Source of the DNA: Pirellulaceae bacterium
GTDB taxonomy: Bacteria; Planctomycetota; Planctomycetia; Pirellulales; Pirellulaceae
Direction of reading: 5' to 3'
NCBI GenBank assembly: GCA_023382975.1
Contig: JAHDXO010000014.1
Coordinates: 62,001-126,000 of the forward strand
DNA: 64,000 nucleotides
In this document: in pieces, positions 1-64,000 of the stretch
Numbering within the stretch: position 1 is the stretch's first letter
How the letters are laid out: each line of letters starts with the position of its first letter
The notes under the pieces: model-generated
Told to the model about the DNA's origin: nothing
Databases searched by the model: none
The model's input: the letters and a program-made list of their open reading frames with translations, nothing else
Program-made: the position numbers and the translations under genes

Positions 1-1513
1 CGAGTCGTTCCGCGTAATCCCGGTAGAGATTCACGCACACGAGGTCCGCGTAGCAGGACGCCTCGTCTTCCGGCCTGACGATCTTGGGCAATCCCGCTCG
101 GTGACTGGCGAAGGTCAGCAGTCGGCTGTTGTCGATTCCTCTGACCCATTCCACCATGTCCCTCGTCCACCGCAGTCCCGCCGACGTTTCCGAGGGATAC
201 TCGTTGCCCACGCTCCAGCCGATCACGGAAGGATGATTCCAGTCCCGTTCGATCATCTCCCGCATCTGCGCCTGGAACTTGCTGCGGATCTCTGCCGATT
301 CGAGTTGGGCTTCGGTCAACTGCCAGTTCACCCCCTCCTCGATGATCAACAGCCCATGTTGATCGGCCCAGTCCAGCAAGAGCGGCGAGACGGGATAGTG
401 GCTGATGCGGGAGAGTTCCATGTTCGCCCGCTTCATTTGGCTGAGATCGCGATCGATGACTTCTGGAGGATCCGACGAGCCGTACTCGGGGTGATCCGCG
501 TGGCGGTTGCCGCCTCCCATGCGGATCGGCACGCCGTTCAGCAGTAACCGGCCGTCGCGCGCTTCGATCCGGCGGATCCCGAACGCTACCGGCTCGGCTT
601 CATCCGCCGCAGGTTCATCTGTGCCACCTGTCCAGAGCAGCGTGTGCAATCGGTAGAGCCCTGGATGGTCGGGATCCCACAGGCTTACATGCTCGCGCAA
701 AAGCCGGACACGTGTTTCCACGGAGCGAACCGCGCGCGGTGGAACGACCGTGCTGGCCATCAACTCAGGATACTGCTGCCAGGATAGGTTCCCCTCTTGC
801 TTGCCAGGCAAGGTAAGGGCCAGACCGATCCGAATGGTCGTTGGCTGATCTGAGGCGTTCGCCACCTGGACGGTCGTCTCGATCGTTGCCGTGCCATCTT
901 CGAGGTGCGGGGTGGTGACCACCCGCTGGTTGACGACATGCACTGGGTCGGACAGAACCAAATTGACGGGCCGCACGATTCCGCCATACTCGAACCAGGG
1001 ATAGACCTGCTCCTGCGGTAGCTTGCCGATGCGGGCGCCGGGCAGGGTGGTCGTGTCCCAGGAATTGTCGACCTCCAACGCCAACGAATTCTCGCCCGAC
1101 CAATGAATCACGTCGGTCACATCGAACTGAAACGCGGTATACCCTCCCTCATGCTCGCCTACAGACTGCCCGTTCAGCCATACTCTGGCGCGGTAGAATA
1201 CCCCGCCGAAAACCAGCCTCGCATGCCGTTTGACAGAGCCGGGCGGCAGCGAGAACGTCCGCCGATACCAGGCAGTGCCCGTGAAAGGAAAACGAGGATC
1301 CACGTTCCAGCAATGCGGAACGACGACCTCGGGCCAATTCTGCACCTTGCACCCGGGCTGATGCCAGCCGTTTTGCTGACCGCACTCCACTGGGTCGATG
1401 GCAAATCGCCAGGGCCCGTTCAGGTCCACGCGATCTCTTGCGAAACCGGCGACTGCAGTAGCCGATAGAAAGAGAATGGCTGCCAGTCCTGCATGACGGG
1501 GAAGTGTGTTCAT
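1..1513 (-). CDS. Glycoside hydrolase family 2 protein, secreted (3' end beyond left edge)
   Basis: Translating the minus strand from the ATG at 1513 gives a signal peptide (MNTLPRHAGLAAILFLSATA) followed by a GH2 layout. There is a jelly-roll sugar-binding domain (WYRRTFSLPPGS, then RVWLNGQSVGEHEGGY), an immunoglobulin-like middle domain, and the start of the TIM barrel with GGGNRHADHPEYG. The motif GWSVGNEYPS carries the Asn-Glu pair that in GH2 holds the acid/base glutamate. The reading frame is open to the window edge, so the nucleophile region and C-terminus are missing. Family members are beta-galactosidases, beta-glucuronidases or beta-mannosidases; the substrate cannot be decided here. 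Export suggests a role in extracellular or periplasmic polysaccharide breakdown, in line with the other glycosidases in the window. Confidence 0.88.
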   Translation of the reverse strand, partial: MNTLPRHAGLAAILFLSATAVAGFARDRVDLNGPWRFAIDPVECGQQNGWHQPGCKVQNWPEVVVPHCWNVDPRFPFTGTAWYRRTFSLPPGSVKRHARLVFGGVFYRARVWLNGQSVGEHEGGYTAFQFDVTDVIHWSGENSLALEVDNSWDTTTLPGARIGKLPQEQVYPWFEYGGIVRPVNLVLSDPVHVVNQRVVTTPHLEDGTATIETTVQVANASDQPTTIRIGLALTLPGKQEGNLSWQQYPELMASTVVPPRAVRSVETRVRLLREHVSLWDPDHPGLYRLHTLLWTGGTDEPAADEAEPVAFGIRRIEARDGRLLLNGVPIRMGGGNRHADHPEYGSSDPPEVIDRDLSQMKRANMELSRISHYPVSPLLLDWADQHGLLIIEEGVNWQLTEAQLESAEIRSKFQAQMREMIERDWNHPSVIGWSVGNEYPSETSAGLRWTRDMVEWVRGIDNSRLLTFASHRAGLPKIVRPEDEASCYADLVCVNLYRDYAERL

Positions 1514-1614
1514 TCCAGGGGCCCGAAAAAGGTGCCGACTTAGTGGAGGCACGCAATTGGGATGATACCAAACGGCCGTCTCGCATGCCATTTGGCCTTG
1601 AGAAGCGAGTGCCA

Positions 1615-1743
1615 TTTCGGCAAGCTCGCGTGAAGTCGCGGCGGGGGTTGGGATAGACTGGCGGTCGATTTTGTCCTGGGGGTGGAGGACGACCGATGAG
1701 CGCGATGACGAAGGGACGAGCCGCGGTTCGGCTGCGCCCGGCG
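1615..1743 (+). repeat. Direct repeat copy 1 (mobile-element leader remnant)
   Basis: About 129 bp beginning TTTCGGCAAGCTCGCGTGAA matches 7652-7780 with only scattered differences. It covers a leader plus the first codons (MSAMTKGRAAVRLR) of a small gene. The match ends abruptly after CGGTTCGGCTGCGC. Two copies with the same left part and different right parts suggest decayed mobile elements of one family. Confidence 0.75.
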
Positions 1744-2045
1744 AAGCGGGAATTTGAACGCTGGCGGCGGGCGTGTTGCGAGTCTGGACGCATTCCTACG
1801 AAATTGTGGCTGCTGGCTGGGGAGGTGGCCGAGGCACTTGGCGTCGAGGAGGCGGCTCGCCAATTGCAGGTTCCCGCCGAGCGACTGCGGCAATGGGGCG
1901 AATAGCTGGGGCTGGACAGCGGTCCGCCGAAGTCGGTCGCGACGGACTTCGGCGAGCTGTCGCCGCTGCCCTGAGGGCCGCCCGGCGAATAGCGATTCAC
2001 GAAGGATTCAAAGCCATGTTCACGGCTGGCGGAAGACGAAGAACT
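1696..2045 (+). pseudogene. Remnant of a small helix-turn-helix gene of a mobile element
   Basis: An ATG at 1696 opens a reading frame for a basic peptide with a helix-turn-helix-like stretch (AGEVAEALGVEEAARQLQVP). It stops at TAG 1903-1905. The same frame continues past that stop with GPPKSVATDFGELSPLP before further stops, which looks like coding sequence broken by a nonsense mutation. Such small ORFs often precede IS transposase genes, but no transposase follows before the sigma factor at 2137. The leader is duplicated near 7652. The exact IS family cannot be named from this fragment. The rest of the 1514-2136 gap holds no other gene that I can see. Confidence 0.5.
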
Positions 2046-2136
2046 AGGCGAGTTCAGGCCACTTCCGTCGTGACGCGAATTGGCGCGGCGATTCCCTGAC
2101 CGGATAATCAACGGGAAGGGATTGATCCGGTCGAAC

Positions 2137-2748
2137 ATGAATGACACGTCGCTAAGTTTACTCGCCCGCCTACGGGGCTCGCCCGAATCCGAAGCTTGGA
2201 ATCGGCTCGTCGACCTGTATGCGCCGTTAATCAGAGCCTGGCTGCGGAAATACGACGTCCAAGACAGCGATGCTGACGATCTGGTGCAAGAGGTGTTGCT
2301 GGCCGTATCGAAGGATCTCAACAAGTTCGAGCACGGTGGGCAGCCCGGCGTTTTTCGCGGGTGGCTCAAGGCGATACTTGTCAATCGGCTACGCAAGTTC
2401 TGGCGGGCGCGGGATCGTCGTCCTCAGGCTCGCGGCGACTCGGATCTCGACGCCCGACTGGCGCAACTGGACGACCCGGCCAGCGAACTGAGCCAGATCT
2501 GGAATCGGCAGCACGACCAGTACGTGCTGCGACAACTGCTGGCCCTCGCCGAACCGCATTTTGCTGCCAAAACGTGGAAGGCATTCTGCCGGGTGGCGTT
2601 GGACGGGGCTCCGCCGGATGTTGTCGCCGAAGAAATGGGAATTTCTCGGAATGCCGTGATCATCGCTAAGTGTCGTGTTCTCAGCATGTTACGTCAGCAG
2701 TCCGAGGGGCTGATCGAATCTTCTTCCGGTTTTTTCGCGAACCGCTGA
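2137..2748 (+). CDS. ECF-type RNA polymerase sigma factor
   Basis: The 203-residue product has sigma-70 region 2 near its N-terminus (DADDLVQEVLLAV, then GVFRGWLKAILVNRLRKFWR) and a region 4 helix-turn-helix near residues 145-185 (VVAEEMGISRNAVIIAKCRV). It would direct RNA polymerase to a small regulon. ATG 2137 is preferred because homology to region 2 begins just after it; an in-frame upstream extension to 2080 is basic and unlike the family. It heads a plus-strand series of closely packed genes running to 6633, starting with an anti-sigma-like zinc-finger gene, so it probably controls that operon. In planctomycetes this sigma type is often followed by a kinase carrying an N-terminal anti-sigma domain; here only the zinc finger part follows. 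Confidence 0.85.
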   Translation: MNDTSLSLLARLRGSPESEAWNRLVDLYAPLIRAWLRKYDVQDSDADDLVQEVLLAVSKDLNKFEHGGQPGVFRGWLKAILVNRLRKFWRARDRRPQARGDSDLDARLAQLDDPASELSQIWNRQHDQYVLRQLLALAEPHFAAKTWKAFCRVALDGAPPDVVAEEMGISRNAVIIAKCRVLSMLRQQSEGLIESSSGFFANR

Positions 2749-2871
2749 AATCATTGACGGCGATCGGGTCTTGGTAGTTGGCGGCCCATCATTCGTTTCC
2801 CTCCGGCCGGGTGATGAGCGTCCGCATAGAATCGACAGGGTGACCAGAAACCATTTTCACAGGCTTTTCCC

Positions 2872-3216
2872 ATGCCCGAACAAACGACGCACCCAAGCCA
2901 GGCAGCATTGGCTGCCTACAACCTGGGTCAACTACCGCCCGAGGAAGCCGCCGCCATCGAGAATCACATCGCCGAGTGCGAGCGTTGCTGTGAGACCACC
3001 TATCTTGTTCGCCGTATTGAGCACGTGCTCAAGTCTGACGGCATCTACGCCGAATGGACAACGACATACAACCCAACGATCGACGTTGAAATCACGGACA
3101 AGATACTCGAATTTGATCAGCCGTCTCTGCCAGGCGCCGATGACAATGTTGACGTTTCCGGCCAGACCAGAGCGGAGGACCAACAATCCCGGCATATCGA
3201 AAGTGTCTCGAGATGA
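2872..3216 (+). CDS. Zinc-finger anti-sigma-like protein, possibly truncated
   Basis: The 114-residue product opens with a helical segment and an HxxxCxxC-like motif (ENHIAECERCCETT) typical of the zf-HC2 anti-sigma zinc finger. The N-terminal sequence (AALAAYNLGQLPPEEAAAIE) resembles the start of planctomycete proteins in which this finger is fused to a Ser/Thr kinase. No kinase sequence follows: the remaining about 65 residues are acidic and unassigned. It has no membrane segment of its own. The stop overlaps the ATG of the next small membrane gene by ATGA, suggesting coupled translation. The likely role is binding and restraining the sigma factor encoded 123 bp upstream; that is inferred from domain and position. 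Confidence 0.7.
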   Translation: MPEQTTHPSQAALAAYNLGQLPPEEAAAIENHIAECERCCETTYLVRRIEHVLKSDGIYAEWTTTYNPTIDVEITDKILEFDQPSLPGADDNVDVSGQTRAEDQQSRHIESVSR

Positions 3217-3380
3217 AACATCGCTCAAGAAGACGTACGCCCCGAAGATTCAACGGATGCCGGGGCACGAGTTCCGTCGCCGCTCATGCCGAGCAGTTCG
3301 CTGACGCGGGAATTGTCGTACTGGTCATTGCTGGCGTGCTTTTCGTCGCAGAGTACATCAGGTGTCAGAAGGATTCATGA
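3213..3380 (+). CDS. Small single-span membrane protein (55 aa)
   Basis: ATG 3213 overlaps the TGA of the zinc-finger gene (ATGA 3213-3216), and the frame stays open to TGA 3378-3380. The product has a very basic N-terminus (MKHRSRRRTPRRF), a short linker and one strongly hydrophobic span (AGIVVLVIAGVLFVAEYI), then RCQKDS. The positive-inside rule places the N-terminus in the cytoplasm. The next gene starts only 7 bp later. It may be the membrane anchor or partner of the soluble zinc-finger protein, so that the two together act as a split membrane anti-sigma factor. That role is inference; the coupling and the membrane span are visible in the sequence. Confidence 0.6.
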   Translation: MKHRSRRRTPRRFNGCRGTSSVAAHAEQFADAGIVVLVIAGVLFVAEYIRCQKDS

Positions 3381-3387
3381 GACGCAG

Positions 3388-4044
3388 ATGATTCGTTGGA
3401 TCAATATCATTCTCGTTCTGGCGGCGTTGTACGGCGCGTACCTTGCCGTGAGCGAGGAACAACTTCGTCGAGAATTGTCCGTACAGCACCGAACCTTGGC
3501 TGCCGAAACCGGCTACCTCGACATCACGGATCCCGACAAGGTCCACGTCGTGGCGCTGCCATCGGAAGATCCGCTGCACTTTCGATGGCGGATATACTTG
3601 CCGGCCAATTACGAAGCGATGTGGCAAACAAACAACTGGGGAGAGGACGGTAACACGTCAACCGGTCCCGCCGAGAACTTCATCGCTCAAGTCCGTTTTC
3701 GAGAGAATGAATCTGGTTACGTGATGGTTTTTCGTGACATGAAAATCGGAGGCGTAGGCTCGGTGGGCGGCCCCGAGTTGCAGACGTTGCTGTCCGGAAA
3801 ATGGGATCAAATCGAGCGCGTGCAGCTTGGTGCGAATGGACCGGTCGTGGTTGAACCTGATGAGGTGGCGACGCTGTTGCAATTGCGGATGCCGGAGTCG
3901 ATGGCCAGCGAGGCTGAATCGGTGCTCCCAGAGGCCTGGGGTCGCAACTACGTTCCTGTGGTGTACGAAGTGCGATTTGGAACGAAGGAGGCGTGGGAGG
4001 CCGCAGGCGATGCTACGTCAATCTCCGGAGCGCGGGGCCGATGA
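3388..4044 (+). CDS. Single-span membrane protein of the sigma operon, unknown function
   Basis: ATG 3388 gives a 218-residue product with an N-terminal membrane span ([20 protein letters not shown]), a short helical neck ([19 protein letters not shown]), and an extracytoplasmic domain starting [16 protein letters not shown] similar pattern of neck, xPDxxxVVxLP and a later WxxxLP occurs in the next protein, so the two look like paralogues. The C-terminal part ends near [15 protein letters not shown]. The last four bases overlap the next start (ATGA). I recognise no named family. Position and topology suggest a surface or periplasmic component that belongs with the ECF sigma factor. Confidence 0.75.
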
Positions 4045-4754
4045 ATCAGCGTAACATGGATTTCCGGATTGATGTGGACGCGGTCGCGGACTCTGCCGCC
4101 AAGAAAGGGAAGTGGCGCCGATTTCGGCCGCGTTGGGATCTGCTGACGCTGATGCTCCTGGCGGCGGCGGTCTGTACGTGGACTCTGTATTATCGCTTGT
4201 GTCACGACAATGCGCGCCTGCACGTCGGGATTCAAACGATGAAGGATCAGTCTCGAAAACTCCGTATCGAGCATCCGGATCGCCTGGCGGTGGTGCGATT
4301 ACCGGAGAGTTGGTACGACGAAACAAAATGGGACGTCGCGCTTCCGAGCGAGGAAGCGGTGGCTGCCGGGGGCGCCCGCTACAAACTGTGCTTGGCTACG
4401 CGGGAAATCGACTTACCGAAAAAAGGATTCCCGCCGGCCGCGGGATTCGTCCTGCCGCCCGGGCGACACCAAATCGAGCTCAAAACGGTACGCAAACGGA
4501 CAGGATGGAACATCGTCGCTTTGCTTGATGATCAGGCCGTGATTGACATCCGCGAGCCCGCTGATTGGGATCCCGGCCATGGCGGAGCCGGTAGTGGTGC
4601 GTCGTGGGAGCGCCCCTATCAACCTGGCAGCGTTACTCAGGCAGTCCCGCTGTACCACGAAGTGTTTACGATGGACACGGACCGCAGTCCTTCGGAAGGG
4701 CCTTCCAATGGTGTGCTGTTGTGGTTGCAGCCGCTGATGGATATCGACCAATGA
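4041..4754 (+). CDS. Single-span membrane protein, paralogue of the preceding gene
   Basis: ATG 4041 (ATGA overlap with the previous stop) gives 237 residues. A roughly 30-residue basic cytoplasmic segment ([12 protein letters not shown]) precedes a span ([18 protein letters not shown]), a helical neck and a soluble domain with [14 protein letters not shown] and [10 protein letters not shown]. These align by eye with [11 protein letters not shown] and [10 protein letters not shown] of the upstream protein. The C-terminal [10 protein letters not shown] corresponds to VVYEVRFG there. No enzymatic motif is visible. The next gene again starts within the stop codon, so this is part of one translational unit. 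Confidence 0.75.
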
Positions 4755-5212
4755 AATGCTCCCGACTCATCGCTGTGGTTGTCCTGCTCGCTGCCAGCGC
4801 CGTTTTGCTGTGGGCTGTGTTACCTTCACCACCGCGATTAACAATTCAGATCCATGGTTCTCCCGCTGCGAACATCACGGTGACGGACTACCAGGCCATG
4901 TTACCTCGCAAGACGGATTCGACCGGCAGCATCACCATCGAGGGCGATCCAGAAAAACAACACGGAGTTCTCGTTCCGATGCAAGGTGGTACCCATCGAC
5001 AGGTCCCTTTTCCAGTCAAGGGACACGCGACCGTAGATTTGCGCAAGCGATATGTCCGACGGACGACGGTGTACTATGATTACGGTGTCGTGCGGAGTGA
5101 AGAGACGACGGAACAATTCGATCTGACTGACGAAGAGGTTGCGGCAATCGAGGCCGGAGAGACCACCACAGAACAAGTGCAGCAGGCCATTCGTGACGAG
5201 GCAGGGCCATGA
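4751..5212 (+). CDS. Membrane-anchored or secreted protein of the sigma operon, unknown function
   Basis: ATG 4751 lies in the ATGA overlap with the upstream stop. The 153-residue product starts with a signal peptide or anchor ([19 protein letters not shown]), followed by a small beta-rich domain that resembles carboxypeptidase-regulatory or Cna-B-like folds in its pattern ([20 protein letters not shown]). The C-terminal 40 residues are acidic and helical ([20 protein letters not shown]). No catalytic motif is seen. The stop overlaps the start of the pentapeptide-repeat gene by four bases. The function is unknown; context ties it to the sigma-controlled envelope operon. Confidence 0.72.
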
Positions 5213-6633
5213 AATTCAGCGTCGACAATTCGAAAGCCCGGGGCCTGAGGCATGTCCTGTTCGGCGCGCTGCTGGGTATGCTGGCAACCACGCTGGGCGC
5301 CCCCGTGGCCCATGGCGAGAAGCCTACTCGGGAAGAGGTCGTCGCTTATGTGGACGAGTGCATCAGCGCGCGCAGGAAGATGGATCTGATGGGACGATTC
5401 GGCACGGACTACTCTGGGCTCCACCTCCATGGCGTGGACTTTCGAGCAGCCAGCGTCACCGCTCGCGGGGAATTCAGGCCCGACCTGCAGACGATTCTTC
5501 GCGATGCGAATTTCAGAAACTGCAATCTTCAGGGGGCCAACTTCCGAGGGGCGATCCTCGACGGCGCCGACTTCACCGGAGCCGACCTGACAGACGCCAA
5601 TTTCGAATTCGCCAGTTTGCGCAAGGTGACTCTGCGAAACGCCAACCTGACGGGAACCCGATTTTTCTACAGCAATCTCGCAGAGGCGAAACTCCCTGGC
5701 CTCGATCTCTCGCGCAGCGATGTCACGGGGGCGAGTTTTCCGGGCGCGGACCTCTCGGGCTGCAGGCTAGCGGGCACCACGTTTCACTTCACATGGGAGG
5801 TCAACTGGCAAGAGGCGGATTTGAGTAACGCCGACCTGCGTGGCCTGACGTTCCGCCATTCGAACTTCCGAGACGCCAACCTGCGTTCGGCGGACCTGTC
5901 GGGTTGTGACCTCAAGTACTCCGATTTCTCGGGCGCCAATCTGCAGGACGCCAATCTCACCAATGCCCAAGTTGGGGCGGCCGTGCTTGACAACGTGCGA
6001 GGGACCAGCGACGCCGAGATGCTAAGACTCACCAACGCCGCTTGGCGATTCGAGCAGAAATTGAGAGTCGTCGCCTTCCTCGATTCGTTCGCTTTCCCGA
6101 TGCTACTGATACTGTTTACCCCGGCGATCTTGATCGTAGCGCGACGGCGATGGAGGCGTACGCCGCCTGATGCTCCCGCCAGGTTTCAGTTTCGTCTGTC
6201 GTCCCTGCTGCTGCTTACCACCGTGATTGCCAGTTTCGTCGGCGTCGCTGTGTTGTCCCCGACGGGCGCCTACTCGTACGCGATGTTTGGCGCGTTCTAC
6301 ATGATGATTGCCGAAGTCGTCCGCGGGCGCGCCAGCCGAAGACTATCCGTCGGCTTGCTGGCCGCCGCACTGGTTTATGTGCTGTTGAATTGGGCCCTGT
6401 ACTTCATTGTAGGCCTGGTAGATGCACTCGCTTTCTTTGATCCGCCATTCATGATCGGTGTGATCTTTGTCGGTCCCCTGTTGGCGATTGGCGGCGCCAT
6501 CGCGGCCGCGATCATTGCAGGGCGGGACAAGCTGCGTGTTCTCGCGCCATCCCTGGTTGGATTTGGCGTTTGGATGATCGGAGTCGGTTTGGCCAATGTC
6601 TGGCTAATTGGCGAGATTTCGGGGAGCGTGTGA
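5209..6633 (+). CDS. Pentapeptide-repeat protein with C-terminal membrane domain
   Basis: The 474-residue protein begins with a signal-like segment (HVLFGALLGMLATTLGAPVA). Residues roughly 100-270 form A(D/N)LxX pentapeptide repeats, for example ANFRGAILDGADFTGADLTD and ANLRSADLSGCDLKYSDFSG, which fold as a right-handed quadrilateral beta-helix. From about residue 290 several hydrophobic spans follow (FAFPMLLILFTPAILIVARR and later segments), ending with MIGVGLANVWLIGEI. The repeats would therefore lie outside the cytoplasm if the signal is real. The start overlaps the previous stop (ATGA). It is the last gene of the tight run. Its role is unknown; a scaffold at the membrane is plausible. Confidence 0.85.
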   Translation: MKFSVDNSKARGLRHVLFGALLGMLATTLGAPVAHGEKPTREEVVAYVDECISARRKMDLMGRFGTDYSGLHLHGVDFRAASVTARGEFRPDLQTILRDANFRNCNLQGANFRGAILDGADFTGADLTDANFEFASLRKVTLRNANLTGTRFFYSNLAEAKLPGLDLSRSDVTGASFPGADLSGCRLAGTTFHFTWEVNWQEADLSNADLRGLTFRHSNFRDANLRSADLSGCDLKYSDFSGANLQDANLTNAQVGAAVLDNVRGTSDAEMLRLTNAAWRFEQKLRVVAFLDSFAFPMLLILFTPAILIVARRRWRRTPPDAPARFQFRLSSLLLLTTVIASFVGVAVLSPTGAYSYAMFGAFYMMIAEVVRGRASRRLSVGLLAAALVYVLLNWALYFIVGLVDALAFFDPPFMIGVIFVGPLLAIGGAIAAAIIAGRDKLRVLAPSLVGFGVWMIGVGLANVWLIGEISGSV

Positions 6634-6708
6634 GCGCGATGAAAGCTGCAAAATGACATCCCAATCAGGAAGAATGAAAGGGGTTGACGCTTGCTCGGAA
6701 GTGACTCT

Positions 6709-7698
6709 ATGAACTCGAATTGTCAAGTCATTTGGTCAGACGACTTCGACTCGAGCCGATGCCGAATTCCGGCGAACATCGGCACACCGACGCTGATTCC
6801 AGGCTGTCTGGGAATCGCATTCGCGACGCTCCTTGGAAGCTGGCCGTTTCTGTTGTCGGCATTTTTCTACTTCGGTATGCGGGATGCCGTCAGAATGCAT
6901 GACGAGTTCGATTGGTTTGTCCTGAGTCCTTTGCTATTCCTAGGCATCTTTCTCTTTCCGATCGCTGCCTTCGTGTTCTACAGGAGCATCCTGCTTCTGC
7001 GCGGTCGCACGGAGATCGTTCTCGATGCTGAGAATTTGCGCGTGATTAGGAAGGCTGGTCAGCTTTGGTCGACCCGTGGCTGCAAGTTGTCCCAACTTGG
7101 CGGGTTTCGCAGGGAGGATCCGGCAGGAGAAAGATATGGACTCGCCGGTGGCCTTTCGAACCTGGTCGCCGTCAAGAAGAACGGTCGCACCTTTCGTCTG
7201 CTTCGCATGGTCCCCGACGGGATCAACAAGCAACTGATCGGGGAGCTATCCGCGAGGATCGAACGGCTCACGGGCCGAGCAGACTTGACGGGCGCCGACA
7301 GGATCCTGGCCGAGGACCTTGACGCCGAGGTCATTTTGGATGATTCCTTGGCGATTGGGCCAAGACAGGGCAAGCCGATCGGAAGCAACCTCGCCATCGA
7401 ACAGCGAGACAATGAACTCACCATCCACATGCATCCGCTCGGTTTCCAGAAGTCGGAGAGCTTTCGCGTCCTAGTGACCGTCATGGTCTTGCTCGCGGTC
7501 CACTTTTTCCTCACCGTAACCCTGGTTCCCATGCAGAAGACACGAGAGGAAACCATGACACTGCAACGCGATATCTCGGTGGTCGCCATTCTCGTTGCGG
7601 CCGGCGTATCGCCCGCAGCAGATCCAATCCGACCTCGGATCGACGGTGTTTTTTCGGCAAGCTCGCGTGAAGTCGGGGCGGATGTTGGGATAGACTGA
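6709..7698 (+). CDS. Multi-span membrane protein with a chimeric C-terminus
   Basis: ATG 6709 (MNSNCQVIWSDD) is preferred over an upstream TTG at 6691. The 329-residue product has two N-terminal hydrophobic regions (LIPGCLGIAFATLLGSWPFL and SPLLFLGIFLFPIAAFVFY), a soluble middle part that begins GRTEIVLDAENLRVIRK in the manner of PH-like membrane protein domains, and a further span near residue 260 (LVTVMVLLAVHFFLTVTLV). The final 15 or so residues (GVFSASSREVGADVGID) are encoded by the repeat at 7652-7780, so the native 3' end was replaced by mobile-element DNA. It lies 75 bp after the pentapeptide gene and may be its former operon partner. Function unknown. Confidence 0.7.
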   Translation: MNSNCQVIWSDDFDSSRCRIPANIGTPTLIPGCLGIAFATLLGSWPFLLSAFFYFGMRDAVRMHDEFDWFVLSPLLFLGIFLFPIAAFVFYRSILLLRGRTEIVLDAENLRVIRKAGQLWSTRGCKLSQLGGFRREDPAGERYGLAGGLSNLVAVKKNGRTFRLLRMVPDGINKQLIGELSARIERLTGRADLTGADRILAEDLDAEVILDDSLAIGPRQGKPIGSNLAIEQRDNELTIHMHPLGFQKSESFRVLVTVMVLLAVHFFLTVTLVPMQKTREETMTLQRDISVVAILVAAGVSPAADPIRPRIDGVFSASSREVGADVGID

Positions 7699-7780
7699 CG
7701 GTCGATTCTCGACTGGCGGGTGGAGGACGACCGATGAGCGCGATGACGAAGGGACGAGCCGCGGTTCGGCTGCGCGCGGC
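7652..7780 (+). repeat. Direct repeat copy 2 (mobile-element leader remnant)
   Basis: This is the second copy of the 129-bp element at 1615-1743, again carrying a leader and MSAMTKGRAAVRLR. It begins inside the 3' end of the membrane protein gene and ends 14 bp before the stop of the convergent PhoD-like gene. After CGGTTCGGCTGCGC the sequence no longer matches copy 1, so everything downstream in the element was lost here. Confidence 0.75.
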
Positions 7781-7793
7781 GCGTCATGCGATT

Positions 7794-10700
7794 CTAAAAC
7801 TCGACGACCATCGTCGCTGGTTCCGCTTGCGGCGTCCTGTTCTGGAACACCCGCACCTGTTCCCCGTGTTGGACGGAAACGGTGTGGTTTGCGTCGTCGT
7901 ACGCCGGTACGCGATAACGCTGGCCTTGGATCCGGACCGCCAGCACCAGCTCGCCGGTCCGTTCGTTGGTTACCGTGACGACCGGATCCGTTCCACCGCG
8001 GACTTGCAGGTCGGCCAGGTAACCGATGGGTTGGCGCGCGTAGTTGTCGAATTGTCGAATCGTCTTGGGCCAACCCAAATACTGTTTCGCGTCGGCTTGC
8101 GACGGATCGGCGAAACGAGGCCAGCATTCCATGGTGATCGTCCGCTGCGACTTGTTCATGCGCACGATGCCGTAACCGGGCATGCCGTCGTGCAACAAAG
8201 CCGGCTGCTGTCCCATGGAACGGCCGGGGTTGGTGGCCGCGTAGACGGTCACCGGATGCTTGAATCCGTCGCGATGCGTTCCGGTGTAATCCTCGGGTTC
8301 GGGCCACGAATACTCTCCCGGCTGCTTCGGTGCCCAGGCGCGCGGATAGAAATTAGCGACCGACGGCACACAGAACGACCAGATGGCGTCGCCGTGTTCT
8401 TCGATGCCGTGATGCACGATCGTCGCCAGATGCTGGTCGCCCGCCAGATGAAACACAAAGCCCTTTCTCAGACGATCCATGGCGCGGTTGCGACCGCTCT
8501 GCGGCCAGCCGTTCGAGTCCAGATCGGCGATCAATCGCTGCATTCCGCCGCCGTGATGCGTCGCCATGTTGGCGAAGATCGTCTGGGAAACCGCGATCTT
8601 CATCTTCTGATCTCGCCAGTCGCGAACAAAGGCGTCGAGGAACGCCAGTTGTTCATCGCCCAGCAGTTTCAAGCCGGGCAGGTCCAACCTGGCCACCTCG
8701 AACTCGGGATCGTTGAAATGGTCGGGCCGTCCGCTGCCCGAGGGCGGCATGTCAGGACGGTTGCAGCCCGATTTGAACTTGCGGTCCTCCAACACGGCGA
8801 TTCCGATTTCACCCCACGTGAAATCGGTGTAGTAGGCGGTAATGCCTTGCTCCAGCGGCTGCGTCCAGTACGGGTCGGGCAGATGCGATGTCTGGGTCCG
8901 TTCGACCATCTGCACGAAATCTGCCGGATGCACGTAACCGCCGTCGTGGTCCCGACCCGGGCTCTTCCGCCCGCCCTGGCCCCAGAGGTTGCCTTGATAG
9001 ACATCGTGATCGTCGGGAATGCAAATCGTGGGAATCCGTCTCGTCAATTCTCGATAGGACCAGCACCAGAGATACCATTTGTAAAGATAGTCCAGTTTGA
9101 TGTTCTCCGGATTGGCATCCGCGAACGTCGGGCTACCACCTTCGTAGACTTGGTCGCCCGAGAAGAAAAGAACGTCCGGCCGATGGAACGCCACGGCATC
9201 CACGACTACCTGGTGCGGAAACCAGATGTTGGTCGCGAAATCGTATCCGTCGCTCTCGAAGCCTCGCCCGACCATGTGGTTGCCCGTGAACCCGGCGAAA
9301 ACCACTTCCTCCTGGTCGACGGGATTGGCGGTGGTCCAGCAGTGATATTCGGTCGTGGGATTGTCCACAGGATAGATCACGCGCAGATGAGCCGCCTGAG
9401 AATCGTCCCACGAATCGACGCGGAATGGCACGGTCCAACCCGGAACGACGATCTCGCGCACATCGATGGTCATCCACGTTCCGTCGCCGGTCTGCCGCTG
9501 GAGCCCAACCTGGCAGGGCGCGGTGTCGCTGATCGGGAACATCTGCGCGGTCAGCTTTAGCGTCTTGTCGCTAATCGTATACATCGTCGACAGAATCGGC
9601 CCCACCGCCCGCTCCGGATGTTCCTTCAGCAGTTCTCCGCTCAACTCCAGATCCCGAAACCAGAATTGGCCGGTGGTCGATTTCCCGGTCGTGCTGCCCG
9701 GGTGCGCGCCCAGCGCGATCCCTCCCGCGATCCGGTCCTGGGGAATTCGCAGCACGGTCTCGATCGTCCGCGGTCCCTGGCTCAAACGAACGTCAAAAAC
9801 GGCGTCTTGATCGGCAAACTCCCGCAGCGACAGCTTCAGCGTCGCGTCCTCCAAATCGCCGAAGGACTCCTGCGGTTCGGCGGCTTGCGATGGCTGGGCT
9901 CGCTGCGAGTCGAGGGCGAAAATCTCGGCAACCGTCGCACTGGGGCGATCGTTGAACGCCGAGGTCGCCGCCAGTTTCAGATATCGGGCCCGGGTGCGAG
10001 CAAAGGCGACTCGCTGCAAATTCTGGTTATCCTGGAACTGGCCAGTGGCCACCGGTTCGCCCCACTGGTCGCGTTCGGTTGCCAGGAAGATCTGATACTC
10101 TTTGATCCGCCCAGCGGCTTGGCCCTGCCGCGGCAACATGGCGAAGCCGTCGATCGATTCCACCTGTCCCATGTCGATCACGATCTGGTGAGGGTACGGA
10201 TCCTTGACCGTGAGCCATTGCGTGTGCCAGATCGTATTCGGGTTGCCGTCTAGCACTGCCTGGGAGGTGTTCCCACCCTCGTCACTATCGACCGAAACCA
10301 CCTTCCAGTTGCCGCGAGGCAACGCCTCGGGCGGCGCGAACGCCCGGTTCTGTGCAATCGGATTTGCCAGATCGTAGGCGACCAGCCGTCCTGCTGTATT
10401 CAGCCCCACGAAGTAACCCGCTCCCGGCCCGGCGGCGCCGTGAATCAACGCTCGGCTGCGGTAGTCACCCCCCTGTCCGATCCCCAGCAGAATACCGGCC
10501 GCTGCCTCGGGGCTGACCGCTTGCCGATCTTCGTTGATCAACCCGAGTCGCAACTGAATCTCGAGCGAACCGGAGTTGCCCGCGAGGACTTCGTGGGTCA
10601 GCAGCGTCAGCGTTCGATGCCGCAGCCGCGGAGCGGAAGCGATGCACTCGATGCGTTCTGCGGACACCTGCCAATCGTGAAGGCGGTTGGCCCAGAACTC

Positions 10701-10874
10701 GGGTCCGATCCAAACCCGGTCCCCCTCCGCCAAATCCAACTGGTATCGTTCCGCCAAGAGCACCGAACTGGACAGCAAACCGAGCAACAGTGCCAGGAGG
10801 CAGCGAGCGATCGACTCGCGCGCCACCACGCCGCAGATCGCGCGATACAACAGGTGCTTTTTGTAGAACGTCAT
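7794..10874 (-). CDS. PhoD-like metallophosphatase with discoidin-type domain, secreted
   Basis: The 1026-residue precursor has an N-terminal signal ([19 protein letters not shown]). A discoidin/F5-8 type C-like carbohydrate-binding domain follows near residues 195-320 ([40 protein letters not shown]). From about residue 530 comes a PhoD-type metallophosphoesterase domain with metal-ligand motifs [23 protein letters not shown] and [16 protein letters not shown]. PhoD enzymes hydrolyse phosphodiesters or phosphomonoesters outside the cytoplasm. The attached binding domain suggests that it acts on a glycan or cell-surface substrate. Its start overlaps the stop of the upstream sulfatase by four bases, so the two are co-translated. 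The stop lies just beyond the repeat remnant. Confidence 0.85.
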
Positions 10875-12499
10875 GAACGATCTCCTTCTGATCTGGAAGA
10901 CGTGTCGGGCGGAATCGCCTCTTTCTCGAAGTCGGTTTCGTTGACCCAGCCGGCGTGGACCTTTTCGCCCCGCATGAACTTCTCGTAGAAGCCATTGCCG
11001 CTGGTCGGTGGATACTCGTCGAAAACGTGGCCGCGGCCGACCATCCGCGGATCACCCTGCGATTTCAGCGTGCTTTCCATCCGCTGGCGCAGTTCCGTCA
11101 CGCGGGCCGCGTACGATGGATCGCTGGCCAGATTGCAGGCGCAATCGGGATCGGCGGTCAGATCGTAAAGCTCCTCGGCGGGGCGCAGGCCGAAATTCAG
11201 TTGCCAGAACTTGTCGGCTCGATCCTTGCGGCCAAGCTCCAGAATCAGGGTCTTCGTGGGGCTGCCGTCCGTGTCCAGGTAGCCGGTCTCGGGATTGCCC
11301 GCCGGCCACCGCGTCGGTTCGTAGTTCCGCAGATAGAGATCGCTGGCGGTGACGATCCCGCGGATCGGATATCCCCAGTCGTGCGGCCGGCCGACGTCGG
11401 TGCGTTCCTTGCCGATTAGCACGTGGTCGCGCTGCGGGACGACGCGGCCGGCTTGGTCGCTCTCCAGGATCGGACGCCAGCTCTTGCCGGTGATGGGCTG
11501 CATTCCGCAGTTCTCGGCGTCGATTCCGGCCAGGTCCAGGATCGTCGGCGCGATGTCGGTGAAGTCGACGAAGTCGTCGATCACGCGGCCGTGCGCATTC
11601 ACTCCGCCCGGCCAGCGGAGCGCCAGCGGCACATGGTTGGAATCGCGGTAGGCGTAGCCCTTCACCCGCGGGAACGGCATGCCGTGATCGCTGGTGACGA
11701 TGATCAGCGTCCCGTCCAGCAAACCGCGGTCTTCGAGTTCGGCCATCATGCGGGCCAGATGGTTGTCCACGTGCTCGACCTCAAAGGCGTAATCCAGCAT
11801 ATCGTGACGCACGGTTTCGTGATCGGGCCAGTACGCGGGCACGCGGTCGACGTCGTCGAGTTTCTTTCCGCCTTTGTTGACACCAGCTTGGAATTCGTAG
11901 CCGCGATGAGGTTCGGTCGCGCCGTACCAGAAACACCAGGGTGCATCCTTCGGCGCAGCATCCAGGAACTCGGCGAAGTTGGCGGCGTAGTCGTTGTTCG
12001 AAATCGCCCGGGCGGGCGGCGCGGCTGTGTGCCGGTTAAACGGCATGCCGGTGATTCGACGCGGCTTGCCGTCGGCGTCGTTGGCGATTCCCGGTCCCCA
12101 GCCTTTGCCGGTGATGCCCACATGCCAACCGCGTTCCATCAGCACCTCGGGCCAGCTCTTGAGTTTCGCAGGAAAATACGCCAAGTGATTGCCCGCCTGC
12201 TCGTTCTGCCACAAGTGCCGGCCGGTCAGCACGATGGCGCGGGAGGGGGCACACTTGGCCATCGGCGTATAGGCGTTCCGGAACAGCACTCCTTCGCGCG
12301 CAACGCGGTCGAAGGCGGGAGTTTTCACCCACGGCGTGCCGTACACGCCCGCGTGGACGCCCCAGTCGTCGGCGATGGCGAACAGGATGTTGGGACGAAC
12401 CGAATCCGCCTCGCCGGCCCATGCCACGAGGCCACCGGACATTGTGGCTCGGCCGCCAAGCAGGACGAAGAACAGAAAAAGGGTTTGGACGCGATTCAT
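10871..12499 (-). CDS. Secreted sulfatase, type I formylglycine family
   Basis: ATG 12499 begins [20 protein letters not shown], a signal peptide; an upstream in-frame ATG at 12592 would bury it. The 542-residue enzyme has the N-terminal metal-site motif [11 protein letters not shown], and the sulfatase signature [13 protein letters not shown] in which the Cys is converted to formylglycine. Further conserved parts are [16 protein letters not shown] and a C-terminal [16 protein letters not shown]. It would remove sulfate esters from polysaccharides outside the cytoplasm and needs a formylglycine-generating enzyme, which is not in this window. It shares a four-base overlap with the PhoD-like gene downstream. 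The substrate cannot be inferred. Confidence 0.92.
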
Positions 12500-12725
12500 G
12501 ATGGTTTCCCCGTTGGCCTTTCTTTCCCCGAGCCGGCCGACAGCCGACGCAATTTCCCTCCGATTATTCATCAGCGTTCCCAGGCAGGTCAAGCAGGCCG
12601 CGCGCCCGGCGGGCCGGGACGGAGGAGCTTGCGCAACTCAATTCTGCTTTCCAGGCTCGGTGTTCCACGTTACGATCGAATGGTCGGCCGTACTCAACCC
12701 TTTTGCAACACACCGAGGCAAACCC

Positions 12726-13718
12726 ATGATCCGTCGCTCCCTTTCCGTTTCGTTGATCTCGATCTTTTTGCTGGTAATCGGTGCGTCGCTTGCCGGCGCG
12801 GCGGATGGTCCGCTGGTGAAACTGGCGGGGCTGGAGGTCACGGCCATTGGGAAGAGTTACCGCCCCGATGCGGCTCGAGTGGTCGTGCAGCAAGCGCACA
12901 GCAACAGTGGCGGGAACACCAGCGCCCGCAACGTCGGTGAAGACGACTTGGATTGGAAGGAATCCGGCTACTTCCAGCGAAATCGCGATTTGGGACAGGT
13001 GTTCACGGCCGAACGGGATTTCCGGCTGGCCGCGATCGTGCTGCGCACCGGTCCAGCCGAGGCGGCGGTACTCGCCGGCTCGCCCGGCGCCGCGGTGTTC
13101 GTCCAGTTCTTCGAAGTCCGCGGCGAACCGCGGATCCACGACAACGGCACACCGTCGGGCACTCCGGCCACGCACGGTTTCTCGACCAACCATCGTTGCG
13201 ACGACTATCTGACGGGCGTCGAGTACCTGCCCTGGCGGCTGGTGACCGGAGGCAAGTTTCCCGATTTGCCTCCGACTCGCGATGTCCAAGGGCAACCGAC
13301 GGGCAACAAGGACGGTTGTTTGGCGTACATGCGTTGGCGATTTGTCGGCGAGGCTCAGCCGGAATTGGTGAAAGGCAAACGCTACGCCTTTATGGTCGGC
13401 TTCCAGTCGCCGGGGCCCGGGCAGGGGTTCACGCTGGGCAATGCCAACGCAGCGGGCGTCGATGCGCCGCCGAGTCTGAACGATGCGCACGACCGCTACC
13501 ACGGCGGCTGGGGACTGCGGCGCGAGGGAGATGGCACGGTGCCGCCCAGCATGATCCCCGGCCTTCAGCCGCCCGACGATGCTACAAAGATGTTGCAGCT
13601 CCGCCGCGAGTCGTTGTTCGCCGCCGACGACGCTCGCTTCCGCCTCTCGCCCACCACCGTCGGATTTCCCGACGTCGACACCTACCGCGACCTGGAGTTC
13701 TATTTGGAAACCGAATAA
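12726..13718 (+). CDS. Secreted protein of unknown function
   Basis: ATG 12726 has GAGG about seven bases upstream. The 330-residue product starts with a clear signal peptide (SVSLISIFLLVIGASLAGAA). The mature part contains NSGGNTSARNVGEDDLDWKE and segments such as QVFTAERDFRLAAIVLRTGP, which read like a beta-sandwich domain. I do not recognise a named family and see no catalytic signature. It is divergent from the sulfatase gene across a 226-bp gap that must hold both promoters. A role in binding or handling extracellular polymers is possible but unproven. Confidence 0.75.
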   Translation: MIRRSLSVSLISIFLLVIGASLAGAADGPLVKLAGLEVTAIGKSYRPDAARVVVQQAHSNSGGNTSARNVGEDDLDWKESGYFQRNRDLGQVFTAERDFRLAAIVLRTGPAEAAVLAGSPGAAVFVQFFEVRGEPRIHDNGTPSGTPATHGFSTNHRCDDYLTGVEYLPWRLVTGGKFPDLPPTRDVQGQPTGNKDGCLAYMRWRFVGEAQPELVKGKRYAFMVGFQSPGPGQGFTLGNANAAGVDAPPSLNDAHDRYHGGWGLRREGDGTVPPSMIPGLQPPDDATKMLQLRRESLFAADDARFRLSPTTVGFPDVDTYRDLEFYLETE

Positions 13719-13813
13719 CGGCTAGGCGCCCGCGGCCAGACGCCCGCGGCAAGTCGCAGATCGGCGGCGATTCGTCTGCGCGAGCCGTCCAGGAAGAATC
13801 GGGAAGACAAAAA

Positions 13814-13877
13814 GACTGATGACAAAAACACGGCTCGTTTGCTGGATCTTTTGTCATCAATTTTTTTGTCATCAATT
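13814..13877. repeat. Intergenic inverted/tandem TTTTGTCATCAATT element
   Basis: ACTGATGACAAAAA (13814-13827) is inverted relative to two direct copies of TTTTGTCATCAATT (13849-13862 and 13864-13877). The set can form a hairpin. Similar GACAAAA-type intergenic repeats are common in planctomycete genomes. It lies between the unknown secreted protein and the radical SAM gene and may act as a terminator or as a small dispersed repeat. Confidence 0.5.
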
Positions 13878-13981
13878 CTCTAGTCTTTCTCAGCCATCGC
13901 GTTCGCGATCCACGGTTGATTTTCGCCTTGGCCGTCGCGATGATCAACCTTGCTGGATATTTCTGCCTGGGACAGCGCGGC

Positions 13982-15139
13982 ATGGTTCTCCATTCACTCG
14001 ATCCGGACACGAGCAAAGCGCTGGCGGACTACAGTCCGCGGCCGGTCGCCGGTTTTGCGCCCTCGCGGATCGTGCTGGCCAAAGGCGCCGTCAGTTCGGA
14101 ATCCCGCCGGCAATTGGCCGAGAAGATCTGCAATGCGTATCCGCAGGCGGAAGTGGTGGAAGCGCTGGACACGGCCCACAATCGGATCCGGCTGAGGCAG
14201 ACCGCCTCGCTGGGCCTGTACGACGAGGGCAGGCGGACGCTGGTGTTGGCCGAGCATCGGAGCGCGGTTCGCCAGAGTTCCGAGGACGGCAACAACTGTC
14301 CCAACTACTGGCACTTTTCACCCTACGGGTTCTGTCCGTATGCGTGTGCGTACTGCTATCTGGCGGGCACGCAGGGTGTGCGTTTTTCGCCTACGGTGAA
14401 GGTCTTCGTGAATTTGCCGGAGATCCTGGCCCAGGTGGATGCGGTCGCGCGGCGACTGGGCGAGCCGACAGCGTTTTATCTGGGCAAGCTGCAAGACGGC
14501 CTGGCCTTGGATCCGCTCACCGGCTATTCGCGAGCGATCGTACCGTTTTTCGCGCGGCATCCGCTGGCGCGTCTGACGCTGTTGACCAAAAGCGCCGATG
14601 TGGCCAATCTGCTGGCCAGCGAGCATCGCGGGCACTCGCATCTGTCCTGGACGCTGAACCCGCCGGTGGTGGGCGAGGCGTTTGAGCAGCATGCGCCACC
14701 GCTGGAAGATCGGCTGCGCGCGATCGAAGCGTGTGCGGCGGCCGGCTACCCGGTGCGTGCGGTTGTCATGCCGATCATCCCACTGCCCGACTGGGAAACG
14801 ATCTACGGCGATTTCTTGGTCGAGCTGTTCGCGCGGGTGCGGCTCTCGCGCATCACACTCGGATCGATCTGTTCGTACCCGCAGGCCTTGCAGTTGACGG
14901 AGTGGAAGCTGGGCCGCGACAACCCGATTTCCACGCAACTCGAACCGCGGCGCCGCGCGGCCGGCGATGGCCGACGCCGTTTTCCGCGCGCGCTGCGCGA
15001 GCGCATCTACCGTCATCTGATCCGGGTGATTCGTGCCGCCGACGCCGACTTGGAGATTGGGCTCTGTCTGGAAGAAACCGACCTGACCGACACGCTGCGA
15101 ACCGATATCGTTTCCGGCCGCTGCAATTGCGTGTTGTAG
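13982..15139 (+). CDS. Spore photoproduct lyase-like radical SAM protein
   Basis: From ATG 13982 the 385-residue product carries the radical SAM cysteines CPYACAYC (C118, C122, C125) within YWHFSPYGFCPYACAYCYLA. This context is typical of the spore photoproduct lyase (SPL) family, which repairs the thymine dimer of endospores by radical chemistry. Later parts (LSWTLNPPVVGEAFEQ, GYPVRAVVMPIIPL) also fit. Planctomycetes make no endospores, so the substrate is unlikely to be spore photoproduct; related non-sporulating SPL-like proteins exist with unknown activity. The protein ends in RCNCVL. In-frame TTG 13916 or ATG 13940 are alternative starts. It is a single gene, convergent with the DUF1353 lipoprotein gene. 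Confidence 0.8.
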   Translation: MVLHSLDPDTSKALADYSPRPVAGFAPSRIVLAKGAVSSESRRQLAEKICNAYPQAEVVEALDTAHNRIRLRQTASLGLYDEGRRTLVLAEHRSAVRQSSEDGNNCPNYWHFSPYGFCPYACAYCYLAGTQGVRFSPTVKVFVNLPEILAQVDAVARRLGEPTAFYLGKLQDGLALDPLTGYSRAIVPFFARHPLARLTLLTKSADVANLLASEHRGHSHLSWTLNPPVVGEAFEQHAPPLEDRLRAIEACAAAGYPVRAVVMPIIPLPDWETIYGDFLVELFARVRLSRITLGSICSYPQALQLTEWKLGRDNPISTQLEPRRRAAGDGRRRFPRALRERIYRHLIRVIRAADADLEIGLCLEETDLTDTLRTDIVSGRCNCVL

Positions 15140-15228
15140 GGTCTCGGGCGGGAGACGCATGGGCGCCGTGCGTTTGCCTGTCGAGGCTGTCGCTTAGTAT
15201 CGGCAAGTAAATAACTGACGCCAAATTT

Positions 15229-15284
15229 GTAGTCGTCACGCTCCGCCGTGACGACACGTCATCACGGCGGAGCGTGATGACTAC
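15229..15284. repeat. Long palindrome between convergent genes, likely bidirectional terminator or REP/MITE-like element
   Basis: GTAGTCGTCACGCTCCGCCG on the left is matched on the right by CGGCGGAGCGTGATGACTAC, giving arms of about 25 bp with few mismatches and a loop of around six bases. It sits 90 bp after the radical SAM gene and 35 bp before the end of the DUF1353 gene. The symmetry and location suit a bidirectional terminator. The sequence also resembles short palindromic repeats dispersed in planctomycete genomes. Confidence 0.75.
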
Positions 15285-15318
15285 ATTGAAAATCCGACGG
15301 TAATTCATCTGCCGATGC

Positions 15319-16470
15319 TTACTGTGCGGGCGGTCCGCGGAAGGTCCGGCCGAGTTCGGCGGGTTCGGGCGAGACGAATCCGCTGACGACCTCGATCACT
15401 TGGCCGTCGCGCGAGACGCGGGCGGTGCTGGTGCCGCCTTCGTATGGGACCATTTGGCCCTGGTCGTCCTGGTGCAGGAATTGGATCAGGACGCGGTAGC
15501 CTCCGCGTGATCGTTCGACGGTGCATTCCGCGGGGCGCGGGCCGCCCGCCTGCTGCTCGATATGCTGACGGACAATGTCCGTCACCCACTGCTGCGTCTC
15601 CGCCGAGATCGGTGGCATGCGCACTTCGTTTCCCGGTCCCGGTGGCCGCCGGTGCGGCGAGTTGCCGTTGCGCGGATCCGCAGCGCTGCGCGGGCCGATG
15701 GTCAGGCCCTCGGGGCGGTTCTGCCAGTGAGCGAAATCGCGCGGGGCGACGGTCGGCGTTCCGTCCGCACCGGTGCGGGGCACTTCATCGCGGCGTCCGC
15801 GATACGGACGGCGGTGGAGCGCATCGCGGGTGAGATGTTCAAGGGCCGCGGGGTCGGGATCGTCCTCCTCGACAAACGCCTTGACCTGTTCGACTTCGTC
15901 GGGCGTCGGCGGCGGCGGGTCGATGCGGACCACGTGCTGGACCGTGACTTCCTGTTCGACGATCCGGCCCTCGGCGTCGGCCACCTGCTCGACCACGTCC
16001 TCGACGACCAATTGCCAGCGAGGCCCGAAGTGGTGTACCGCGTAGTACATGATCTTGGCCTGGGCTTCGTCCACACCGCCACAGCGGCAAGCCTCGTAAA
16101 ACATGCGATGCACGGCTTCCCACGGCTGCCGCATCTCTTCGCACTCAATGTCGTGAACGACCGAGGCATTGCGGTACTTGCCGGAAAACGGACTGCCGAT
16201 CACCGTCCAGAACAGTCGGGGGATCGAGGCTCCGTTGACCACCGTGCCCGCCGGCGCCGACCAGCGCCGCCCCTGCGCATCGACATAGGCGAAGTCCTCG
16301 CGCAGCGTCATGTTCCGCCCGTCGGCGTCCCACACGGCGACGACCTCGCCTTCGAAGCGGCCGAAGTCGGCAACCGGCTCGGACTGCTCCGAAACCGCCG
16401 CGGTCGATGGTCCGCAACCTGTGGCTATTGCTAGCATCAGAATCCATCCCAAGCCGATGAGCAACCGCAT
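15319..16470 (-). CDS. DUF1353 lipoprotein
   Basis: The 383-residue precursor has a lipoprotein-like signal (MRLLIGLGWILMLAIATGC) with the Cys near residue 19. Residues 37-150 match the DUF1353 pattern: GRFEGEVVAVWDADGRNMTL, AGTVVNGASIPRLFWTVIG, then GKYRNASVVHDIECEEM. The second half is rich in Pro, Arg and charged residues (RRPPGPGNEVRMPP) and ends with a small domain that begins ISAETQQWVTDIVRQHIEQQ. DUF1353 proteins are common but their biochemistry is unsettled; some are phage or surface associated. The gene stands alone on the minus strand. The lipobox (ATGC) is not perfect, so membrane anchoring is probable rather than certain. Confidence 0.8.
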   Translation of the reverse strand: MRLLIGLGWILMLAIATGCGPSTAAVSEQSEPVADFGRFEGEVVAVWDADGRNMTLREDFAYVDAQGRRWSAPAGTVVNGASIPRLFWTVIGSPFSGKYRNASVVHDIECEEMRQPWEAVHRMFYEACRCGGVDEAQAKIMYYAVHHFGPRWQLVVEDVVEQVADAEGRIVEQEVTVQHVVRIDPPPPTPDEVEQVKAFVEEDDPDPAALEHLTRDALHRRPYRGRRDEVPRTGADGTPTVAPRDFAHWQNRPEGLTIGPRSAADPRNGNSPHRRPPGPGNEVRMPPISAETQQWVTDIVRQHIEQQAGGPRPAECTVERSRGGYRVLIQFLHQDDQGQMVPYEGGTSTARVSRDGQVIEVVSGFVSPEPAELGRTFRGPPAQ

Positions 16471-16591
16471 GACACCATCCTTGCAAGAGGACGCAGAGAC
16501 GCCGTGCGCCGGAACTGATCCACGGTGGCGAGATTAGCACGAATCGGCAGAACGAGGCAAGCTCAACTTCATCGGGCGCGAGGCCCGTCGA

Positions 16592-16906
16592 TTACCCATC
16601 CGGGGATTCACTCCGAATCCCCAGCGCCGCGCGCTTCCGACGTCGTACGAACCGCGTTGGCGGCAGGCTCGCCGTCTCGAAGACGCGACCGTCGTTGCCA
16701 TCGAAACCCGTTTCGCTCACCCTGATTTGCCAGCCGACCTGCCACTCCAGCACCTCCGCGTCGCGAATCCGGTCGCCGGCCGGCTCTCGGTAGACCTCGG
16801 CTCGACGGTCGTGGCACCACTGAACCGCACGCACGGCCGCCTCTCGGGCTGTTGTGGCACCCAGAACCAGACGCAGTTTTCCTGTTTGAACGTAGTATTT
16901 GGCCAT
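16592..16906 (-). CDS. Small protein of unknown function (104 aa)
   Basis: ATG 16906 has a strong GGCAGGAGG ribosome site about eight bases upstream, which decides it over the longer frame to 17089. The product MAKYYVQTGKLRLVLGATTA continues with a helix (AREAAVRAVQWCHDRRAEVY) and a beta-strand segment (EVLEWQVGWQIRVSETGFDG), then a basic tail. It has no signal peptide. I recognise no family, though MAKYYVQTG-type small proteins recur next to unrelated genes in planctomycetes. It is divergent from the WYL-like gene with 181 bp between the two starts, and both have similar AGGAGG sites, suggesting shared regulation. Confidence 0.65.
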   Translation of the reverse strand: MAKYYVQTGKLRLVLGATTAREAAVRAVQWCHDRRAEVYREPAGDRIRDAEVLEWQVGWQIRVSETGFDGNDGRVFETASLPPTRFVRRRKRAALGIRSESPDG

Positions 16907-17087
16907 GTCGTGTACCTCCTGCCGGGAATCATCAGCGGCCGGGTGACACGGTTGGTCAACACAGCCAAGAAAAGGGCGAGAGATTTCGAATTGGCCAGAA
17001 AAATTTGCCTTTGACCGGACCAACCGTGTCATGGGCGACCGCGACAATGTATTTGTCAGCAAACGATCGCACGCAGGAGGCACTACC

Positions 17088-17333
17088 ATGCGTCAACTAC
17101 TTTTTCGAGCCATGCATCAATCGGACGACTTGGTTGTCGAATTCGATTACACGGACGCCAAGGGCGCTACCACGCACCGAGTCGTGAGCCCGATCCGTTT
17201 TCTGGGCCGGGACCGATTCCTGGGGCTGTGCCTGAGCCGAGAGGAGCCCAGGCAGTTCTACCTCGAACGCTGCCAGAACGTGCGGTTGTCCCAGGCGGCG
17301 GATTTCCTGATGCCGGTGGCGATGGCGGGTTGA
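17088..17333 (+). CDS. Stand-alone WYL-like domain protein (81 aa)
   Basis: ATG 17088 follows a clear ribosome site (GCAGGAGGCACTACC). The 81-residue product reads as a single WYL-type fold: VVEFDYTDAKGATTHRVVSP, then RFLGRDRFLGLCLSREEPRQ and FYLERCQNVRL. WYL domains usually sit behind a helix-turn-helix in transcription regulators, or regulate phage defence and CRISPR systems by ligand or nucleic acid binding. Here no DNA-binding domain is attached. It is divergent from the 104-residue gene at 16592-16906. The family call rests on the pattern of strands and on the RxVxP...YxxG...R.FxLxR order; a profile search would be decisive. Confidence 0.55.
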   Translation: MRQLLFRAMHQSDDLVVEFDYTDAKGATTHRVVSPIRFLGRDRFLGLCLSREEPRQFYLERCQNVRLSQAADFLMPVAMAG

Positions 17334-17394
17334 AGATCGCTGCCCCGTTGGTTCACGACACGACCCCGCCGAACCGGCCGATGCATACGCAAAC

Positions 17395-20300
17395 TCAGCG
17401 GGTCGGCGCAAGGATCATGAGGTGGCCGCCGTTGGGCTGCATATCGATCTCAATGACTGAGTTCGACGACACCGACGTGACGGCGCACGTGGCCTGGAGC
17501 TCGCCGGGAATATCGGTGAAGATACTGGCGCGGTAATTCGTGCCAGACTCCAAGAAGTCGAGCGGCAGCGAGTATGTCCGACGGCATCCGTCGGACATGC
17601 TGGCAACGAACCAGGTATCGCCGCGACGCCGAGCCACCGTGACATATTCGCCCAGCTCGGCCATGACCCGCTGCTCGTCAAACAGGCCTGGCAGCTTTTC
17701 GACGAATTCGATCTCCGGCCCGCCGACCCCGCCGGGGGACCACAGCCGCATGCCGCCGCGGATCGAGACGCGACCGGGATAGACGCCCAGCATGGCCGTC
17801 TGATGGCAGTGCGTCTTGACCGAGTCTCTCTTGTAGAACTCCGGCGTGTAGTCCAGCGGCCCCATCAGGCCGCGGGTGAAGGGAAGCATCACGTCGTGTC
17901 GACTCTTCATCTCCAGCGGAATGGAGTGTTCGGCCTCCTCGCCCGCCAAGCCTTCGATGTTGACGAGGTTGGGATACGTGCGCGAGAGCCCGCTGGGGAG
18001 ATAGGCGTCGTGGATACAGAGGATCAATCGATGCGCTGCGGCCTTACTGACCATGGACGCAATGGTCCGCTCGTGCTGCTGCGAAGAACAAGGAACAAAT
18101 CCCGGCTTGACTCCGGCCAGCCCCCATTTCTCGTACGTGGCGAAGACGTCCTCGATCGCGTGTTCGCCGCCGAACTCCTTGAGTACCTCGCCGCGCACAT
18201 AAACGCAGATGCCGACCTTTGGATCGAGCCCATTGGCGTAGGCGGCCAGTTCCTGGATGTCCAGATCGACGAAATTCCCGCCCGAATCTGCCTTCGGGCG
18301 GAAGGGGACCCAGCCGACGGCCGGCGCGAACAGGTTGCCGCCGACGTTGCTGCGCCATTCCGGCTTGTCGTCCCAAAAGGTTGACTTGTTCTTCTCGAAG
18401 AAGTCGATCTCGTCGGGCGTCCACTTGGTTTCGGCGCCGCACCAGGAGTGGTCGATTTCCAGGTAGTCGATGCCGTGGGCCGAAGCGAAATCCGCCAGCG
18501 TCTTCAGTTCACTCGTGACCATCCTCGCGTTGCGCACTTGGCAAATCGCCTTGTTGCCGGGGCGTATCCAGGAGGTGTCTTCGATGGCACAGGGCGGGTT
18601 GAGGTTCTCGACAAGGTAGCGGTTCTCGTACAGCTTCGCGGCCGTGGCGCCGAGGATCAGCACCTCCCAGGACGTACTGAACGGCGACTGGCCAACAGCG
18701 TCGGAGTGCAACCGGCCGACAATCGTGTTCGGCGCGTCCTTCGCGTTATGCCAGAAGGTGACCGGGAAATCGGAGCGGTCGGCGTCGGTCAGCGCGGCGA
18801 AGCTTCCGTTTCCAAGGTCCACCGTCACCGCGCCTTCGCTGCGCGACATGGAATCGATCTTCACCGTGCCGTACTCGTAGTTGCGGCACTGGTAGATCGT
18901 GTGGTTGGCCGCAAAACGGTATTCCGTCAGTCGCTTCTTGAGTGCGAACTGGCCGAGGTTCGGCTGGGCGGGGAAGTGATAGCGCAGCCCAACCCCTTCG
19001 TCGTACGCCCGCACGATGACGTGGAACACGCGGCCTTGGCCGGCGCGTTCCTTCAGTTTCACCGTCAGTTCGTTGTAGCGGTCGGGGACCTCGCTCAGGT
19101 CGCCCCACACCGGTTTCCACGTCGAGTCGCCCGAGGCCGTTTCCGTCCCCAGCAGTTCATAGTCGCCGCTGAATCGGTCGGGCGCCGTCTCCACGCCCAG
19201 CAGCCCATCCTCGATGAAATGTCGGCCGAGAAACGACACAGCCCACCGCGGTTGGCCGTTGTTCAGGCCGATCTGAACCGCGACCTTGCCATCCGGCGAA
19301 CGGACCGTCGGCACGGCACCGGCCACTGCCGAGGTCGAAAGTACGAACATGCCTGGCTTCATCGGCTTCTTGGGCGCGTACTCCGTCAGTCCCTCCACGA
19401 CCAGGACCAGCCCCGGATCGGAGATGTCGCCTGGCGCGGCGGCCATCAGGCCGACGCGGTGGAGCACCTGGCCGGGGAGGGTCAATCGGCCGCCGTCGAC
19501 GTTGACTTCGTCGGTGATGTCGACCGGCGTGTCGCCAGCCAAGTCCTGCGCGAGGATGCGTTTGCCGGCCAGATTGTTGGTGGAAACCAACGTCAAGCTG
19601 CGATACTTTCCGAAGATGCCTACCGGGCGATCGAGGTTGCCGACTTCCAGCACCACGTCGGCCAGCGGATAGGTCAACGTCCGACGGCCGTCCACCTCGA
19701 AATTGCGAGGAATCGTGGCCACGCCGACTTCGCCGTCCAGGTGCCGAGCAGCCAGTACGTAGGGCGGCTGGCCGCCGTCGTGCAGCGTCACCTTTGGCAA
19801 CGGCAGGCCGCCGCGGGTGATCCGCGCAGGGGCCGGCTGGCTCTTGAAGTCGGTTAGCGTGCGGTTGTCGACCAGGTACTCGCCTCCTTTCGGCGTCGGC
19901 TGGGCGATCCGGTGCCAACGGACCGCTCGAACGACCTCGTCCATGCGGCGTTTGACGTCGCGAAAATCTGCCCGAAAGAACCCGTCGGGACTGCCGTTGG
20001 GCATGTTCCCGACCAGCGGATGGCGCATGACGCCGTAGGTCGTCGCCAAGGCGGCTCCGACGTACACCTCGTCTTCGCAGTTGATCAGACGGTGGTCGTC
20101 GGGGGCATCTTCCTCGAGGAAGGTGGCGATCCGGCGGATGGTTTCGGGAATCGAAACCAACACATTGACGTCATAGGTGCGATACACATCGCCCTGCTTG
20201 CCGAACTCGAGCCATACGTCGGGCGCCGCACGACGGGCCTCGGGCGTGACCTTGAACTTCCACAGCGGCTTGTCGGACCGACCGATGCCCCAGTCGACCT

Positions 20301-20838
20301 TCCAATTGCCGATGCCCGCTTGTTGGGACCACGCCAATCGCTCGCACCAGTAGGTATTGCTGTCGATCGGCAGCTCCTCCACGTTGGGACGCGAATTGCA
20401 GATCCACAGCCCCAAGTCGCGCCAGCCCTGGGCCTTGATGTCGCCGCTTAGTTGCCTCCATCCCTCCCCCGGACTTCCCTGCTGATAGGAAGGAAACCGA
20501 TCCGGGTGAAGCTTCACGTTGCCACGCATCGGATGATTGTGCCCTCCGCCCAGCGGGAAATCGAAGGCATCGTCCAGCAGAAAAGTCAGATCCGCCCGAA
20601 CCCTCGGATAGAACTCCAGCCAGTTCTGGTTCGGCCCTTTGCCGAACAGATTCGCCTCGATCATCTGATCGGCCTGGGCATTGGCGCTGGCGTAGCTGGC
20701 GCAGAAGCCTTGGACATTCCAAGTGCAGAAATAATCCGGCACGGTGCTCGCGGTGTCGGGAACCAGGCTACGCTCAGCGGCAAGCGTGGTCGCAGCCGCT
20801 ACGAGAATCACTAATGTGGCAACCGTCGTCTTCTGCAT
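17395..20838 (-). CDS. Glycoside hydrolase family 97 enzyme with extra N-terminal barrel-like region
   Basis: ATG 20838 has AGGAGGAAAGCT upstream and gives a signal peptide (TTVATLVILVAAATTLAAER). The C-terminal half is GH97: its N-terminal beta domain starts near residue 511 (RSPDGKVAVQIGLNNGQPRW), followed by GIDYLEIDHSWCG (near 799), GLAGVKPGFVPCSSQQ (near 911), GLSRTYPNLVNIEG and MLPFTRGLMGPLDYTP. GH97 enzymes are alpha-glucosidases or alpha-galactosidases. The usual KxDF position reads KPGF, so the Asp nucleophile of retaining members is absent. Residues about 45-480 are an additional region that reads like a GH27/36-type barrel (NWKVDWG near 179). At 1147 residues it is much longer than a normal GH97 (about 700). 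It is the last gene of the minus-strand glycan cluster. Confidence 0.82.
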   Translation of the reverse strand: MQKTTVATLVILVAAATTLAAERSLVPDTASTVPDYFCTWNVQGFCASYASANAQADQMIEANLFGKGPNQNWLEFYPRVRADLTFLLDDAFDFPLGGGHNHPMRGNVKLHPDRFPSYQQGSPGEGWRQLSGDIKAQGWRDLGLWICNSRPNVEELPIDSNTYWCERLAWSQQAGIGNWKVDWGIGRSDKPLWKFKVTPEARRAAPDVWLEFGKQGDVYRTYDVNVLVSIPETIRRIATFLEEDAPDDHRLINCEDEVYVGAALATTYGVMRHPLVGNMPNGSPDGFFRADFRDVKRRMDEVVRAVRWHRIAQPTPKGGEYLVDNRTLTDFKSQPAPARITRGGLPLPKVTLHDGGQPPYVLAARHLDGEVGVATIPRNFEVDGRRTLTYPLADVVLEVGNLDRPVGIFGKYRSLTLVSTNNLAGKRILAQDLAGDTPVDITDEVNVDGGRLTLPGQVLHRVGLMAAAPGDISDPGLVLVVEGLTEYAPKKPMKPGMFVLSTSAVAGAVPTVRSPDGKVAVQIGLNNGQPRWAVSFLGRHFIEDGLLGVETAPDRFSGDYELLGTETASGDSTWKPVWGDLSEVPDRYNELTVKLKERAGQGRVFHVIVRAYDEGVGLRYHFPAQPNLGQFALKKRLTEYRFAANHTIYQCRNYEYGTVKIDSMSRSEGAVTVDLGNGSFAALTDADRSDFPVTFWHNAKDAPNTIVGRLHSDAVGQSPFSTSWEVLILGATAAKLYENRYLVENLNPPCAIEDTSWIRPGNKAICQVRNARMVTSELKTLADFASAHGIDYLEIDHSWCGAETKWTPDEIDFFEKNKSTFWDDKPEWRSNVGGNLFAPAVGWVPFRPKADSGGNFVDLDIQELAAYANGLDPKVGICVYVRGEVLKEFGGEHAIEDVFATYEKWGLAGVKPGFVPCSSQQHERTIASMVSKAAAHRLILCIHDAYLPSGLSRTYPNLVNIEGLAGEEAEHSIPLEMKSRHDVMLPFTRGLMGPLDYTPEFYKRDSVKTHCHQTAMLGVYPGRVSIRGGMRLWSPGGVGGPEIEFVEKLPGLFDEQRVMAELGEYVTVARRRGDTWFVASMSDGCRRTYSLPLDFLESGTNYRASIFTDIPGELQATCAVTSVSSNSVIEIDMQPNGGHLMILAPTR

Positions 20839-20928
20839 AGCTTTCCTCCTCTTCACTCCGCAAGTGGACGAGCTCAAATGAAGCTCGATGTGTTGCATCC
20901 GCGCATCCTCAAGGCAATCGTCGGCGCG

Positions 20929-23301
20929 TTACTCCGGCGCTAGGCGATAGGAGCCACCAGCCTCGACGGGGAAGTCGATGATGCCGTTGACCTCTGCCGC
21001 CGCAAGCCGCTGGGTGGTGCTGTTGCTGATCACGGATACGCTTTTGTTGGGCCAGGGATTTGCAAGCGAAACATGTCCGTCAACCGTTGCCTCAATGGCG
21101 ACTGGTAGAACCTCTGCATTGACCAGCCGCGCCGACACGAGAAGACCACCTTGGGCGCGCAGACGAGTGAACTCGGCGTCTTTGTCCATTGGCCAGGCGG
21201 GAAAGACGCGAATGACGTCGCCCACGCTCTGTAGGAGCAACTCGGCGATCAGGCGGGACACGCCGACCTGTTCGCTGATGTACGTGCCGTGGCCCTTCCA
21301 AAAGAACAATCCATTGGGCAACTCCTTGTGGTGTTGGGTGAAATCCACGGCCATGTTGGTCAGCGCCTCCTCGGTCATGCCAAGGCGGGCGCGGGCGATG
21401 TTGAGCGTTACCGGCGAGTTGGCGTGCGTTGTGATGCGGCCAACCAAGTCGATGCTGCGGCGGAACAACTCCTTTTCCTCGAAAGGCGAAAACCAGTGGA
21501 CCTGACCGGCGGGGAACACCGCCATGACCAGTGACGCATGACGATCGTCGTCGGGCAGCTTGGCGCCACGATAGTAGGTCACGATCGTCTTGCCCTCCTG
21601 GCTTGGATCCGTCCACTGCGGATAGTCCGGCATCCGCTCCAGGATCGCGTCGATACGCCGGGCCAGAGCCTCGTCGGTCCTCATGATTCCCGCCGCTTCA
21701 CGAGCGGCTCGGAGGCCGTAGGCGATAAAGGGAAGGTCGTAGGCCGTGTTGTCCTGCCCGAAGTAATGGTTCTCGGGTATGTAGCTCGGGCCGATTACGT
21801 ACTTACCCGCCTCGTCCTTGGCGCACTTCTCGATGAACGAACAATAGAACAGGGCGATGTCGCGAAGCATGGGGTAGAGTTTCTCGCGGAGACGCGAGTT
21901 GTCTGGCCGGTACTGGTGCGACTCCCAGAGCGTGAAGGCGATATGGCCCTGCATGCCCAATGAGTAACCCCATGGAATGTAGGCGAGCTGGTGACGATTC
22001 TTCGACTTGCACTGCGCGGGATCCGGTTCGCACGGATGGAACACGTCGGAATGCACAAACGCCCCTTCACATCCGACGAACGCGTTCCGGGCGAACCACC
22101 GGGCCCGAGGCCAGTAGCTCTGCAAAACGTCGATTAACGGCTCCGATAGTTCCGGGTGGTTGATCGGTCCGGCGGCGCAATAGGTCTGCTGGATGTTGTA
22201 GTTGAACTTATAGGAATTGTGCCAACCGGCCAAGCCGTCAAAGCTGGCCTTCAGACCCACGCCCGTCGCGCCTTCGCGTGCGAAACAGCGGAAGTAGTAG
22301 ACCATCCGATACCACCAGTTCTGAAGCCGCTGGTCGCTCAGGCGGACTCCACTTCGCGACCAGATTTCCATCCACGCCGCTTCGTGCTCGCCGATCAGAT
22401 CCTCTTCCGGTCGCGAAAGGGTTTCCCGGACGAGCCGGATCGCTTGCTCCAGTGGGGCTGCGGCATCGCTGGAAGTTACCACGGCAACCGCTCGGCGCGG
22501 CCCGACGGCGGCAGTCGCCAAGTACACCTCCATGCCCCGGGCGTCCTCGTCGCCGGGGATGGTCTGGCACAACCAGTCGATCCCTTCCGGTGCCGTTCCC
22601 CGCGTGGCAGCCGGTAAGAACTCTTGCGGAATCCCGACGAGTTCTGCGGGCCGAGTGCTGGTGATGAAGAAGACATTGGCGTTGGCCAACGCGCGGACGG
22701 TTGTTCGGTCGGATGCAGTGGCCGTGACCACCGCCCTGGCCAGATCGAGTTCCGCCGTCCAACCGGTCGCCGAAGCTCCTGCCAGAAGCTTGACATCCGC
22801 ACAGGGGACGGCGCACGGGTAAGGCTTGTTCCAACTTGGCGGGTTGCCGGGCCGCTCGCGGAAAAGCGTGTGGGTCGAGGGATCGACCTTGGGGATCTCC
22901 GGATCCTCGGACGTGTCGATGCGTCCATCCCAAACGTCGTTTTTTGAGACGCGGAGCATCAGGTCGTGGCCGATGGCATAGACGATGGCATTCGTCTCGC
23001 CATTGCCGACGACCAGTCCCTCGGATCGTATGTCGAGCGATACGTTCTTTCCCGACTTGCGAATGCATACTGCGGCTGCCTCCAAGGCCTCGGGATACGG
23101 AACTTCGGCCTGTCCGGGGTGGATGCGTGTCTCCAACGCCGCCGCTACGCATTGTCCGCCCGCCGTCGCGAGGCACAGCACGAAACCTAGAGTGCAAATG
23201 CAGCAAAGCGGCAGATCGCGCCGCTTCACGAAGCGTAATCGCCCTTCGCAGAGCTTCGCCACAGCGAAATTCACCAGCCCCGGGGTGTCCACAGATCTCA
23301 T
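20929..23301 (-). CDS. Secreted GH95-like glycosidase (alpha-L-fucosidase type)
   Basis: With ATG 23301 (GGGAG about ten bases upstream) the 790-residue product has a signal peptide (LPLCCICTLGFVLCLATAGG). An alternative ATG at 23391 overlaps the upstream stop (ATGA) but leaves the hydrophobic signal 55 residues in. The C-terminal two thirds form an (alpha/alpha)6-type region with AGWHNSYKFNYNIQQTY near residue 370, where the NxN pair matches the residues that position the catalytic water in GH95, and GPINHPELSEPLIDVLQ. GH95 enzymes release alpha-1,2-fucose, or alpha-galactose, by inversion. Identification to GH95 is by motif, not by search. Its neighbours are GH98-like and GH97 genes. Confidence 0.62.
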   Translation of the reverse strand: MRSVDTPGLVNFAVAKLCEGRLRFVKRRDLPLCCICTLGFVLCLATAGGQCVAAALETRIHPGQAEVPYPEALEAAAVCIRKSGKNVSLDIRSEGLVVGNGETNAIVYAIGHDLMLRVSKNDVWDGRIDTSEDPEIPKVDPSTHTLFRERPGNPPSWNKPYPCAVPCADVKLLAGASATGWTAELDLARAVVTATASDRTTVRALANANVFFITSTRPAELVGIPQEFLPAATRGTAPEGIDWLCQTIPGDEDARGMEVYLATAAVGPRRAVAVVTSSDAAAPLEQAIRLVRETLSRPEEDLIGEHEAAWMEIWSRSGVRLSDQRLQNWWYRMVYYFRCFAREGATGVGLKASFDGLAGWHNSYKFNYNIQQTYCAAGPINHPELSEPLIDVLQSYWPRARWFARNAFVGCEGAFVHSDVFHPCEPDPAQCKSKNRHQLAYIPWGYSLGMQGHIAFTLWESHQYRPDNSRLREKLYPMLRDIALFYCSFIEKCAKDEAGKYVIGPSYIPENHYFGQDNTAYDLPFIAYGLRAAREAAGIMRTDEALARRIDAILERMPDYPQWTDPSQEGKTIVTYYRGAKLPDDDRHASLVMAVFPAGQVHWFSPFEEKELFRRSIDLVGRITTHANSPVTLNIARARLGMTEEALTNMAVDFTQHHKELPNGLFFWKGHGTYISEQVGVSRLIAELLLQSVGDVIRVFPAWPMDKDAEFTRLRAQGGLLVSARLVNAEVLPVAIEATVDGHVSLANPWPNKSVSVISNSTTQRLAAAEVNGIIDFPVEAGGSYRLAPE

Positions 23302-23387
23302 CGACCTAACTCTCCCGTGTAATATGCCCAGCGTTTCGTCTGGGTCTTCAATGACTGCTTCAAAACGGCCCATGGTTGACGCGATGC

Positions 23388-26300
23388 TCATTCCACGGTC
23401 ACCTCGACCGCGCCTTGGGCGTGAACCACGCGAAGCATGAGGGTCTGCGCTGTTTCGTTCCAGACGCAGTCCGCGGCGGCGGCAGGTTCCACTCGCCAAG
23501 CTGGCTTGTCCTGGCAGCGCACCGTTAGCGTCATCGTTCGATCCGGATACTCTGCGTTGGTCTGGAGCCAAAGGCGACGGCCGCCGTTCTCGATCTTCCC
23601 CACCAGGTAGGCGTGCGGGCCGATCGCGCCGGAGATCGCCGCGAACCGGCCACGGTTGAGCGGGACGGAGAAGGCCTCGTCGGCATCTTGGTTCTCGTGC
23701 GTGTTCAGCACGGTAAGCGTGTCGCCGACCAACGTGACCAGGGCCCCACCATCGTACCGGTTCGGATACGCGGCATCAAACGTCTGCCGCACCGTCGTCA
23801 CATCCTGAAGCGCCGAGACGGCGAGGTTTCGCACGTGGGGCGCGAGCGTCTCGTTTCCCTGGGGCAAGACCGGAACGTAGTAGTACCGGCCGGTGTTGGG
23901 AAAGAACTCCCATAGCTGCCCGTCGATGTTGCCCATCCGGCGAAAACCATACGTTCCGGCGTACAGCGGACCGTATTCGGCGTAGTAGGGCCATGCCTGG
24001 CCGTCGCCGGAGATCTGCTTGTCGTTGTAGACGGCCAGTTGCACGTTCTTCAGCACTTGCTCGCGGGTGGGGATCAGGTCGTGCTCGACGATGCCTCGGA
24101 TCAGCGGCGCCACGAATCGCTGGAAGGTGTCGCTGGTCTTGCCGTCGGTGGTCCAGATGGCGGCCGGGAACCTAGCGTGGGGAAAGCGGGCGATCTCCTT
24201 GGGGTTCTCCATGAGCGTCTGCCCGTCAAGGCTGTAAACGCCGCAGCCACGGCCGATTCCCATCACGAACACCAGACTCCAGAAGTTGCAGGGCATCGTT
24301 CGCAGCACACCGCTCCGCTCGCCGAAGCACTCGCCAAGCTTGCCGAATCCAGCGTTCTGCCAGTAGAACCCGCCGTCTTCCCAAGCGCCATGCTGGTGCG
24401 TGATGCCGCCGAGCCACAGGCCCATCGCGGCGCTTTGGGAATAGAACTGGCGGCGGATGATGTTGTTCTTCTGCGTCAGGACCAGCCACGGACCGTACTG
24501 GCGCACGAACGCTCCCTGTTTGTCCATCAGATCCTGCCACTTGTCGTCGCGATACGTGCCGTCGGCCTCCTGATAGATCTTGCCGTACTTGGCGCAGATC
24601 GTGGTCATCCGTCGATGGTAGTCGGCGTCGCCGTTGTCTTCGCCGGGCCGGGGCTGGGCGTACAGGTTGCTCAGCGTCTCGCCCCCTTGGATGCCCGCGA
24701 AATTCGGCAGGTTCTGGCAAACCCACTCTAGATCGGCCAAGTTGACCCAGGTGGGCGGATGGCTGCGGATCAGGATCGCGTAGGGCAGCTTCTCCAGCCC
24801 CTGGACGAACCGGTCGATCGTCAGGCCCTTGGCCACGTAGCCTTCGGCGACGATGGCCAGGTAGGGGGCCAGATCCGCCGGCAGGTCCGGGCGGAAGTCG
24901 GTGAAGTCGGTGACTTTCGAGGCCTCGATCGTAAACAGCGGCCGCTTGGCCGTGATGGGACGTGCCACGGGCCGCGTCGAGCGGTCGGTATCGACAGTGA
25001 AGACGCAAGAGGGCGACCAAGACCCCAACACACCTCCCTTCACGCCGCGAACGCGCCAGTAATACTTGCCCGCCGCGGGAAGCTGCTCATCGGGCGGCAG
25101 GTACCACGGGAACGGATCGCTCGTCGAGACGCGAACCTCAACCGGCTCGCCGAAATCGGCCGCGGTCGACCATTGCAGATCGTAGTCCACCACCAGCGGC
25201 AGCGCACGCCAGCGAAACATCGTCGCGATGTCGGTAAAGGACGCTCCAGGCAGTGGCGAAAGCGGCTCGGGCGCCTCGGGCAGGGTCTCAACGATCGACA
25301 GTCCGCTGAGAGGTTCGCCGCGGGCAGACTTCGCCTCCAGGACGAACGAGACCTGATCGGTCCACCCCGTTGTCGCATTCAGATCAACCACGTGTTTCCC
25401 AATACGATCGGTGGACAACAGCGTTACGGCTGGCTTGTGGCGATCGAGTGGTCGGGCTTGAATCTCGAGCGGCGTTTCCGCCGAGACGCGACACTCAAAG
25501 TGCCGGTTGAAGTCCATCCGTAGCGCGGCTTGCAGCTTGCCGTCGTCATCGACCAAAAGATCCAGCGGCCCCCTCACCTCGCTCACCGTTTGCGCGACAG
25601 CCGGTCGTCCGCCGACGTACACCGCCACGGGCGACGACAGCGCGGGGCGCTTCCCTGCCTGGATCGTGCGCCACAGCTCCACCGTGTCGCGAAACACGCA
25701 GGTTCCCGCCTGCGATGCAAGGATGGCGATGCCGTTCTCCAACGTCCCGCGCGGTTCGACTCGGAACGGAAACTGCCCTTGCACCGGGTCGATGAAGTTG
25801 CATTGGAAGCCGTACCATCCGCAGCCCCAGATCATCGAGCCTTGGCCGACCTCGTTGGGCGTCGGCAGCACCGTCGACAGCCCCACTCCGCATCCCGTTT
25901 CCGGCGACTCCATGCTGATCCGGCAAAGCCCGCCGAGCCAGGCACAACGGGTTTCGCCCCCGTTCAGATCACCCAGCAGGGGCGACTTCTTCCGTTCGAT
26001 CAACGGGTTGGGCATCAGTGACTGTCTTGCCCAATTCCCCCGGATGCCGTCGCCGCTACCGACGTAGGCGATCCATCGCGGTTGGTCTCCTTGGTTCTCC
26101 CATCGCACGCGGCAGACGAGCACCGGTAACCCAGGCAGAAGCTCGAACGTTTCCGTGACCTGCATTTCGGACGCCAGGCCATTCATGCGCCGCACGATTC
26201 GAAGGACCGGTCGGCCGTCCGGCTCCACCGATGCTTCGGCGGCGATCAGCGTTGCTTCGGCGTATCGCGCCAGCCCCAGATCCCTTGGGTCGCTGTTGAG

Positions 26301-26840
26301 TATCCGGCCGCGATCCTGGTCGTCGATCCAGAAATCGAGTTTGCCGTTGGTGATCAACCGCGTTTCTTCGCGGCTCTCGGCAGAGCCAGCGAATCCCAGA
26401 TTCCAGCCTTGGTTGCCGAACTCAACGCGAAGGAGGCCGTTGCGTATCACGCCGGACGCGTTTTCTGTGCCGGCGTTGGCCTCCACCAAAGCGGATTCCT
26501 GCCAACGATCCGCCCTCTCCGCGACCAAGTCGAGTCGAGACGCGGGCGGGAGCGAAACATAGACCCGGATCAAGGACCGGCCCTCTTCCTCGCCGCGGAG
26601 CAGCGGCGCCGGCACGCCGCCGTCGGCAAGCCGCACCCGAATCGCACTTTCCGAACCAATTCCCAGGATCGCGCGGATCTCGGTTTCATCGAGCGTCACC
26701 GCGGTAGCATGCACCGGAAACCGCGAGTGGTTCACCACTGAGATCGGCAGCCCGGCGCGCTGCTCGACGGCCGAGGACGAGCGGCCTCCCAGGGCAAGCA
26801 GCAACGAAATCACCAAGGACGCCTTGAGCACGATTTTCAC
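23388..26840 (-). CDS. Secreted GH98-like endoglycosidase with FN3-like domain
   Basis: A GTG at 26840, with GGGAGA seven bases upstream and overlapping the previous stop as GTGA, gives a signal peptide (IVLKASLVISLLLALGG). The 1150-residue protein has a beta-rich N-terminal half, a fibronectin type III-like segment near 530-620 (GKYYWRVRGVKGGVLGSWSP), and a barrel from about 632 with FRPDLPADLAPYLAIVAEGY, ILIRSHPPTWVNLADLEWVC and FAGIQGGETLSNLY. This pattern fits GH98 catalytic domains, which act as endo-beta-galactosidases on blood-group antigens or as endo-xylanases. A C-terminal beta domain follows after about 960. Its position before a GH95-like and a GH97 gene supports degradation of a branched, fucose/galactose-bearing glycan. 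Confidence 0.65.
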   Translation of the reverse strand: MKIVLKASLVISLLLALGGRSSSAVEQRAGLPISVVNHSRFPVHATAVTLDETEIRAILGIGSESAIRVRLADGGVPAPLLRGEEEGRSLIRVYVSLPPASRLDLVAERADRWQESALVEANAGTENASGVIRNGLLRVEFGNQGWNLGFAGSAESREETRLITNGKLDFWIDDQDRGRILNSDPRDLGLARYAEATLIAAEASVEPDGRPVLRIVRRMNGLASEMQVTETFELLPGLPVLVCRVRWENQGDQPRWIAYVGSGDGIRGNWARQSLMPNPLIERKKSPLLGDLNGGETRCAWLGGLCRISMESPETGCGVGLSTVLPTPNEVGQGSMIWGCGWYGFQCNFIDPVQGQFPFRVEPRGTLENGIAILASQAGTCVFRDTVELWRTIQAGKRPALSSPVAVYVGGRPAVAQTVSEVRGPLDLLVDDDGKLQAALRMDFNRHFECRVSAETPLEIQARPLDRHKPAVTLLSTDRIGKHVVDLNATTGWTDQVSFVLEAKSARGEPLSGLSIVETLPEAPEPLSPLPGASFTDIATMFRWRALPLVVDYDLQWSTAADFGEPVEVRVSTSDPFPWYLPPDEQLPAAGKYYWRVRGVKGGVLGSWSPSCVFTVDTDRSTRPVARPITAKRPLFTIEASKVTDFTDFRPDLPADLAPYLAIVAEGYVAKGLTIDRFVQGLEKLPYAILIRSHPPTWVNLADLEWVCQNLPNFAGIQGGETLSNLYAQPRPGEDNGDADYHRRMTTICAKYGKIYQEADGTYRDDKWQDLMDKQGAFVRQYGPWLVLTQKNNIIRRQFYSQSAAMGLWLGGITHQHGAWEDGGFYWQNAGFGKLGECFGERSGVLRTMPCNFWSLVFVMGIGRGCGVYSLDGQTLMENPKEIARFPHARFPAAIWTTDGKTSDTFQRFVAPLIRGIVEHDLIPTREQVLKNVQLAVYNDKQISGDGQAWPYYAEYGPLYAGTYGFRRMGNIDGQLWEFFPNTGRYYYVPVLPQGNETLAPHVRNLAVSALQDVTTVRQTFDAAYPNRYDGGALVTLVGDTLTVLNTHENQDADEAFSVPLNRGRFAAISGAIGPHAYLVGKIENGGRRLWLQTNAEYPDRTMTLTVRCQDKPAWRVEPAAAADCVWNETAQTLMLRVVHAQGAVEVTVE

Positions 26841-27017
26841 AGACTGTCTCCCGTCGAGCGCCAAGGATCGTGCGAGCGCTTCGGCACGCCGAGCTTTCGC
26901 ACGTCATCATCGCTGAACTCGCGTTCGCAGACGGTCAGCTCATCCATCCGCCCGGTGAAGCAGCGGACGGGACCGATGGTCGTTTGCGTGCCGAAGGGCC
27001 GGAGCCCTGCGAGCGGA
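26837..27017 (-). pseudogene. 3' remnant of a LamG-domain gene
   Basis: Immediately after the DUF1552 stop, a different frame encodes QTTIGPVRCFTGRMDELTVC and EREFSDDDVRKLGVPKR. This is the closing strand and linker typical of LamG/concanavalin-like domains (G.IDEL.I..R.LS..EI..L). Its TGA overlaps the GTG of the GH98-like gene (GTGA 26837-26840). No plausible start or N-terminal LamG sequence exists upstream, because that space is taken by the DUF1552 gene. The intact gene was therefore probably coupled to the GH98-like gene and lost its 5' part when the DUF1592/DUF1552 module arrived. Confidence 0.6.
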
Positions 27018-28337
27018 TCAGGCAAGCCCCGCGAGCGTGCCGCCGCTGCAAAGTTCGGGCTTGCCGAAGGTCTCGATTTCGTGGCCAAGAGCGTGGGCAA
27101 AGGTCATCAGCAGCCGGTTGTGGGGCACGCGGTCGAACCGCATGGCGCGGCCCATGCGGAAGTTCAGGCCGTTGCCGACCAGCACGAACGGGATGTTGTC
27201 CAGGGTGTGCGAGTTGCCTTTGCCCAGTTCATTGGTCCAGACGATCGTGGTGTTGTCCAGCAAAGTGCCTTCTCCGCCCGGCTCCGGCGTCTCGTGCAAC
27301 CGCTGAACCAGGTACGCCAACTGCTCGCAGTACCAGCGGTTGATCTTCGTCAGCTTTTCCTGAGCGGAAGTGTTGCTGTCCGGTTCGTGAGACAATTCGT
27401 GGTGGCTCTCCTGAATATCCAGCCAGCGCATCCGCGCTTGGCCGACCGAGTTGGTGAACTGCAGCGTGGCGACGCGGGCCATGTCGGAGCGCAGGCTGTT
27501 GACCAGCAGATCGATCTGCATGCGACTCAGTTTCGGCAGGTTGTCGTTGACGTTGCGAATGCCTGGTTCCAGGTCCGGCGCGACGGTTGCGGACGTTTCC
27601 GCGCGAGTCTCCCGCAACTGCTGTTCCATGTGGCGGACAAACGCCTCGTGCTCGTCCAACAGACGCTGATCGTCGGGGCTGATCACCGAGCGGATCTTCT
27701 GCAGATCCGCCTGAACGTCGTCCAAGACGCTGGCCAGGGTCTCCTGGTCCTGAACGCTGCCGTACAGCTTGGCGAACATCTGGTACGGGTCGTCGACCGG
27801 CGGGATCGGCTTGTTCGGTCCGGCATAAACCATGCGGGTCCAGGGATCGGCCCGGTTGGGAACGGTCAAGCCGAATTCGAGCGATCCGAAACGGGTGCGA
27901 GTCTCGGGGCGACTCTGGAAGAAATTCTTCAATTCCTGATCGATCGAAAGTCCGCTGGCCCAGCCCGCGGGAGTGTGCGAGCCGCCTTGGATGTTGCCGG
28001 GGAACAACTCGATGCCGGTCAGCAAGCAGCTCATCCCGCGCATGTGACTGTCGCCGTCCCCTCGCACGCGGTTGCAGACGCCATGCAGCGTCAGCACGCG
28101 ATCCTTGAACGGCTCCAGCGGCTGAAGGCTCTCCTTCAACGTGAAGTTCTCCCCGACTTCGTCTGGCCAAAACGTCGGCGGCACCACGCCGTTGGGGCTG
28201 AACATGATGACCAACCGCTGCTTGCGAGTTCTTTCGTTGGCCAGCCCGAGACTCGGCAAATTCAAAACGAACGGCATGGCGGCCGCCGTCAGGCCCAAGT
28301 CACGAAGGAAGTCGCGCCGTGTGGTCTTTCCTGTCAT
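27018..28337 (-). CDS. DUF1552 family protein, Tat-exported
   Basis: The 439-residue product starts with a twin-arginine signal ([20 protein letters not shown]) and continues with the family pattern [40 protein letters not shown] and [23 protein letters not shown]1552 proteins are found almost only in planctomycetes, verrucomicrobia and some myxobacteria. They are nearly always paired with a DUF1592 cytochrome-containing protein, as here, 33 bp upstream. The fold resembles sulfatase/alkaline phosphatase-like hydrolases, but the reaction is unknown. The combination suggests a periplasmic redox-linked step in polymer use. Its 3' end abuts the LamG remnant. Confidence 0.9.
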
Positions 28338-28370
28338 CGCCCGTCCCCTTTGTCAGTGCTATTGCCTTGT

Positions 28371-30629
28371 TCAGTCAGCATTACCCTTGAGCGCGGTGGC
28401 TGCCAAAATCTGGACCATCAGCTTCTGGACATGAAAACCTGATTCCCCGAAGGCGTCGACCAACCCATCCAAGGTCGTTGAACTATAAGCACTGGCCGGT
28501 TGCTTGACCAGATGGTGAAAGAGTTGCTCGGTGAAGCTGCGTGCCACCTCGTCGCTGGTAGCCAGATACTCGGCCAATTGGCGAGCTCCGTTGAACTCGA
28601 CCGTGTCCCCGCGGACCGGCTTGTACGAGCCCGAAGCGTCGATGGGTTTGCCTCGCTCGGTTTCCCGGTAGCGGCCCACGGCGTCGTAGTGTTCCAAGCT
28701 GAAACCCAGCGGATTGATCATGCTGTGACAGGCTTGGCAGGTCTCTTCCTTGGTCTGCATCGCGACTCGCTCGCGAGTGGTCAGGCCTGGATCGAGTCCC
28801 TCGTCGGCCGGCGCGACGGCGATCGGTGGCGGCTTGAGCGCACGGCCCAGCACGCCGCGCAGCAGAAAGACGCCGCGATGGATGGGCGAACTGGCCTTCA
28901 CGTAGGCGAAGCCGAGCATCAGATACGGGTGCGTCAGCACGCCGGCTTGTTGCTGCGGGTCGCAAGCGATCTTCTGAAACTCGTCGTTGTTCTCGTCCGC
29001 CGCCAATCCGTAGAATCGAGCCAGCCGGTCATTGAGGAACAGATCGCTGGTCAGCAGCAATTGGCGGAAGTCCGATTCCGGACTCCAGACAACCGAGTCC
29101 AACAGCAAGTCCAGCGAGGTCATTGCGTCCGAGATAATCGACGGATCGAAATCCGGATAGAGTTCCGCGTCTTTCGAGACGTCCTGCGCGCGATGGACCT
29201 GCAGCCATTGGTGGAAAAAGTAACGCAGCTTCGACCGGCTGCGCGGATTGTCGAGCATCCGCTGGGCTTGCGCCGCGACTTGCTCGGGCGTTTTCAACTG
29301 GCCGTCCGCCGCGGCGCGTAGCAGCGTCTCGTCGGGCAGCGAATCCCACAGCCCGAAGGACAAACGCGACGCCACATCGTAGTCGTCCAATTTGCTGCGG
29401 CCCAACTCGGTGTACAGAAAGCGGGGCGACTTCAGAACCAACAGCACCACTTGCTTGACGGCGCCTTCCAGATCCTCGCGACCTTCGAAATGCACATCGA
29501 CGAAGAATCGCTTCTGATCGTCGGTCAACGGCCGGCGGAACGCACGTTCCGCGAACCGGTAACAGAGTTCCTTGACACGTGCCTCGCGATCCGCGTCGTC
29601 GTCTTTGATCTTGGCCAGCGCCGCAAGATTCTCCACCACATAGTTCGCGATTTCGATCGAGGCGTGCGTCGAAGCCTCGTGCCAGGCTTGCGACACGGAC
29701 GTGCCTCGTTCGTAGCCGATGCTGCTGTCGTCGGCCGGAAATTCGGTGTTGACGACCAGCGTGGCGGGTGCCCAGTTCGGCGACAGGTTCCTGGCTGGGA
29801 TGACTTCCAGCGTCCGCCGAGGCGGCTGCCAGCACAGCGAGACCGAAGCGGCCTTTTCCTTGGACTTGGAGAAATCCAGGCGGATCGGATAGATCCGTCC
29901 GCCCAGCAGTCGGATCGTTCCGCGGTACTCGTTGTCGTCGCCCGACTTGACCCAGGCATCGATCAGCGCCCGCTCCATGTTGTTGACCCACAGCCGGGCG
30001 CCGTTTTCGGTCTTGACGACGAACTCGTAATCGCCCGTCTCCTCGGCGATCACCGAGCCTTGCCATTGGATCGAGAATTCCTCGTTGCCGATCTTCCCGG
30101 GTTCGGGGCTCTGGTCCTTGAAATCAAAGTCGACTCGCGGGTCGATCCGCTCGGTCACGCGCGAGTTGCCGCGGAAGCCGCGGGAATTGTAGTACTGGGC
30201 TTTCAGGCCGCGCTGCCCATCGGGTCGCGCCTCGCCCGTCAGCGGGACCAGCAGATCCGCAGCCGCATTCTGATACTGCCGCACCGTCATGCGCGACAAC
30301 TCGATCCGCGGTGGTTTATTCCGCGCCCTCGCTTCCTCGGTGTAAAACGTGTCGTAGATGAATTCGGCGACCTGCTTGGCCGCATCGCCCGTACACTTTT
30401 CCGGATCGTCCTGCGGCATGGTGTCATGAACGATCTCGGTCAGGGCCGCCAACGTCCGGCCGCCGCTCAACGGCTCGTCGTAAACCCCGGCGACCCCTTC
30501 GCCGTTCGGCCCATGACACTCAACGCACTGAGTCTCGTAGATCTTCCGGCCAGCCGGATTGCCCAGCGCCGCCGACGGCGCGACCGCCAGCGAGACGATG
30601 AACGCGAGAAGCAGCATTGCAGTTGCCAT
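28371..30629 (-). CDS. DUF1592-type protein with heme c motif and PA14 domain
   Basis: ATG 30629 gives a signal peptide (MATAMLLLAFIVSLAVAPSA) and a 752-residue product. Domains in order are: a cytochrome c-like domain with CVECH, a DUF1587-like segment (IELSRMTVRQYQNAAADLLV), a PA14-like beta domain (GLKAQYYNSRGFRGN to SVSLCWQPPR), then DUF1595/DUF1592/DUF1588/DUF1585 segments such as RRPLTDDQKRFF, TREEVA-like TRERVAMQTKEETCQACHSM and INPLGFSLEHYDAVGRYRET. The second CxxCH (CQACH) is the DUF1588 motif. These large periplasmic proteins pair with DUF1552; their biochemistry is not established. It is divergent from the sulfatase at 30842. Confidence 0.9.
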   Translation of the reverse strand: MATAMLLLAFIVSLAVAPSAALGNPAGRKIYETQCVECHGPNGEGVAGVYDEPLSGGRTLAALTEIVHDTMPQDDPEKCTGDAAKQVAEFIYDTFYTEEARARNKPPRIELSRMTVRQYQNAAADLLVPLTGEARPDGQRGLKAQYYNSRGFRGNSRVTERIDPRVDFDFKDQSPEPGKIGNEEFSIQWQGSVIAEETGDYEFVVKTENGARLWVNNMERALIDAWVKSGDDNEYRGTIRLLGGRIYPIRLDFSKSKEKAASVSLCWQPPRRTLEVIPARNLSPNWAPATLVVNTEFPADDSSIGYERGTSVSQAWHEASTHASIEIANYVVENLAALAKIKDDDADREARVKELCYRFAERAFRRPLTDDQKRFFVDVHFEGREDLEGAVKQVVLLVLKSPRFLYTELGRSKLDDYDVASRLSFGLWDSLPDETLLRAAADGQLKTPEQVAAQAQRMLDNPRSRSKLRYFFHQWLQVHRAQDVSKDAELYPDFDPSIISDAMTSLDLLLDSVVWSPESDFRQLLLTSDLFLNDRLARFYGLAADENNDEFQKIACDPQQQAGVLTHPYLMLGFAYVKASSPIHRGVFLLRGVLGRALKPPPIAVAPADEGLDPGLTTRERVAMQTKEETCQACHSMINPLGFSLEHYDAVGRYRETERGKPIDASGSYKPVRGDTVEFNGARQLAEYLATSDEVARSFTEQLFHHLVKQPASAYSSTTLDGLVDAFGESGFHVQKLMVQILAATALKGNAD

Positions 30630-30841
30630 ATCAACCTCGTTGTCTACCGGTGGGATTGCGGACGGTCCAAGGCGGGATATTCTGAGTGTAGGCAAACGGG
30701 CGGAGTTCGTCCAGCCAACTGGTTCCGGTGCGAGCCAGCAAGGTATCCTGGCCGGATCGTCGAACGCGAAACTTCCGGCATTTCCCGAATCGGCACGGGA
30801 CCGACACTCATCCCCCATCCACCCTTACGAGAGGACTCACC

Positions 30842-32698
30842 ATGCGACTTGCCGCAATCTTTGCTTCCACCCTTCTGCTGGCCACGGCCTGGACGGTCGG
30901 CGCCGCGGCGACCGCGCGGGGCGCCGAGCGACCGAATTTCGTCTGGATTGTGACCGAGGACAACTCGGTCCACTACATGCGGATGTTCCACGAGACCGGC
31001 GCGCCGACTCCGAATCTGGCCGCGATGGCCAGTCAGGGGCTGATCTTCGACCGCGCGTTTTCCAACGCCCCGGTGTGTTCCGTGGCCCGCACCACGTTGG
31101 CCACCGGGCTGTACGCTCCGCGCGTGGGGACGCAATACCATCGCCGGATCAAACCCGCGCAACTGCCCGAGGGCTGGCGGATGTTTCCATTCTATCTGCG
31201 CGAGGCCGGTTACTATACGACCAACAATTCCAAGAAAGACTACAACTGCGAGGAGGGCAGCGGCGTCTGGGATGCTTCGACCAACCGAGCCACGTGGCGC
31301 GACCGGCCGAACCGCGAGACGCCGTTTTTCCACATGCAGTCGTTTCCTGTTTCGCACGAGAGTTCGCTGCACTTCACCGCGAAGCAGATCGATCCCGCCG
31401 CGCTGCGGACCGATCCTCGAACCGTGGCGCTCGCCCCGCAGCATCCGGACACGGAACTGTTCCGCTATACCTATGCCCGCTACCACGATCGCATGAAGGA
31501 CGTCGACGATATCGTCGGCCGGATGCTGGCCCAGTTGGAAGAGGACGGTTTGTTGGAGGACACGTTCGTTTTCTACTTCGGCGACCACGGCGGTGTGCTG
31601 CCCGGCAGCAAAGGCTATTTGCACGAGGTCGGATTACACGTGCCGCTGGTGGTACGGGTTCCGGAGAACTGGAAGCATCTGGTTCCGCTGCCGCGCGGCA
31701 GCCGCGTCCAGGGTTTTGTCAGCTTCATCGATTTCGGCCCCACCGTGATTCACTTGGCGGGCGTGCCGTTGCCCGGACATTTCGACGGTCGACCGTTCCT
31801 GGGCCGGGGGATTACCGCGGAGGAACTCAATGCACGCGACGAGACGTTCGCGTACGCCGACCGTTTCGACGAGAAGTACGATCTGTGCCGCTCGCTTCGC
31901 AAAGGCCGTTACAAGTACCTGCGGAACTACCAGGCGTTCTATCCCGATGGACTGCAAAACAACTACCGCTACAACATGCTGGCGTACCAGCAATGGCGCG
32001 AACTGTATCGCAAAGGGCAGTTGAACGAGGTGCAGCGCCGGTTCTTCGAGAGCAAGCCGGTGGAATTGCTGTTCGACGTCGAAGCGGATCCGTACGAAGT
32101 CCGCAACCTGGCCGGCGATCCGGCCTACGCCGACGTGCTGCGCGATCTGCGGACGCGGTTGCAGGCCCGAGTCAAGGGCTTGCCCGATCTGAGCTTCTAT
32201 CCCGAGAGCCATCTGGTCAAGCACGCGATGAACGATCCGGTGGCGTTCGGCAAGCAGCACGCCGACGAGATCGCTCAATTGGTCGACATCGCCGATCTGG
32301 CGCTGCTGCCGTTCGACGAAGCCGCCGCTGGGTTGGCTTCCGCGCTGCGATCCGACGATCCTTGGAAACGCTACTGGGCATCGATCGTTTGCAGTTGTTT
32401 CGGGGAGCGAGCGAAATCGTTGGCCGACGATGCGCGCCAGTTGCTCGACGATCCCGAACTGCTGGTCCGCGTCCGCGCGGCCGAGTTCCTGGGCATTCTG
32501 GGCGCCGCCGATCCTCGCCCCGCGCTGTACCAGGCGCTTGAAGCGACCGACTCGCCCGTCGAGGCGTTGCTGACGCTCAACACGGCCGTCTTCTTCCACG
32601 ATCTTCCTGATCGCGATTACCGCATCGACCTGAACGGAATCAAGATGCGCGTGCAAAGCGGAGAAACCGACCGTCGAATCGAGTACCTGAAACGGTAG
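30842..32698 (+). CDS. Secreted sulfatase with C-terminal HEAT-like region
   Basis: ATG 30842 gives a signal peptide (LAAIFASTLLLATAWTVGAA) and a 618-residue product. The sulfatase core has NFVWIVTEDNSVHYMRMF, the active-site segment NAPVCSVARTTLATG, and YFGDHGGVLPGSKGYLHEVG. The Cys that becomes formylglycine is followed by SVAR, so the usual Pro/Ala at the third place of CxPxR is Val. Such CSVAR sulfatases are frequent in planctomycetes. After the core, residues about 470-590 contain HEAT-like helices (LVRVRAAEFLGILGAADPRP). It probably desulfates polysaccharides outside the cytoplasm. It is divergent from the DUF1592 gene. Confidence 0.88.
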   Translation: MRLAAIFASTLLLATAWTVGAAATARGAERPNFVWIVTEDNSVHYMRMFHETGAPTPNLAAMASQGLIFDRAFSNAPVCSVARTTLATGLYAPRVGTQYHRRIKPAQLPEGWRMFPFYLREAGYYTTNNSKKDYNCEEGSGVWDASTNRATWRDRPNRETPFFHMQSFPVSHESSLHFTAKQIDPAALRTDPRTVALAPQHPDTELFRYTYARYHDRMKDVDDIVGRMLAQLEEDGLLEDTFVFYFGDHGGVLPGSKGYLHEVGLHVPLVVRVPENWKHLVPLPRGSRVQGFVSFIDFGPTVIHLAGVPLPGHFDGRPFLGRGITAEELNARDETFAYADRFDEKYDLCRSLRKGRYKYLRNYQAFYPDGLQNNYRYNMLAYQQWRELYRKGQLNEVQRRFFESKPVELLFDVEADPYEVRNLAGDPAYADVLRDLRTRLQARVKGLPDLSFYPESHLVKHAMNDPVAFGKQHADEIAQLVDIADLALLPFDEAAAGLASALRSDDPWKRYWASIVCSCFGERAKSLADDARQLLDDPELLVRVRAAEFLGILGAADPRPALYQALEATDSPVEALLTLNTAVFFHDLPDRDYRIDLNGIKMRVQSGETDRRIEYLKR

Positions 32699-32763
32699 CG
32701 ACCGGCGAGCAAATCCGTGTCGCGTTTTGCCGGCGAGCGGCAAGACGCACAAGCTATCGAACT

Positions 32764-34059
32764 TCAGGGGCCGAAGTGCCGTTGCGCTGGCCTGGTTCCC
32801 GAGTAGTATTCGGCCAGGCTTTGGATCAAGACCTTGCCCGAATCGAGATTCGCCTGCTTGGTATCCTGGGCGCCGCCGCCTTCGCACAGCACGTGCGTGA
32901 TTCCGAATTGGTGCCCCGGGCCCGAACCCCAGGCTCCCCCACCACCCTCGCGCGCCGGTTTCGTCCCGGGCGGGGGCGGCCGCCAAGGATTGCTGCGTTT
33001 TGGTACCCGCCCCACGGAGATCTTCAGCGGCTTGACCAGCTTGTGATCGGGATCGTGACGAAGCAGGATCTCCGCCAACCGCGACGCCGGTCCGACAATC
33101 GCCTCGTCGGCGGGCGAAAGGGCGATGTCCGGATCGGCCACGCCCGGCCACGTGTGCATGCTCCACACCGTCGTCACGGGGCACGGGCCAGCCATCAAGG
33201 CTTCCAGATCCTGCTGGAACCGATATGGCTCGTGCCCTTGCGCCGGATTCGAGCCGCCCGCGGCGTAGCTGCGGTTCATGTCGATCCCCTGCGCATTGAC
33301 GCGATACCAGCCGTGCGACGGCGCGTCGGGACTCATCATCGGCACGAAATGGCAGACGAATCGCTTCCGTGCGTCCGCACCGGAGTCCGACAGCAGCCAG
33401 TCGATCATTCCCGCCAATCGCCACTGCGAATTGTGCTCGCCCGGATGCTGGTTCGCGAAGTAGTGTACCCAGCGCTCGGCGGCCGGAATCGGGCTGTTCG
33501 GATCGGTGATCTCGAGGCGAACCAGATCGCGCCCGCCTAGCGACCGCCCCACGACGTGGACCTGCACTGCTGGGTGTTTCTTCCAGTGATCGGTCAGGGC
33601 GACGAGATCCTCGTAGGACATCGGCACTTGATGCCCGACGAATACCGTATCCTGCTCGAAAACCGGGAACGTTAGCGTTCCCGCGTTGCTGCCAGTGCGC
33701 TGCCAATGAATCGGCCGCCAGTCCCGACCGTCGTACGACCAGCAGTAGAAGTAGGCATGCACCAGGTACTGCTTGGCTCCGATCGACTGGACGTCGACGG
33801 TCAGACGGTTCCCTGTTGCGTGCCGCAGGATCTGGAACTGAGCCATATTGGGCCAGCCCGGGTGTTCGGGAGCATGGCCGACCGTGATCCGAAAATGGTT
33901 CGCGCCCAATTTCTCGATGCCGGCGCCGGCGCAGCCCAACGGGCCATCGAACCGAAAATCGTCGACTTCCAATTCCGCGGCCCCGCCTGACGGCGAAAGC
34001 AGAGCGCCAAGCACGCAGACCAAGGCACCGTACTGACCGGCGGAGAAGGCAGCTTTCAT
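32764..34059 (-). CDS. M14 family zinc carboxypeptidase, secreted
   Basis: ATG 34059 follows GGAAAGGGCAAAGGG and gives 431 residues with a signal (GALVCVLGALLSPSGGAAE). An N-terminal beta domain of about 120 residues precedes the peptidase domain. Zinc ligands are visible as HxxE in FANQHPGEHNSQWR (near residue 206) and a second His in VWSMHTWPG (near 300). MSYEDLVALTDHWKKH and GRSLGGRDLVRLEITDPN are typical of M14. The catalytic Glu near the C-terminus is probably in GITHVLCEGGG. Such enzymes remove C-terminal residues from peptides or peptidoglycan-like substrates. The gene is convergent with the sulfatase and divergent from the pectate lyase gene. Confidence 0.85.
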   Translation of the reverse strand: MKAAFSAGQYGALVCVLGALLSPSGGAAELEVDDFRFDGPLGCAGAGIEKLGANHFRITVGHAPEHPGWPNMAQFQILRHATGNRLTVDVQSIGAKQYLVHAYFYCWSYDGRDWRPIHWQRTGSNAGTLTFPVFEQDTVFVGHQVPMSYEDLVALTDHWKKHPAVQVHVVGRSLGGRDLVRLEITDPNSPIPAAERWVHYFANQHPGEHNSQWRLAGMIDWLLSDSGADARKRFVCHFVPMMSPDAPSHGWYRVNAQGIDMNRSYAAGGSNPAQGHEPYRFQQDLEALMAGPCPVTTVWSMHTWPGVADPDIALSPADEAIVGPASRLAEILLRHDPDHKLVKPLKISVGRVPKRSNPWRPPPPGTKPAREGGGGAWGSGPGHQFGITHVLCEGGGAQDTKQANLDSGKVLIQSLAEYYSGTRPAQRHFGP

Positions 34060-34356
34060 CCCTTTGCCCTTTCCTGATTCGAGCCGACATGAGCCGACAT
34101 GGCGGGGGCGTCCATTGGACCAGACAGCCTGATTATGCGCCCCAGCACCGTCGGTGTCGAGCAGAAGGTCTCCGCGATCGGATCGAGGTCGGGAAAGCGT
34201 ATGCGGGATGCAGGCGACTGGATGGTGCATTCGGCCTTTCCCAGTCCGGTGAAATCGACAACCTGGATGGTTTCGGTGCCGCCCTAGCAACGGCCGAGAA
34301 AGAAACTGTCGGGAGTCAATTGGCGCGGCTTATCCAGCTCGGTATCGTGGGGCAAT

Positions 34357-34461
34357 GCCGAGCAAGATGCAATTGCGTCCCTAATCTTGGATGAACTGGT
34401 GGATGATCGCCGATGGGACGAGGCATTCGCGCGGTCGCGGGAACAGCTCGGCCGTTGCTAA
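34357..34461 (+). pseudogene. Possible antitoxin-gene remnant
   Basis: Inside the 421-bp gap between the carboxypeptidase and pectate lyase genes, one frame reads AEQDAIASLILDELVDDRRW followed by DEAFARSREQLGRC and a TAA stop. This resembles the core of small antitoxins that accompany RelE/ParE-type toxins (EEQDAIA..ILDEL..E.RWD.AFA.S). There is no start codon in this frame, and the C-terminal part usual in that group is missing. No toxin gene follows. I see no other gene in 34060-34480, which must also hold both divergent promoters. Confidence 0.35.
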
Positions 34462-34480
34462 GGGCCAGTGAGGAAAGAAC

Positions 34481-35908
34481 ATGTCGCCATCTTCCAACGC
34501 AGTTTGGGCCGGCTTCGCTTTGTGCTTTGCCGTGGACGTCGGCTTCGCTTGCGCCCAGGAGCCTGAATCTCCGCGGCGCGATGAAGTGGTTCGAGCCTTG
34601 AAACAGGCGGCTGAATATTATCGCAACCGGGTCGCCAGTCATGGAGGCTACGTCTACTACTACAGCACGGACTTGACCCAGCGGTTTGGCGAGGGCAAGG
34701 CGTCGGCCGATACGATCTTCGTCCAACCGCCGGGCACCCCGACCGTGGGAATGGCCTATCTCGATGCCTTCGATGCAACCGGCGATGCGTTTTACCTGGA
34801 CGCAGCCCGCGAGACGGCGGAAGCGTTGGTCTACGGGCAGCTTCGGTCCGGAGGCTGGACGCAAGTCATTCATTTCGCCAAGCCCGCTGCAGGGCGGATC
34901 GGCAATTACCGCAAAGGCGCCGGCGGCAACTGGGATTTCTCCTCGCTGGACGACGACCAAACCCAAGCGGCTCTGAAATTCCTGATCAAGACCGACAAGG
35001 CGCTGGGCTTCCAACATGCGGAGATTCACGAGGCGGCGCTGTACGGGCTGGATGCTCTGCTCCAAGCCCAGTTTCCCAACGGAGCATTTCCCCAAGGATG
35101 GACCGCTCCGGTGCAGCCGAGGCCCGTGCGGGCGGCACGGTTCCCGGACTACGACTGGCGGACCGAGGGGAAGATCAAGAACTACTGGGACGAGTACACG
35201 CTGAACGATGGCTTGGCGGGAACCGTTGCCGAGGTTCTTATGGTGGCGCACCAGGTCTACGGAGACGAGAAGTACAAGGCCGCGCTGGCTCGACTCGGCG
35301 ACTTCCTGATCCTGGCCCAGATGCCTGAGCCGCAGCCAGGTTGGTGCCAGCAATACAACGAAGCGATGGCGCCGATCTGGGCCCGGAAATTCGAGCCCCC
35401 GGCGATCGCCGGTTCGGAATCGCAGGACGTGATGGAGACGCTGATCAAGATCGCCCGGTACACGGGCGAGTCCAAGTATCTCGACCCGATTCCCGCCGCG
35501 CTGCGGTATCTCAACACGCGCTGCCTGCTTCCGGGCGGACAGCTTGCGCGCTACTACGAGTTGGGAACCAACAAGCCGCTCTACATGGATGGGGGCTATC
35601 GGCTCACCTACGACGACTCGACCGCCCCCAGCCACTACGGCTGGAAGCATCCTGCCCGGCTGGATGCGATTGCAGACGCTTACCGCGCCGCGAGAGACGG
35701 CAACGCTGTACCACCGGTCGCGGCGGCGCTGGACTTGAAAACCGAGGTTCGCCGGATCATCAGGGAACTCGACCAGGAACGACGCTGGGTCTCGACGTAC
35801 GCGGGCGAACGACTGGTCGGCCAGCCGAAATTTCAACCCGGTTTTCGTTACCTCTCCAGCGAGGTCTTCAGCCGCAACGTGGAAACACTCGGCGCGTATC
35901 TTCGCTAG
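34481..35908 (+). CDS. PL10-like pectate lyase (pectic acid lyase), secreted
   Basis: ATG 34481 has AGGAAAG seven bases upstream. The 475-residue product has an N-terminal signal (GFALCFAVDVGFACAQ) and an (alpha/alpha)-toroid pattern with GNWDFSSLDDDQTQAALKFL, AQFPNGAFPQGWTAP and PQPGWCQQYNEAMAPIWARK, all hallmarks of pectic acid lyases (PelA, PL10). GGYRLTYDDSTAPSHYGWKH and the C-terminal FRYLSSEVFSRNVETLGAYL complete the family pattern. PL10 enzymes cleave polygalacturonate by beta-elimination with a calcium ion. Its presence indicates pectin-type or other uronate-rich substrates. It is followed 104 bp later by a LamG protein, and the two may be co-transcribed. Confidence 0.85.
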   Translation: MSPSSNAVWAGFALCFAVDVGFACAQEPESPRRDEVVRALKQAAEYYRNRVASHGGYVYYYSTDLTQRFGEGKASADTIFVQPPGTPTVGMAYLDAFDATGDAFYLDAARETAEALVYGQLRSGGWTQVIHFAKPAAGRIGNYRKGAGGNWDFSSLDDDQTQAALKFLIKTDKALGFQHAEIHEAALYGLDALLQAQFPNGAFPQGWTAPVQPRPVRAARFPDYDWRTEGKIKNYWDEYTLNDGLAGTVAEVLMVAHQVYGDEKYKAALARLGDFLILAQMPEPQPGWCQQYNEAMAPIWARKFEPPAIAGSESQDVMETLIKIARYTGESKYLDPIPAALRYLNTRCLLPGGQLARYYELGTNKPLYMDGGYRLTYDDSTAPSHYGWKHPARLDAIADAYRAARDGNAVPPVAAALDLKTEVRRIIRELDQERRWVSTYAGERLVGQPKFQPGFRYLSSEVFSRNVETLGAYLR

Positions 35909-36012
35909 GAGGCCGGGCATTCTGCTTCTCACCATCCACGAACGCGGATTGTCCCTGTTTTCATCCACTGTGGAATCTTGCTGCGCAGAACGCGATTGAC
36001 AAAGGAACGAAT

Positions 36013-39000
36013 ATGGGACGCTCGGATTCACTGTTGCTCATCTTCTTGCTGCTGGCGCACGCGACTTGGTTGTGCGCGGCGGAGTCGCCGGTTTCTTCGA
36101 CGCAGGTGTTGATGCCGCGCGTCGAGGACTACACGCATCTGTGGTGGGCCGAGGGATTCCCCGGCCAGACGCCAGCGGCGCCTTGGCGGCGCGTCATTCA
36201 GACCGGCTACTACGCAATGGTGTTGGACACCCAGACGCTGCGGATCCCGCATCTTGGACCAGTGACCGGCGGCGTGGACTATCTGACGGCGGCGCGGGCG
36301 GACAACCGCGCTTGGCAGAGTCTACCACCGGCGGAACTGTCGCTGCACGTCTCCATCGGCGCTCGGACCTATCGCGCCACGGCGGGCGGAAAGTGGACTC
36401 AGTTCACCGGGCCGCGGCTGGTCGAATCCGGACGATTCCTCCAGCGTGCCGATGTCACGGACTTGGTATTTGCGGCCGACGATGGTAGGAACCTGAATGT
36501 CGAGGCACGGTTCGAGACGGTTGCGTGGCCGGATCGCTTGGCACTGATTCTGGCCGCCCGACCCGGCTTGCTGCCGATTCCGGCTGGCGAGACCTGTTTC
36601 GGACGTGTGGGCGGCGGTTTCGGACTGGACGGGACGAACCATCTGGAGATCCCGCACAGCCCCGATTTGGATCTGGAGCAGTTCACACTCGAACTATGGG
36701 CGTTTGTGCCGATCGATTGTGAAGGAGCAACGCGAGCCTCTCCTTGGCTGGTGTGCAAGAATCATCACGAACAAGCGGAAGGCAACTACGGCATCGTCAT
36801 CCTGAACGGCCAGCCACAGGCTCGGTTGAATATCGGCGGCGGACGCGAGAACCAATTCTTCGTCACCGCGTCGCCACGCACGCCGCTGAAAACCGAGGCT
36901 TGGAATCATCTGGCGATCAGCTACGACGGGGATACGTTGCGGTTCTACGTAAACGGCGCACCGTCCGGCGAACGCCAGATCGGCCGCCGTCGCGTGCCGG
37001 GCCGCGATGGCTTGGCCTTCGGCCGCCGGCAGGACAACAGCGGTGACGGCTACCACTTCCGCGGCGCGGTGGATGAAATCCGTTTGTACGACCGTGCGTT
37101 GACACCGGTAGAAATCCACGAGCGATTCCGAGAACCAGAGGCCGCGAACTCCGGCTCGAAACCGGTGCGTGAGTGGAGATTTCGAGCCGATGGCACCGCC
37201 TCAGCCGTGCGGCCGAGCGAGCGTTGGGAGGATGCTGTCCTGGAAATCGGCCTGAACACGCCGAGCGGCGAGCTTCGCCAGCGGTGGAAACCAGCTCAGA
37301 ACGAGTCGTGGAGCGGACGCGAATGGCGCGAAGTCTCTCTCGCGCTGGACGCGCATGCCTTCCCGTCCGATGTGTCCCCGAGCACGGTTTCCGTCCGGGC
37401 AGTCGAACTGCCTGACGGTGCTCCGCGGTCGGTCGACCACGATGCGGCGCGCGGCTGGCACCGCGTCAATCTGGACGACGTCGTGCCCGTCATCCCACCG
37501 GGCGACGGGCGCGAACGGCAGAACGATGCCGTCGAGCGAGTCCGGATCGTGCTCTCCAACCCGACCGACCGCGAACAGCCAGCGCGGTTGCTGTTCGAGA
37601 AAAACGGCAGCGGGATCAAACAGCGTATCGGCGCGCCGATCACGGGCATGTCCGCCCTCCTGCGCGACACGGATGGCAACCCGACGGGCATCCCGGTGCA
37701 GCTCAGCAAGAACTGGCACGGCCGGCCCGAGGGTGGCGTGTATGCCGGGACGTGGTTCCACGGCTTTTCGCTGATGCACCTGCCGCCGCGAGCCGAGGTT
37801 GAACTCGAACTGACGATTGTCTACGGTCATTGGGGCGGAGTCGCTGCTGCCTCGCACGCCCAACTCTGCTTGATCGGCTGGGGCAGCAACCAACTCTGGG
37901 ACCAGAGCGCATTGGGCTCGTGGGGCGAGAGCATCTGCTACGAACCCGACCAGGCTCAGGCCCAGTGCGGCATCCTCGACGTGCGGCCCGTCATGGTGCG
38001 CGGCATGAACGGCGACCAACCCTGGCAATGGACCCACAATGTCGGCGGCGGCGATTGCTTCCGGTTGTTCGACTCCGGTGGCCAGCGGGTGCCTCCCGCA
38101 CGGATGCGCACCGCCTATCAACGCTACGGCCCCTGCCTGACCGAAGTGACCTACGCCGGCCGCACCGGCGATGGCCTGGAGCATTCGGCCACCGTCAGCC
38201 TGGCCCGCACCGACGATCTTGTGCGCGGCGTGTATCGGCTGCGGCTCGACGTGACCCAAGCCACGGACTTCTCCCGCTTCGTCATTTTTCAGATCGGGGC
38301 CGACACGTACAGCTATACGAGCGAACGCAGGATGGCGATGGGCAATGAAACGGGGTTGCTGCGGGAGTGGGCTACGCAATGGGGCGGGGAGGTGTACCGC
38401 ACGCAGTCCATCGAATGTACCGGCCGAGTGCCGTGGTTTTCCCTGCACGAGGCCGCTGCGCGCCGCGAACCGAGCGGGCATGGTGCCTGGGCGAATCGCG
38501 GGGTCGTGATACGCGACTGGACCGCTCGGCTCGGCGGCCAATCCGCGCCGCCCTTTATCGCGGAACGCGGTGTGCGGGCCCGCGGCGTCGATACGTCGAC
38601 ACTCGACGTCCTGCCGCCGCCCGGCCTGACGCGACTCGAACCGGGCGACTTCGTGGAAGCCACCATCGAGCATCTCGTCGTGCCGCAGTTCGCGGCAGAT
38701 TATTACGGGCCGAACGAAGCCCTGCGCGCGGCTTTGGTCGAGGGCGAGAATACTTGGCGCATGATCTACCGCGAAGCCGTCGGGAACGACCGTCGCGTCG
38801 AGATGAAGACGGGCATTCTGGAGCGTCTGCATCCGGCCGTGACCATCCGCACGGTCAACGACTCTGTCGAGTACACAATCGACGGCGGGCTGGGCTTGGT
38901 GCCGGTTACGTTCAGCGGCCTCAGCGATTGTCGCGGCCACACGCTGGTCCTCGACGGCCAACCGGTGGATCAAGGTATCCACGGCAACGACTTCTGGCAG

Positions 39001-39108
39001 ACCGACTACGATCCCGCGAGCCAGCGCTGGAGCCGGACCTACAACCTGCCCATCGCCGGCGACGGACCTCGCACGATCCAATTCCGGAGAGTCCCGTTTG
39101 AACCGTAG
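36013..39108 (+). CDS. Large secreted LamG-domain protein, probable polysaccharide-processing enzyme
   Basis: ATG 36013 (AAAGGAACGAAT upstream) starts with a signal peptide (LLLIFLLLAHATWLCAAE). The open frame extends upstream to 35341 but overlaps the lyase gene there and is not coding. Residues about 200-375 are a LamG/concanavalin-like domain (FTLELWAFVPIDCEG, WNHLAISYDGDTLRFYVNGA, FRGAVDEIRLYDRALTPVEI). The remaining roughly 650 residues (MSALLRDTDGNPTGIPVQLS, RFVIFQIGADTYSYTSE) do not match a family that I can name; they could be a lyase or a binding module. It follows the pectate lyase by 104 bp on the same strand. Confidence 0.8.
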   Translation: MGRSDSLLLIFLLLAHATWLCAAESPVSSTQVLMPRVEDYTHLWWAEGFPGQTPAAPWRRVIQTGYYAMVLDTQTLRIPHLGPVTGGVDYLTAARADNRAWQSLPPAELSLHVSIGARTYRATAGGKWTQFTGPRLVESGRFLQRADVTDLVFAADDGRNLNVEARFETVAWPDRLALILAARPGLLPIPAGETCFGRVGGGFGLDGTNHLEIPHSPDLDLEQFTLELWAFVPIDCEGATRASPWLVCKNHHEQAEGNYGIVILNGQPQARLNIGGGRENQFFVTASPRTPLKTEAWNHLAISYDGDTLRFYVNGAPSGERQIGRRRVPGRDGLAFGRRQDNSGDGYHFRGAVDEIRLYDRALTPVEIHERFREPEAANSGSKPVREWRFRADGTASAVRPSERWEDAVLEIGLNTPSGELRQRWKPAQNESWSGREWREVSLALDAHAFPSDVSPSTVSVRAVELPDGAPRSVDHDAARGWHRVNLDDVVPVIPPGDGRERQNDAVERVRIVLSNPTDREQPARLLFEKNGSGIKQRIGAPITGMSALLRDTDGNPTGIPVQLSKNWHGRPEGGVYAGTWFHGFSLMHLPPRAEVELELTIVYGHWGGVAAASHAQLCLIGWGSNQLWDQSALGSWGESICYEPDQAQAQCGILDVRPVMVRGMNGDQPWQWTHNVGGGDCFRLFDSGGQRVPPARMRTAYQRYGPCLTEVTYAGRTGDGLEHSATVSLARTDDLVRGVYRLRLDVTQATDFSRFVIFQIGADTYSYTSERRMAMGNETGLLREWATQWGGEVYRTQSIECTGRVPWFSLHEAAARREPSGHGAWANRGVVIRDWTARLGGQSAPPFIAERGVRARGVDTSTLDVLPPPGLTRLEPGDFVEATIEHLVVPQFAADYYGPNEALRAALVEGENTWRMIYREAVGNDRRVEMKTGILERLHPAVTIRTVNDSVEYTIDGGLGLVPVTFSGLSDCRGHTLVLDGQPVDQGIHGNDFWQTDYDPASQRWSRTYNLPIAGDGPRTIQFRRVPFEP

Positions 39109-39148
39109 CGTTGCGTTTGGGATCAGGAACGAAGCCGCCCTTCGCCGT

Positions 39149-40018
39149 TCAGCAGAGGATCTCAAGCAAACGGCGGCGGGCCATTTGGCAGTATTCTTCG
39201 TTGCAGTCGATGCCGATGTAGTGGCGCCCTAGTTGCTTGGCCACGACGGCGGTGGTGCCGCTGCCGACGAAGGGATCGAGGACCAGGCCGCCGTCGGGCG
39301 AGGTGGCCAGCAGACAGGTCTCCACAAGCGAAGGCGGAAACACCGCGAAATGGGCGTCGCGGAACTTCGACAGCGGAATCGACCAGACGGTGCGCTTGTT
39401 GCGGCCTTTGGGATGAAACGCTTGGTCCCAGCGGCTGTCGTGCAGATTGCTGTTGCCTGCGTTCTTGCCTGCTTCGGGCGTTCCGTTGCGTTGAAAGAAA
39501 TGGCGGCGGCCCCCCTTCATACGACTGTGCTCGGTAAACGTCACGTGCGGCTCGCGGATCGCGTCGGCATCGTAGTAGTATTCCAAGCTCTTGCTCAGGA
39601 AAAAGACGTACTCATGATCGGTCGTGGGACGGTTCTTGACCGCCGATGGCATCGCGTTGGGCTTGTGCCAGATCACGTCGCTGCGCAGGATCCAGCCTGA
39701 ATCGTTCAATGCCAGAGCCACTCGCCAGGGCATCCCCAGCAATCGCCCGTCCAAGTACTTGTCCCCAAGAACAAGCCACAGGGATCCGCTTGGTTTCAGG
39801 ATTCGGCGGCATTCCGCCAGCACCGCCACCATGCGGTCGATGTACTCGCGAGCCGTTTCCTCACGACCCACCTGCGTTTCGGATTGGTAGTCGCGCTGCA
39901 AGTAGTACGGGGGACTGGTGACGATCGTGTCCGCAAGGCAATCGGGCAATTCTTTCAGGCGTTGCTGGGCATCGCCGCAAAGGATTTGATCGAGATAAAC
40001 ACTGGTGTCTTTGAGCAT
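39149..40018 (-). CDS. DNA methyltransferase, N4-cytosine/N6-adenine type, apparently orphan
   Basis: ATG 40018 gives 289 residues. Motif IV is TSPPYY (residues 34-39), and motif I comes later as LDPFVGSGTTAVVAKQLGRH, the permuted order of beta-class enzymes. IDCNEEYCQMA follows. The TSPPY form is common in N4-cytosine methyltransferases such as M.PvuII, but N6-adenine is not excluded. DRMVAVLAECRRILKPSGSL and WLVLGDKYLDGRLLGMPWRV fit the family. No restriction endonuclease gene is adjacent: one side is a LamG protein and the other an ECF sigma factor. It is probably a solitary modification or regulatory methylase, or phage-derived. The longer frame to 40285 overlaps the divergent sigma gene and is rejected. 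Confidence 0.9.
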   Translation of the reverse strand: MLKDTSVYLDQILCGDAQQRLKELPDCLADTIVTSPPYYLQRDYQSETQVGREETAREYIDRMVAVLAECRRILKPSGSLWLVLGDKYLDGRLLGMPWRVALALNDSGWILRSDVIWHKPNAMPSAVKNRPTTDHEYVFFLSKSLEYYYDADAIREPHVTFTEHSRMKGGRRHFFQRNGTPEAGKNAGNSNLHDSRWDQAFHPKGRNKRTVWSIPLSKFRDAHFAVFPPSLVETCLLATSPDGGLVLDPFVGSGTTAVVAKQLGRHYIGIDCNEEYCQMARRRLLEILC

Positions 40019-40260
40019 GGGACGCCTTTCCCAAGGCAGGACGGCGGAACGCGGCGCGGTTGGCAATGCCAGAACAGGATAATCGACTGGTTCCGCGTGA
40101 CAAGTCCAGAACCAATGTGGGGACCGGCGCCTGTCATCCCACGTGTCGGAGACCTTCTTGATCTCGCATGCCCCCAATCTGGAATTCCTGAAGTTGAAGA
40201 AACTTAGCCCGTCTTGAGGTGTTTTTCTAACAGCCGGTACACTATGGTGGTGACGCCCTG

Positions 40261-40944
40261 GTGCCTCCGTCCGAAGAACTTGCAAGTTCGAGAAAGCGTA
40301 ACCTGTTGCTGAGCGAAGCTGCAGAACCCCAGAACACGACCTACGAGACAGTCGACCCCGATGTACGGCTGATGCTGCAGGTGCGCGATGGCAACGCGAT
40401 GGCGTTCGAAGAGTTGGTGCTGCGTTACCAAGCCCGCCTGATCACCATTTTGGACAACTTGGTGCATAACCGGCATCGGGCCGAGGAATTGGCGCAGGAG
40501 GTTTTCCTGCGAGTTTTCCGGGCTCGCGCAAGTTACCGGCCGGATGCTCGGTTTGCCACTTGGCTGTTTACGATCGCCCACAATGTCGCCAGCAATGCGC
40601 TGCGCTCGGCGTCGCGTCAGCATGAAGTCAACATCGCACTCGACCAAAGCGGCGAAATGACGGCGAAGCCCATGGATTCGATCGCCGTGGCGCCGAGCGG
40701 CCTGATGCCGGCTCGGCAATTGGAGAAAGGCGAGTTGGCCGACATCGTTCGGCAGGCCGTCGATTCGCTCGGCGAACGCCAGCGGATGGCGGTGCTGTTG
40801 TCAAAATTCGAGCACATGAGCTATCAGGACATTGCGAAAACCATGGGTCTGAGCATTCAAGCAGTCAAATCGCTGCTCTCGCGTGCAAGGGAGAACCTGC
40901 GTGAAATACTGGAACCCTACGTTCAGGAGGGCATTCGGCCATGA
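40261..40944 (+). CDS. ECF-type RNA polymerase sigma factor
   Basis: The GTG at 40261 opens a 227-residue sigma factor. Region 2 is clear (MAFEELVLRYQARLITILDN, ELAQEVFLRVFRARASYR, FATWLFTIAHNVASNAL), as is region 4 (QRMAVLLSKFEHMSYQDIAK, then TMGLSIQAVKSLLSRAR). A downstream start is possible, because the first 35 residues are non-conserved. The stop overlaps the ATG of the anti-sigma gene (ATGA), and a third gene overlaps in turn, so the three form an operon. It most likely responds to envelope stress through the membrane anti-sigma factor. Confidence 0.92.
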   Translation: MPPSEELASSRKRNLLLSEAAEPQNTTYETVDPDVRLMLQVRDGNAMAFEELVLRYQARLITILDNLVHNRHRAEELAQEVFLRVFRARASYRPDARFATWLFTIAHNVASNALRSASRQHEVNIALDQSGEMTAKPMDSIAVAPSGLMPARQLEKGELADIVRQAVDSLGERQRMAVLLSKFEHMSYQDIAKTMGLSIQAVKSLLSRARENLREILEPYVQEGIRP

Positions 40945-41450
40945 GCGACGAAAGCCATGCTCAAGGTCAAATCACCATGGTCGGTGAATTGGTGGCCTAC
41001 CTTGACGGCGAATTGGACACCGAATCGAACCGGCGGATCGAGCGGCGGCTGTCGCAGGACGCAGTGTACCGGCAGCAACTGCGCGTGCTGCAGCAGTCGT
41101 GGGATCTGCTGGATCATCTGCCGCGCGCGGACGTGGACGAAGCGTTCACCGAAAGCACGATTGCGATGGTGGCCTTGCGGGCGTCGGACGAAGAGAGGCG
41201 GACCGAGACCCAAACGGTCCGCAAACGCCGACTCCTGTTGGCCTCGTCGACCGCCTGCGCCGCCCTGGCGTTCTTGGCGGCTTTTGCGGCAACGCGGTGG
41301 TGGTCCGACGGGCCCAACCGGCAGTTGCTGCAAGATTTGCCGTTGATCGAAAACATTGACGAGTATCGCTATGCGGAGAGCATCGAGTTCCTCCGCATGC
41401 TGGAGCGCGAGGGACTGTTCGCCGAAGGAGGCATCGACGATGATCTCTAA
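40941..41450 (+). CDS. Membrane anti-sigma factor (RseA/zf-HC2-like without zinc ligands)
   Basis: Co-translated with the sigma gene (ATGA). The 169-residue product has an N-terminal cytoplasmic domain, GELVAYLDGELDTESNRRIE and RRLSQDAVYRQQLRVLQQSW, which matches the helical anti-sigma domain fold. The Cys/His zinc motif is absent. A single membrane span follows near residues 98-118 (LLASSTACAALAFLAAFAAT), then a short extracytoplasmic tail. It would hold the sigma factor at the membrane until a signal triggers release. The next gene starts 11 bases before its stop. Confidence 0.85.
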   Translation: MSDESHAQGQITMVGELVAYLDGELDTESNRRIERRLSQDAVYRQQLRVLQQSWDLLDHLPRADVDEAFTESTIAMVALRASDEERRTETQTVRKRRLLLASSTACAALAFLAAFAATRWWSDGPNRQLLQDLPLIENIDEYRYAESIEFLRMLEREGLFAEGGIDDDL

Positions 41451-42555
41451 GCCAGCGTTCGGCACGATCGGCGACTGCTGCGGTGTGCGTTGCCTTGCCC
41501 CCGTTTGCTTTCTCCTGGCGGTGTGGCTGTCGTCCGGCAACCTGCGGGCCAGTGACGACCCCGTGGAGTTGGCCCGACAGCGTCTGAGCGCCATGTCCTC
41601 GGCCGAAAAGCAAGAATTGGAGGGAAAGCGGGCGCGGTTCTACGGTTTACCGGAGAGCGAGCAGCAGCGAGTGCGTCAGGTACACGAAGATCTGTCGGAG
41701 GCCGAGGACCAGGACAGGCTGAAGCAGATCATGCACCGCTATTCCAAGTGGCTGCGAAGCCTGCCGTCGGGTCAGCGAGCCGAGTTGGTCAGTCTTCCGC
41801 CGGAATCGCGTCTGGCTCGAATCAAGACGCTGCTGCGCGAGCAGGAGGAAGGGCGGATGCGCTGGTACGTGATGCGCGAACTGACCGCAAACGACTTGGC
41901 GCTGATTGTCCGCTGGATGGAAGATTACGTGGCCGCCCACGAATCGGAGATCTTGGAGCGTCTGCCTCACCTCAAAGAGCGTTGGGATTCGATCGAACCC
42001 GAAAAACGCCGCTCGGTCCTGGTCTTCTCCGCCGCAACCATGGGACCAGCACGCGAGTTTCTGCGTCCCGGCGAAAAGGACATCCAGAGCCTGAAAAAGC
42101 ACCTGTCGGCGACCGCCCAGCAGGAATTCAACAAAGCCGAAGGCGAAGGCCGTCTGGCCGAACTGGCTGAGCGTTGGCTGCGTGCGGCGATGTTCAGCCG
42201 CCGCGCGGCGCCGGAGGTTCCGCGCGAAGCACTCCAGAAATTCTACGCTGAACTCGACGCGCGAACTCGCGAGTACCTGGAAAACCTGTCGGCGGAACGG
42301 ATGGAACAAGAGCTCATCCGACTCTACCACTATTCGCAGTTCCGCAAGTTGTTCGATTCGGAGCGATCGCCATTTCCGCGCCCTGGCGAAGGCATGCGCG
42401 GCTGGCCAAGAGGCGGCGGCAGACCTCCTGGTGGAGACCGCTCCCCAGGACCACCGACGGGCGGACGCTCCGGACAGCCCCACTTCGGGCCTCCGGCTCT
42501 TGGACCCAACGGCAACTCACCGGAGCGCCCCCCGCACGACCAGGACAACGGGTAG
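41440..42555 (+). CDS. Secreted helical protein with a disordered Pro/Gly-rich tail (DUF3106-like)
   Basis: ATG 41440 with GAAGGAGG nine bases upstream gives 371 residues. There is a signal or anchor (LAPVCFLLAVWLSSGNLRAS), then an almost all-helical, highly charged region (LSAMSSAEKQELEGKRARFY, GLPESEQQRVRQVHEDLSEA). This resembles the DUF3106-type proteins that accompany ECF sigma operons. The last about 55 residues are rich in Pro, Gly and Arg (PRPGEGMRGWPRGGGRPPGG). It belongs with the sigma/anti-sigma pair and may be the extracytoplasmic sensor. That role is inferred from position. Confidence 0.75.
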   Translation: MISKPAFGTIGDCCGVRCLAPVCFLLAVWLSSGNLRASDDPVELARQRLSAMSSAEKQELEGKRARFYGLPESEQQRVRQVHEDLSEAEDQDRLKQIMHRYSKWLRSLPSGQRAELVSLPPESRLARIKTLLREQEEGRMRWYVMRELTANDLALIVRWMEDYVAAHESEILERLPHLKERWDSIEPEKRRSVLVFSAATMGPAREFLRPGEKDIQSLKKHLSATAQQEFNKAEGEGRLAELAERWLRAAMFSRRAAPEVPREALQKFYAELDARTREYLENLSAERMEQELIRLYHYSQFRKLFDSERSPFPRPGEGMRGWPRGGGRPPGGDRSPGPPTGGRSGQPHFGPPALGPNGNSPERPPHDQDNG

Positions 42556-42603
42556 CATCCGATCTCGAGCACCAGTCCGCCGCTCGCGAAAACCAGCGGT
42601 TCG

Positions 42604-43098
42604 TCAGGTTCGCGTTCGTTCGTACCGGTCTTGGAGAAAGGCGAATACGCGGCGCGGGCTGATGACGCCGACCACACGCTCGTGGACATCCAGCACGGGA
42701 ACGTGGCGATAACCGGCCACAGCGATCGCGCTGAGCGCCGTTCCCGCTGGATCGGTTTCGTAGACCACGATGGGGTTGGATGTCATCACCTCGCGGACGG
42801 GCAACGACCGAACCTCGTGATACCGCACCGCGACGCGCTCCAGGGCGTCCCGCTCGGTGAAGACGCCGACCAACTTTCCTTTCTCCACGACCAGCAGACT
42901 GGCGACCTTTAGACCGGCCAGCGCCTGCAAGGCACCGTAGACCGTCTTGTCCGGCGAAATCTCCGCGTAAGGCTTGCTCTGAATCGCCGCGACGGTCTCC
43001 TCTGCCAGCGCCTGCTCCAACACATCCGCGTAAACGGCCGGCTCATAGTTGCTGAGCGGGTCTTCGAATTCGCCCAAATGGTGTCGGACCTCGACCAT
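42604..43098 (-). CDS. Tandem CBS-domain protein
   Basis: The 164-residue product has two CBS motifs: ISPDKTVYGALQALAGLKVA and LLVVEKGKLVGVFTERDALE for the first, and MTSNPIVVYETDPAGTALSA with YRHVPVLDVHERVVGVISPR for the second. A Bateman module of this kind binds adenine nucleotides such as AMP or ATP. It is separated by two bases from a second CBS protein upstream, and that one by 18 bases from aroE. The partner protein it regulates is not apparent. CBS pairs of this type may act together as a heterodimer. Confidence 0.9.
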   Translation of the reverse strand: MVEVRHHLGEFEDPLSNYEPAVYADVLEQALAEETVAAIQSKPYAEISPDKTVYGALQALAGLKVASLLVVEKGKLVGVFTERDALERVAVRYHEVRSLPVREVMTSNPIVVYETDPAGTALSAIAVAGYRHVPVLDVHERVVGVISPRRVFAFLQDRYERTRT

Positions 43099-43100
43099 GG

Positions 43101-43574
43101 CTAAGCTCCTTCGCGTGTTTCGGTTCCTGGTTTACCACCTACCCGCTGGACCATCACTTGCTGGGGAAAATGATCGGCAACATACTCCGACAGACCTTTT
43201 TGGCCTGTCAGGGCGATGACTCGTCCGTCCGCATCGGTCACACACAGGAAGCGCGCCCCTTGCTCCTGGATCGCTTGGACCACCTTGGTCAGCGAGTCAT
43301 CTTCGCGGACGCAAAACCAATCCGCTTCCAGATGGTCCGCGACACGCATCTCCGCCAAGTCCTTGGGCGGCTGCAGCAACAGGTCAATCACCGTTCGTTC
43401 GGAAAAGACTCCCAACGGCCTGTCTTGATCATCGACGACGATGGCGCACCCCAACTGCTTCTCGTGCATCAGTTGGATCGCGGCACTGACCGAAGTGTCG
43501 GCGGCGATCTTGATCGCTTCGCGCAGCGGCAAGTCGCGGACGCATTCACGCTGGATGTTTTCAATCAGCCCCAT
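43101..43574 (-). CDS. Tandem CBS-domain protein
   Basis: A 157-residue Bateman-module protein: REAIKIAADTSVSAAIQLMH, EKQLGCAIVVDDQDRPLGVF and SERTVIDLLLQ form one CBS motif; WFCVREDDSLTKVVQAIQEQ and GARFLCVTDADGRVIALTGQ the other. It has no signal or membrane segment. It lies 18 bases after aroE and two bases before the other CBS gene on the same strand, so the three are probably one transcript. The two CBS proteins share the same length and fold but differ in sequence, which suits division of labour in a complex. Confidence 0.9.
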   Translation of the reverse strand: MGLIENIQRECVRDLPLREAIKIAADTSVSAAIQLMHEKQLGCAIVVDDQDRPLGVFSERTVIDLLLQPPKDLAEMRVADHLEADWFCVREDDSLTKVVQAIQEQGARFLCVTDADGRVIALTGQKGLSEYVADHFPQQVMVQRVGGKPGTETREGA

Positions 43575-43592
43575 TCGAGTTGCCTTTCACCG

Positions 43593-44441
43593 CTAAATCT
43601 CCAGGTATTCTTCCAACGCTTCCTGCATCACCGCCGGATCCGGATTGACGCCGGTCCAGATCTTGAATCCGATGACGCCTTGGTTCACCAGCATACCCAA
43701 CCCGTCCAGCGTTTTGCATCCGCGGCTTTCGGCGTCGCGCAGCCATTGCGTGCGGGGCGGGTTGAAAACGACATCCGCGACAACCATCTCTGGGGAAAGG
43801 CTGTCGATGTTGACCGGCACGTGGGCTTCCGGGTCGGCCAACCCGATGGACGTTGCGTTGATCACGATCTTGGTTCCAGGCTCGACCGAATAGTCTCCGC
43901 TCAGGTGGACCAGCCGGGAAGGGACTTTGACTCGTTCGTTCAACAGGTCCACGAGCGCCTGCCCCCGTTCGGCCGTGCGGTTTACCACCACGATCTCTTC
44001 CGCGCCGGACAAGCCCAATTCGACCGCGATGGCGCGGGCGGCTCCGCCAGCCCCGAGGATCGCGACTCTGCTGCCTGCGGGATCTGCAAGGCTTCGCAGG
44101 GATTGAACAAATCCCTTGCCGTCGGTGTTTTCCCCGATCAACCGCTGGCCAACTCGGTTCACGCAATTGACGGCCCCCATCAGTTCCGCCGCTTCGCTCA
44201 ATTCGTCAAGATAGCCGATGACAGCCACTTTGTGGGGGACCGTGAAGTTTCCGCCACGGAATCCCATGGCCCGCAAGCCCAGGACGGCGTTGGCCAAATG
44301 TTCGGGAGGCACTTCGAGGGTGAGGTATCGCCAGTCCAGACCGGCCGCCGCAAAAGCGCGTTCCATCATGAACTGCGTCGGGTTGCCGGCGACGGGTTGA
44401 CCCATGCAGCAGACGATTTCTTGAATGGGCGAGTCGGGCAC
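43593..44441 (-). CDS. aroE: Shikimate 5-dehydrogenase (AroE)
   Basis: The 282-residue protein contains the catalytic Lys in NFTVPHKVAVIGYLDELS, the NTDG motif GENTDGKGFVQSL, a Rossmann NADP site (VAILGAGGAARAIAVELG) and an NRT motif binding the NADP phosphate (VVVNRTAERGQALVD). It also has the C-terminal GMLVNQGVIGFKIWTG. It reduces 3-dehydroshikimate to shikimate in aromatic amino acid synthesis. The length is normal for the family. The stop lies 18 bp before the first CBS gene; an operon with CBS proteins is unusual for aroE. The shikimate-binding Ser pair near the N-terminus is not in the common SxSP form (here GNPTQFMM). Confidence 0.88.
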   Translation of the reverse strand: MPDSPIQEIVCCMGQPVAGNPTQFMMERAFAAAGLDWRYLTLEVPPEHLANAVLGLRAMGFRGGNFTVPHKVAVIGYLDELSEAAELMGAVNCVNRVGQRLIGENTDGKGFVQSLRSLADPAGSRVAILGAGGAARAIAVELGLSGAEEIVVVNRTAERGQALVDLLNERVKVPSRLVHLSGDYSVEPGTKIVINATSIGLADPEAHVPVNIDSLSPEMVVADVVFNPPRTQWLRDAESRGCKTLDGLGMLVNQGVIGFKIWTGVNPDPAVMQEALEEYLEI

Positions 44442-44739
44442 GAACCGTCTCCTCAGACAACGATGGCAACTGGATCACGGAGAACGCTCCGCCATTTTGA
44501 AATCAAACGGTGACCGTTGCAATGCAGGAGGCATTCTTCACGTGTGTTTTCCGTGTCTTTTTTGCCGTCTTGGGATAACCGGCTCAGAAAATCTGACGTT
44601 CTGGCAGAAAACTACTTGCGGAAAGCTATGGTGGATTTGAAAATAAAAGAGTGGGATGGTACTCGCTGGTGTTTTCCGGCTGTGCTATGATCCTTTACAC
44701 GTTTCTCTTTCTTGCTCGAACATCTGAGCTCACGATTTC

Positions 44740-47385
44740 ATGTCGACGAAGCTTGCCACCGCGTTTTTGGATCGGGTCCAGAGAAGTGGCCTGGTTTCCG
44801 AAGACCGACTTCCGCAGTTGCGGCAGGAGTTGGAGGATCGGGGTGTCGATCTGGCCAATCCCGGCTCCATCGCCGACGCGTTGGTCGACATGGGCGTTCT
44901 CAGCCGGTGGCAGGCCGACAAAGTGCTCGAGGGCAAGCACAAAGGGTTCTTCCTCGGTTCCTACCGCTTGCTGCGGCCCTTGGGCCGAGGCGGGATGGGT
45001 GCCGTCTTTCTCGCTCAACACGAAATGATGCGGCGCCAGTGTGCGATCAAAGTCCTGCCGCATTCTCAAATCAAAGAAGGTTCATCGGTTCTCAAGCGGT
45101 TCTATGTCGAAGCACAAGCCGTGGCCTCGCTGGACCACCAGAACATCGTTCGTGCCTACGACGTGAACATGGAAGCCAAGGACGGCAAAGACATCCATTA
45201 CTTGGTGATGGAGTTCGTCGAGGGGCGCGATCTCCAGACGCTCGTTCAGGAAGAAGGCGTGCTGGACTACGTCAAAGCGGCGGAGTATCTGCGCCAGACC
45301 GCCAACGGCTTGGCGCACGCCCACGGGAACGGACTGATCCACCGCGACATCAAACCGGCCAATCTGTTGGTCGACAAGAAGGGCGTGGTGAAGATCCTGG
45401 ATCTGGGATTGGCGCGGTTCTTTGACGACAGCGAACAAGCTTCGCTGACCACGGCCCACAACGAAACCGTGCTGGGAACCGCCGACTATCTGTCCCCCGA
45501 ACAGGCGTTGAACAGCCACACGGTCGACCACCGAACCGACATCTACAGCCTTGGTTGCACTGCGTATTTCATGCTGGCCGGCCATCCCCCGTTTCCGGAG
45601 GGAACCGTGGCGCAGCGTTTGGTAGCGCATCAAGTCAAAACACCTCAGCCGATCAAGGAAAAGCGTCGCGACGTGCCAAGCGATCTGGTGGCGATCATCG
45701 ACAAGATGATGGCCAAGCGGCCGGAGGAACGTTTCCAGACGGCCGAAGAGCTTTCCGCCGTCCTAGCTCGCTGGTTGTTCGAACATGGCGGAGACGAATG
45801 GAAACGCCAGCACTCGGAGATCGCGGGAGACAAGGCGTTGATGTCGCTGTTGTCCAGTCGCGAGCCCACCCGCACCATCCGGTCATCGATGAGCGAAACC
45901 GAGTTGGAACTCGAATTGGCGCCGTTGGAAGACGACCACGACGACATGGCTCCCTCCGCGAGTCGTTCCGGATCCAACTTGAACCTGGCTGGATCGGGCA
46001 TCCGCAAGGCGGCGGGCGAGTCTTCCGCATCCCGGCGCCGCGCGCCGGCCAAGAACGACAGCATCGACGAGCTGATGCCCTTGACCGACGACGAGGCACC
46101 GGCCACGCCCGCACCGAAGTCGGGCGCACCCGTCGCGCCGGTATCGCTGGCCAAAGCGTTGAGCGATGAATCGACGCTCCCTTCGCTGGACGATGAACTG
46201 AGCGCAGGGATCGAACCCCTGCCGGATTTGCAGCAGGTCGATCTGGCGTCCCTGGACACCAGCGACCTACTCGGCGGCTTGGACGAACACGACTTGGCAG
46301 GTGTTGGCCCGGCCGATGATCCGCTGGGTGCGATGGACAGCGATCTGCGGCAAGTGACGTTGGCCGGCGGCGGGTCGTCGTCCTCCAGAAGCCATCGCCG
46401 GGTCGAACCCGTTGCGGAGAAAGCGGTTGCTGCCCCGACAGCCGTCGTTGGTTTACCCATCTTGATCGGCGGAGCGGCCGGGTTGGTGCTGGTGCTGATC
46501 ATTCTGGCACTCGTGAATATGTCGACCAAACCGGAGCCTGCGAAGTTCGATCCGGGGCAGGTGAGACAGCCCGATCCCGCCGTTGCAGCGCCGGACGGCG
46601 CAGGAACTCAAGACACGCAGTCTGCCGATCCAGTGCGGGTTCCCGACGAAGGCGGCACAATCTCACCGCCCCGTAAGGATCCCGTTCAGGAACCACCCGT
46701 CGAAGTGGCCGTCGCGCCGCCCGAGTCGCAGCCGCCGACCCGCGAGCCGAGCCAGGATGTCGTACCGCCGGTTAAGCCGAAACCGGAGCCCGCGAAACCG
46801 GTGGAAGAACCGGTTGCCGTTCCCCCTCAGCCCGAGCCGAAACCAGAGCCGACGCCCACCGTAACGCCCAAGCCGGAGCCCGCAAAACCGGCGGACAAAC
46901 CAGAGGTTCCGAAGCCCGAACCGCCCGTGCCGACGCTCACGCCGCAGCAGAGGTTCGCTGCCATCGAAGGGTTCCGAGTGGAATTGAAACCACCGGGAGA
47001 CGGCAGGAAACCGACCGGAAAGATGGCCCCGCAACTTGCGAAGTTGCTGAGTAGTGTCACGATGGCAGTAGGCCGGGAGGTGGAGGAGACCGCCAAACAC
47101 TGCAACGTGACCTTCGACCCCGGCCAGAAGCCAGTGCTGATTCTTCAACCGGACATGCAGGCCGCTGCGCCCAACATTGTTCTGACGTTGCGGGCCGTGT
47201 TGACGGTGGAAGACGAGTCGGGCCAAACCGTCACGCTTTGGCAAAACGAGGGCGAGCTGGCGTCCTTCTTGCCGACTGCCAATTCTACGGTCGTGCTTGG
47301 CAATGCTCGCACCTCGATCGGAAGATTCTTCCGCGATTTCCGCGACAAGTACGATGAAGCCGTCGCGGCTCATTCTGCCCCGTGA
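44740..47385 (+). CDS. Transmembrane Ser/Thr protein kinase
   Basis: The 881-residue protein has a planctomycete-type N-terminal helix region, then a kinase domain from about 72. Visible motifs are the Gly loop (LGRGGMGAVFLA), the catalytic Lys (CAIKVLP), HRDIKPANLLVDKKG, a DLG variant of DFG (ILDLGLARFFDD), and GTADYLSPEQAL. A low-complexity acidic/Ser-rich stretch follows, then one membrane span near 572-594 (PILIGGAAGLVLVLIILALV). The outer part has repeated KPEPAKP units before a C-terminal domain of about 150 residues. It probably senses an extracytoplasmic cue and phosphorylates cytoplasmic targets. The target is not evident; the FHA protein at 53280 is a candidate reader only by type. 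Confidence 0.92.
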   Translation: MSTKLATAFLDRVQRSGLVSEDRLPQLRQELEDRGVDLANPGSIADALVDMGVLSRWQADKVLEGKHKGFFLGSYRLLRPLGRGGMGAVFLAQHEMMRRQCAIKVLPHSQIKEGSSVLKRFYVEAQAVASLDHQNIVRAYDVNMEAKDGKDIHYLVMEFVEGRDLQTLVQEEGVLDYVKAAEYLRQTANGLAHAHGNGLIHRDIKPANLLVDKKGVVKILDLGLARFFDDSEQASLTTAHNETVLGTADYLSPEQALNSHTVDHRTDIYSLGCTAYFMLAGHPPFPEGTVAQRLVAHQVKTPQPIKEKRRDVPSDLVAIIDKMMAKRPEERFQTAEELSAVLARWLFEHGGDEWKRQHSEIAGDKALMSLLSSREPTRTIRSSMSETELELELAPLEDDHDDMAPSASRSGSNLNLAGSGIRKAAGESSASRRRAPAKNDSIDELMPLTDDEAPATPAPKSGAPVAPVSLAKALSDESTLPSLDDELSAGIEPLPDLQQVDLASLDTSDLLGGLDEHDLAGVGPADDPLGAMDSDLRQVTLAGGGSSSSRSHRRVEPVAEKAVAAPTAVVGLPILIGGAAGLVLVLIILALVNMSTKPEPAKFDPGQVRQPDPAVAAPDGAGTQDTQSADPVRVPDEGGTISPPRKDPVQEPPVEVAVAPPESQPPTREPSQDVVPPVKPKPEPAKPVEEPVAVPPQPEPKPEPTPTVTPKPEPAKPADKPEVPKPEPPVPTLTPQQRFAAIEGFRVELKPPGDGRKPTGKMAPQLAKLLSSVTMAVGREVEETAKHCNVTFDPGQKPVLILQPDMQAAAPNIVLTLRAVLTVEDESGQTVTLWQNEGELASFLPTANSTVVLGNARTSIGRFFRDFRDKYDEAVAAHSAP

Positions 47386-47395
47386 CGCGGCATGC

Positions 47396-49273
47396 TCAAG
47401 TCTCCCGCAGCGATTCTTGGATGCCCCGGTGCATTTCGTACCAGAAAGTCCAGGCGGCGTCCGTCTTGTCCCGGTCGAATTCGGCGATCCAGTGGTCCAA
47501 CTCCGAACGCTGGACGCCGTCCACGTCCCGCTTGCGTCGCAGGAATGTGTGGACGTAGTCGATGCAGCGCTCCGAACCCCAGTACAGCGACGAATTCCGG
47601 CTGTGAATCCGACTGGCCGTCATCGCCGTCTGCTCGACGAACTGCGGTCCCAGTCCGAACAACGAATTCAGGATCGGCGGCAGCATCTCCTCGGCCCAGC
47701 CGCGGTGGAAACGGCAGAAGCCCGCGTTGTCCAACATCAATTCGTTCTTCATCAACGCGACGCTGATCCGCCCGAGGTCGCGCGGCGGCAGAAAGTCGTT
47801 GCCGTAGTACTGATAGTACTTGCCCATGATCGCCATCGGCGCCAGCACGCCCGGCGTCCAGTACTGGTTGGGCACCATCCAACCGCGCCGCGCGAACGAC
47901 GTGAACACAAAGGGCGCCATGATCTCGGCACCGCGGTCGCGTGCCAAGCGACGCGCCAAACGCCGCGCGCCGTCGCGCAGATCGAGGATCCCGCGGCGGT
48001 GGATTATGGCGTCCAACAACTGGTCGCCGATGGCCGCATTGTGCTCCGAATCCGCGACGGCGTCGAAGCCTTCGGCCTGAAACATCGGCCGGTCGCGGAC
48101 GGCCAACTCCTCGGGTGTCAGCAATCCGGTGTCCAGGCAGTCCATCAGCCAAGCGATGACGCCGCCGCTGCTGATCGCATCGAAACCGTACGTGTCCGAC
48201 TTGCGGTTCAGACGTTCCGCGGCGCGCTGATCGAACACGCCGGACAGCGGTCCCATCGTCTGGTACGGCTCGTAGTCCTTCTTGTACTCGTCGCGCAGCT
48301 TCTTGCAGACCGCCGCACAAGGCTCGCCGCAGTTGGCCTGTTGTTTGGTTTCGATCGTTTCCTCGTTGAATTGCCGCAGGTAGTGGTTGACGATCAACCG
48401 ATCGTGAACCGCCAGACGCTGCTCTTCGCTGTCGTAGATGCTGCGGTAATTGAAATACAGCAGCCGCCCTCCGATCGTCGCGTAATTCACGCCGAACGTT
48501 CCGCCGGTCTGGAACCGCGGATCGAAACGGTATTTTGTCGTCGCTTCGAAGTCGACGGTCTTGAGACGCTTGTTGTATTTGTCCGCGAACCACTCGTCCG
48601 CGACCTTTCGGTCGCGGAAATCGTCGTCGACGAAGGTTCCGCCGAACATCACCGCTGCCAGGTTATGCTGCTGCAGCAGTTTCGAACCAAAACCGCCACG
48701 GCCCGCCCATGTATCGACGTGTGTCAACCGTCCTTGGGAAACGGGCGCCGAAGCGATGGCCCCGAAATCCGTTGCCGCCGCTGCCGGCCCGACGGCCAGC
48801 ACGCGAGGATCGGATTCATAGCGGCCACCGAAACAGTCCAGCGCGTGGGCCATCATGGAATAGACGCCGCCGGGCGCTTCGTCCCAAATGCGACGCGGAT
48901 CGACCGGGATCACTTCGACCTCGACCTGTTCGCCTCCGTTGCGGTTCAGGTACAGCAGCGACGGCGACGCGGCGCGGCCGACAATCGACAACAGATTCAC
49001 TCCCAAGTTGTCGAAGACCAGGGCTGCCCCGCCCATCGTCGAAACGTAGAACCCGCCCCAGCAAGGCGAAAACCCGCTGATGACCAGACGGTTCGAGCCT
49101 GGCAGAATCGACCCGGCCAGCAGCCCGCCGCCGATATTCAAAGCGTTGTGCCGACCCGCCAGATGCAGGCCGAGATCCACCGGCCCGAAAAACGGTTCGC
49201 CAGCGGCGTAGTAGTCAATTCGGTAAAACGCACTGCTGGCGTCGACCGTCAAAACGCGCAATCGGGAATCCAT
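47396..49273 (-). CDS. Aldehyde ferredoxin oxidoreductase family protein
   Basis: ATG 49273 is chosen because GGAAGG lies nine bases upstream (ATG 49282 is an alternative). The 625-residue product has the N-terminal pterin-binding part LAGSILPGSNRLVISGFSPC, GRGGFGSKLLQQHNLAAVMF, and a cysteine cluster NCGEPCAAVCKKLR (near residue 316) with another Cys in DNAGFCRFHRG, as needed for the [4Fe-4S] cluster. YGFDAISSGGVIAWLMDCLD is also typical. Family enzymes hold a tungsten or molybdenum bis-pterin and oxidise aldehydes with ferredoxin. The substrate is unknown. The gene is alone, convergent with the kinase, with only ten bases between the stops. Confidence 0.85.
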   Translation of the reverse strand: MDSRLRVLTVDASSAFYRIDYYAAGEPFFGPVDLGLHLAGRHNALNIGGGLLAGSILPGSNRLVISGFSPCWGGFYVSTMGGAALVFDNLGVNLLSIVGRAASPSLLYLNRNGGEQVEVEVIPVDPRRIWDEAPGGVYSMMAHALDCFGGRYESDPRVLAVGPAAAATDFGAIASAPVSQGRLTHVDTWAGRGGFGSKLLQQHNLAAVMFGGTFVDDDFRDRKVADEWFADKYNKRLKTVDFEATTKYRFDPRFQTGGTFGVNYATIGGRLLYFNYRSIYDSEEQRLAVHDRLIVNHYLRQFNEETIETKQQANCGEPCAAVCKKLRDEYKKDYEPYQTMGPLSGVFDQRAAERLNRKSDTYGFDAISSGGVIAWLMDCLDTGLLTPEELAVRDRPMFQAEGFDAVADSEHNAAIGDQLLDAIIHRRGILDLRDGARRLARRLARDRGAEIMAPFVFTSFARRGWMVPNQYWTPGVLAPMAIMGKYYQYYGNDFLPPRDLGRISVALMKNELMLDNAGFCRFHRGWAEEMLPPILNSLFGLGPQFVEQTAMTASRIHSRNSSLYWGSERCIDYVHTFLRRKRDVDGVQRSELDHWIAEFDRDKTDAAWTFWYEMHRGIQESLRET

Positions 49274-49475
49274 CGCATCCATCCTTCCGGAAAAGTCACA
49301 CCATGCACATCGGCAGCTGGCAATCCACCTTGTGCGTCCCCAATCCATAAGAGATCGGCTCCCCCGGCGACAAGGCCATTCAAGAGAAGCATCATTTTTC
49401 CGGGAAAACTCCGCGATGGCAACTAGTGCCGGTTCCCGTTCCCACGCTTGGCGCGGCGGACACGCGAACGGAACT

Positions 49476-51020
49476 TCACTCGATGCCTGGCTGCCAGGGC
49501 TCGTCGCGACCGGCCGGTGGAGACGCGCCTGTCGCTCCGTCCACCGCAATATCCGGCGAGGCGCGGATGGCCTGTAGCAGGGGTTCGCCGGTGATTGGGA
49601 CCGGACCGGTGAGCAGCTCGGGAACACTGACGGTCTTGAGCAGCGAGTCGTAGAACACCGGATCGCGTTGCGGAACCAGGAACGGCTTGTGAACGCTGCC
49701 GGTTTCGTCGACATAGCTCAGGTAGCACCGCGTGAACTCTCCGTCCCGACGCTTGCTGCTGAACGCGATCCAGCGACTGTTGCTCGACCAGCTATGCCAC
49801 GATTCGGAATGGTCGCTGTTGATCTCCAGCCGCCGGTAATTCCCGCGCTTCAAGTCCATCAGATACAGATCGCTGCTTGGCTGGAACACGGGAAAGCAGC
49901 CGTAGCGACACATGCAGAACAGCAGGAATCGTCCGTCCGGCGAGATGCGAGGCAACAGGATGCTGAGTCCGGTCTCCTTCGAAGCGAGCACCGTTTCGGG
50001 CTCGCCCCATTGGTCCGTGCCGATGTCGTAGGGGATCCGCATCAGGTCGTATCGAACTTCCGCATAACGGGGCGGCGGAATCGTCTTCTGGTCCGTCCAC
50101 AGCATCGGGGCGCTGCAGAAGTACAAATAGCGTCCATCCGGGGTCCAAGCGGGATAGGTCTCCAGTCGTGCTTTGTCCGCAGCCCCCGGAATCAGCCGCG
50201 TGTCGCCTCGTTCGACATGGTAACACGCCAGCGCGGAGTCCAGGTCGATCACGTCCCGGACCTCGGTGCCGGCCTCGTGGAAGAACTGCCAGACGCGGTT
50301 GAGCGAATAGACGGCCATCCGGCCGCTGGGATGCCAAGCCGTATAGCCGAACCGCGCACCGATCTTCTTCACCTCGCCGTCGCTGGCCAGCAGCGTCGCA
50401 GCGCCGAACCGCGGGCTGCGAGTCCCGATCAACATCCGACCAGGATCGTTGCCGACAAAGCTGTGGCAATTGACGCAGCCAGCGCCGAACGACATGCCGT
50501 CAAGTACCACCGATTCGCGATACGTTGTCAGGTCGCGCTGATGAACGGCGATTTCTCGCCATTTGTGATGCACGGGTTCGAGCATCCGGTACACGAGGTA
50601 AGCGTCGATTTCGTGATCCGCCACGTGAACGACGATCGGTTGATACCGCTTCCATTGCCGGTCCCGCTCGACCCACGTCTCCAGCGTCAGGTCTCGACCG
50701 CGGTTTGCCTGCAACAGACCTCGCCAGCGCTTCGCGGGAATCACTACCTGGGGTACGCGCGACGCGATCGCAATCGGCTCGCCCGCTGCGCCAACGAGGC
50801 GGACGAAGAAACGCTGCCCGGGCTCACCGATCGAAAAATTCAACGGGGCGACGTTCGGCGGAATGGTGATCCCCGCGCAGTCCGGGCTGATCCGAGGCGG
50901 ACGGTCGACGGTCGGCGCATGGTCTGGCGGCAGCCGGCCGGCGCGGTACGTCACCAACGTAGCGCCGACCGCGACGAGAAGGGCTGCGATCGCGATCAAT
51001 GCCACCAATCTACTCGCCAT
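49476..51020 (-). CDS. TolB-like beta-propeller protein with heme c motif
   Basis: The 514-residue protein is anchored by an N-terminal span (LVALIAIAALLVAVGATLV). After TIPPNVAPLNFSI it has a heme c motif CVNCH (in GAGCVNCHSFV, near residue 188), then WD40/TolB-like repeats (GYTAWHPSGRMAVYSLN, ARLETYPAWTPDGRYLYFCS, PRISPDGRFLLFCM). It overlaps the DUF6057-like gene upstream by 11 bases. The same pairing of a TIPxNxAPLNF/CxxCH/TolB protein with a DUF6057-like membrane protein occurs in Bacteroidetes. Function unknown; an extracytoplasmic electron-transfer or binding role is possible. Confidence 0.75.
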   Translation of the reverse strand: MASRLVALIAIAALLVAVGATLVTYRAGRLPPDHAPTVDRPPRISPDCAGITIPPNVAPLNFSIGEPGQRFFVRLVGAAGEPIAIASRVPQVVIPAKRWRGLLQANRGRDLTLETWVERDRQWKRYQPIVVHVADHEIDAYLVYRMLEPVHHKWREIAVHQRDLTTYRESVVLDGMSFGAGCVNCHSFVGNDPGRMLIGTRSPRFGAATLLASDGEVKKIGARFGYTAWHPSGRMAVYSLNRVWQFFHEAGTEVRDVIDLDSALACYHVERGDTRLIPGAADKARLETYPAWTPDGRYLYFCSAPMLWTDQKTIPPPRYAEVRYDLMRIPYDIGTDQWGEPETVLASKETGLSILLPRISPDGRFLLFCMCRYGCFPVFQPSSDLYLMDLKRGNYRRLEINSDHSESWHSWSSNSRWIAFSSKRRDGEFTRCYLSYVDETGSVHKPFLVPQRDPVFYDSLLKTVSVPELLTGPVPITGEPLLQAIRASPDIAVDGATGASPPAGRDEPWQPGIE

Positions 51021-52944
51021 GCGAATTCCACCCCGAGACGCCGAACCAGCAGTAGAAGAAATAAGAATCGCTCAGACCGGCTTCGAACGCCCTCTGCTTG
51101 GCTTCCTCCCGATCGGAACTCCGGCCAAGAATGTTGAAGAACGCCGCGGCACGCGCCTGCGTCTCGCGGTCGAACCGATACTCGTTCAATGGAAACGGCG
51201 TGTTCGTCTGGCTCGCATGCACGAAGACCGCCTCCTGAAAGTGCCGAGGAATTTCCGAATATCCGAAGCGTTCGAGCTGGGAAAGGGCTTCCACAACTTG
51301 GCCGGGACGGACGGTTCGCAGGTAATGAACCATCAGAAACTCGAAGGCCATCCGGTTGTCCGGGTTCTGGTCGAGGAGCGCCCGCAGGGATTCTTCGCAA
51401 TTGCCAACGAGCGCGGCCGACACACGGTCCTCGCTCAGTCTGCACCGGCGGAGCCGCCGCACCCGCGGGTCGCTCTCCAGACGGGGATCGAATTCGAGCC
51501 GCTGGAGCAGGTCCGTTGCAACGCGGCGATGGAGCGGCTTCTTGCCCAGTGCGTTCAGAAACACTTTGGCCGCTTCCGGTTGATCTTTCACGATGTGGAT
51601 CATCGCCAAATGCTCCAGCACCGCGGGCAGATCGCCGGTTCCCGCCAATGCTTCGTAAGCGCACTTCTCCGCCCGGTTGACCAATCCGAGTTCCAGGTTG
51701 AAGCGGCTCTCTTGCAGATAGGCGTGGACGTCCCGCTCCGCCTGCGGAACAAGGTAGGGATCCCTGCCCGCAGCCTGGGGGTAGGAAAACACCGTGTCGC
51801 CCAATCGTCCCGCGTGGTACAGGGCCATCAACACGTTTCGCTGATTGCGGTCGTAGGCCACATTTTGCGGCCTGCTGTCCGCCGTCCTCAGTGCGTCGTG
51901 CCATCGCTCGCGCTGGCAATAGAAATCGAGCAACAAGGCAAACCTGGTATCCGCGTGCAGCGTCGACCAGGCGATCGCGCCCGCAGCCAGGCAGATCCCA
52001 GCCAGTTTGACGCTCCATCTCGATTCGCCTCGCCGCAAGAACCGGACCAGTCTCTCGCCGCGCGACGGATTCGCGGCGATCACCGCGAGCTTTGCTCGAC
52101 ACGATCTCCAGCACGTCACTGCCAGTGGCCTCAATACGGCACCGGTCAGCACCACCGGAAAATACAGATGAAGCACCAGCGCGTACAGCCAGTCACCCTC
52201 CGCCAACCCCTCCGCCGACAGAAGCAGACCCGTGTAGACTTCGCGCCCAGGCAGCCGAAACAGAAGGACTCCGAGCAGGCCCGGGACCAGCAGCGCGGAC
52301 ACCAGAGCCACCACAGCCCGTCCTGCATGACCGTTGATCGGCCATTCGTAGACCGAGGCCAAGATCGGAAACCAGAGCCCCTTCGGGCCGGCGACGATGT
52401 AGGCCGCTCCGCTTAGCACCAGCAGCAAAACGACGCGAGTGACGGCGTTGCGCGGCGCCAGTCGCTGATAAATCAAGAACAACGCCAGAGCCACCAGCAA
52501 GGACAGGATGGTCGTCAACGGTTGATCGTACTTGCCGTGCATCGCGAGCAACAGAACGGGCGGCCCATACCGGAGCACCATCCCCCGCGTCTGGCCCGTG
52601 ATCTGCTGGAGCGCATCCACGACCGCACTGGTACACCACGCCAGGCAGGTCACGATGGCGGCACCCAGCCAACCGACGCCATAGAACGTCGAGAGGAAGC
52701 GGGCGAGATACTCTACCAGCCCACCCGGCCGCGAGACGCATTCGCGGAACATCGCCCAGCCGGTCGTGAAGGCAAGAGCGTAGTAGGGTGTGAAAATGCC
52801 GATGGCATGATGAATCAAACGCGTGTCCAAGACCAGCCAGACGTACAGATAGTACAGCAGGAAGAATACTCCTGTCTCGACCCGCTGCCGCCCAAGCGGA
52901 GCGAGTACCAACTTCGACGCGGAGTCATGTCTGGACGCGTTCAC
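51010..52944 (-). CDS. Polytopic membrane protein, DUF6057-like, with helical repeats
   Basis: The frame is open from 53049, but the first 35 residues are Arg/Pro-rich and lack conservation, so a GTG at 52944 is used; the true start is uncertain. The product (about 644 residues) has roughly eight membrane spans in its first half, such as GVFFLLYYLYVWLVLDT, TTILSLLVALALFLIYQ and VVALVSALLVPGLLGVLL. It has a long soluble C-terminal half of TPR-like helices (LVNRAEKCAYEALAGTGDLP, AVLEHLAMIHIVKDQPEAAK). The match to DUF6057 is by overall layout and by its partner, the TolB-like heme protein. The pair overlaps by 11 bases. Function unknown. Confidence 0.65.
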   Translation of the reverse strand: MNASRHDSASKLVLAPLGRQRVETGVFFLLYYLYVWLVLDTRLIHHAIGIFTPYYALAFTTGWAMFRECVSRPGGLVEYLARFLSTFYGVGWLGAAIVTCLAWCTSAVVDALQQITGQTRGMVLRYGPPVLLLAMHGKYDQPLTTILSLLVALALFLIYQRLAPRNAVTRVVLLLVLSGAAYIVAGPKGLWFPILASVYEWPINGHAGRAVVALVSALLVPGLLGVLLFRLPGREVYTGLLLSAEGLAEGDWLYALVLHLYFPVVLTGAVLRPLAVTCWRSCRAKLAVIAANPSRGERLVRFLRRGESRWSVKLAGICLAAGAIAWSTLHADTRFALLLDFYCQRERWHDALRTADSRPQNVAYDRNQRNVLMALYHAGRLGDTVFSYPQAAGRDPYLVPQAERDVHAYLQESRFNLELGLVNRAEKCAYEALAGTGDLPAVLEHLAMIHIVKDQPEAAKVFLNALGKKPLHRRVATDLLQRLEFDPRLESDPRVRRLRRCRLSEDRVSAALVGNCEESLRALLDQNPDNRMAFEFLMVHYLRTVRPGQVVEALSQLERFGYSEIPRHFQEAVFVHASQTNTPFPLNEYRFDRETQARAAAFFNILGRSSDREEAKQRAFEAGLSDSYFFYCWFGVSGWNSHGE

Positions 52945-53279
52945 GAGTTCGATCGACGTGCTTTGGCAGGATTTTGCGGCCGGGCTTCTCGGCGGCCCGG
53001 GACCGCCGACGTGACGGGCAGTATGGCGCGCGTGCGCGGGCCACGTCAAGCGAAAGTTACCGGGTGGATCGGCACCGCTGTCCGTATTCCGGAACCGTCC
53101 GGATACCCCGCCACGCTGGCGATAAGACGGACCGCCGCGTTCGCCGGATCAAGATCCAGTTTTTTCCCGAAAAGGTCGCCTTCCGCGTCTTGACCCTGCA
53201 ATCACCCGGATGTTATAAGCACTTACGGATGCTTTCATCGGATTTCATTCGCTTTGACTGAAACGAATTCGAGCTGAAC
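52945..53279. other. 335-bp intergenic region, no gene seen
   Basis: This gap separates the DUF6057-like gene (minus) from the FHA gene (plus). It should hold both promoters. The part near 53150-53279 is more AT-rich (GTTATAAGCACTTACGG at 53212-53228). I see no RNA gene or repeat. Part of it may still be coding for the DUF6057-like protein if its start is at 53049. Confidence 0.5.
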
Positions 53280-53948
53280 ATGGTGCGGGTTACCCTGCGA
53301 GTTCTTGACGGCGCGGATCGCGGCCGAATTTTCGAAAGCCTTGACACGCCGGTTACGATCGGACGCGAAGAGGGCAATATCATTCAACTGAATGACGAAC
53401 GGGTCAGCCGTTTCCACGTCAAGATCCAGTCCGACGGCGACCGGTTGGTGCTGACCGATTTGGAGAGCACCAATGGCACGCGGGTCAACGGCGAAGACGT
53501 GCGCCTGCGGGTTCTGAAGTTCGGCGATCTGATCCAGTTGGGTCGCACGCTGGTTCTGATCGGATCGCGCGAACAGATCGAAGAACGGCTGAGTCATTTG
53601 CCTCCTCAAGAGTCGAAGGGCTGGTTCCGGTTCCGCAAGAATCGGACGATCGAAGAATCTCAGTCCGATTCCGGGAATCCGTGGACCGGCACGGAGAACT
53701 TGCAGGATTTCCTGTTCAACCACGAACCGCCGGAACTGCCGGATGATTTGACGGCTACGCAGGCAGCTCAATTGGCCGAACTGATTGACTACATGCGACT
53801 GCGACTCCGCGGTCTGGTCGCCACGGTCAAAGAAGACAAGACGGGAAACGTGACGCTGAACGCTGCCGAATGGCAGAAACTGGTCGATTTGAATTCTCGG
53901 CTGGCCGAGATGGTGCGGCAGATCGGCGAGCCCGATTCGACCGGCTAG
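53280..53948 (+). CDS. FHA-domain protein
   Basis: The 222-residue protein has an N-terminal FHA domain (residues 3-95) with the phosphothreonine-binding signature: TIGREEGNIIQLNDERVSRF, H in RFHVKIQ, and LESTNGTRVNG. The C-terminal half is helical and charged with a possible coiled coil (LNAAEWQKLVDLNSRLAEMV). There is no membrane segment. FHA domains read Thr-phosphorylated proteins, so it is a natural partner for the Ser/Thr kinases at 44740-47385 and 56871-58424. This is an inference from domain type. It precedes the cytochrome peroxidase gene by 139 bp. Confidence 0.92.
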   Translation: MVRVTLRVLDGADRGRIFESLDTPVTIGREEGNIIQLNDERVSRFHVKIQSDGDRLVLTDLESTNGTRVNGEDVRLRVLKFGDLIQLGRTLVLIGSREQIEERLSHLPPQESKGWFRFRKNRTIEESQSDSGNPWTGTENLQDFLFNHEPPELPDDLTATQAAQLAELIDYMRLRLRGLVATVKEDKTGNVTLNAAEWQKLVDLNSRLAEMVRQIGEPDSTG

Positions 53949-54087
53949 TATCCGGTTCCCCGGACAGTCCAGAATCACGTGGATGGATGCGGGAAGCGGA
54001 TTGGTCGCTTGCCACCAGTCGAATCGAAGAATCCCGCCAAGAACGAGTTTTTCCGATTTCTAGTACACCACTTACGAGGAGACAGCC

Positions 54088-55143
54088 ATGAATCGAGCAC
54101 ACCGAATTCTGTCGGCTGGGATCGCCGGAGCGATCCTGATGGTCGCCGCGAATGCGGCATTGCAATGGGCGGATGCCGCCGAGCCCGCGAAGGTCACCAA
54201 GAAGCAAAGCGCGAAGCTGCTGAAGGACGCTCAAGCCGTTTTCGCAAAGTTGCCCGAGAAGATGCCCGGCAGCGAGAACGATACGCCCGCTCGGATCGCT
54301 CTGGGCGAAAAACTGTATTTCGAGAAGGCCATTTCGATCAACAAAACTCAATCCTGCAACGACTGCCATCGCGTGGACAACAAACTGGGCGGCGTCGACA
54401 ACCTGCCCACCTCGCCGGGTGCAGAAGGAAAACGGGGCGACCGAAATTCCCCCACGACGTTGAATGCCGGATTGCACGTGGCTCAGTTCTGGGACGGCCG
54501 CGCCGCGGACTTGGTCGAACAGGCCAAGGGGCCGGTCCTGAACCCGATCGAAATGGGCATGCCCAGCGAAGCGATTGTGTTGGCCCGTTTGAAGGAAGCC
54601 GATTACACGCCTTTGTTCGAGAAAGCGTTTCCCGACAGCCAGCAGCCGTTGACGTACGACAACTACGCCGAGGCGGTGGCGGCCTTCGAGCGGACACTCA
54701 TCACGCGCGACCGCTTCGACGACTTCCTGGGTGGGGACCAGCAAGCGCTGAACGCCCGCGAAAAACAGGGGCTGGCGCTCTTCATGGAAATCGGCTGCAC
54801 CGAATGCCACCAAGGCGCGCTGCTGGGAGGCACGGAGTTCCGAAAGGCGGGCGAAGTCGAACCGTACGCCAATACCAAGGATTTGGGACGCTTCGCGGTG
54901 ACGAAGAAGGAGGAAGACAAATTTGTTTTCAAAGTCCCGTCCTTGCGCAACATCCAGATCACTCGCCCGTACTTCCATGACGGGAAAGTCAAGACGCTGC
55001 CGGAAGCCGTCAAGTTGATGGGCAAGCTGCAGTTGGGCACGGATTTGGATGACGAGCAAACAGCTTTGATCGTCGCCTTCCTCCGCACCCTGACCGACAA
55101 AGACCGCGTCCCGATGCCCAAGGCCAAGCCTAAGGCCGGCTAA
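54088..55143 (+). CDS. Di-heme cytochrome c peroxidase / MauG family protein, periplasmic
   Basis: The 351-residue precursor has a signal peptide (ILSAGIAGAILMVAANAALQ). The two heme c motifs are CNDCH and CTECH. Family features are ARIALGEKLYFEKAISINKT, HVAQFWDGRAADLVEQAKGP, NPIEMGMPSEAIV and FKVPSLRNIQITRPYFHDGK. These enzymes reduce hydrogen peroxide with electrons from a small cytochrome, or modify protein residues (MauG). The length fits bacterial CcpA. It sits 139 bp after the FHA gene and is followed by a strong terminator-like hairpin. Peroxide handling links it in theme to the peroxiredoxin-kinase fusion 1.7 kb downstream. Confidence 0.92.
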   Translation: MNRAHRILSAGIAGAILMVAANAALQWADAAEPAKVTKKQSAKLLKDAQAVFAKLPEKMPGSENDTPARIALGEKLYFEKAISINKTQSCNDCHRVDNKLGGVDNLPTSPGAEGKRGDRNSPTTLNAGLHVAQFWDGRAADLVEQAKGPVLNPIEMGMPSEAIVLARLKEADYTPLFEKAFPDSQQPLTYDNYAEAVAAFERTLITRDRFDDFLGGDQQALNAREKQGLALFMEIGCTECHQGALLGGTEFRKAGEVEPYANTKDLGRFAVTKKEEDKFVFKVPSLRNIQITRPYFHDGKVKTLPEAVKLMGKLQLGTDLDDEQTALIVAFLRTLTDKDRVPMPKAKPKAG

Positions 55144-55164
55144 TCCCTGCGTCAATTCTCCAGA

Positions 55165-55206
55165 AACAGGCATCCGCGACGCGCGGGTGCCTGTTCTGTT
55201 TTCTTG
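55165..55206 (+). terminator. Rho-independent-like terminator after the peroxidase gene
   Basis: AACAGGCATCCGCG pairs with CGCGGGTGCCTGTT across a three-base loop (14-bp stem, one G-U pair), followed by CTGTTTTCTT. It begins 22 bp after the stop of the di-heme peroxidase gene. Confidence 0.75.
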
Positions 55207-55325
55207 GTTCACACATCGCCGGAGTGCCGACGCCCACGATTTCGTGCCGAAGACAACACGGCCTCGAATCATCGTGCTGCCGGAATCTTCCGGTGACGGG
55301 CAGCGGTTTCCCGCGGCATTGCGTG

Positions 55326-55368
55326 TATACTGAGGGGCAAGTCCTCTTGCCGGGCAGCGCGCAAGAGG
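55326..55368 (+). promoter_or_regulatory. Candidate -10 box and leader hairpin before the Gfo/Idh/MocA gene
   Basis: TATACT at 55326-55331 resembles a -10 element; a good -35 is not obvious. Shortly after, CCTCTTGC (55343-55350) and GCAAGAGG (55361-55368) form a perfect 8-bp stem in what would be the 5' leader of the gene that starts at 55451. The rest of the 55144-55450 gap holds the upstream terminator and nothing else that I can see. Confidence 0.35.
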
Positions 55369-55450
55369 GCAGTGTAACCGATCGTTGTTGGGCTGCGAGC
55401 CTTTGACCGAGCAGCCAGGAATCCCCATTTGACACGTTAGGAGAAGAAAC

Positions 55451-56758
55451 ATGTCGGAGTCTGCGAACAGTCGAGATATGTCCCGAAGAGATTTCGTGCG
55501 GAGCAGCGCGGCGATCGGCGCGAGCGTGGCGGGTCTTGCCTTGACCCGGTCTGTCCACGCGGCGGGCAGCGACGTGATTCGGATCGGCGTGGTCGGCTGC
55601 GGCGGACGTGGCACGGGTGCCGCGGCCAATGCGATGGATGCCGACCCGAGTGTGCGGCTGGTCGCCATGTCGGACTTGTTCGCCGACCGCGTGCGCGGGC
55701 GGCGGAATGCCTTGAAGGCCCAGAAGGCCGAGCAGGTGCTGGTCGACGATGATCACTGCTTCGACGGCATGGACGGGTACAAGCACGTGATCGACGCGGT
55801 GGACGTGGTGTTGATCGCCTGTGCGGCCAAATTCCATCCGATGTATCTGAAGGCCGGGATCGAGGCCGGAAAGCACGTGTTCGTGGAGAAGCCGCACGCC
55901 ATCGACCCGCTGGGGATCAAGGTGGTGAACGAGGCGACGGAGTTGGCCAAGCGGAAGAATCTCGGCATCCTGAGCGGGCTGCAAAGCCGGTTCCATCCGG
56001 CGATCCGCGAGACGATCCAGCGAGTCCAGGACGGCCAGATCGGAACCATCACCTCGATCGAAGAGAACTTCATCCGCGGACCGTACGGCGCCACGACTCG
56101 TCCGGAAGGCGTGCGCGAGCTGGAGGTTCAGTACGGCAATCAGTACCGTTTCTCGTGGCTGTGCGGCGACGACGTGACTCAATCGCTGGTCCACAACCTG
56201 GACCGTGCGACCTGGGCCATGCTGGAAACGCCGCCCGTCAAGTGCCACGGGCTCGGCGGACGCTCGTCATCCCAGAATCTGCTGGGCGACGTGTTCGATC
56301 ACCACTCGGTGGTCTATCACTATGCCAGCGGAGCCAGGCTGTACGCTTTCTGCCGCACGACCATCGGTTGCTACAACGAGAATTCCAGCATGATCGTCGG
56401 AACCAAGGGGACCGCGTTTCCGCTGGCGGGCCGGATCACGGGCGAGAACGCCTGGTCGTTCTCCGGCGAGTCGGACAATCCGTACGTCGTCGAGCACCGC
56501 GACTTCCTCAAGTCGATCCGGGACGGCCAGCCGCTGAACTGCGGCGAGTACATGGCTCGCAGCACCTTGGTCGGCATCATGGGACAACTGTCCTGCTACA
56601 GCGGGCGCGAACTGACCTGGGAACGCGTGAGCCAATCCGACTACTGCTTGCCGCCCAAGCCCGAGGAATGCACCTGGGATATGGACCCGCCCACCGTGCC
56701 CGACGAAGACGGCGTCTATCCGATCTGCGCCATTCCCGGCGTGAGCACCAATGTGTAG
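55451..56758 (+). CDS. Gfo/Idh/MocA family oxidoreductase, Tat-exported
   Basis: AGGAGAAGAAAC precedes ATG 55451. The 435-residue product has a twin-arginine signal (MSRRDFVRSSAAIGASVAGL), an NAD(P)-binding Rossmann motif (IRIGVVGCGGRGTGAAANAM) and the EKP motif (GKHVFVEKPHAIDPLG) whose Lys is usual in this family. The C-terminal alpha/beta domain follows (YRFSWLCGDDVTQSLVHNLD). Such proteins are abundant in planctomycetes and oxidise or reduce sugars or inositols; with a Tat signal the folded, cofactor-loaded enzyme is exported. The substrate is not evident. It is preceded by a leader hairpin and followed by the peroxiredoxin-kinase gene. Confidence 0.92.
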   Translation: MSESANSRDMSRRDFVRSSAAIGASVAGLALTRSVHAAGSDVIRIGVVGCGGRGTGAAANAMDADPSVRLVAMSDLFADRVRGRRNALKAQKAEQVLVDDDHCFDGMDGYKHVIDAVDVVLIACAAKFHPMYLKAGIEAGKHVFVEKPHAIDPLGIKVVNEATELAKRKNLGILSGLQSRFHPAIRETIQRVQDGQIGTITSIEENFIRGPYGATTRPEGVRELEVQYGNQYRFSWLCGDDVTQSLVHNLDRATWAMLETPPVKCHGLGGRSSSQNLLGDVFDHHSVVYHYASGARLYAFCRTTIGCYNENSSMIVGTKGTAFPLAGRITGENAWSFSGESDNPYVVEHRDFLKSIRDGQPLNCGEYMARSTLVGIMGQLSCYSGRELTWERVSQSDYCLPPKPEECTWDMDPPTVPDEDGVYPICAIPGVSTNV

Positions 56759-56870
56759 CGATCGTCTTCCTTGGCTCGTTTCCCTTCATCCGGCGCGAAC
56801 GGATTGACAGGCTGAGCGAAGGCGGGTTTTTTGCCTTGCAGCGATGGTTGCAAGGCAGGCGGTGATGCAG

Positions 56871-58424
56871 ATGGCAAGAGTGGGCGAAGCAGCTCCTGAG
56901 TTTGCGCTGGCGTGCGTCGATGCCAGGGACGGTGCGCGCTGGGCGATCCGGCGGGACGAGAGCGCGGGCCGTTGGCTGGCCTTGGTGTTCTATCCGCGGG
57001 ACTTCTCGTTTGTTTGCCCGACCGAGTTGACGTCGTTCAGCGCTCGCTGGAGGGATTTCGCCGAGCGCAAGTGCGACCTGCTGGGCATCAGCGTCGATCC
57101 GGTTGAACTGCATCGGGAGTGGCTGCGGACGCCGCCTTCCGAAGGCGGGCTCGGACCCTTGCAGTTCCCGCTGGCGTCCGACCCGGACGGCGCGACGGCC
57201 CGCGCCTACGGAGTCTGGGTCGAAGCCAAGCAGGTGTCGGCACGAGGCTTGTTCCTGATCGATCCCGACGGCATTCTGCAATATGCGGTGGTCCACAATC
57301 TGAACGTGGGTCGCACTCCGGACGAGGTGCTGCGCGTCTTGGATGCACTTCAGACCGGTGGCCTGTGTCCCGCAAGTTGGACGTCGGCCGACGGCACGAT
57401 CGATCCCGAGCGCGCGTTGCAACCGGGACGCATCCTGGGACATTACCGCATTCGGCAGAAACTTGGCAGCGGGACATTCGGAACAGTGTTCGCCGCTTGG
57501 GACTTGCGGCTGGAACGCATGGTGGCGTTGAAAGTTCTCAAACGCCATGTGTTCGAATCTCGCGACGCGGTGCTCGCCGAGGCCCGCACGGCGGCCAAGG
57601 TGAACGTGCCCAACGTCTGTACGATCTATGCCGTCGAGGAAGAAGACGGTCTCCCACTGATCGCCATGGAATACCTGGAGGGCCGAACGTTGTCGCACGT
57701 GATGGCCGAGCCCCTTTCGCGCGATGCCGTGCGGACGATCGCGATGCAAATCGCCTCAGGGCTGGTTGCCGCTCACGCTCAACAGGTGGTGCATGGCGAT
57801 CTGAAGCCGGCGAACGTGATGGTCGGCAGCGATGGGGTCGCGAAGATCCTCGATTTCGGATTGGTCGGGCCTCCGCAGGCGTCCCGCGAGGTATCGCCGG
57901 AATCAAATCGGGACGGGCCTTCGGCGACTCCGCGCGGCGATCCGACGAATTTCGCGCAGGCTGACCAGACGTTGGCCTACGAAGGCCTCGGTTCCGCCGA
58001 GGCGGCCGCGAAGACGGAACAACCGCCGCGCGTCCATGTTCCGGAACCGCTCCCGTTTCCGGTGGCGGGGCGAATCCGTGGAACCCCGGCTTACATGTCG
58101 CCCGAGCAGGCGGCGGGGCATCGCCCGACTCCGGCGAGCGACGTGTTCGCCTTCGGCCTAATGTGGTTCGAGATGTTGACTGGCCGAAAGGCGCACCCCG
58201 AGATGTCGCTGGGCCGTCTGCTGGCTCGTCTGCGCACCGAGGAGTTGGCACCGAGCCTGATCGCCGAGGTCGAGCCGACGGCCCGCGATCTGCTGGCCGC
58301 GATGCTGGCCCGCGACGCGGCCAGGCGTCCGGAGATGAGCGAAGTGCTGCAATGGCTGGCGGCGGAGACTCCGCGGATGTCCCGCGAGACGGTCGATGGC
58401 AAACTGGATGAAAGCCTGAACTGA
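56871..58424 (+). CDS. Peroxiredoxin-Ser/Thr protein kinase fusion
   Basis: With ATG 56871 (AGGCGG eight bases upstream; ATG 56844 and 56865 also possible) the product has 517 residues. Residues 1-172 are a typical 2-Cys AhpC/Prx1 peroxiredoxin: VFYPRDFSFVCPTELTSFS with peroxidatic Cys49, and GGLCPASW with resolving Cys166. Residues about 188-505 are a kinase: LGSGTFGTVFAAWDLRLERM, catalytic Lys221, VVHGDLKPANVMVG (HGD instead of HRD), ILDFGLVGPP and GTPAYMSPEQAAG. The segment between DFG and SPE spans about 80 residues, far longer than usual, and is rich in Pro, Ala and Ser. No signal or membrane segment is seen, so it is cytoplasmic. A peroxide-sensing kinase is a reasonable hypothesis; the fusion itself is directly visible in one unbroken frame. 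Confidence 0.93.
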   Translation: MARVGEAAPEFALACVDARDGARWAIRRDESAGRWLALVFYPRDFSFVCPTELTSFSARWRDFAERKCDLLGISVDPVELHREWLRTPPSEGGLGPLQFPLASDPDGATARAYGVWVEAKQVSARGLFLIDPDGILQYAVVHNLNVGRTPDEVLRVLDALQTGGLCPASWTSADGTIDPERALQPGRILGHYRIRQKLGSGTFGTVFAAWDLRLERMVALKVLKRHVFESRDAVLAEARTAAKVNVPNVCTIYAVEEEDGLPLIAMEYLEGRTLSHVMAEPLSRDAVRTIAMQIASGLVAAHAQQVVHGDLKPANVMVGSDGVAKILDFGLVGPPQASREVSPESNRDGPSATPRGDPTNFAQADQTLAYEGLGSAEAAAKTEQPPRVHVPEPLPFPVAGRIRGTPAYMSPEQAAGHRPTPASDVFAFGLMWFEMLTGRKAHPEMSLGRLLARLRTEELAPSLIAEVEPTARDLLAAMLARDAARRPEMSEVLQWLAAETPRMSRETVDGKLDESLN

Positions 58425-58467
58425 ACGGGATGAACACGGCAACCGTTTTCCAAGGGAGAGTCGATCG

Positions 58468-60117
58468 ATGAACGCAGCGCCGCCTGAAACGCTGAGCCTG
58501 ACAAGCCCGTCCCCGCATGTTTCGCGCCGCGGGTTTTTGTCTCAAGCTGCCGCGCTGGGCGCGCTAGCGATATCCGGCTTGCCGGATTCTGCCGCGCAGG
58601 AGATTCCCGAATCGAGGCCCGTGCCGTACGACGTGTTCGTCTACGGCTCGACGCCCGGCGGGTGCGCGGCGGCGATCGAGGCGGCGCGGCGCGGGTGCAA
58701 AGTGGCGCTCGTGTGTCCCAAGATGCATCCAGGCGGCATGGCTGCCAGCGGGCTGTCCACCACCGACGCGGTGCGGCGCGAGTTGTTCGGCGGGCTGGTC
58801 GCGGAATTCATCGCCGGAGTCCGCGACGAATACCGGCGCCGACTGGGCGAGAGTTCGCCCCAGTGGAAGTTCGTCCACGACGGCTGGTATTACGAACCGT
58901 CGGTCGCCGAAGCCGTGTTCGACCGCCTGCTGGACGCCGAGTCGGAGCGGCTCGATTTCTTCCGCGGCCATCACTTGCTCGAAGCCACGGTCCAGGGGGA
59001 CCGCGTGGTCGAAGTGCTTGTGGAAACTCGGCAAGGCAAACGCGAACGGATGGTTGCAGGAACCTACATCGACGGCACGTACGAAGGCGATCTTGCCGCG
59101 GCGGCCAAGGTGCCGTACCGAGTCGGGCGCGAGGGCCGCGACGAGTATGGCGAACCGTTGGCGGGCATCCACTATATGAATTGGCGGACCGGACAGCAGA
59201 TCATGACGGCGGACAGCGGCGAACCGTCGCCGGCCATCCAGGCGTTCTGCGCGCGGAGCATCTTCACCACCGACCCGGAAAAACTCGTACCGTTCGAGAA
59301 GCCGGCGTCCTACGATCAGCACCTGCCCGATCTGCTGCCGCTGCTGGACGATTTCGCTTCGGGCCGTGTCAAGTCCATTGGCCTCGGTACGCCGCTGCCC
59401 GGCAGGAAGTTCCAGGCGAACGGCAACATCGAGGCGTTGACCAGCTTGAATTGTCCCGGCGTTAGTTGGACATGGCCCGAGGCGCGACGACACCACCGCG
59501 AACGGCTCGAGCGGTTTCACATCGAGCATGCGGCCAGCTATGCGTGGTTCCTGCAGAACGAGCCGCGAGTGCCGGAGAACATCCGCGCCGTGTGGCGCCA
59601 AGCCGGTCTGCATCGGGACGAGTTCGCCGACAACGGACACTGGCCCTGGCAGATCTACGTGCGGCAGGGCCGGCGGATCGAGGGTCGCGAGATCGTCACG
59701 CAGCGAAACTTCACGGTCAATCCCCAGTCCGGACGCACGCCGCAAGTCGAGCACCCGATCGCCATCGGCGAGCACTCGTTCGACGTCCACCCGTGCCACG
59801 ACCGGCGGTTCACCGTCGAGGGATTTATGGAAGGCGTGCTCTGGTATCCGAAAAAGGCCGACGGCCCCGCGCAGCCCGGCCAAGTGCCCTACGGCGCCAT
59901 GCTGCCAAGGCAAGTGAACAATCTGCTGGTGCCCGTCGCCCTGTCCTGCACGCACATCGCGATGAGCGTGCTGCGGATGGAGCCGCTGTGGATGACCACC
60001 GGTCAGACCGCCGGGTTGGCCGCCGTCGTCGCTCGCGACACCCACACCGACGCCGCCCTGATCGATCCCGCCCCCCTGCCTGAAATGCTCGGTGTTCGAG
60101 TCGATCCGTACGGGTGA
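58468..60117 (+). CDS. FAD-dependent oxidoreductase, Tat-exported
   Basis: The 549-residue product has a twin-arginine signal (VSRRGFLSQAAALGALAISG), an FAD-binding start (YDVFVYGSTPGGCAAAIEAA, then RRGCKVALVCPKMHPGGMAA) and the family pattern YIDGTYEGDLAAAAKVPYRV plus the C-terminal VPVALSCTHIAMSVLRMEPL. This corresponds to the FAD-dependent oxidoreductase group PF12831, common in planctomycetes with polysaccharide and sulfatase genes. The reaction is unknown. It starts 43 bp after the peroxiredoxin-kinase stop and 148 bp before a sulfatase gene, so the three may share a transcript. Confidence 0.88.
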   Translation: MNAAPPETLSLTSPSPHVSRRGFLSQAAALGALAISGLPDSAAQEIPESRPVPYDVFVYGSTPGGCAAAIEAARRGCKVALVCPKMHPGGMAASGLSTTDAVRRELFGGLVAEFIAGVRDEYRRRLGESSPQWKFVHDGWYYEPSVAEAVFDRLLDAESERLDFFRGHHLLEATVQGDRVVEVLVETRQGKRERMVAGTYIDGTYEGDLAAAAKVPYRVGREGRDEYGEPLAGIHYMNWRTGQQIMTADSGEPSPAIQAFCARSIFTTDPEKLVPFEKPASYDQHLPDLLPLLDDFASGRVKSIGLGTPLPGRKFQANGNIEALTSLNCPGVSWTWPEARRHHRERLERFHIEHAASYAWFLQNEPRVPENIRAVWRQAGLHRDEFADNGHWPWQIYVRQGRRIEGREIVTQRNFTVNPQSGRTPQVEHPIAIGEHSFDVHPCHDRRFTVEGFMEGVLWYPKKADGPAQPGQVPYGAMLPRQVNNLLVPVALSCTHIAMSVLRMEPLWMTTGQTAGLAAVVARDTHTDAALIDPAPLPEMLGVRVDPYG

Positions 60118-60265
60118 GCCGAGTGGCATCGCCCGAGAGTCCGTCCTGCTCTCACCGCCGTACTTGGCTCGTTGCTGAGCCACGGGGTTGACGGCGGATT
60201 GCGAAACGAGGCTTCGGGGTCGTCGGTCTGGCGTCGCGGCGACGGGCGCGTTACGATGGCCGATT

Positions 60266-61705
60266 ATGAACACCAAATCCTGCTTGATCGTACTGCCGTT
60301 CCTACTGTTTGCCGTCCAACGTTCCGCGTTGGCTAGCGACGAGCGGCCGAATTTCCTGATCATCCTGGCGGACGATTGTACGTATAACGATCTGCCTGGG
60401 TACGGTGGCCAAAATGCGAGGACGCCGCATCTCGACTCGCTGGCCCGGGAGGGTCTGACGTTCGACCGCTGCTACGTGAGCATGGCGATGTGCCAGCCGT
60501 GCCGAGCCGAGTTGTACACCGGGCAGTATCCGCTGCGCAACGGATGCGCATGGAACCACAGCGCGAGCCGGCCCGGCACGCGCAGTCTGCCGCAGCATCT
60601 GGGATCGCTGGGATATCGCGTCGGTCTGGCGGGCAAAGTGCATGTGTTGCCCCCGGAGGCGTTTCCCTTCGAGGTGGTCGCGGGATTCGACGGCAACTGC
60701 GTACGGAACCCGACGCAGTCGCATCGGCTGGACGAGGTGCGCGAGTTCATCGCGCGCCGGCAGGACCAGCCGTTCTGTCTGGTGATTTCGTTGGTCGAGC
60801 CGCATGTGCCTTGGGTCATGGGCGATGCTTCGCAGTACCCGCCGCGGCAGTTGAAGCTGCCGCCGAACATTGCGGACACGCCGCGAACCCGGCAGGATTT
60901 CGCGAGATACCTGGCCGAGATCACCTACATGGACGGTCAAGTTGGCGAGATTCTCGCCGCACTGGCCGACGCGCAGGCCGCGGACAAGACGCTCGTTCTC
61001 TTCAGCAGCGAGCAGGGCTCGCAATTCCCGGGCTGCAAGTGGACGAACTGGGACACGGGATTGCACACAGCGCTGATCGCTCGCTGGCCCGGCAAGGTTC
61101 CCGCGGGCCAACGCACCACGGCGCTGGTCCAGTACGCGGATCTCGCCCCCACGCTGATCGACTTGGCCGGCGGTAATGCGTCCGAACCGGGGTTCGCTTT
61201 CGACGGCACCAGCTTGGCCGGCGTGCTCCGCGGCCAGCGGACGGAGCACCGCCGCTTTGCTTACGGCGCTCACAACAACATCCCGGAAGGTCCGGCCTTC
61301 CCGATCCGCACGGTCACCGATGGCCAGTGGCGCTACATCCGCAACTTGACGCCGTCCGAACTGTACATCGAGAAGCACCTGATGGGCATCCAAGGCAGCG
61401 GCGAGTTGAACAACCCGTACTGGCACACTTGGATCGGTACCGCTTGGGACAATCCCGACACCTATCGCTTGGTGAAGCGTTACATGACGCGACCGGCCGA
61501 GGAGTTGTACCACACGGCCGCCGACCCCTACGAGATGGCCAACCTGGCCGACGATCCGGATTGCGCGACGACCAAGGCCCGTTTGTCCGCGGTACTCGAC
61601 CGCTGGCTCGCTGAACAAAACGACCCCGGCATCCCGCAGGACACGCACGAAGTCCACCGAGCCGCGAAGCAGGGTGAACACAGGTACTTCCCGAAAGCGG
61701 ACTGA
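60266..61705 (+). CDS. Secreted sulfatase, type I formylglycine family (CQPCR motif)
   Basis: ATG 60266 begins MNTKSCLIVLPFLLFAVQRS, a signal peptide; the open frame to 60188 adds non-conserved residues. The 479-residue enzyme has NFLIILADDCTYNDLPGYGG, where the metal-binding Asp pair is followed by Cys, and the signature MCQPCRAELYTGQYPLRNG. The first Cys is the formylglycine precursor in CxPxR, with a second Cys at the fourth place, where Ser, Ala or Thr is usual. EPHVPWVMGD, LFSSEQGSQFPG and the C-terminal ELYHTAADPYEMANLADDPD are conserved. It removes sulfate esters outside the cytoplasm. It is followed by rnpB. Confidence 0.9.
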   Translation: MNTKSCLIVLPFLLFAVQRSALASDERPNFLIILADDCTYNDLPGYGGQNARTPHLDSLAREGLTFDRCYVSMAMCQPCRAELYTGQYPLRNGCAWNHSASRPGTRSLPQHLGSLGYRVGLAGKVHVLPPEAFPFEVVAGFDGNCVRNPTQSHRLDEVREFIARRQDQPFCLVISLVEPHVPWVMGDASQYPPRQLKLPPNIADTPRTRQDFARYLAEITYMDGQVGEILAALADAQAADKTLVLFSSEQGSQFPGCKWTNWDTGLHTALIARWPGKVPAGQRTTALVQYADLAPTLIDLAGGNASEPGFAFDGTSLAGVLRGQRTEHRRFAYGAHNNIPEGPAFPIRTVTDGQWRYIRNLTPSELYIEKHLMGIQGSGELNNPYWHTWIGTAWDNPDTYRLVKRYMTRPAEELYHTAADPYEMANLADDPDCATTKARLSAVLDRWLAEQNDPGIPQDTHEVHRAAKQGEHRYFPKAD

Positions 61706-61749
61706 ATCTTGCGGGAACGTACGGCACTGGCCGCCGAACGGGTTTCCCG

Positions 61750-61755
61750 TAGAAT
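61750..61755 (+). promoter_or_regulatory. Candidate -10 element of rnpB
   Basis: TAGAAT ends seven bases before the predicted 5' end of the RNase P RNA at 61762, which is the expected spacing. The -35 region 17 bp upstream is poor (CTGGCC). Confidence 0.4.
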
Positions 61756-61761
61756 AGCGTT

Positions 61762-62190
<429 letters not shown>

Positions 62191-62203
62191 TTTTTCTTCG
62201 CGC

Positions 62204-62269
62204 TGGAGTCCAAGCTTCAGCATGTTGGTTCGGTTGCTTCAGCGCGGGCACGCTGAAGCGTACACTCCA
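62204..62269. repeat. Inverted repeat downstream of rnpB
   Basis: TGGAGTCCAAGCTTCAGC (62204-62221) is mirrored by GCTGAAGCGTACACTCCA (62252-62269), with 15 of 18 positions complementary. A smaller inner hairpin, TTCAGCG/CGCTGAA, lies between. It may form a secondary terminator or be a small dispersed repeat. The CGTACACTCCAACGCGG part looks like a recurring intergenic motif, but this cannot be tested here. Confidence 0.55.
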
Positions 62270-62333
62270 ACGCGGTTACTCCAACCAAGCGGCTCTCGGC
62301 ATTTCTCCTGGGAGTGCCGGGAATGGGACCGAT

Positions 62334-63299
62334 CTACCGGCAACCGCTTTCGACCACGGTCGCGATACCGGCGGCCGACTGCAATGGGGTTCCGGCGCGA
62401 TGGTGCGGCGTGCGGACGTACGCCAATCCCAGCGGCGATCCCAAGCGTGGCGACCAGACCGCCGACGTCACTTGGCCCACTGATTGGCCCTCGTGCTGCA
62501 AGGACTCGCCCGCGGCCGGCAGCACATCGCTTTGCCAGCGAACCGCAACGAGCAAGCGATTGACGTGTCCGAGCGCATCGAGCCGAGCCACGGTCTCCTG
62601 GCCCAAATAGCAGCCTTTGGTGAAACTGATCGCCGCCGCGTCGCGATTGACCTCTTGCGGCAGATTCGCGTCGCTGATGTCCTGGCCGAACTGGGGCAAG
62701 CCGGCTTCGATCCGGACGATTTCCAACGCTTCGCGGCTGCAACGCTCGGCGCCTCGCGACGTCAACTGGGCGGTGCGTTGGTTCAGAACCTCGCGAGGCA
62801 TGACGATCTGGTATCCGGGACTGCCGGACCAGGGCCCGCGAAGCACCAAGAGCCAATCGTGGCCGAGCATGCGTTCCGGCAGATCCGCTGCCAGCCATTG
62901 GTCAAGATGCTGGCCTGCCTCCGCGCCGGCGACGAACAGTTCGCCCCATTCCTGCGTCCGGTCGTGCAACTGCACATCCTCGCGGATCAGATAGCGGTCC
63001 AAATGATTGAGGATCGTCTCGGCTTGCCCAGGCACCGTGTCCAGCACCAGCGAGTCGGCGCCGCAGATCACGAAAACGTGTCCGAGAATTCGGCCCTTGA
63101 GATTTGTCAGGAAGGCTTCGCAGCCGTGTCCTGGTTCCAGCTTTCGAAGGTCGTTCGTGCAGAAGGCGTTCAGGAAACTCGCGCGGTCGCGGCCCGTCAA
63201 CTCGATGCGGGTCCGGTCGCTGACGTCGACCAGTCCCCAAGTCTGCGTAAGGGCGCGGTATTCGGAAGCCAATGAGTCGGAAAATGCGCGGGGCGTCAT
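62334..63299 (-). CDS. ygfZ: YgfZ/GcvT-type folate-binding protein
   Basis: The 321-residue protein has the GcvT-like fold pattern: FLNAFCTNDLRKLEPGHGCE, FLTNLKGRILGHVFVICGAD, EIVRIEAGLPQFGQDI, and the YgfZ signature KGCYLGQETVARLDALGHVN. YgfZ uses tetrahydrofolate and helps repair or assemble iron-sulfur proteins; it differs from true aminomethyltransferase GcvT by the KGCYxGQE motif, which is present here. It lies 6 bases after the LarA-like gene on the minus strand, so the two may be co-transcribed. Confidence 0.9.
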   Translation of the reverse strand: MTPRAFSDSLASEYRALTQTWGLVDVSDRTRIELTGRDRASFLNAFCTNDLRKLEPGHGCEAFLTNLKGRILGHVFVICGADSLVLDTVPGQAETILNHLDRYLIREDVQLHDRTQEWGELFVAGAEAGQHLDQWLAADLPERMLGHDWLLVLRGPWSGSPGYQIVMPREVLNQRTAQLTSRGAERCSREALEIVRIEAGLPQFGQDISDANLPQEVNRDAAAISFTKGCYLGQETVARLDALGHVNRLLVAVRWQSDVLPAAGESLQHEGQSVGQVTSAVWSPRLGSPLGLAYVRTPHHRAGTPLQSAAGIATVVESGCR

Positions 63300-63305
63300 G
63301 ATGCC

Positions 63306-64000
63306 TCAATCTCCGGACGCGTTCAATTCCAGCATGGAACGGTGCGCGTCGCCCAGCAGGATGCAGGACTCGTACTGGCGACTCAGGCGGGCGATCTGCT
63401 CGGGACCGGACACGTATCCGATCCCCAGTTCTTCGACCGTGTCCTCGGCCAAGCCGCTTAGCAGGAACACCTCGACGCGCGAGCGGGCATCCAACAGCAG
63501 CAGGGCGGCCAGTGCGTCGTGCGACCGGTCTCGGAGGATCTCCCGCCGCGCGACTTGGTCGTCCGGTTCGCTGGCCAGACGCTGCAGCGCCGGACCGGGC
63601 CCGCAACGCAGGTCCGTGCAGAGAACGATGGCCCCGTGATCCGCGATCACGGGCAGCGCGGCGTGAAGCGCCCGGCCGAAATTCTCCCATGTCTGTACTT
63701 CGGACGCACCTTCGATGGTCGCGACCACCAGTTGCGGACTCCGCGTCAGCCGATGGAGCCAAGCCGCTTCGCACAGGCTGCGCCCTTGCTCGGCAACCGT
63801 CTCCGCTTCGCCTGCCAGCACGTGAAGCAGCGTGTCACCCAATCCTGGTACGACCTGCACCATCAGGTGAATCCCCAGCAGCCAAGCCGCCTCGTCCGCT
63901 TCCGACCCGTGCCGTTTCTGCTGGACACTCGACTGGGCCGAGCCGGCAGAGCGGAATCGCTGTTGCGTTGCGGTATCGGAAAAAGCCGGGAACAAACTGC
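63306..64000 (-). CDS. LarA-like (nickel-dependent lactate racemase family) protein, 5' end beyond right edge
   Basis: The minus-strand frame is open to the window edge, so the N-terminus with the pincer-cofactor Lys and the histidines is missing. The visible C-terminal part reads PQLVVATIEGASEVQTWENF, GRALHAALPVIADHGAIVLC and later VEVFLLSGLAEDTVEELGIG. This corresponds to the C-terminal domain of LarA/DUF2088 proteins (a domain that collects aldehyde/keto groups and hinges over the cofactor). Planctomycetes often carry several such genes. A role in racemising a hydroxy acid is possible; without the N-terminal domain it cannot be decided. Confidence 0.65.
   Translation of the reverse strand, partial: SLFPAFSDTATQQRFRSAGSAQSSVQQKRHGSEADEAAWLLGIHLMVQVVPGLGDTLLHVLAGEAETVAEQGRSLCEAAWLHRLTRSPQLVVATIEGASEVQTWENFGRALHAALPVIADHGAIVLCTDLRCGPGPALQRLASEPDDQVARREILRDRSHDALAALLLLDARSRVEVFLLSGLAEDTVEELGIGYVSGPEQIARLSRQYESCILLGDAHRSMLELNASGD

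Follow-up and report, generated by a model that had tools for sequence, protein, structure and literature searches.

The window, a 64,000-nucleotide stretch of a contig from a Pirellulaceae bacterium, carries on its forward strand a gene (P0001; 56871..58424) whose frame runs unbroken from an ATG at 56871 to a stop at 58424 and encodes 517 residues; an alternative in-frame ATG at 56844 is possible and would add nine residues to the protein. The open frame, the Pfam domains and a family of similar fusions identify the product as a peroxiredoxin (Prx) joined to a protein kinase. A typical 2-Cys Prx domain occupies residues 1-175 (56871..57395), as judged from Pfam, a match to human Prx2 and Foldseek, the tail or linker leads from Cys166 to the kinase over residues 167-190 (57369..57440), and a Hanks-type Ser/Thr kinase domain occupies residues 191-505 (57441..58385). 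The protein is soluble and has no transmembrane segment (the highest 19-residue Kyte-Doolittle mean is 1.09). The frame, Pfam and the absence of a membrane segment all bear out the preliminary description of a complete 2-Cys Prx fused to a soluble kinase, and the motifs reported there are in place: Cys49 in FVCPTE, Cys166 in LCPASW, the glycine loop, Lys221, HGDLKPAN (residues 308-315) and DFG (residues 328-330), with SPE at residues 410-412. An AlphaFold model built on 26 sequences (mean pLDDT 78.9) has two well-formed domains, and their mutual placement is not fixed (pTM 0.65). The poorly defined parts are the peroxidatic loop (46-48) and residues 173-175 beyond the resolving cysteine, both with pLDDT below 50, and the activation insert.

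Upstream of the fusion and within 12 kb of it, on the same strand, are genes for another Ser/Thr kinase (45025-47385), an FHA-domain protein (53280-53948) and a di-haem cytochrome c peroxidase of the CCP_MauG type (54088-55143), none of which is conserved beside the fusion elsewhere. Downstream are an FAD-dependent oxidoreductase (58468-60117, +) and a sulfatase (60188-61705, +), typical planctomycete genes with no evident link to it. No conserved operon partner, such as a thioredoxin or a phosphatase, was found, and the flanks are common to sister genomes only.

In the Prx half, Pfam AhpC-TSA covers residues 4-138 (E 2e-31). The closest solved structures by sequence are human Prx1 and Prx2 (E 1e-41 for Prx2), and Foldseek gives a target TM-score of about 0.9 with 42% identity to these proteins; identity to solved Prxs is about 36-44% overall. 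Family conservation was read from a 36-row alignment, which includes some near relatives and leaves out L129 and L137, both with an in-frame stop at the locus. All 36 rows have the P-x-x-x-(T/S)-x-x-C signature and the catalytic arginine, as Pro42, Ser46 (57006..57008), the peroxidatic Cys49 (57015..57017) and Arg125 (57243..57245), and all have the resolving Cys166 (57366..57368), which lies close to the C terminus of the Prx domain and aligns with the cysteine of GEVCPAGW in Prx2. With every catalytic residue invariant, a dead Prx can be rejected. The triad residue is Ser46 in every fusion, whereas the set of 14 standalone Prxs compared from the hosts has threonine. The fusion shares with human Prx1 and Prx2 and E. 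coli AhpC the fold, the P-x-x-x-S-x-x-C motif, the arginine, the C-terminal resolving cysteine and the GG of GGLG, but differs in carrying a kinase at the end of the switch tail and in lacking the C-terminal YF helix. The kinase begins where that helix would stand, a point at which the chain of standalone host Prxs ends, in some as a short tail and in others as an FF/YF helix. The features of a sensitive, hyperoxidation-prone Prx are therefore incomplete, since GG is kept, the fourth residue of GGLG varies and the YF helix is absent.

The kinase half is matched by Pfam Pkinase over residues 192-333 and a second stretch (E 1e-41). In VIA-align, model residues 183-503 superpose on PknA with Z 30.8 and 2.2 A over 260 residues, and Z ranges from 28 to 31 for PknA and PknB. 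From the glycine loop to APE the domain is that of a Hanks-type Ser/Thr kinase: the ATP lysine Lys221 (57531..57533), Glu237, His308, Gly309, Asp310, Lys312, Asn315 and DFG (57852..57860) are invariant in the 36 members, and the glutamate of SPE/APE is present in all 35 that are long enough, the exception being L012, which ends at a contig end. This invariance excludes a pseudokinase. The catalytic loop reads HGD (residues 308-310, 57792..57800), with glycine in place of arginine, so that the enzyme is not of the RD type. What had been remarked on as an oddity of one protein proves to be a hallmark of the family, occurring in 36 of 36 fusions, in one of 31 other kinase motifs at loci fetched from this genome (a part of the genome) and in none of 84 motifs from the nearest kinase-only loci. 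Kinship through HGD with aminoglycoside phosphotransferases or ABC1 kinases was rejected, Pfam scoring these only weakly (39 and 28 bits, where Pkinase reaches 143). The protein is also not a PASTA kinase; it scores 175.7 against the 450-bit NCBIfam cut-off for the Stk1/PknB equivalog and has neither a transmembrane segment nor a Pfam PASTA domain. It thus shares with PknA, PknB and StkP a complete kinase fold and the catalytic residues, but differs in HGD for HRD, a long variable activation segment and the missing membrane and PASTA part. In kinases that lack the HRD arginine, phosphorylation of the activation loop is thought to be unneeded and in vitro activity is often low, with exceptions (PMC8463890); the loss of this arginine argues against the usual control through phosphate on the activation loop and would allow a different input. 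Cys250, found in 33 of 36 members within HPN(V/I)CTIY, was considered as a redox cysteine of the kinase itself and set aside, since it also occurs in the kinase-only consensus and is not specific to the family.

The second oddity noted earlier, a segment of roughly 80 residues between DFG and SPE, is present here (82 residues) but varies from 28 to 82 in the family and is no hallmark. The insert within it (residues 332-403, 57864..58079) is poorly conserved, with pLDDT mostly below 50, and positions 334-400 of the alignment have a mean majority frequency of 0.19 and an occupancy of 0.55. Of 34 members, 20 have in this segment a motif of the form acidic-x-Thr-(VILAST)-(VILDEF), where shuffling predicts 3.6, and once near relatives are thinned the figures are 12 of 25 and 2.3; the excess is a lead only, because the pattern was picked after the segments had been inspected. 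Thr367 (ADQTLAY, 57969..57971), placed by eye, is its probable counterpart here. The motif is possibly an autophosphorylation site or an FHA-docking site.

The fusion is not confined to this genome. A genome-contig scan with the single protein returned five more fusions, four from Planctomycetota metagenome-assembled genomes (MAGs) and one from a Myxococcales MAG, and a genome search at E no greater than 1e-60 matched 43 of 397 genomes sampled from the class and 12 of 392 from the phylum, in several families. Each matching genome has a single copy, with open frames of 450-840 residues; for matches outside the alignment, the fusion was judged by whether the match spanned the two domains (query residues about 2-333). 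The concern that the fusion occurs only here, through an assembly error, is thereby removed: the gene has homologues across many separately assembled genomes, several of which consist of a single contig, and this rules out a chimeric assembly. The Myxococcales fusion lies at one end of its contig, which is 3.7 kb long, and its genome is the sole match among 237 Myxococcota, so that this contig may reflect transfer or a binning error. On this contig (L012) a small regulator (1857-2363, -), Rrf2-like by eye, is oriented divergently to the fusion, and a second similar regulator lies nearby (155-706, -). No fusion was found in 297 Acidobacteriota and 299 Pseudomonadota genomes, samples that had no internal positive control. 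The range given here is a minimum, since the searches covered samples of only three other phyla and the contig scan catches close relatives only. One relative, in genome G027 (L099:1453-3972, L110), has a frame of about 839 residues with a second kinase domain, bearing HRD, after the HGD kinase.

Both halves are under purifying selection, with dN/dS of about 0.05-0.14 for the Prx and 0.05-0.20 for the kinase in seven close pairs. In the Prx tree the fusion halves form one clade apart from 17 standalone Prxs (92/89), with a local support of 0.87 once L213 is added, and in a quick kinase tree the kinase halves cluster together, apart from 75 other kinases (SH-aLRT 100). Pairwise distances of the two halves are correlated (r 0.88, 0 of 2000 permutations). 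The simplest reading of these sequence comparisons is a single old fusion event, after which both halves were passed on together and the gene was lost or transferred here and there; recurrent independent fusion is not favored, given one clade in each tree, the kinase tree being the quick one. Mobile spread was also rejected, as there was no plasmid match and a scan of viral contigs with the Prx half was empty. L213, a match in an Acidobacteriota genome (G1213), was rejected as a fusion; it is a Prx standing alone, with a short tail, and is 49% identical to the Prx half of the fusion, against 33-43% for planctomycete standalones. A Prx of this kind may have been the donor type, although L213 itself groups outside the clade of fusions. 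A search with the Prx half gave a second Prx-like match in 16 of 20 fusion genomes, some of them weak and perhaps of other Prx types, which indicates that the fusion is usually additional to a housekeeping Prx.

The junction between the halves is nearly constant in length. From Cys166 to the invariant Tyr192, where the first kinase strand starts, there are 26 residues in the aligned members, 27 in L097. Linker positions 176-190 are gapless with a mean majority frequency of 0.58, near the domain level (0.64 for the Prx, 0.63-0.65 for the N-lobe and catalytic loop, 0.63-0.66 for the domains overall); dN/dS estimates for the linker are noisy, and in some close pairs they are not low. These features bear on whether the protein is simply two independent enzymes joined for co-expression or co-localization. 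Conserved active sites would also be expected if the halves worked independently, and the uncertain domain arrangement in the predicted model would also suit such a reading, but the fixed and conserved linker, the joint inheritance of the halves and a family-specific HGD make it very improbable.

The fusion is instead rather probably a cytoplasmic one-protein peroxide sensor kinase whose kinase state is set by the redox cycle of the Prx. E. coli AhpC, a protein of 187 residues, has its resolving cysteine at position 166, as does the fusion, in which the kinase starts about 22-26 residues on. The AhpC tail (172-187) covers the active site of the partner in the reduced form and is disordered in the disulfide form, and it has been described as a molecular switch that connects the oligomer interface with the active site (PMC5124861). 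With the kinase N-lobe hung on this switch tail, each redox cycle should alter the tether of the kinase. Peroxide would react with Cys49, and the resulting sulfenic acid would condense with Cys166 of the partner subunit, by analogy with AhpC and Prx1. The cycle would also alter the pairing of the kinase with neighboring kinases in a dimer or ring, the oxidized state being expected, by a slight preference, to be the active one, and a thioredoxin-like reductant would reset the sensor. The preliminary proposal that the fusion may switch kinase activity by redox state is favored by this anatomy, in its invariant cysteines and conserved link of fixed length; we infer the dependence of activity on redox state from it, as we do everything from the disulfide to the kinase output, together with the dimeric or decameric state, the redox coupling, its direction, the reductant and the substrates. 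Against the sensor reading stand the lack of a conserved neighbor such as a thioredoxin or phosphatase, the unfixed placement of the domains in the model, the noisy linker dN/dS and the fact that independently working halves would keep their active sites as well. A one-component peroxide receptor of a hitherto undescribed class, in which the disulfide unfolds the tail that tethers the kinase, a non-RD kinase is thereby turned on or off and the acidic-x-Thr site is read by partners, is possible, if somewhat doubtful.

PknB-like kinases dimerize through the N-lobe, and the match of the fusion kinase to their structures would also be consistent with the Prx fold serving mainly as a scaffold, holding kinases together in a stable dimer or ring so that they can phosphorylate one another, with its redox chemistry incidental. 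Typical 2-Cys Prxs are dimers or decamers, and Prxs whose triad has serine rather than threonine are the more stable as decamers (PMC8300647), which the invariant Ser46 would fit. A scaffold has no need, however, to keep both cysteines and the arginine and serine of the triad in 36 of 36 divergent members, and this explanation is unlikely. Under control by the Prx redox cycle, a stable decamer of the Ser46 type would favor signaling by tail movement over ring break-up. Control could also run in reverse, the kinase phosphorylating its own or other Prx domains and so tuning peroxide scavenging. The fused kinase is intact, and PMC7912311 reports that the activity of a eukaryotic Prx is modulated by phosphorylation; most hosts, however, keep separate scavenging Prxs and no conserved phospho-site is known in the Prx half, so that reverse control is distinctly improbable.

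Published surveys of kinase architectures in bacteria or planctomycetes (PMC1262709, PMC11032199) describe kinases combined with accessory domains, as in the present protein, and include a kinase from mycobacteria that carries a DsbA-like thioredoxin-fold domain; neither peroxiredoxin nor AhpC appears in their main texts. A text search across 5.39 million open-access papers found no description of a Prx-kinase fusion in bacteria; databases may nevertheless contain entries with this architecture. The protein is thus apparently an undescribed combination of known parts. In yeast, Tsa1 and PKA likewise tie a Prx to kinase signaling (PMC8164027), but the eukaryotic partners are separate whereas here they form one chain. 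Signaling from a Prx to a kinase is difficult to investigate, as the two are usually distinct proteins in transient contact; a covalent fusion with both active sites conserved offers a minimal one-protein system for it. The known bacterial peroxide sensors are mostly transcription factors, such as OxyR, PerR and OhrR. If the proposed working is true, the fusion would provide a direct peroxide input to bacterial Ser/Thr phosphorylation.
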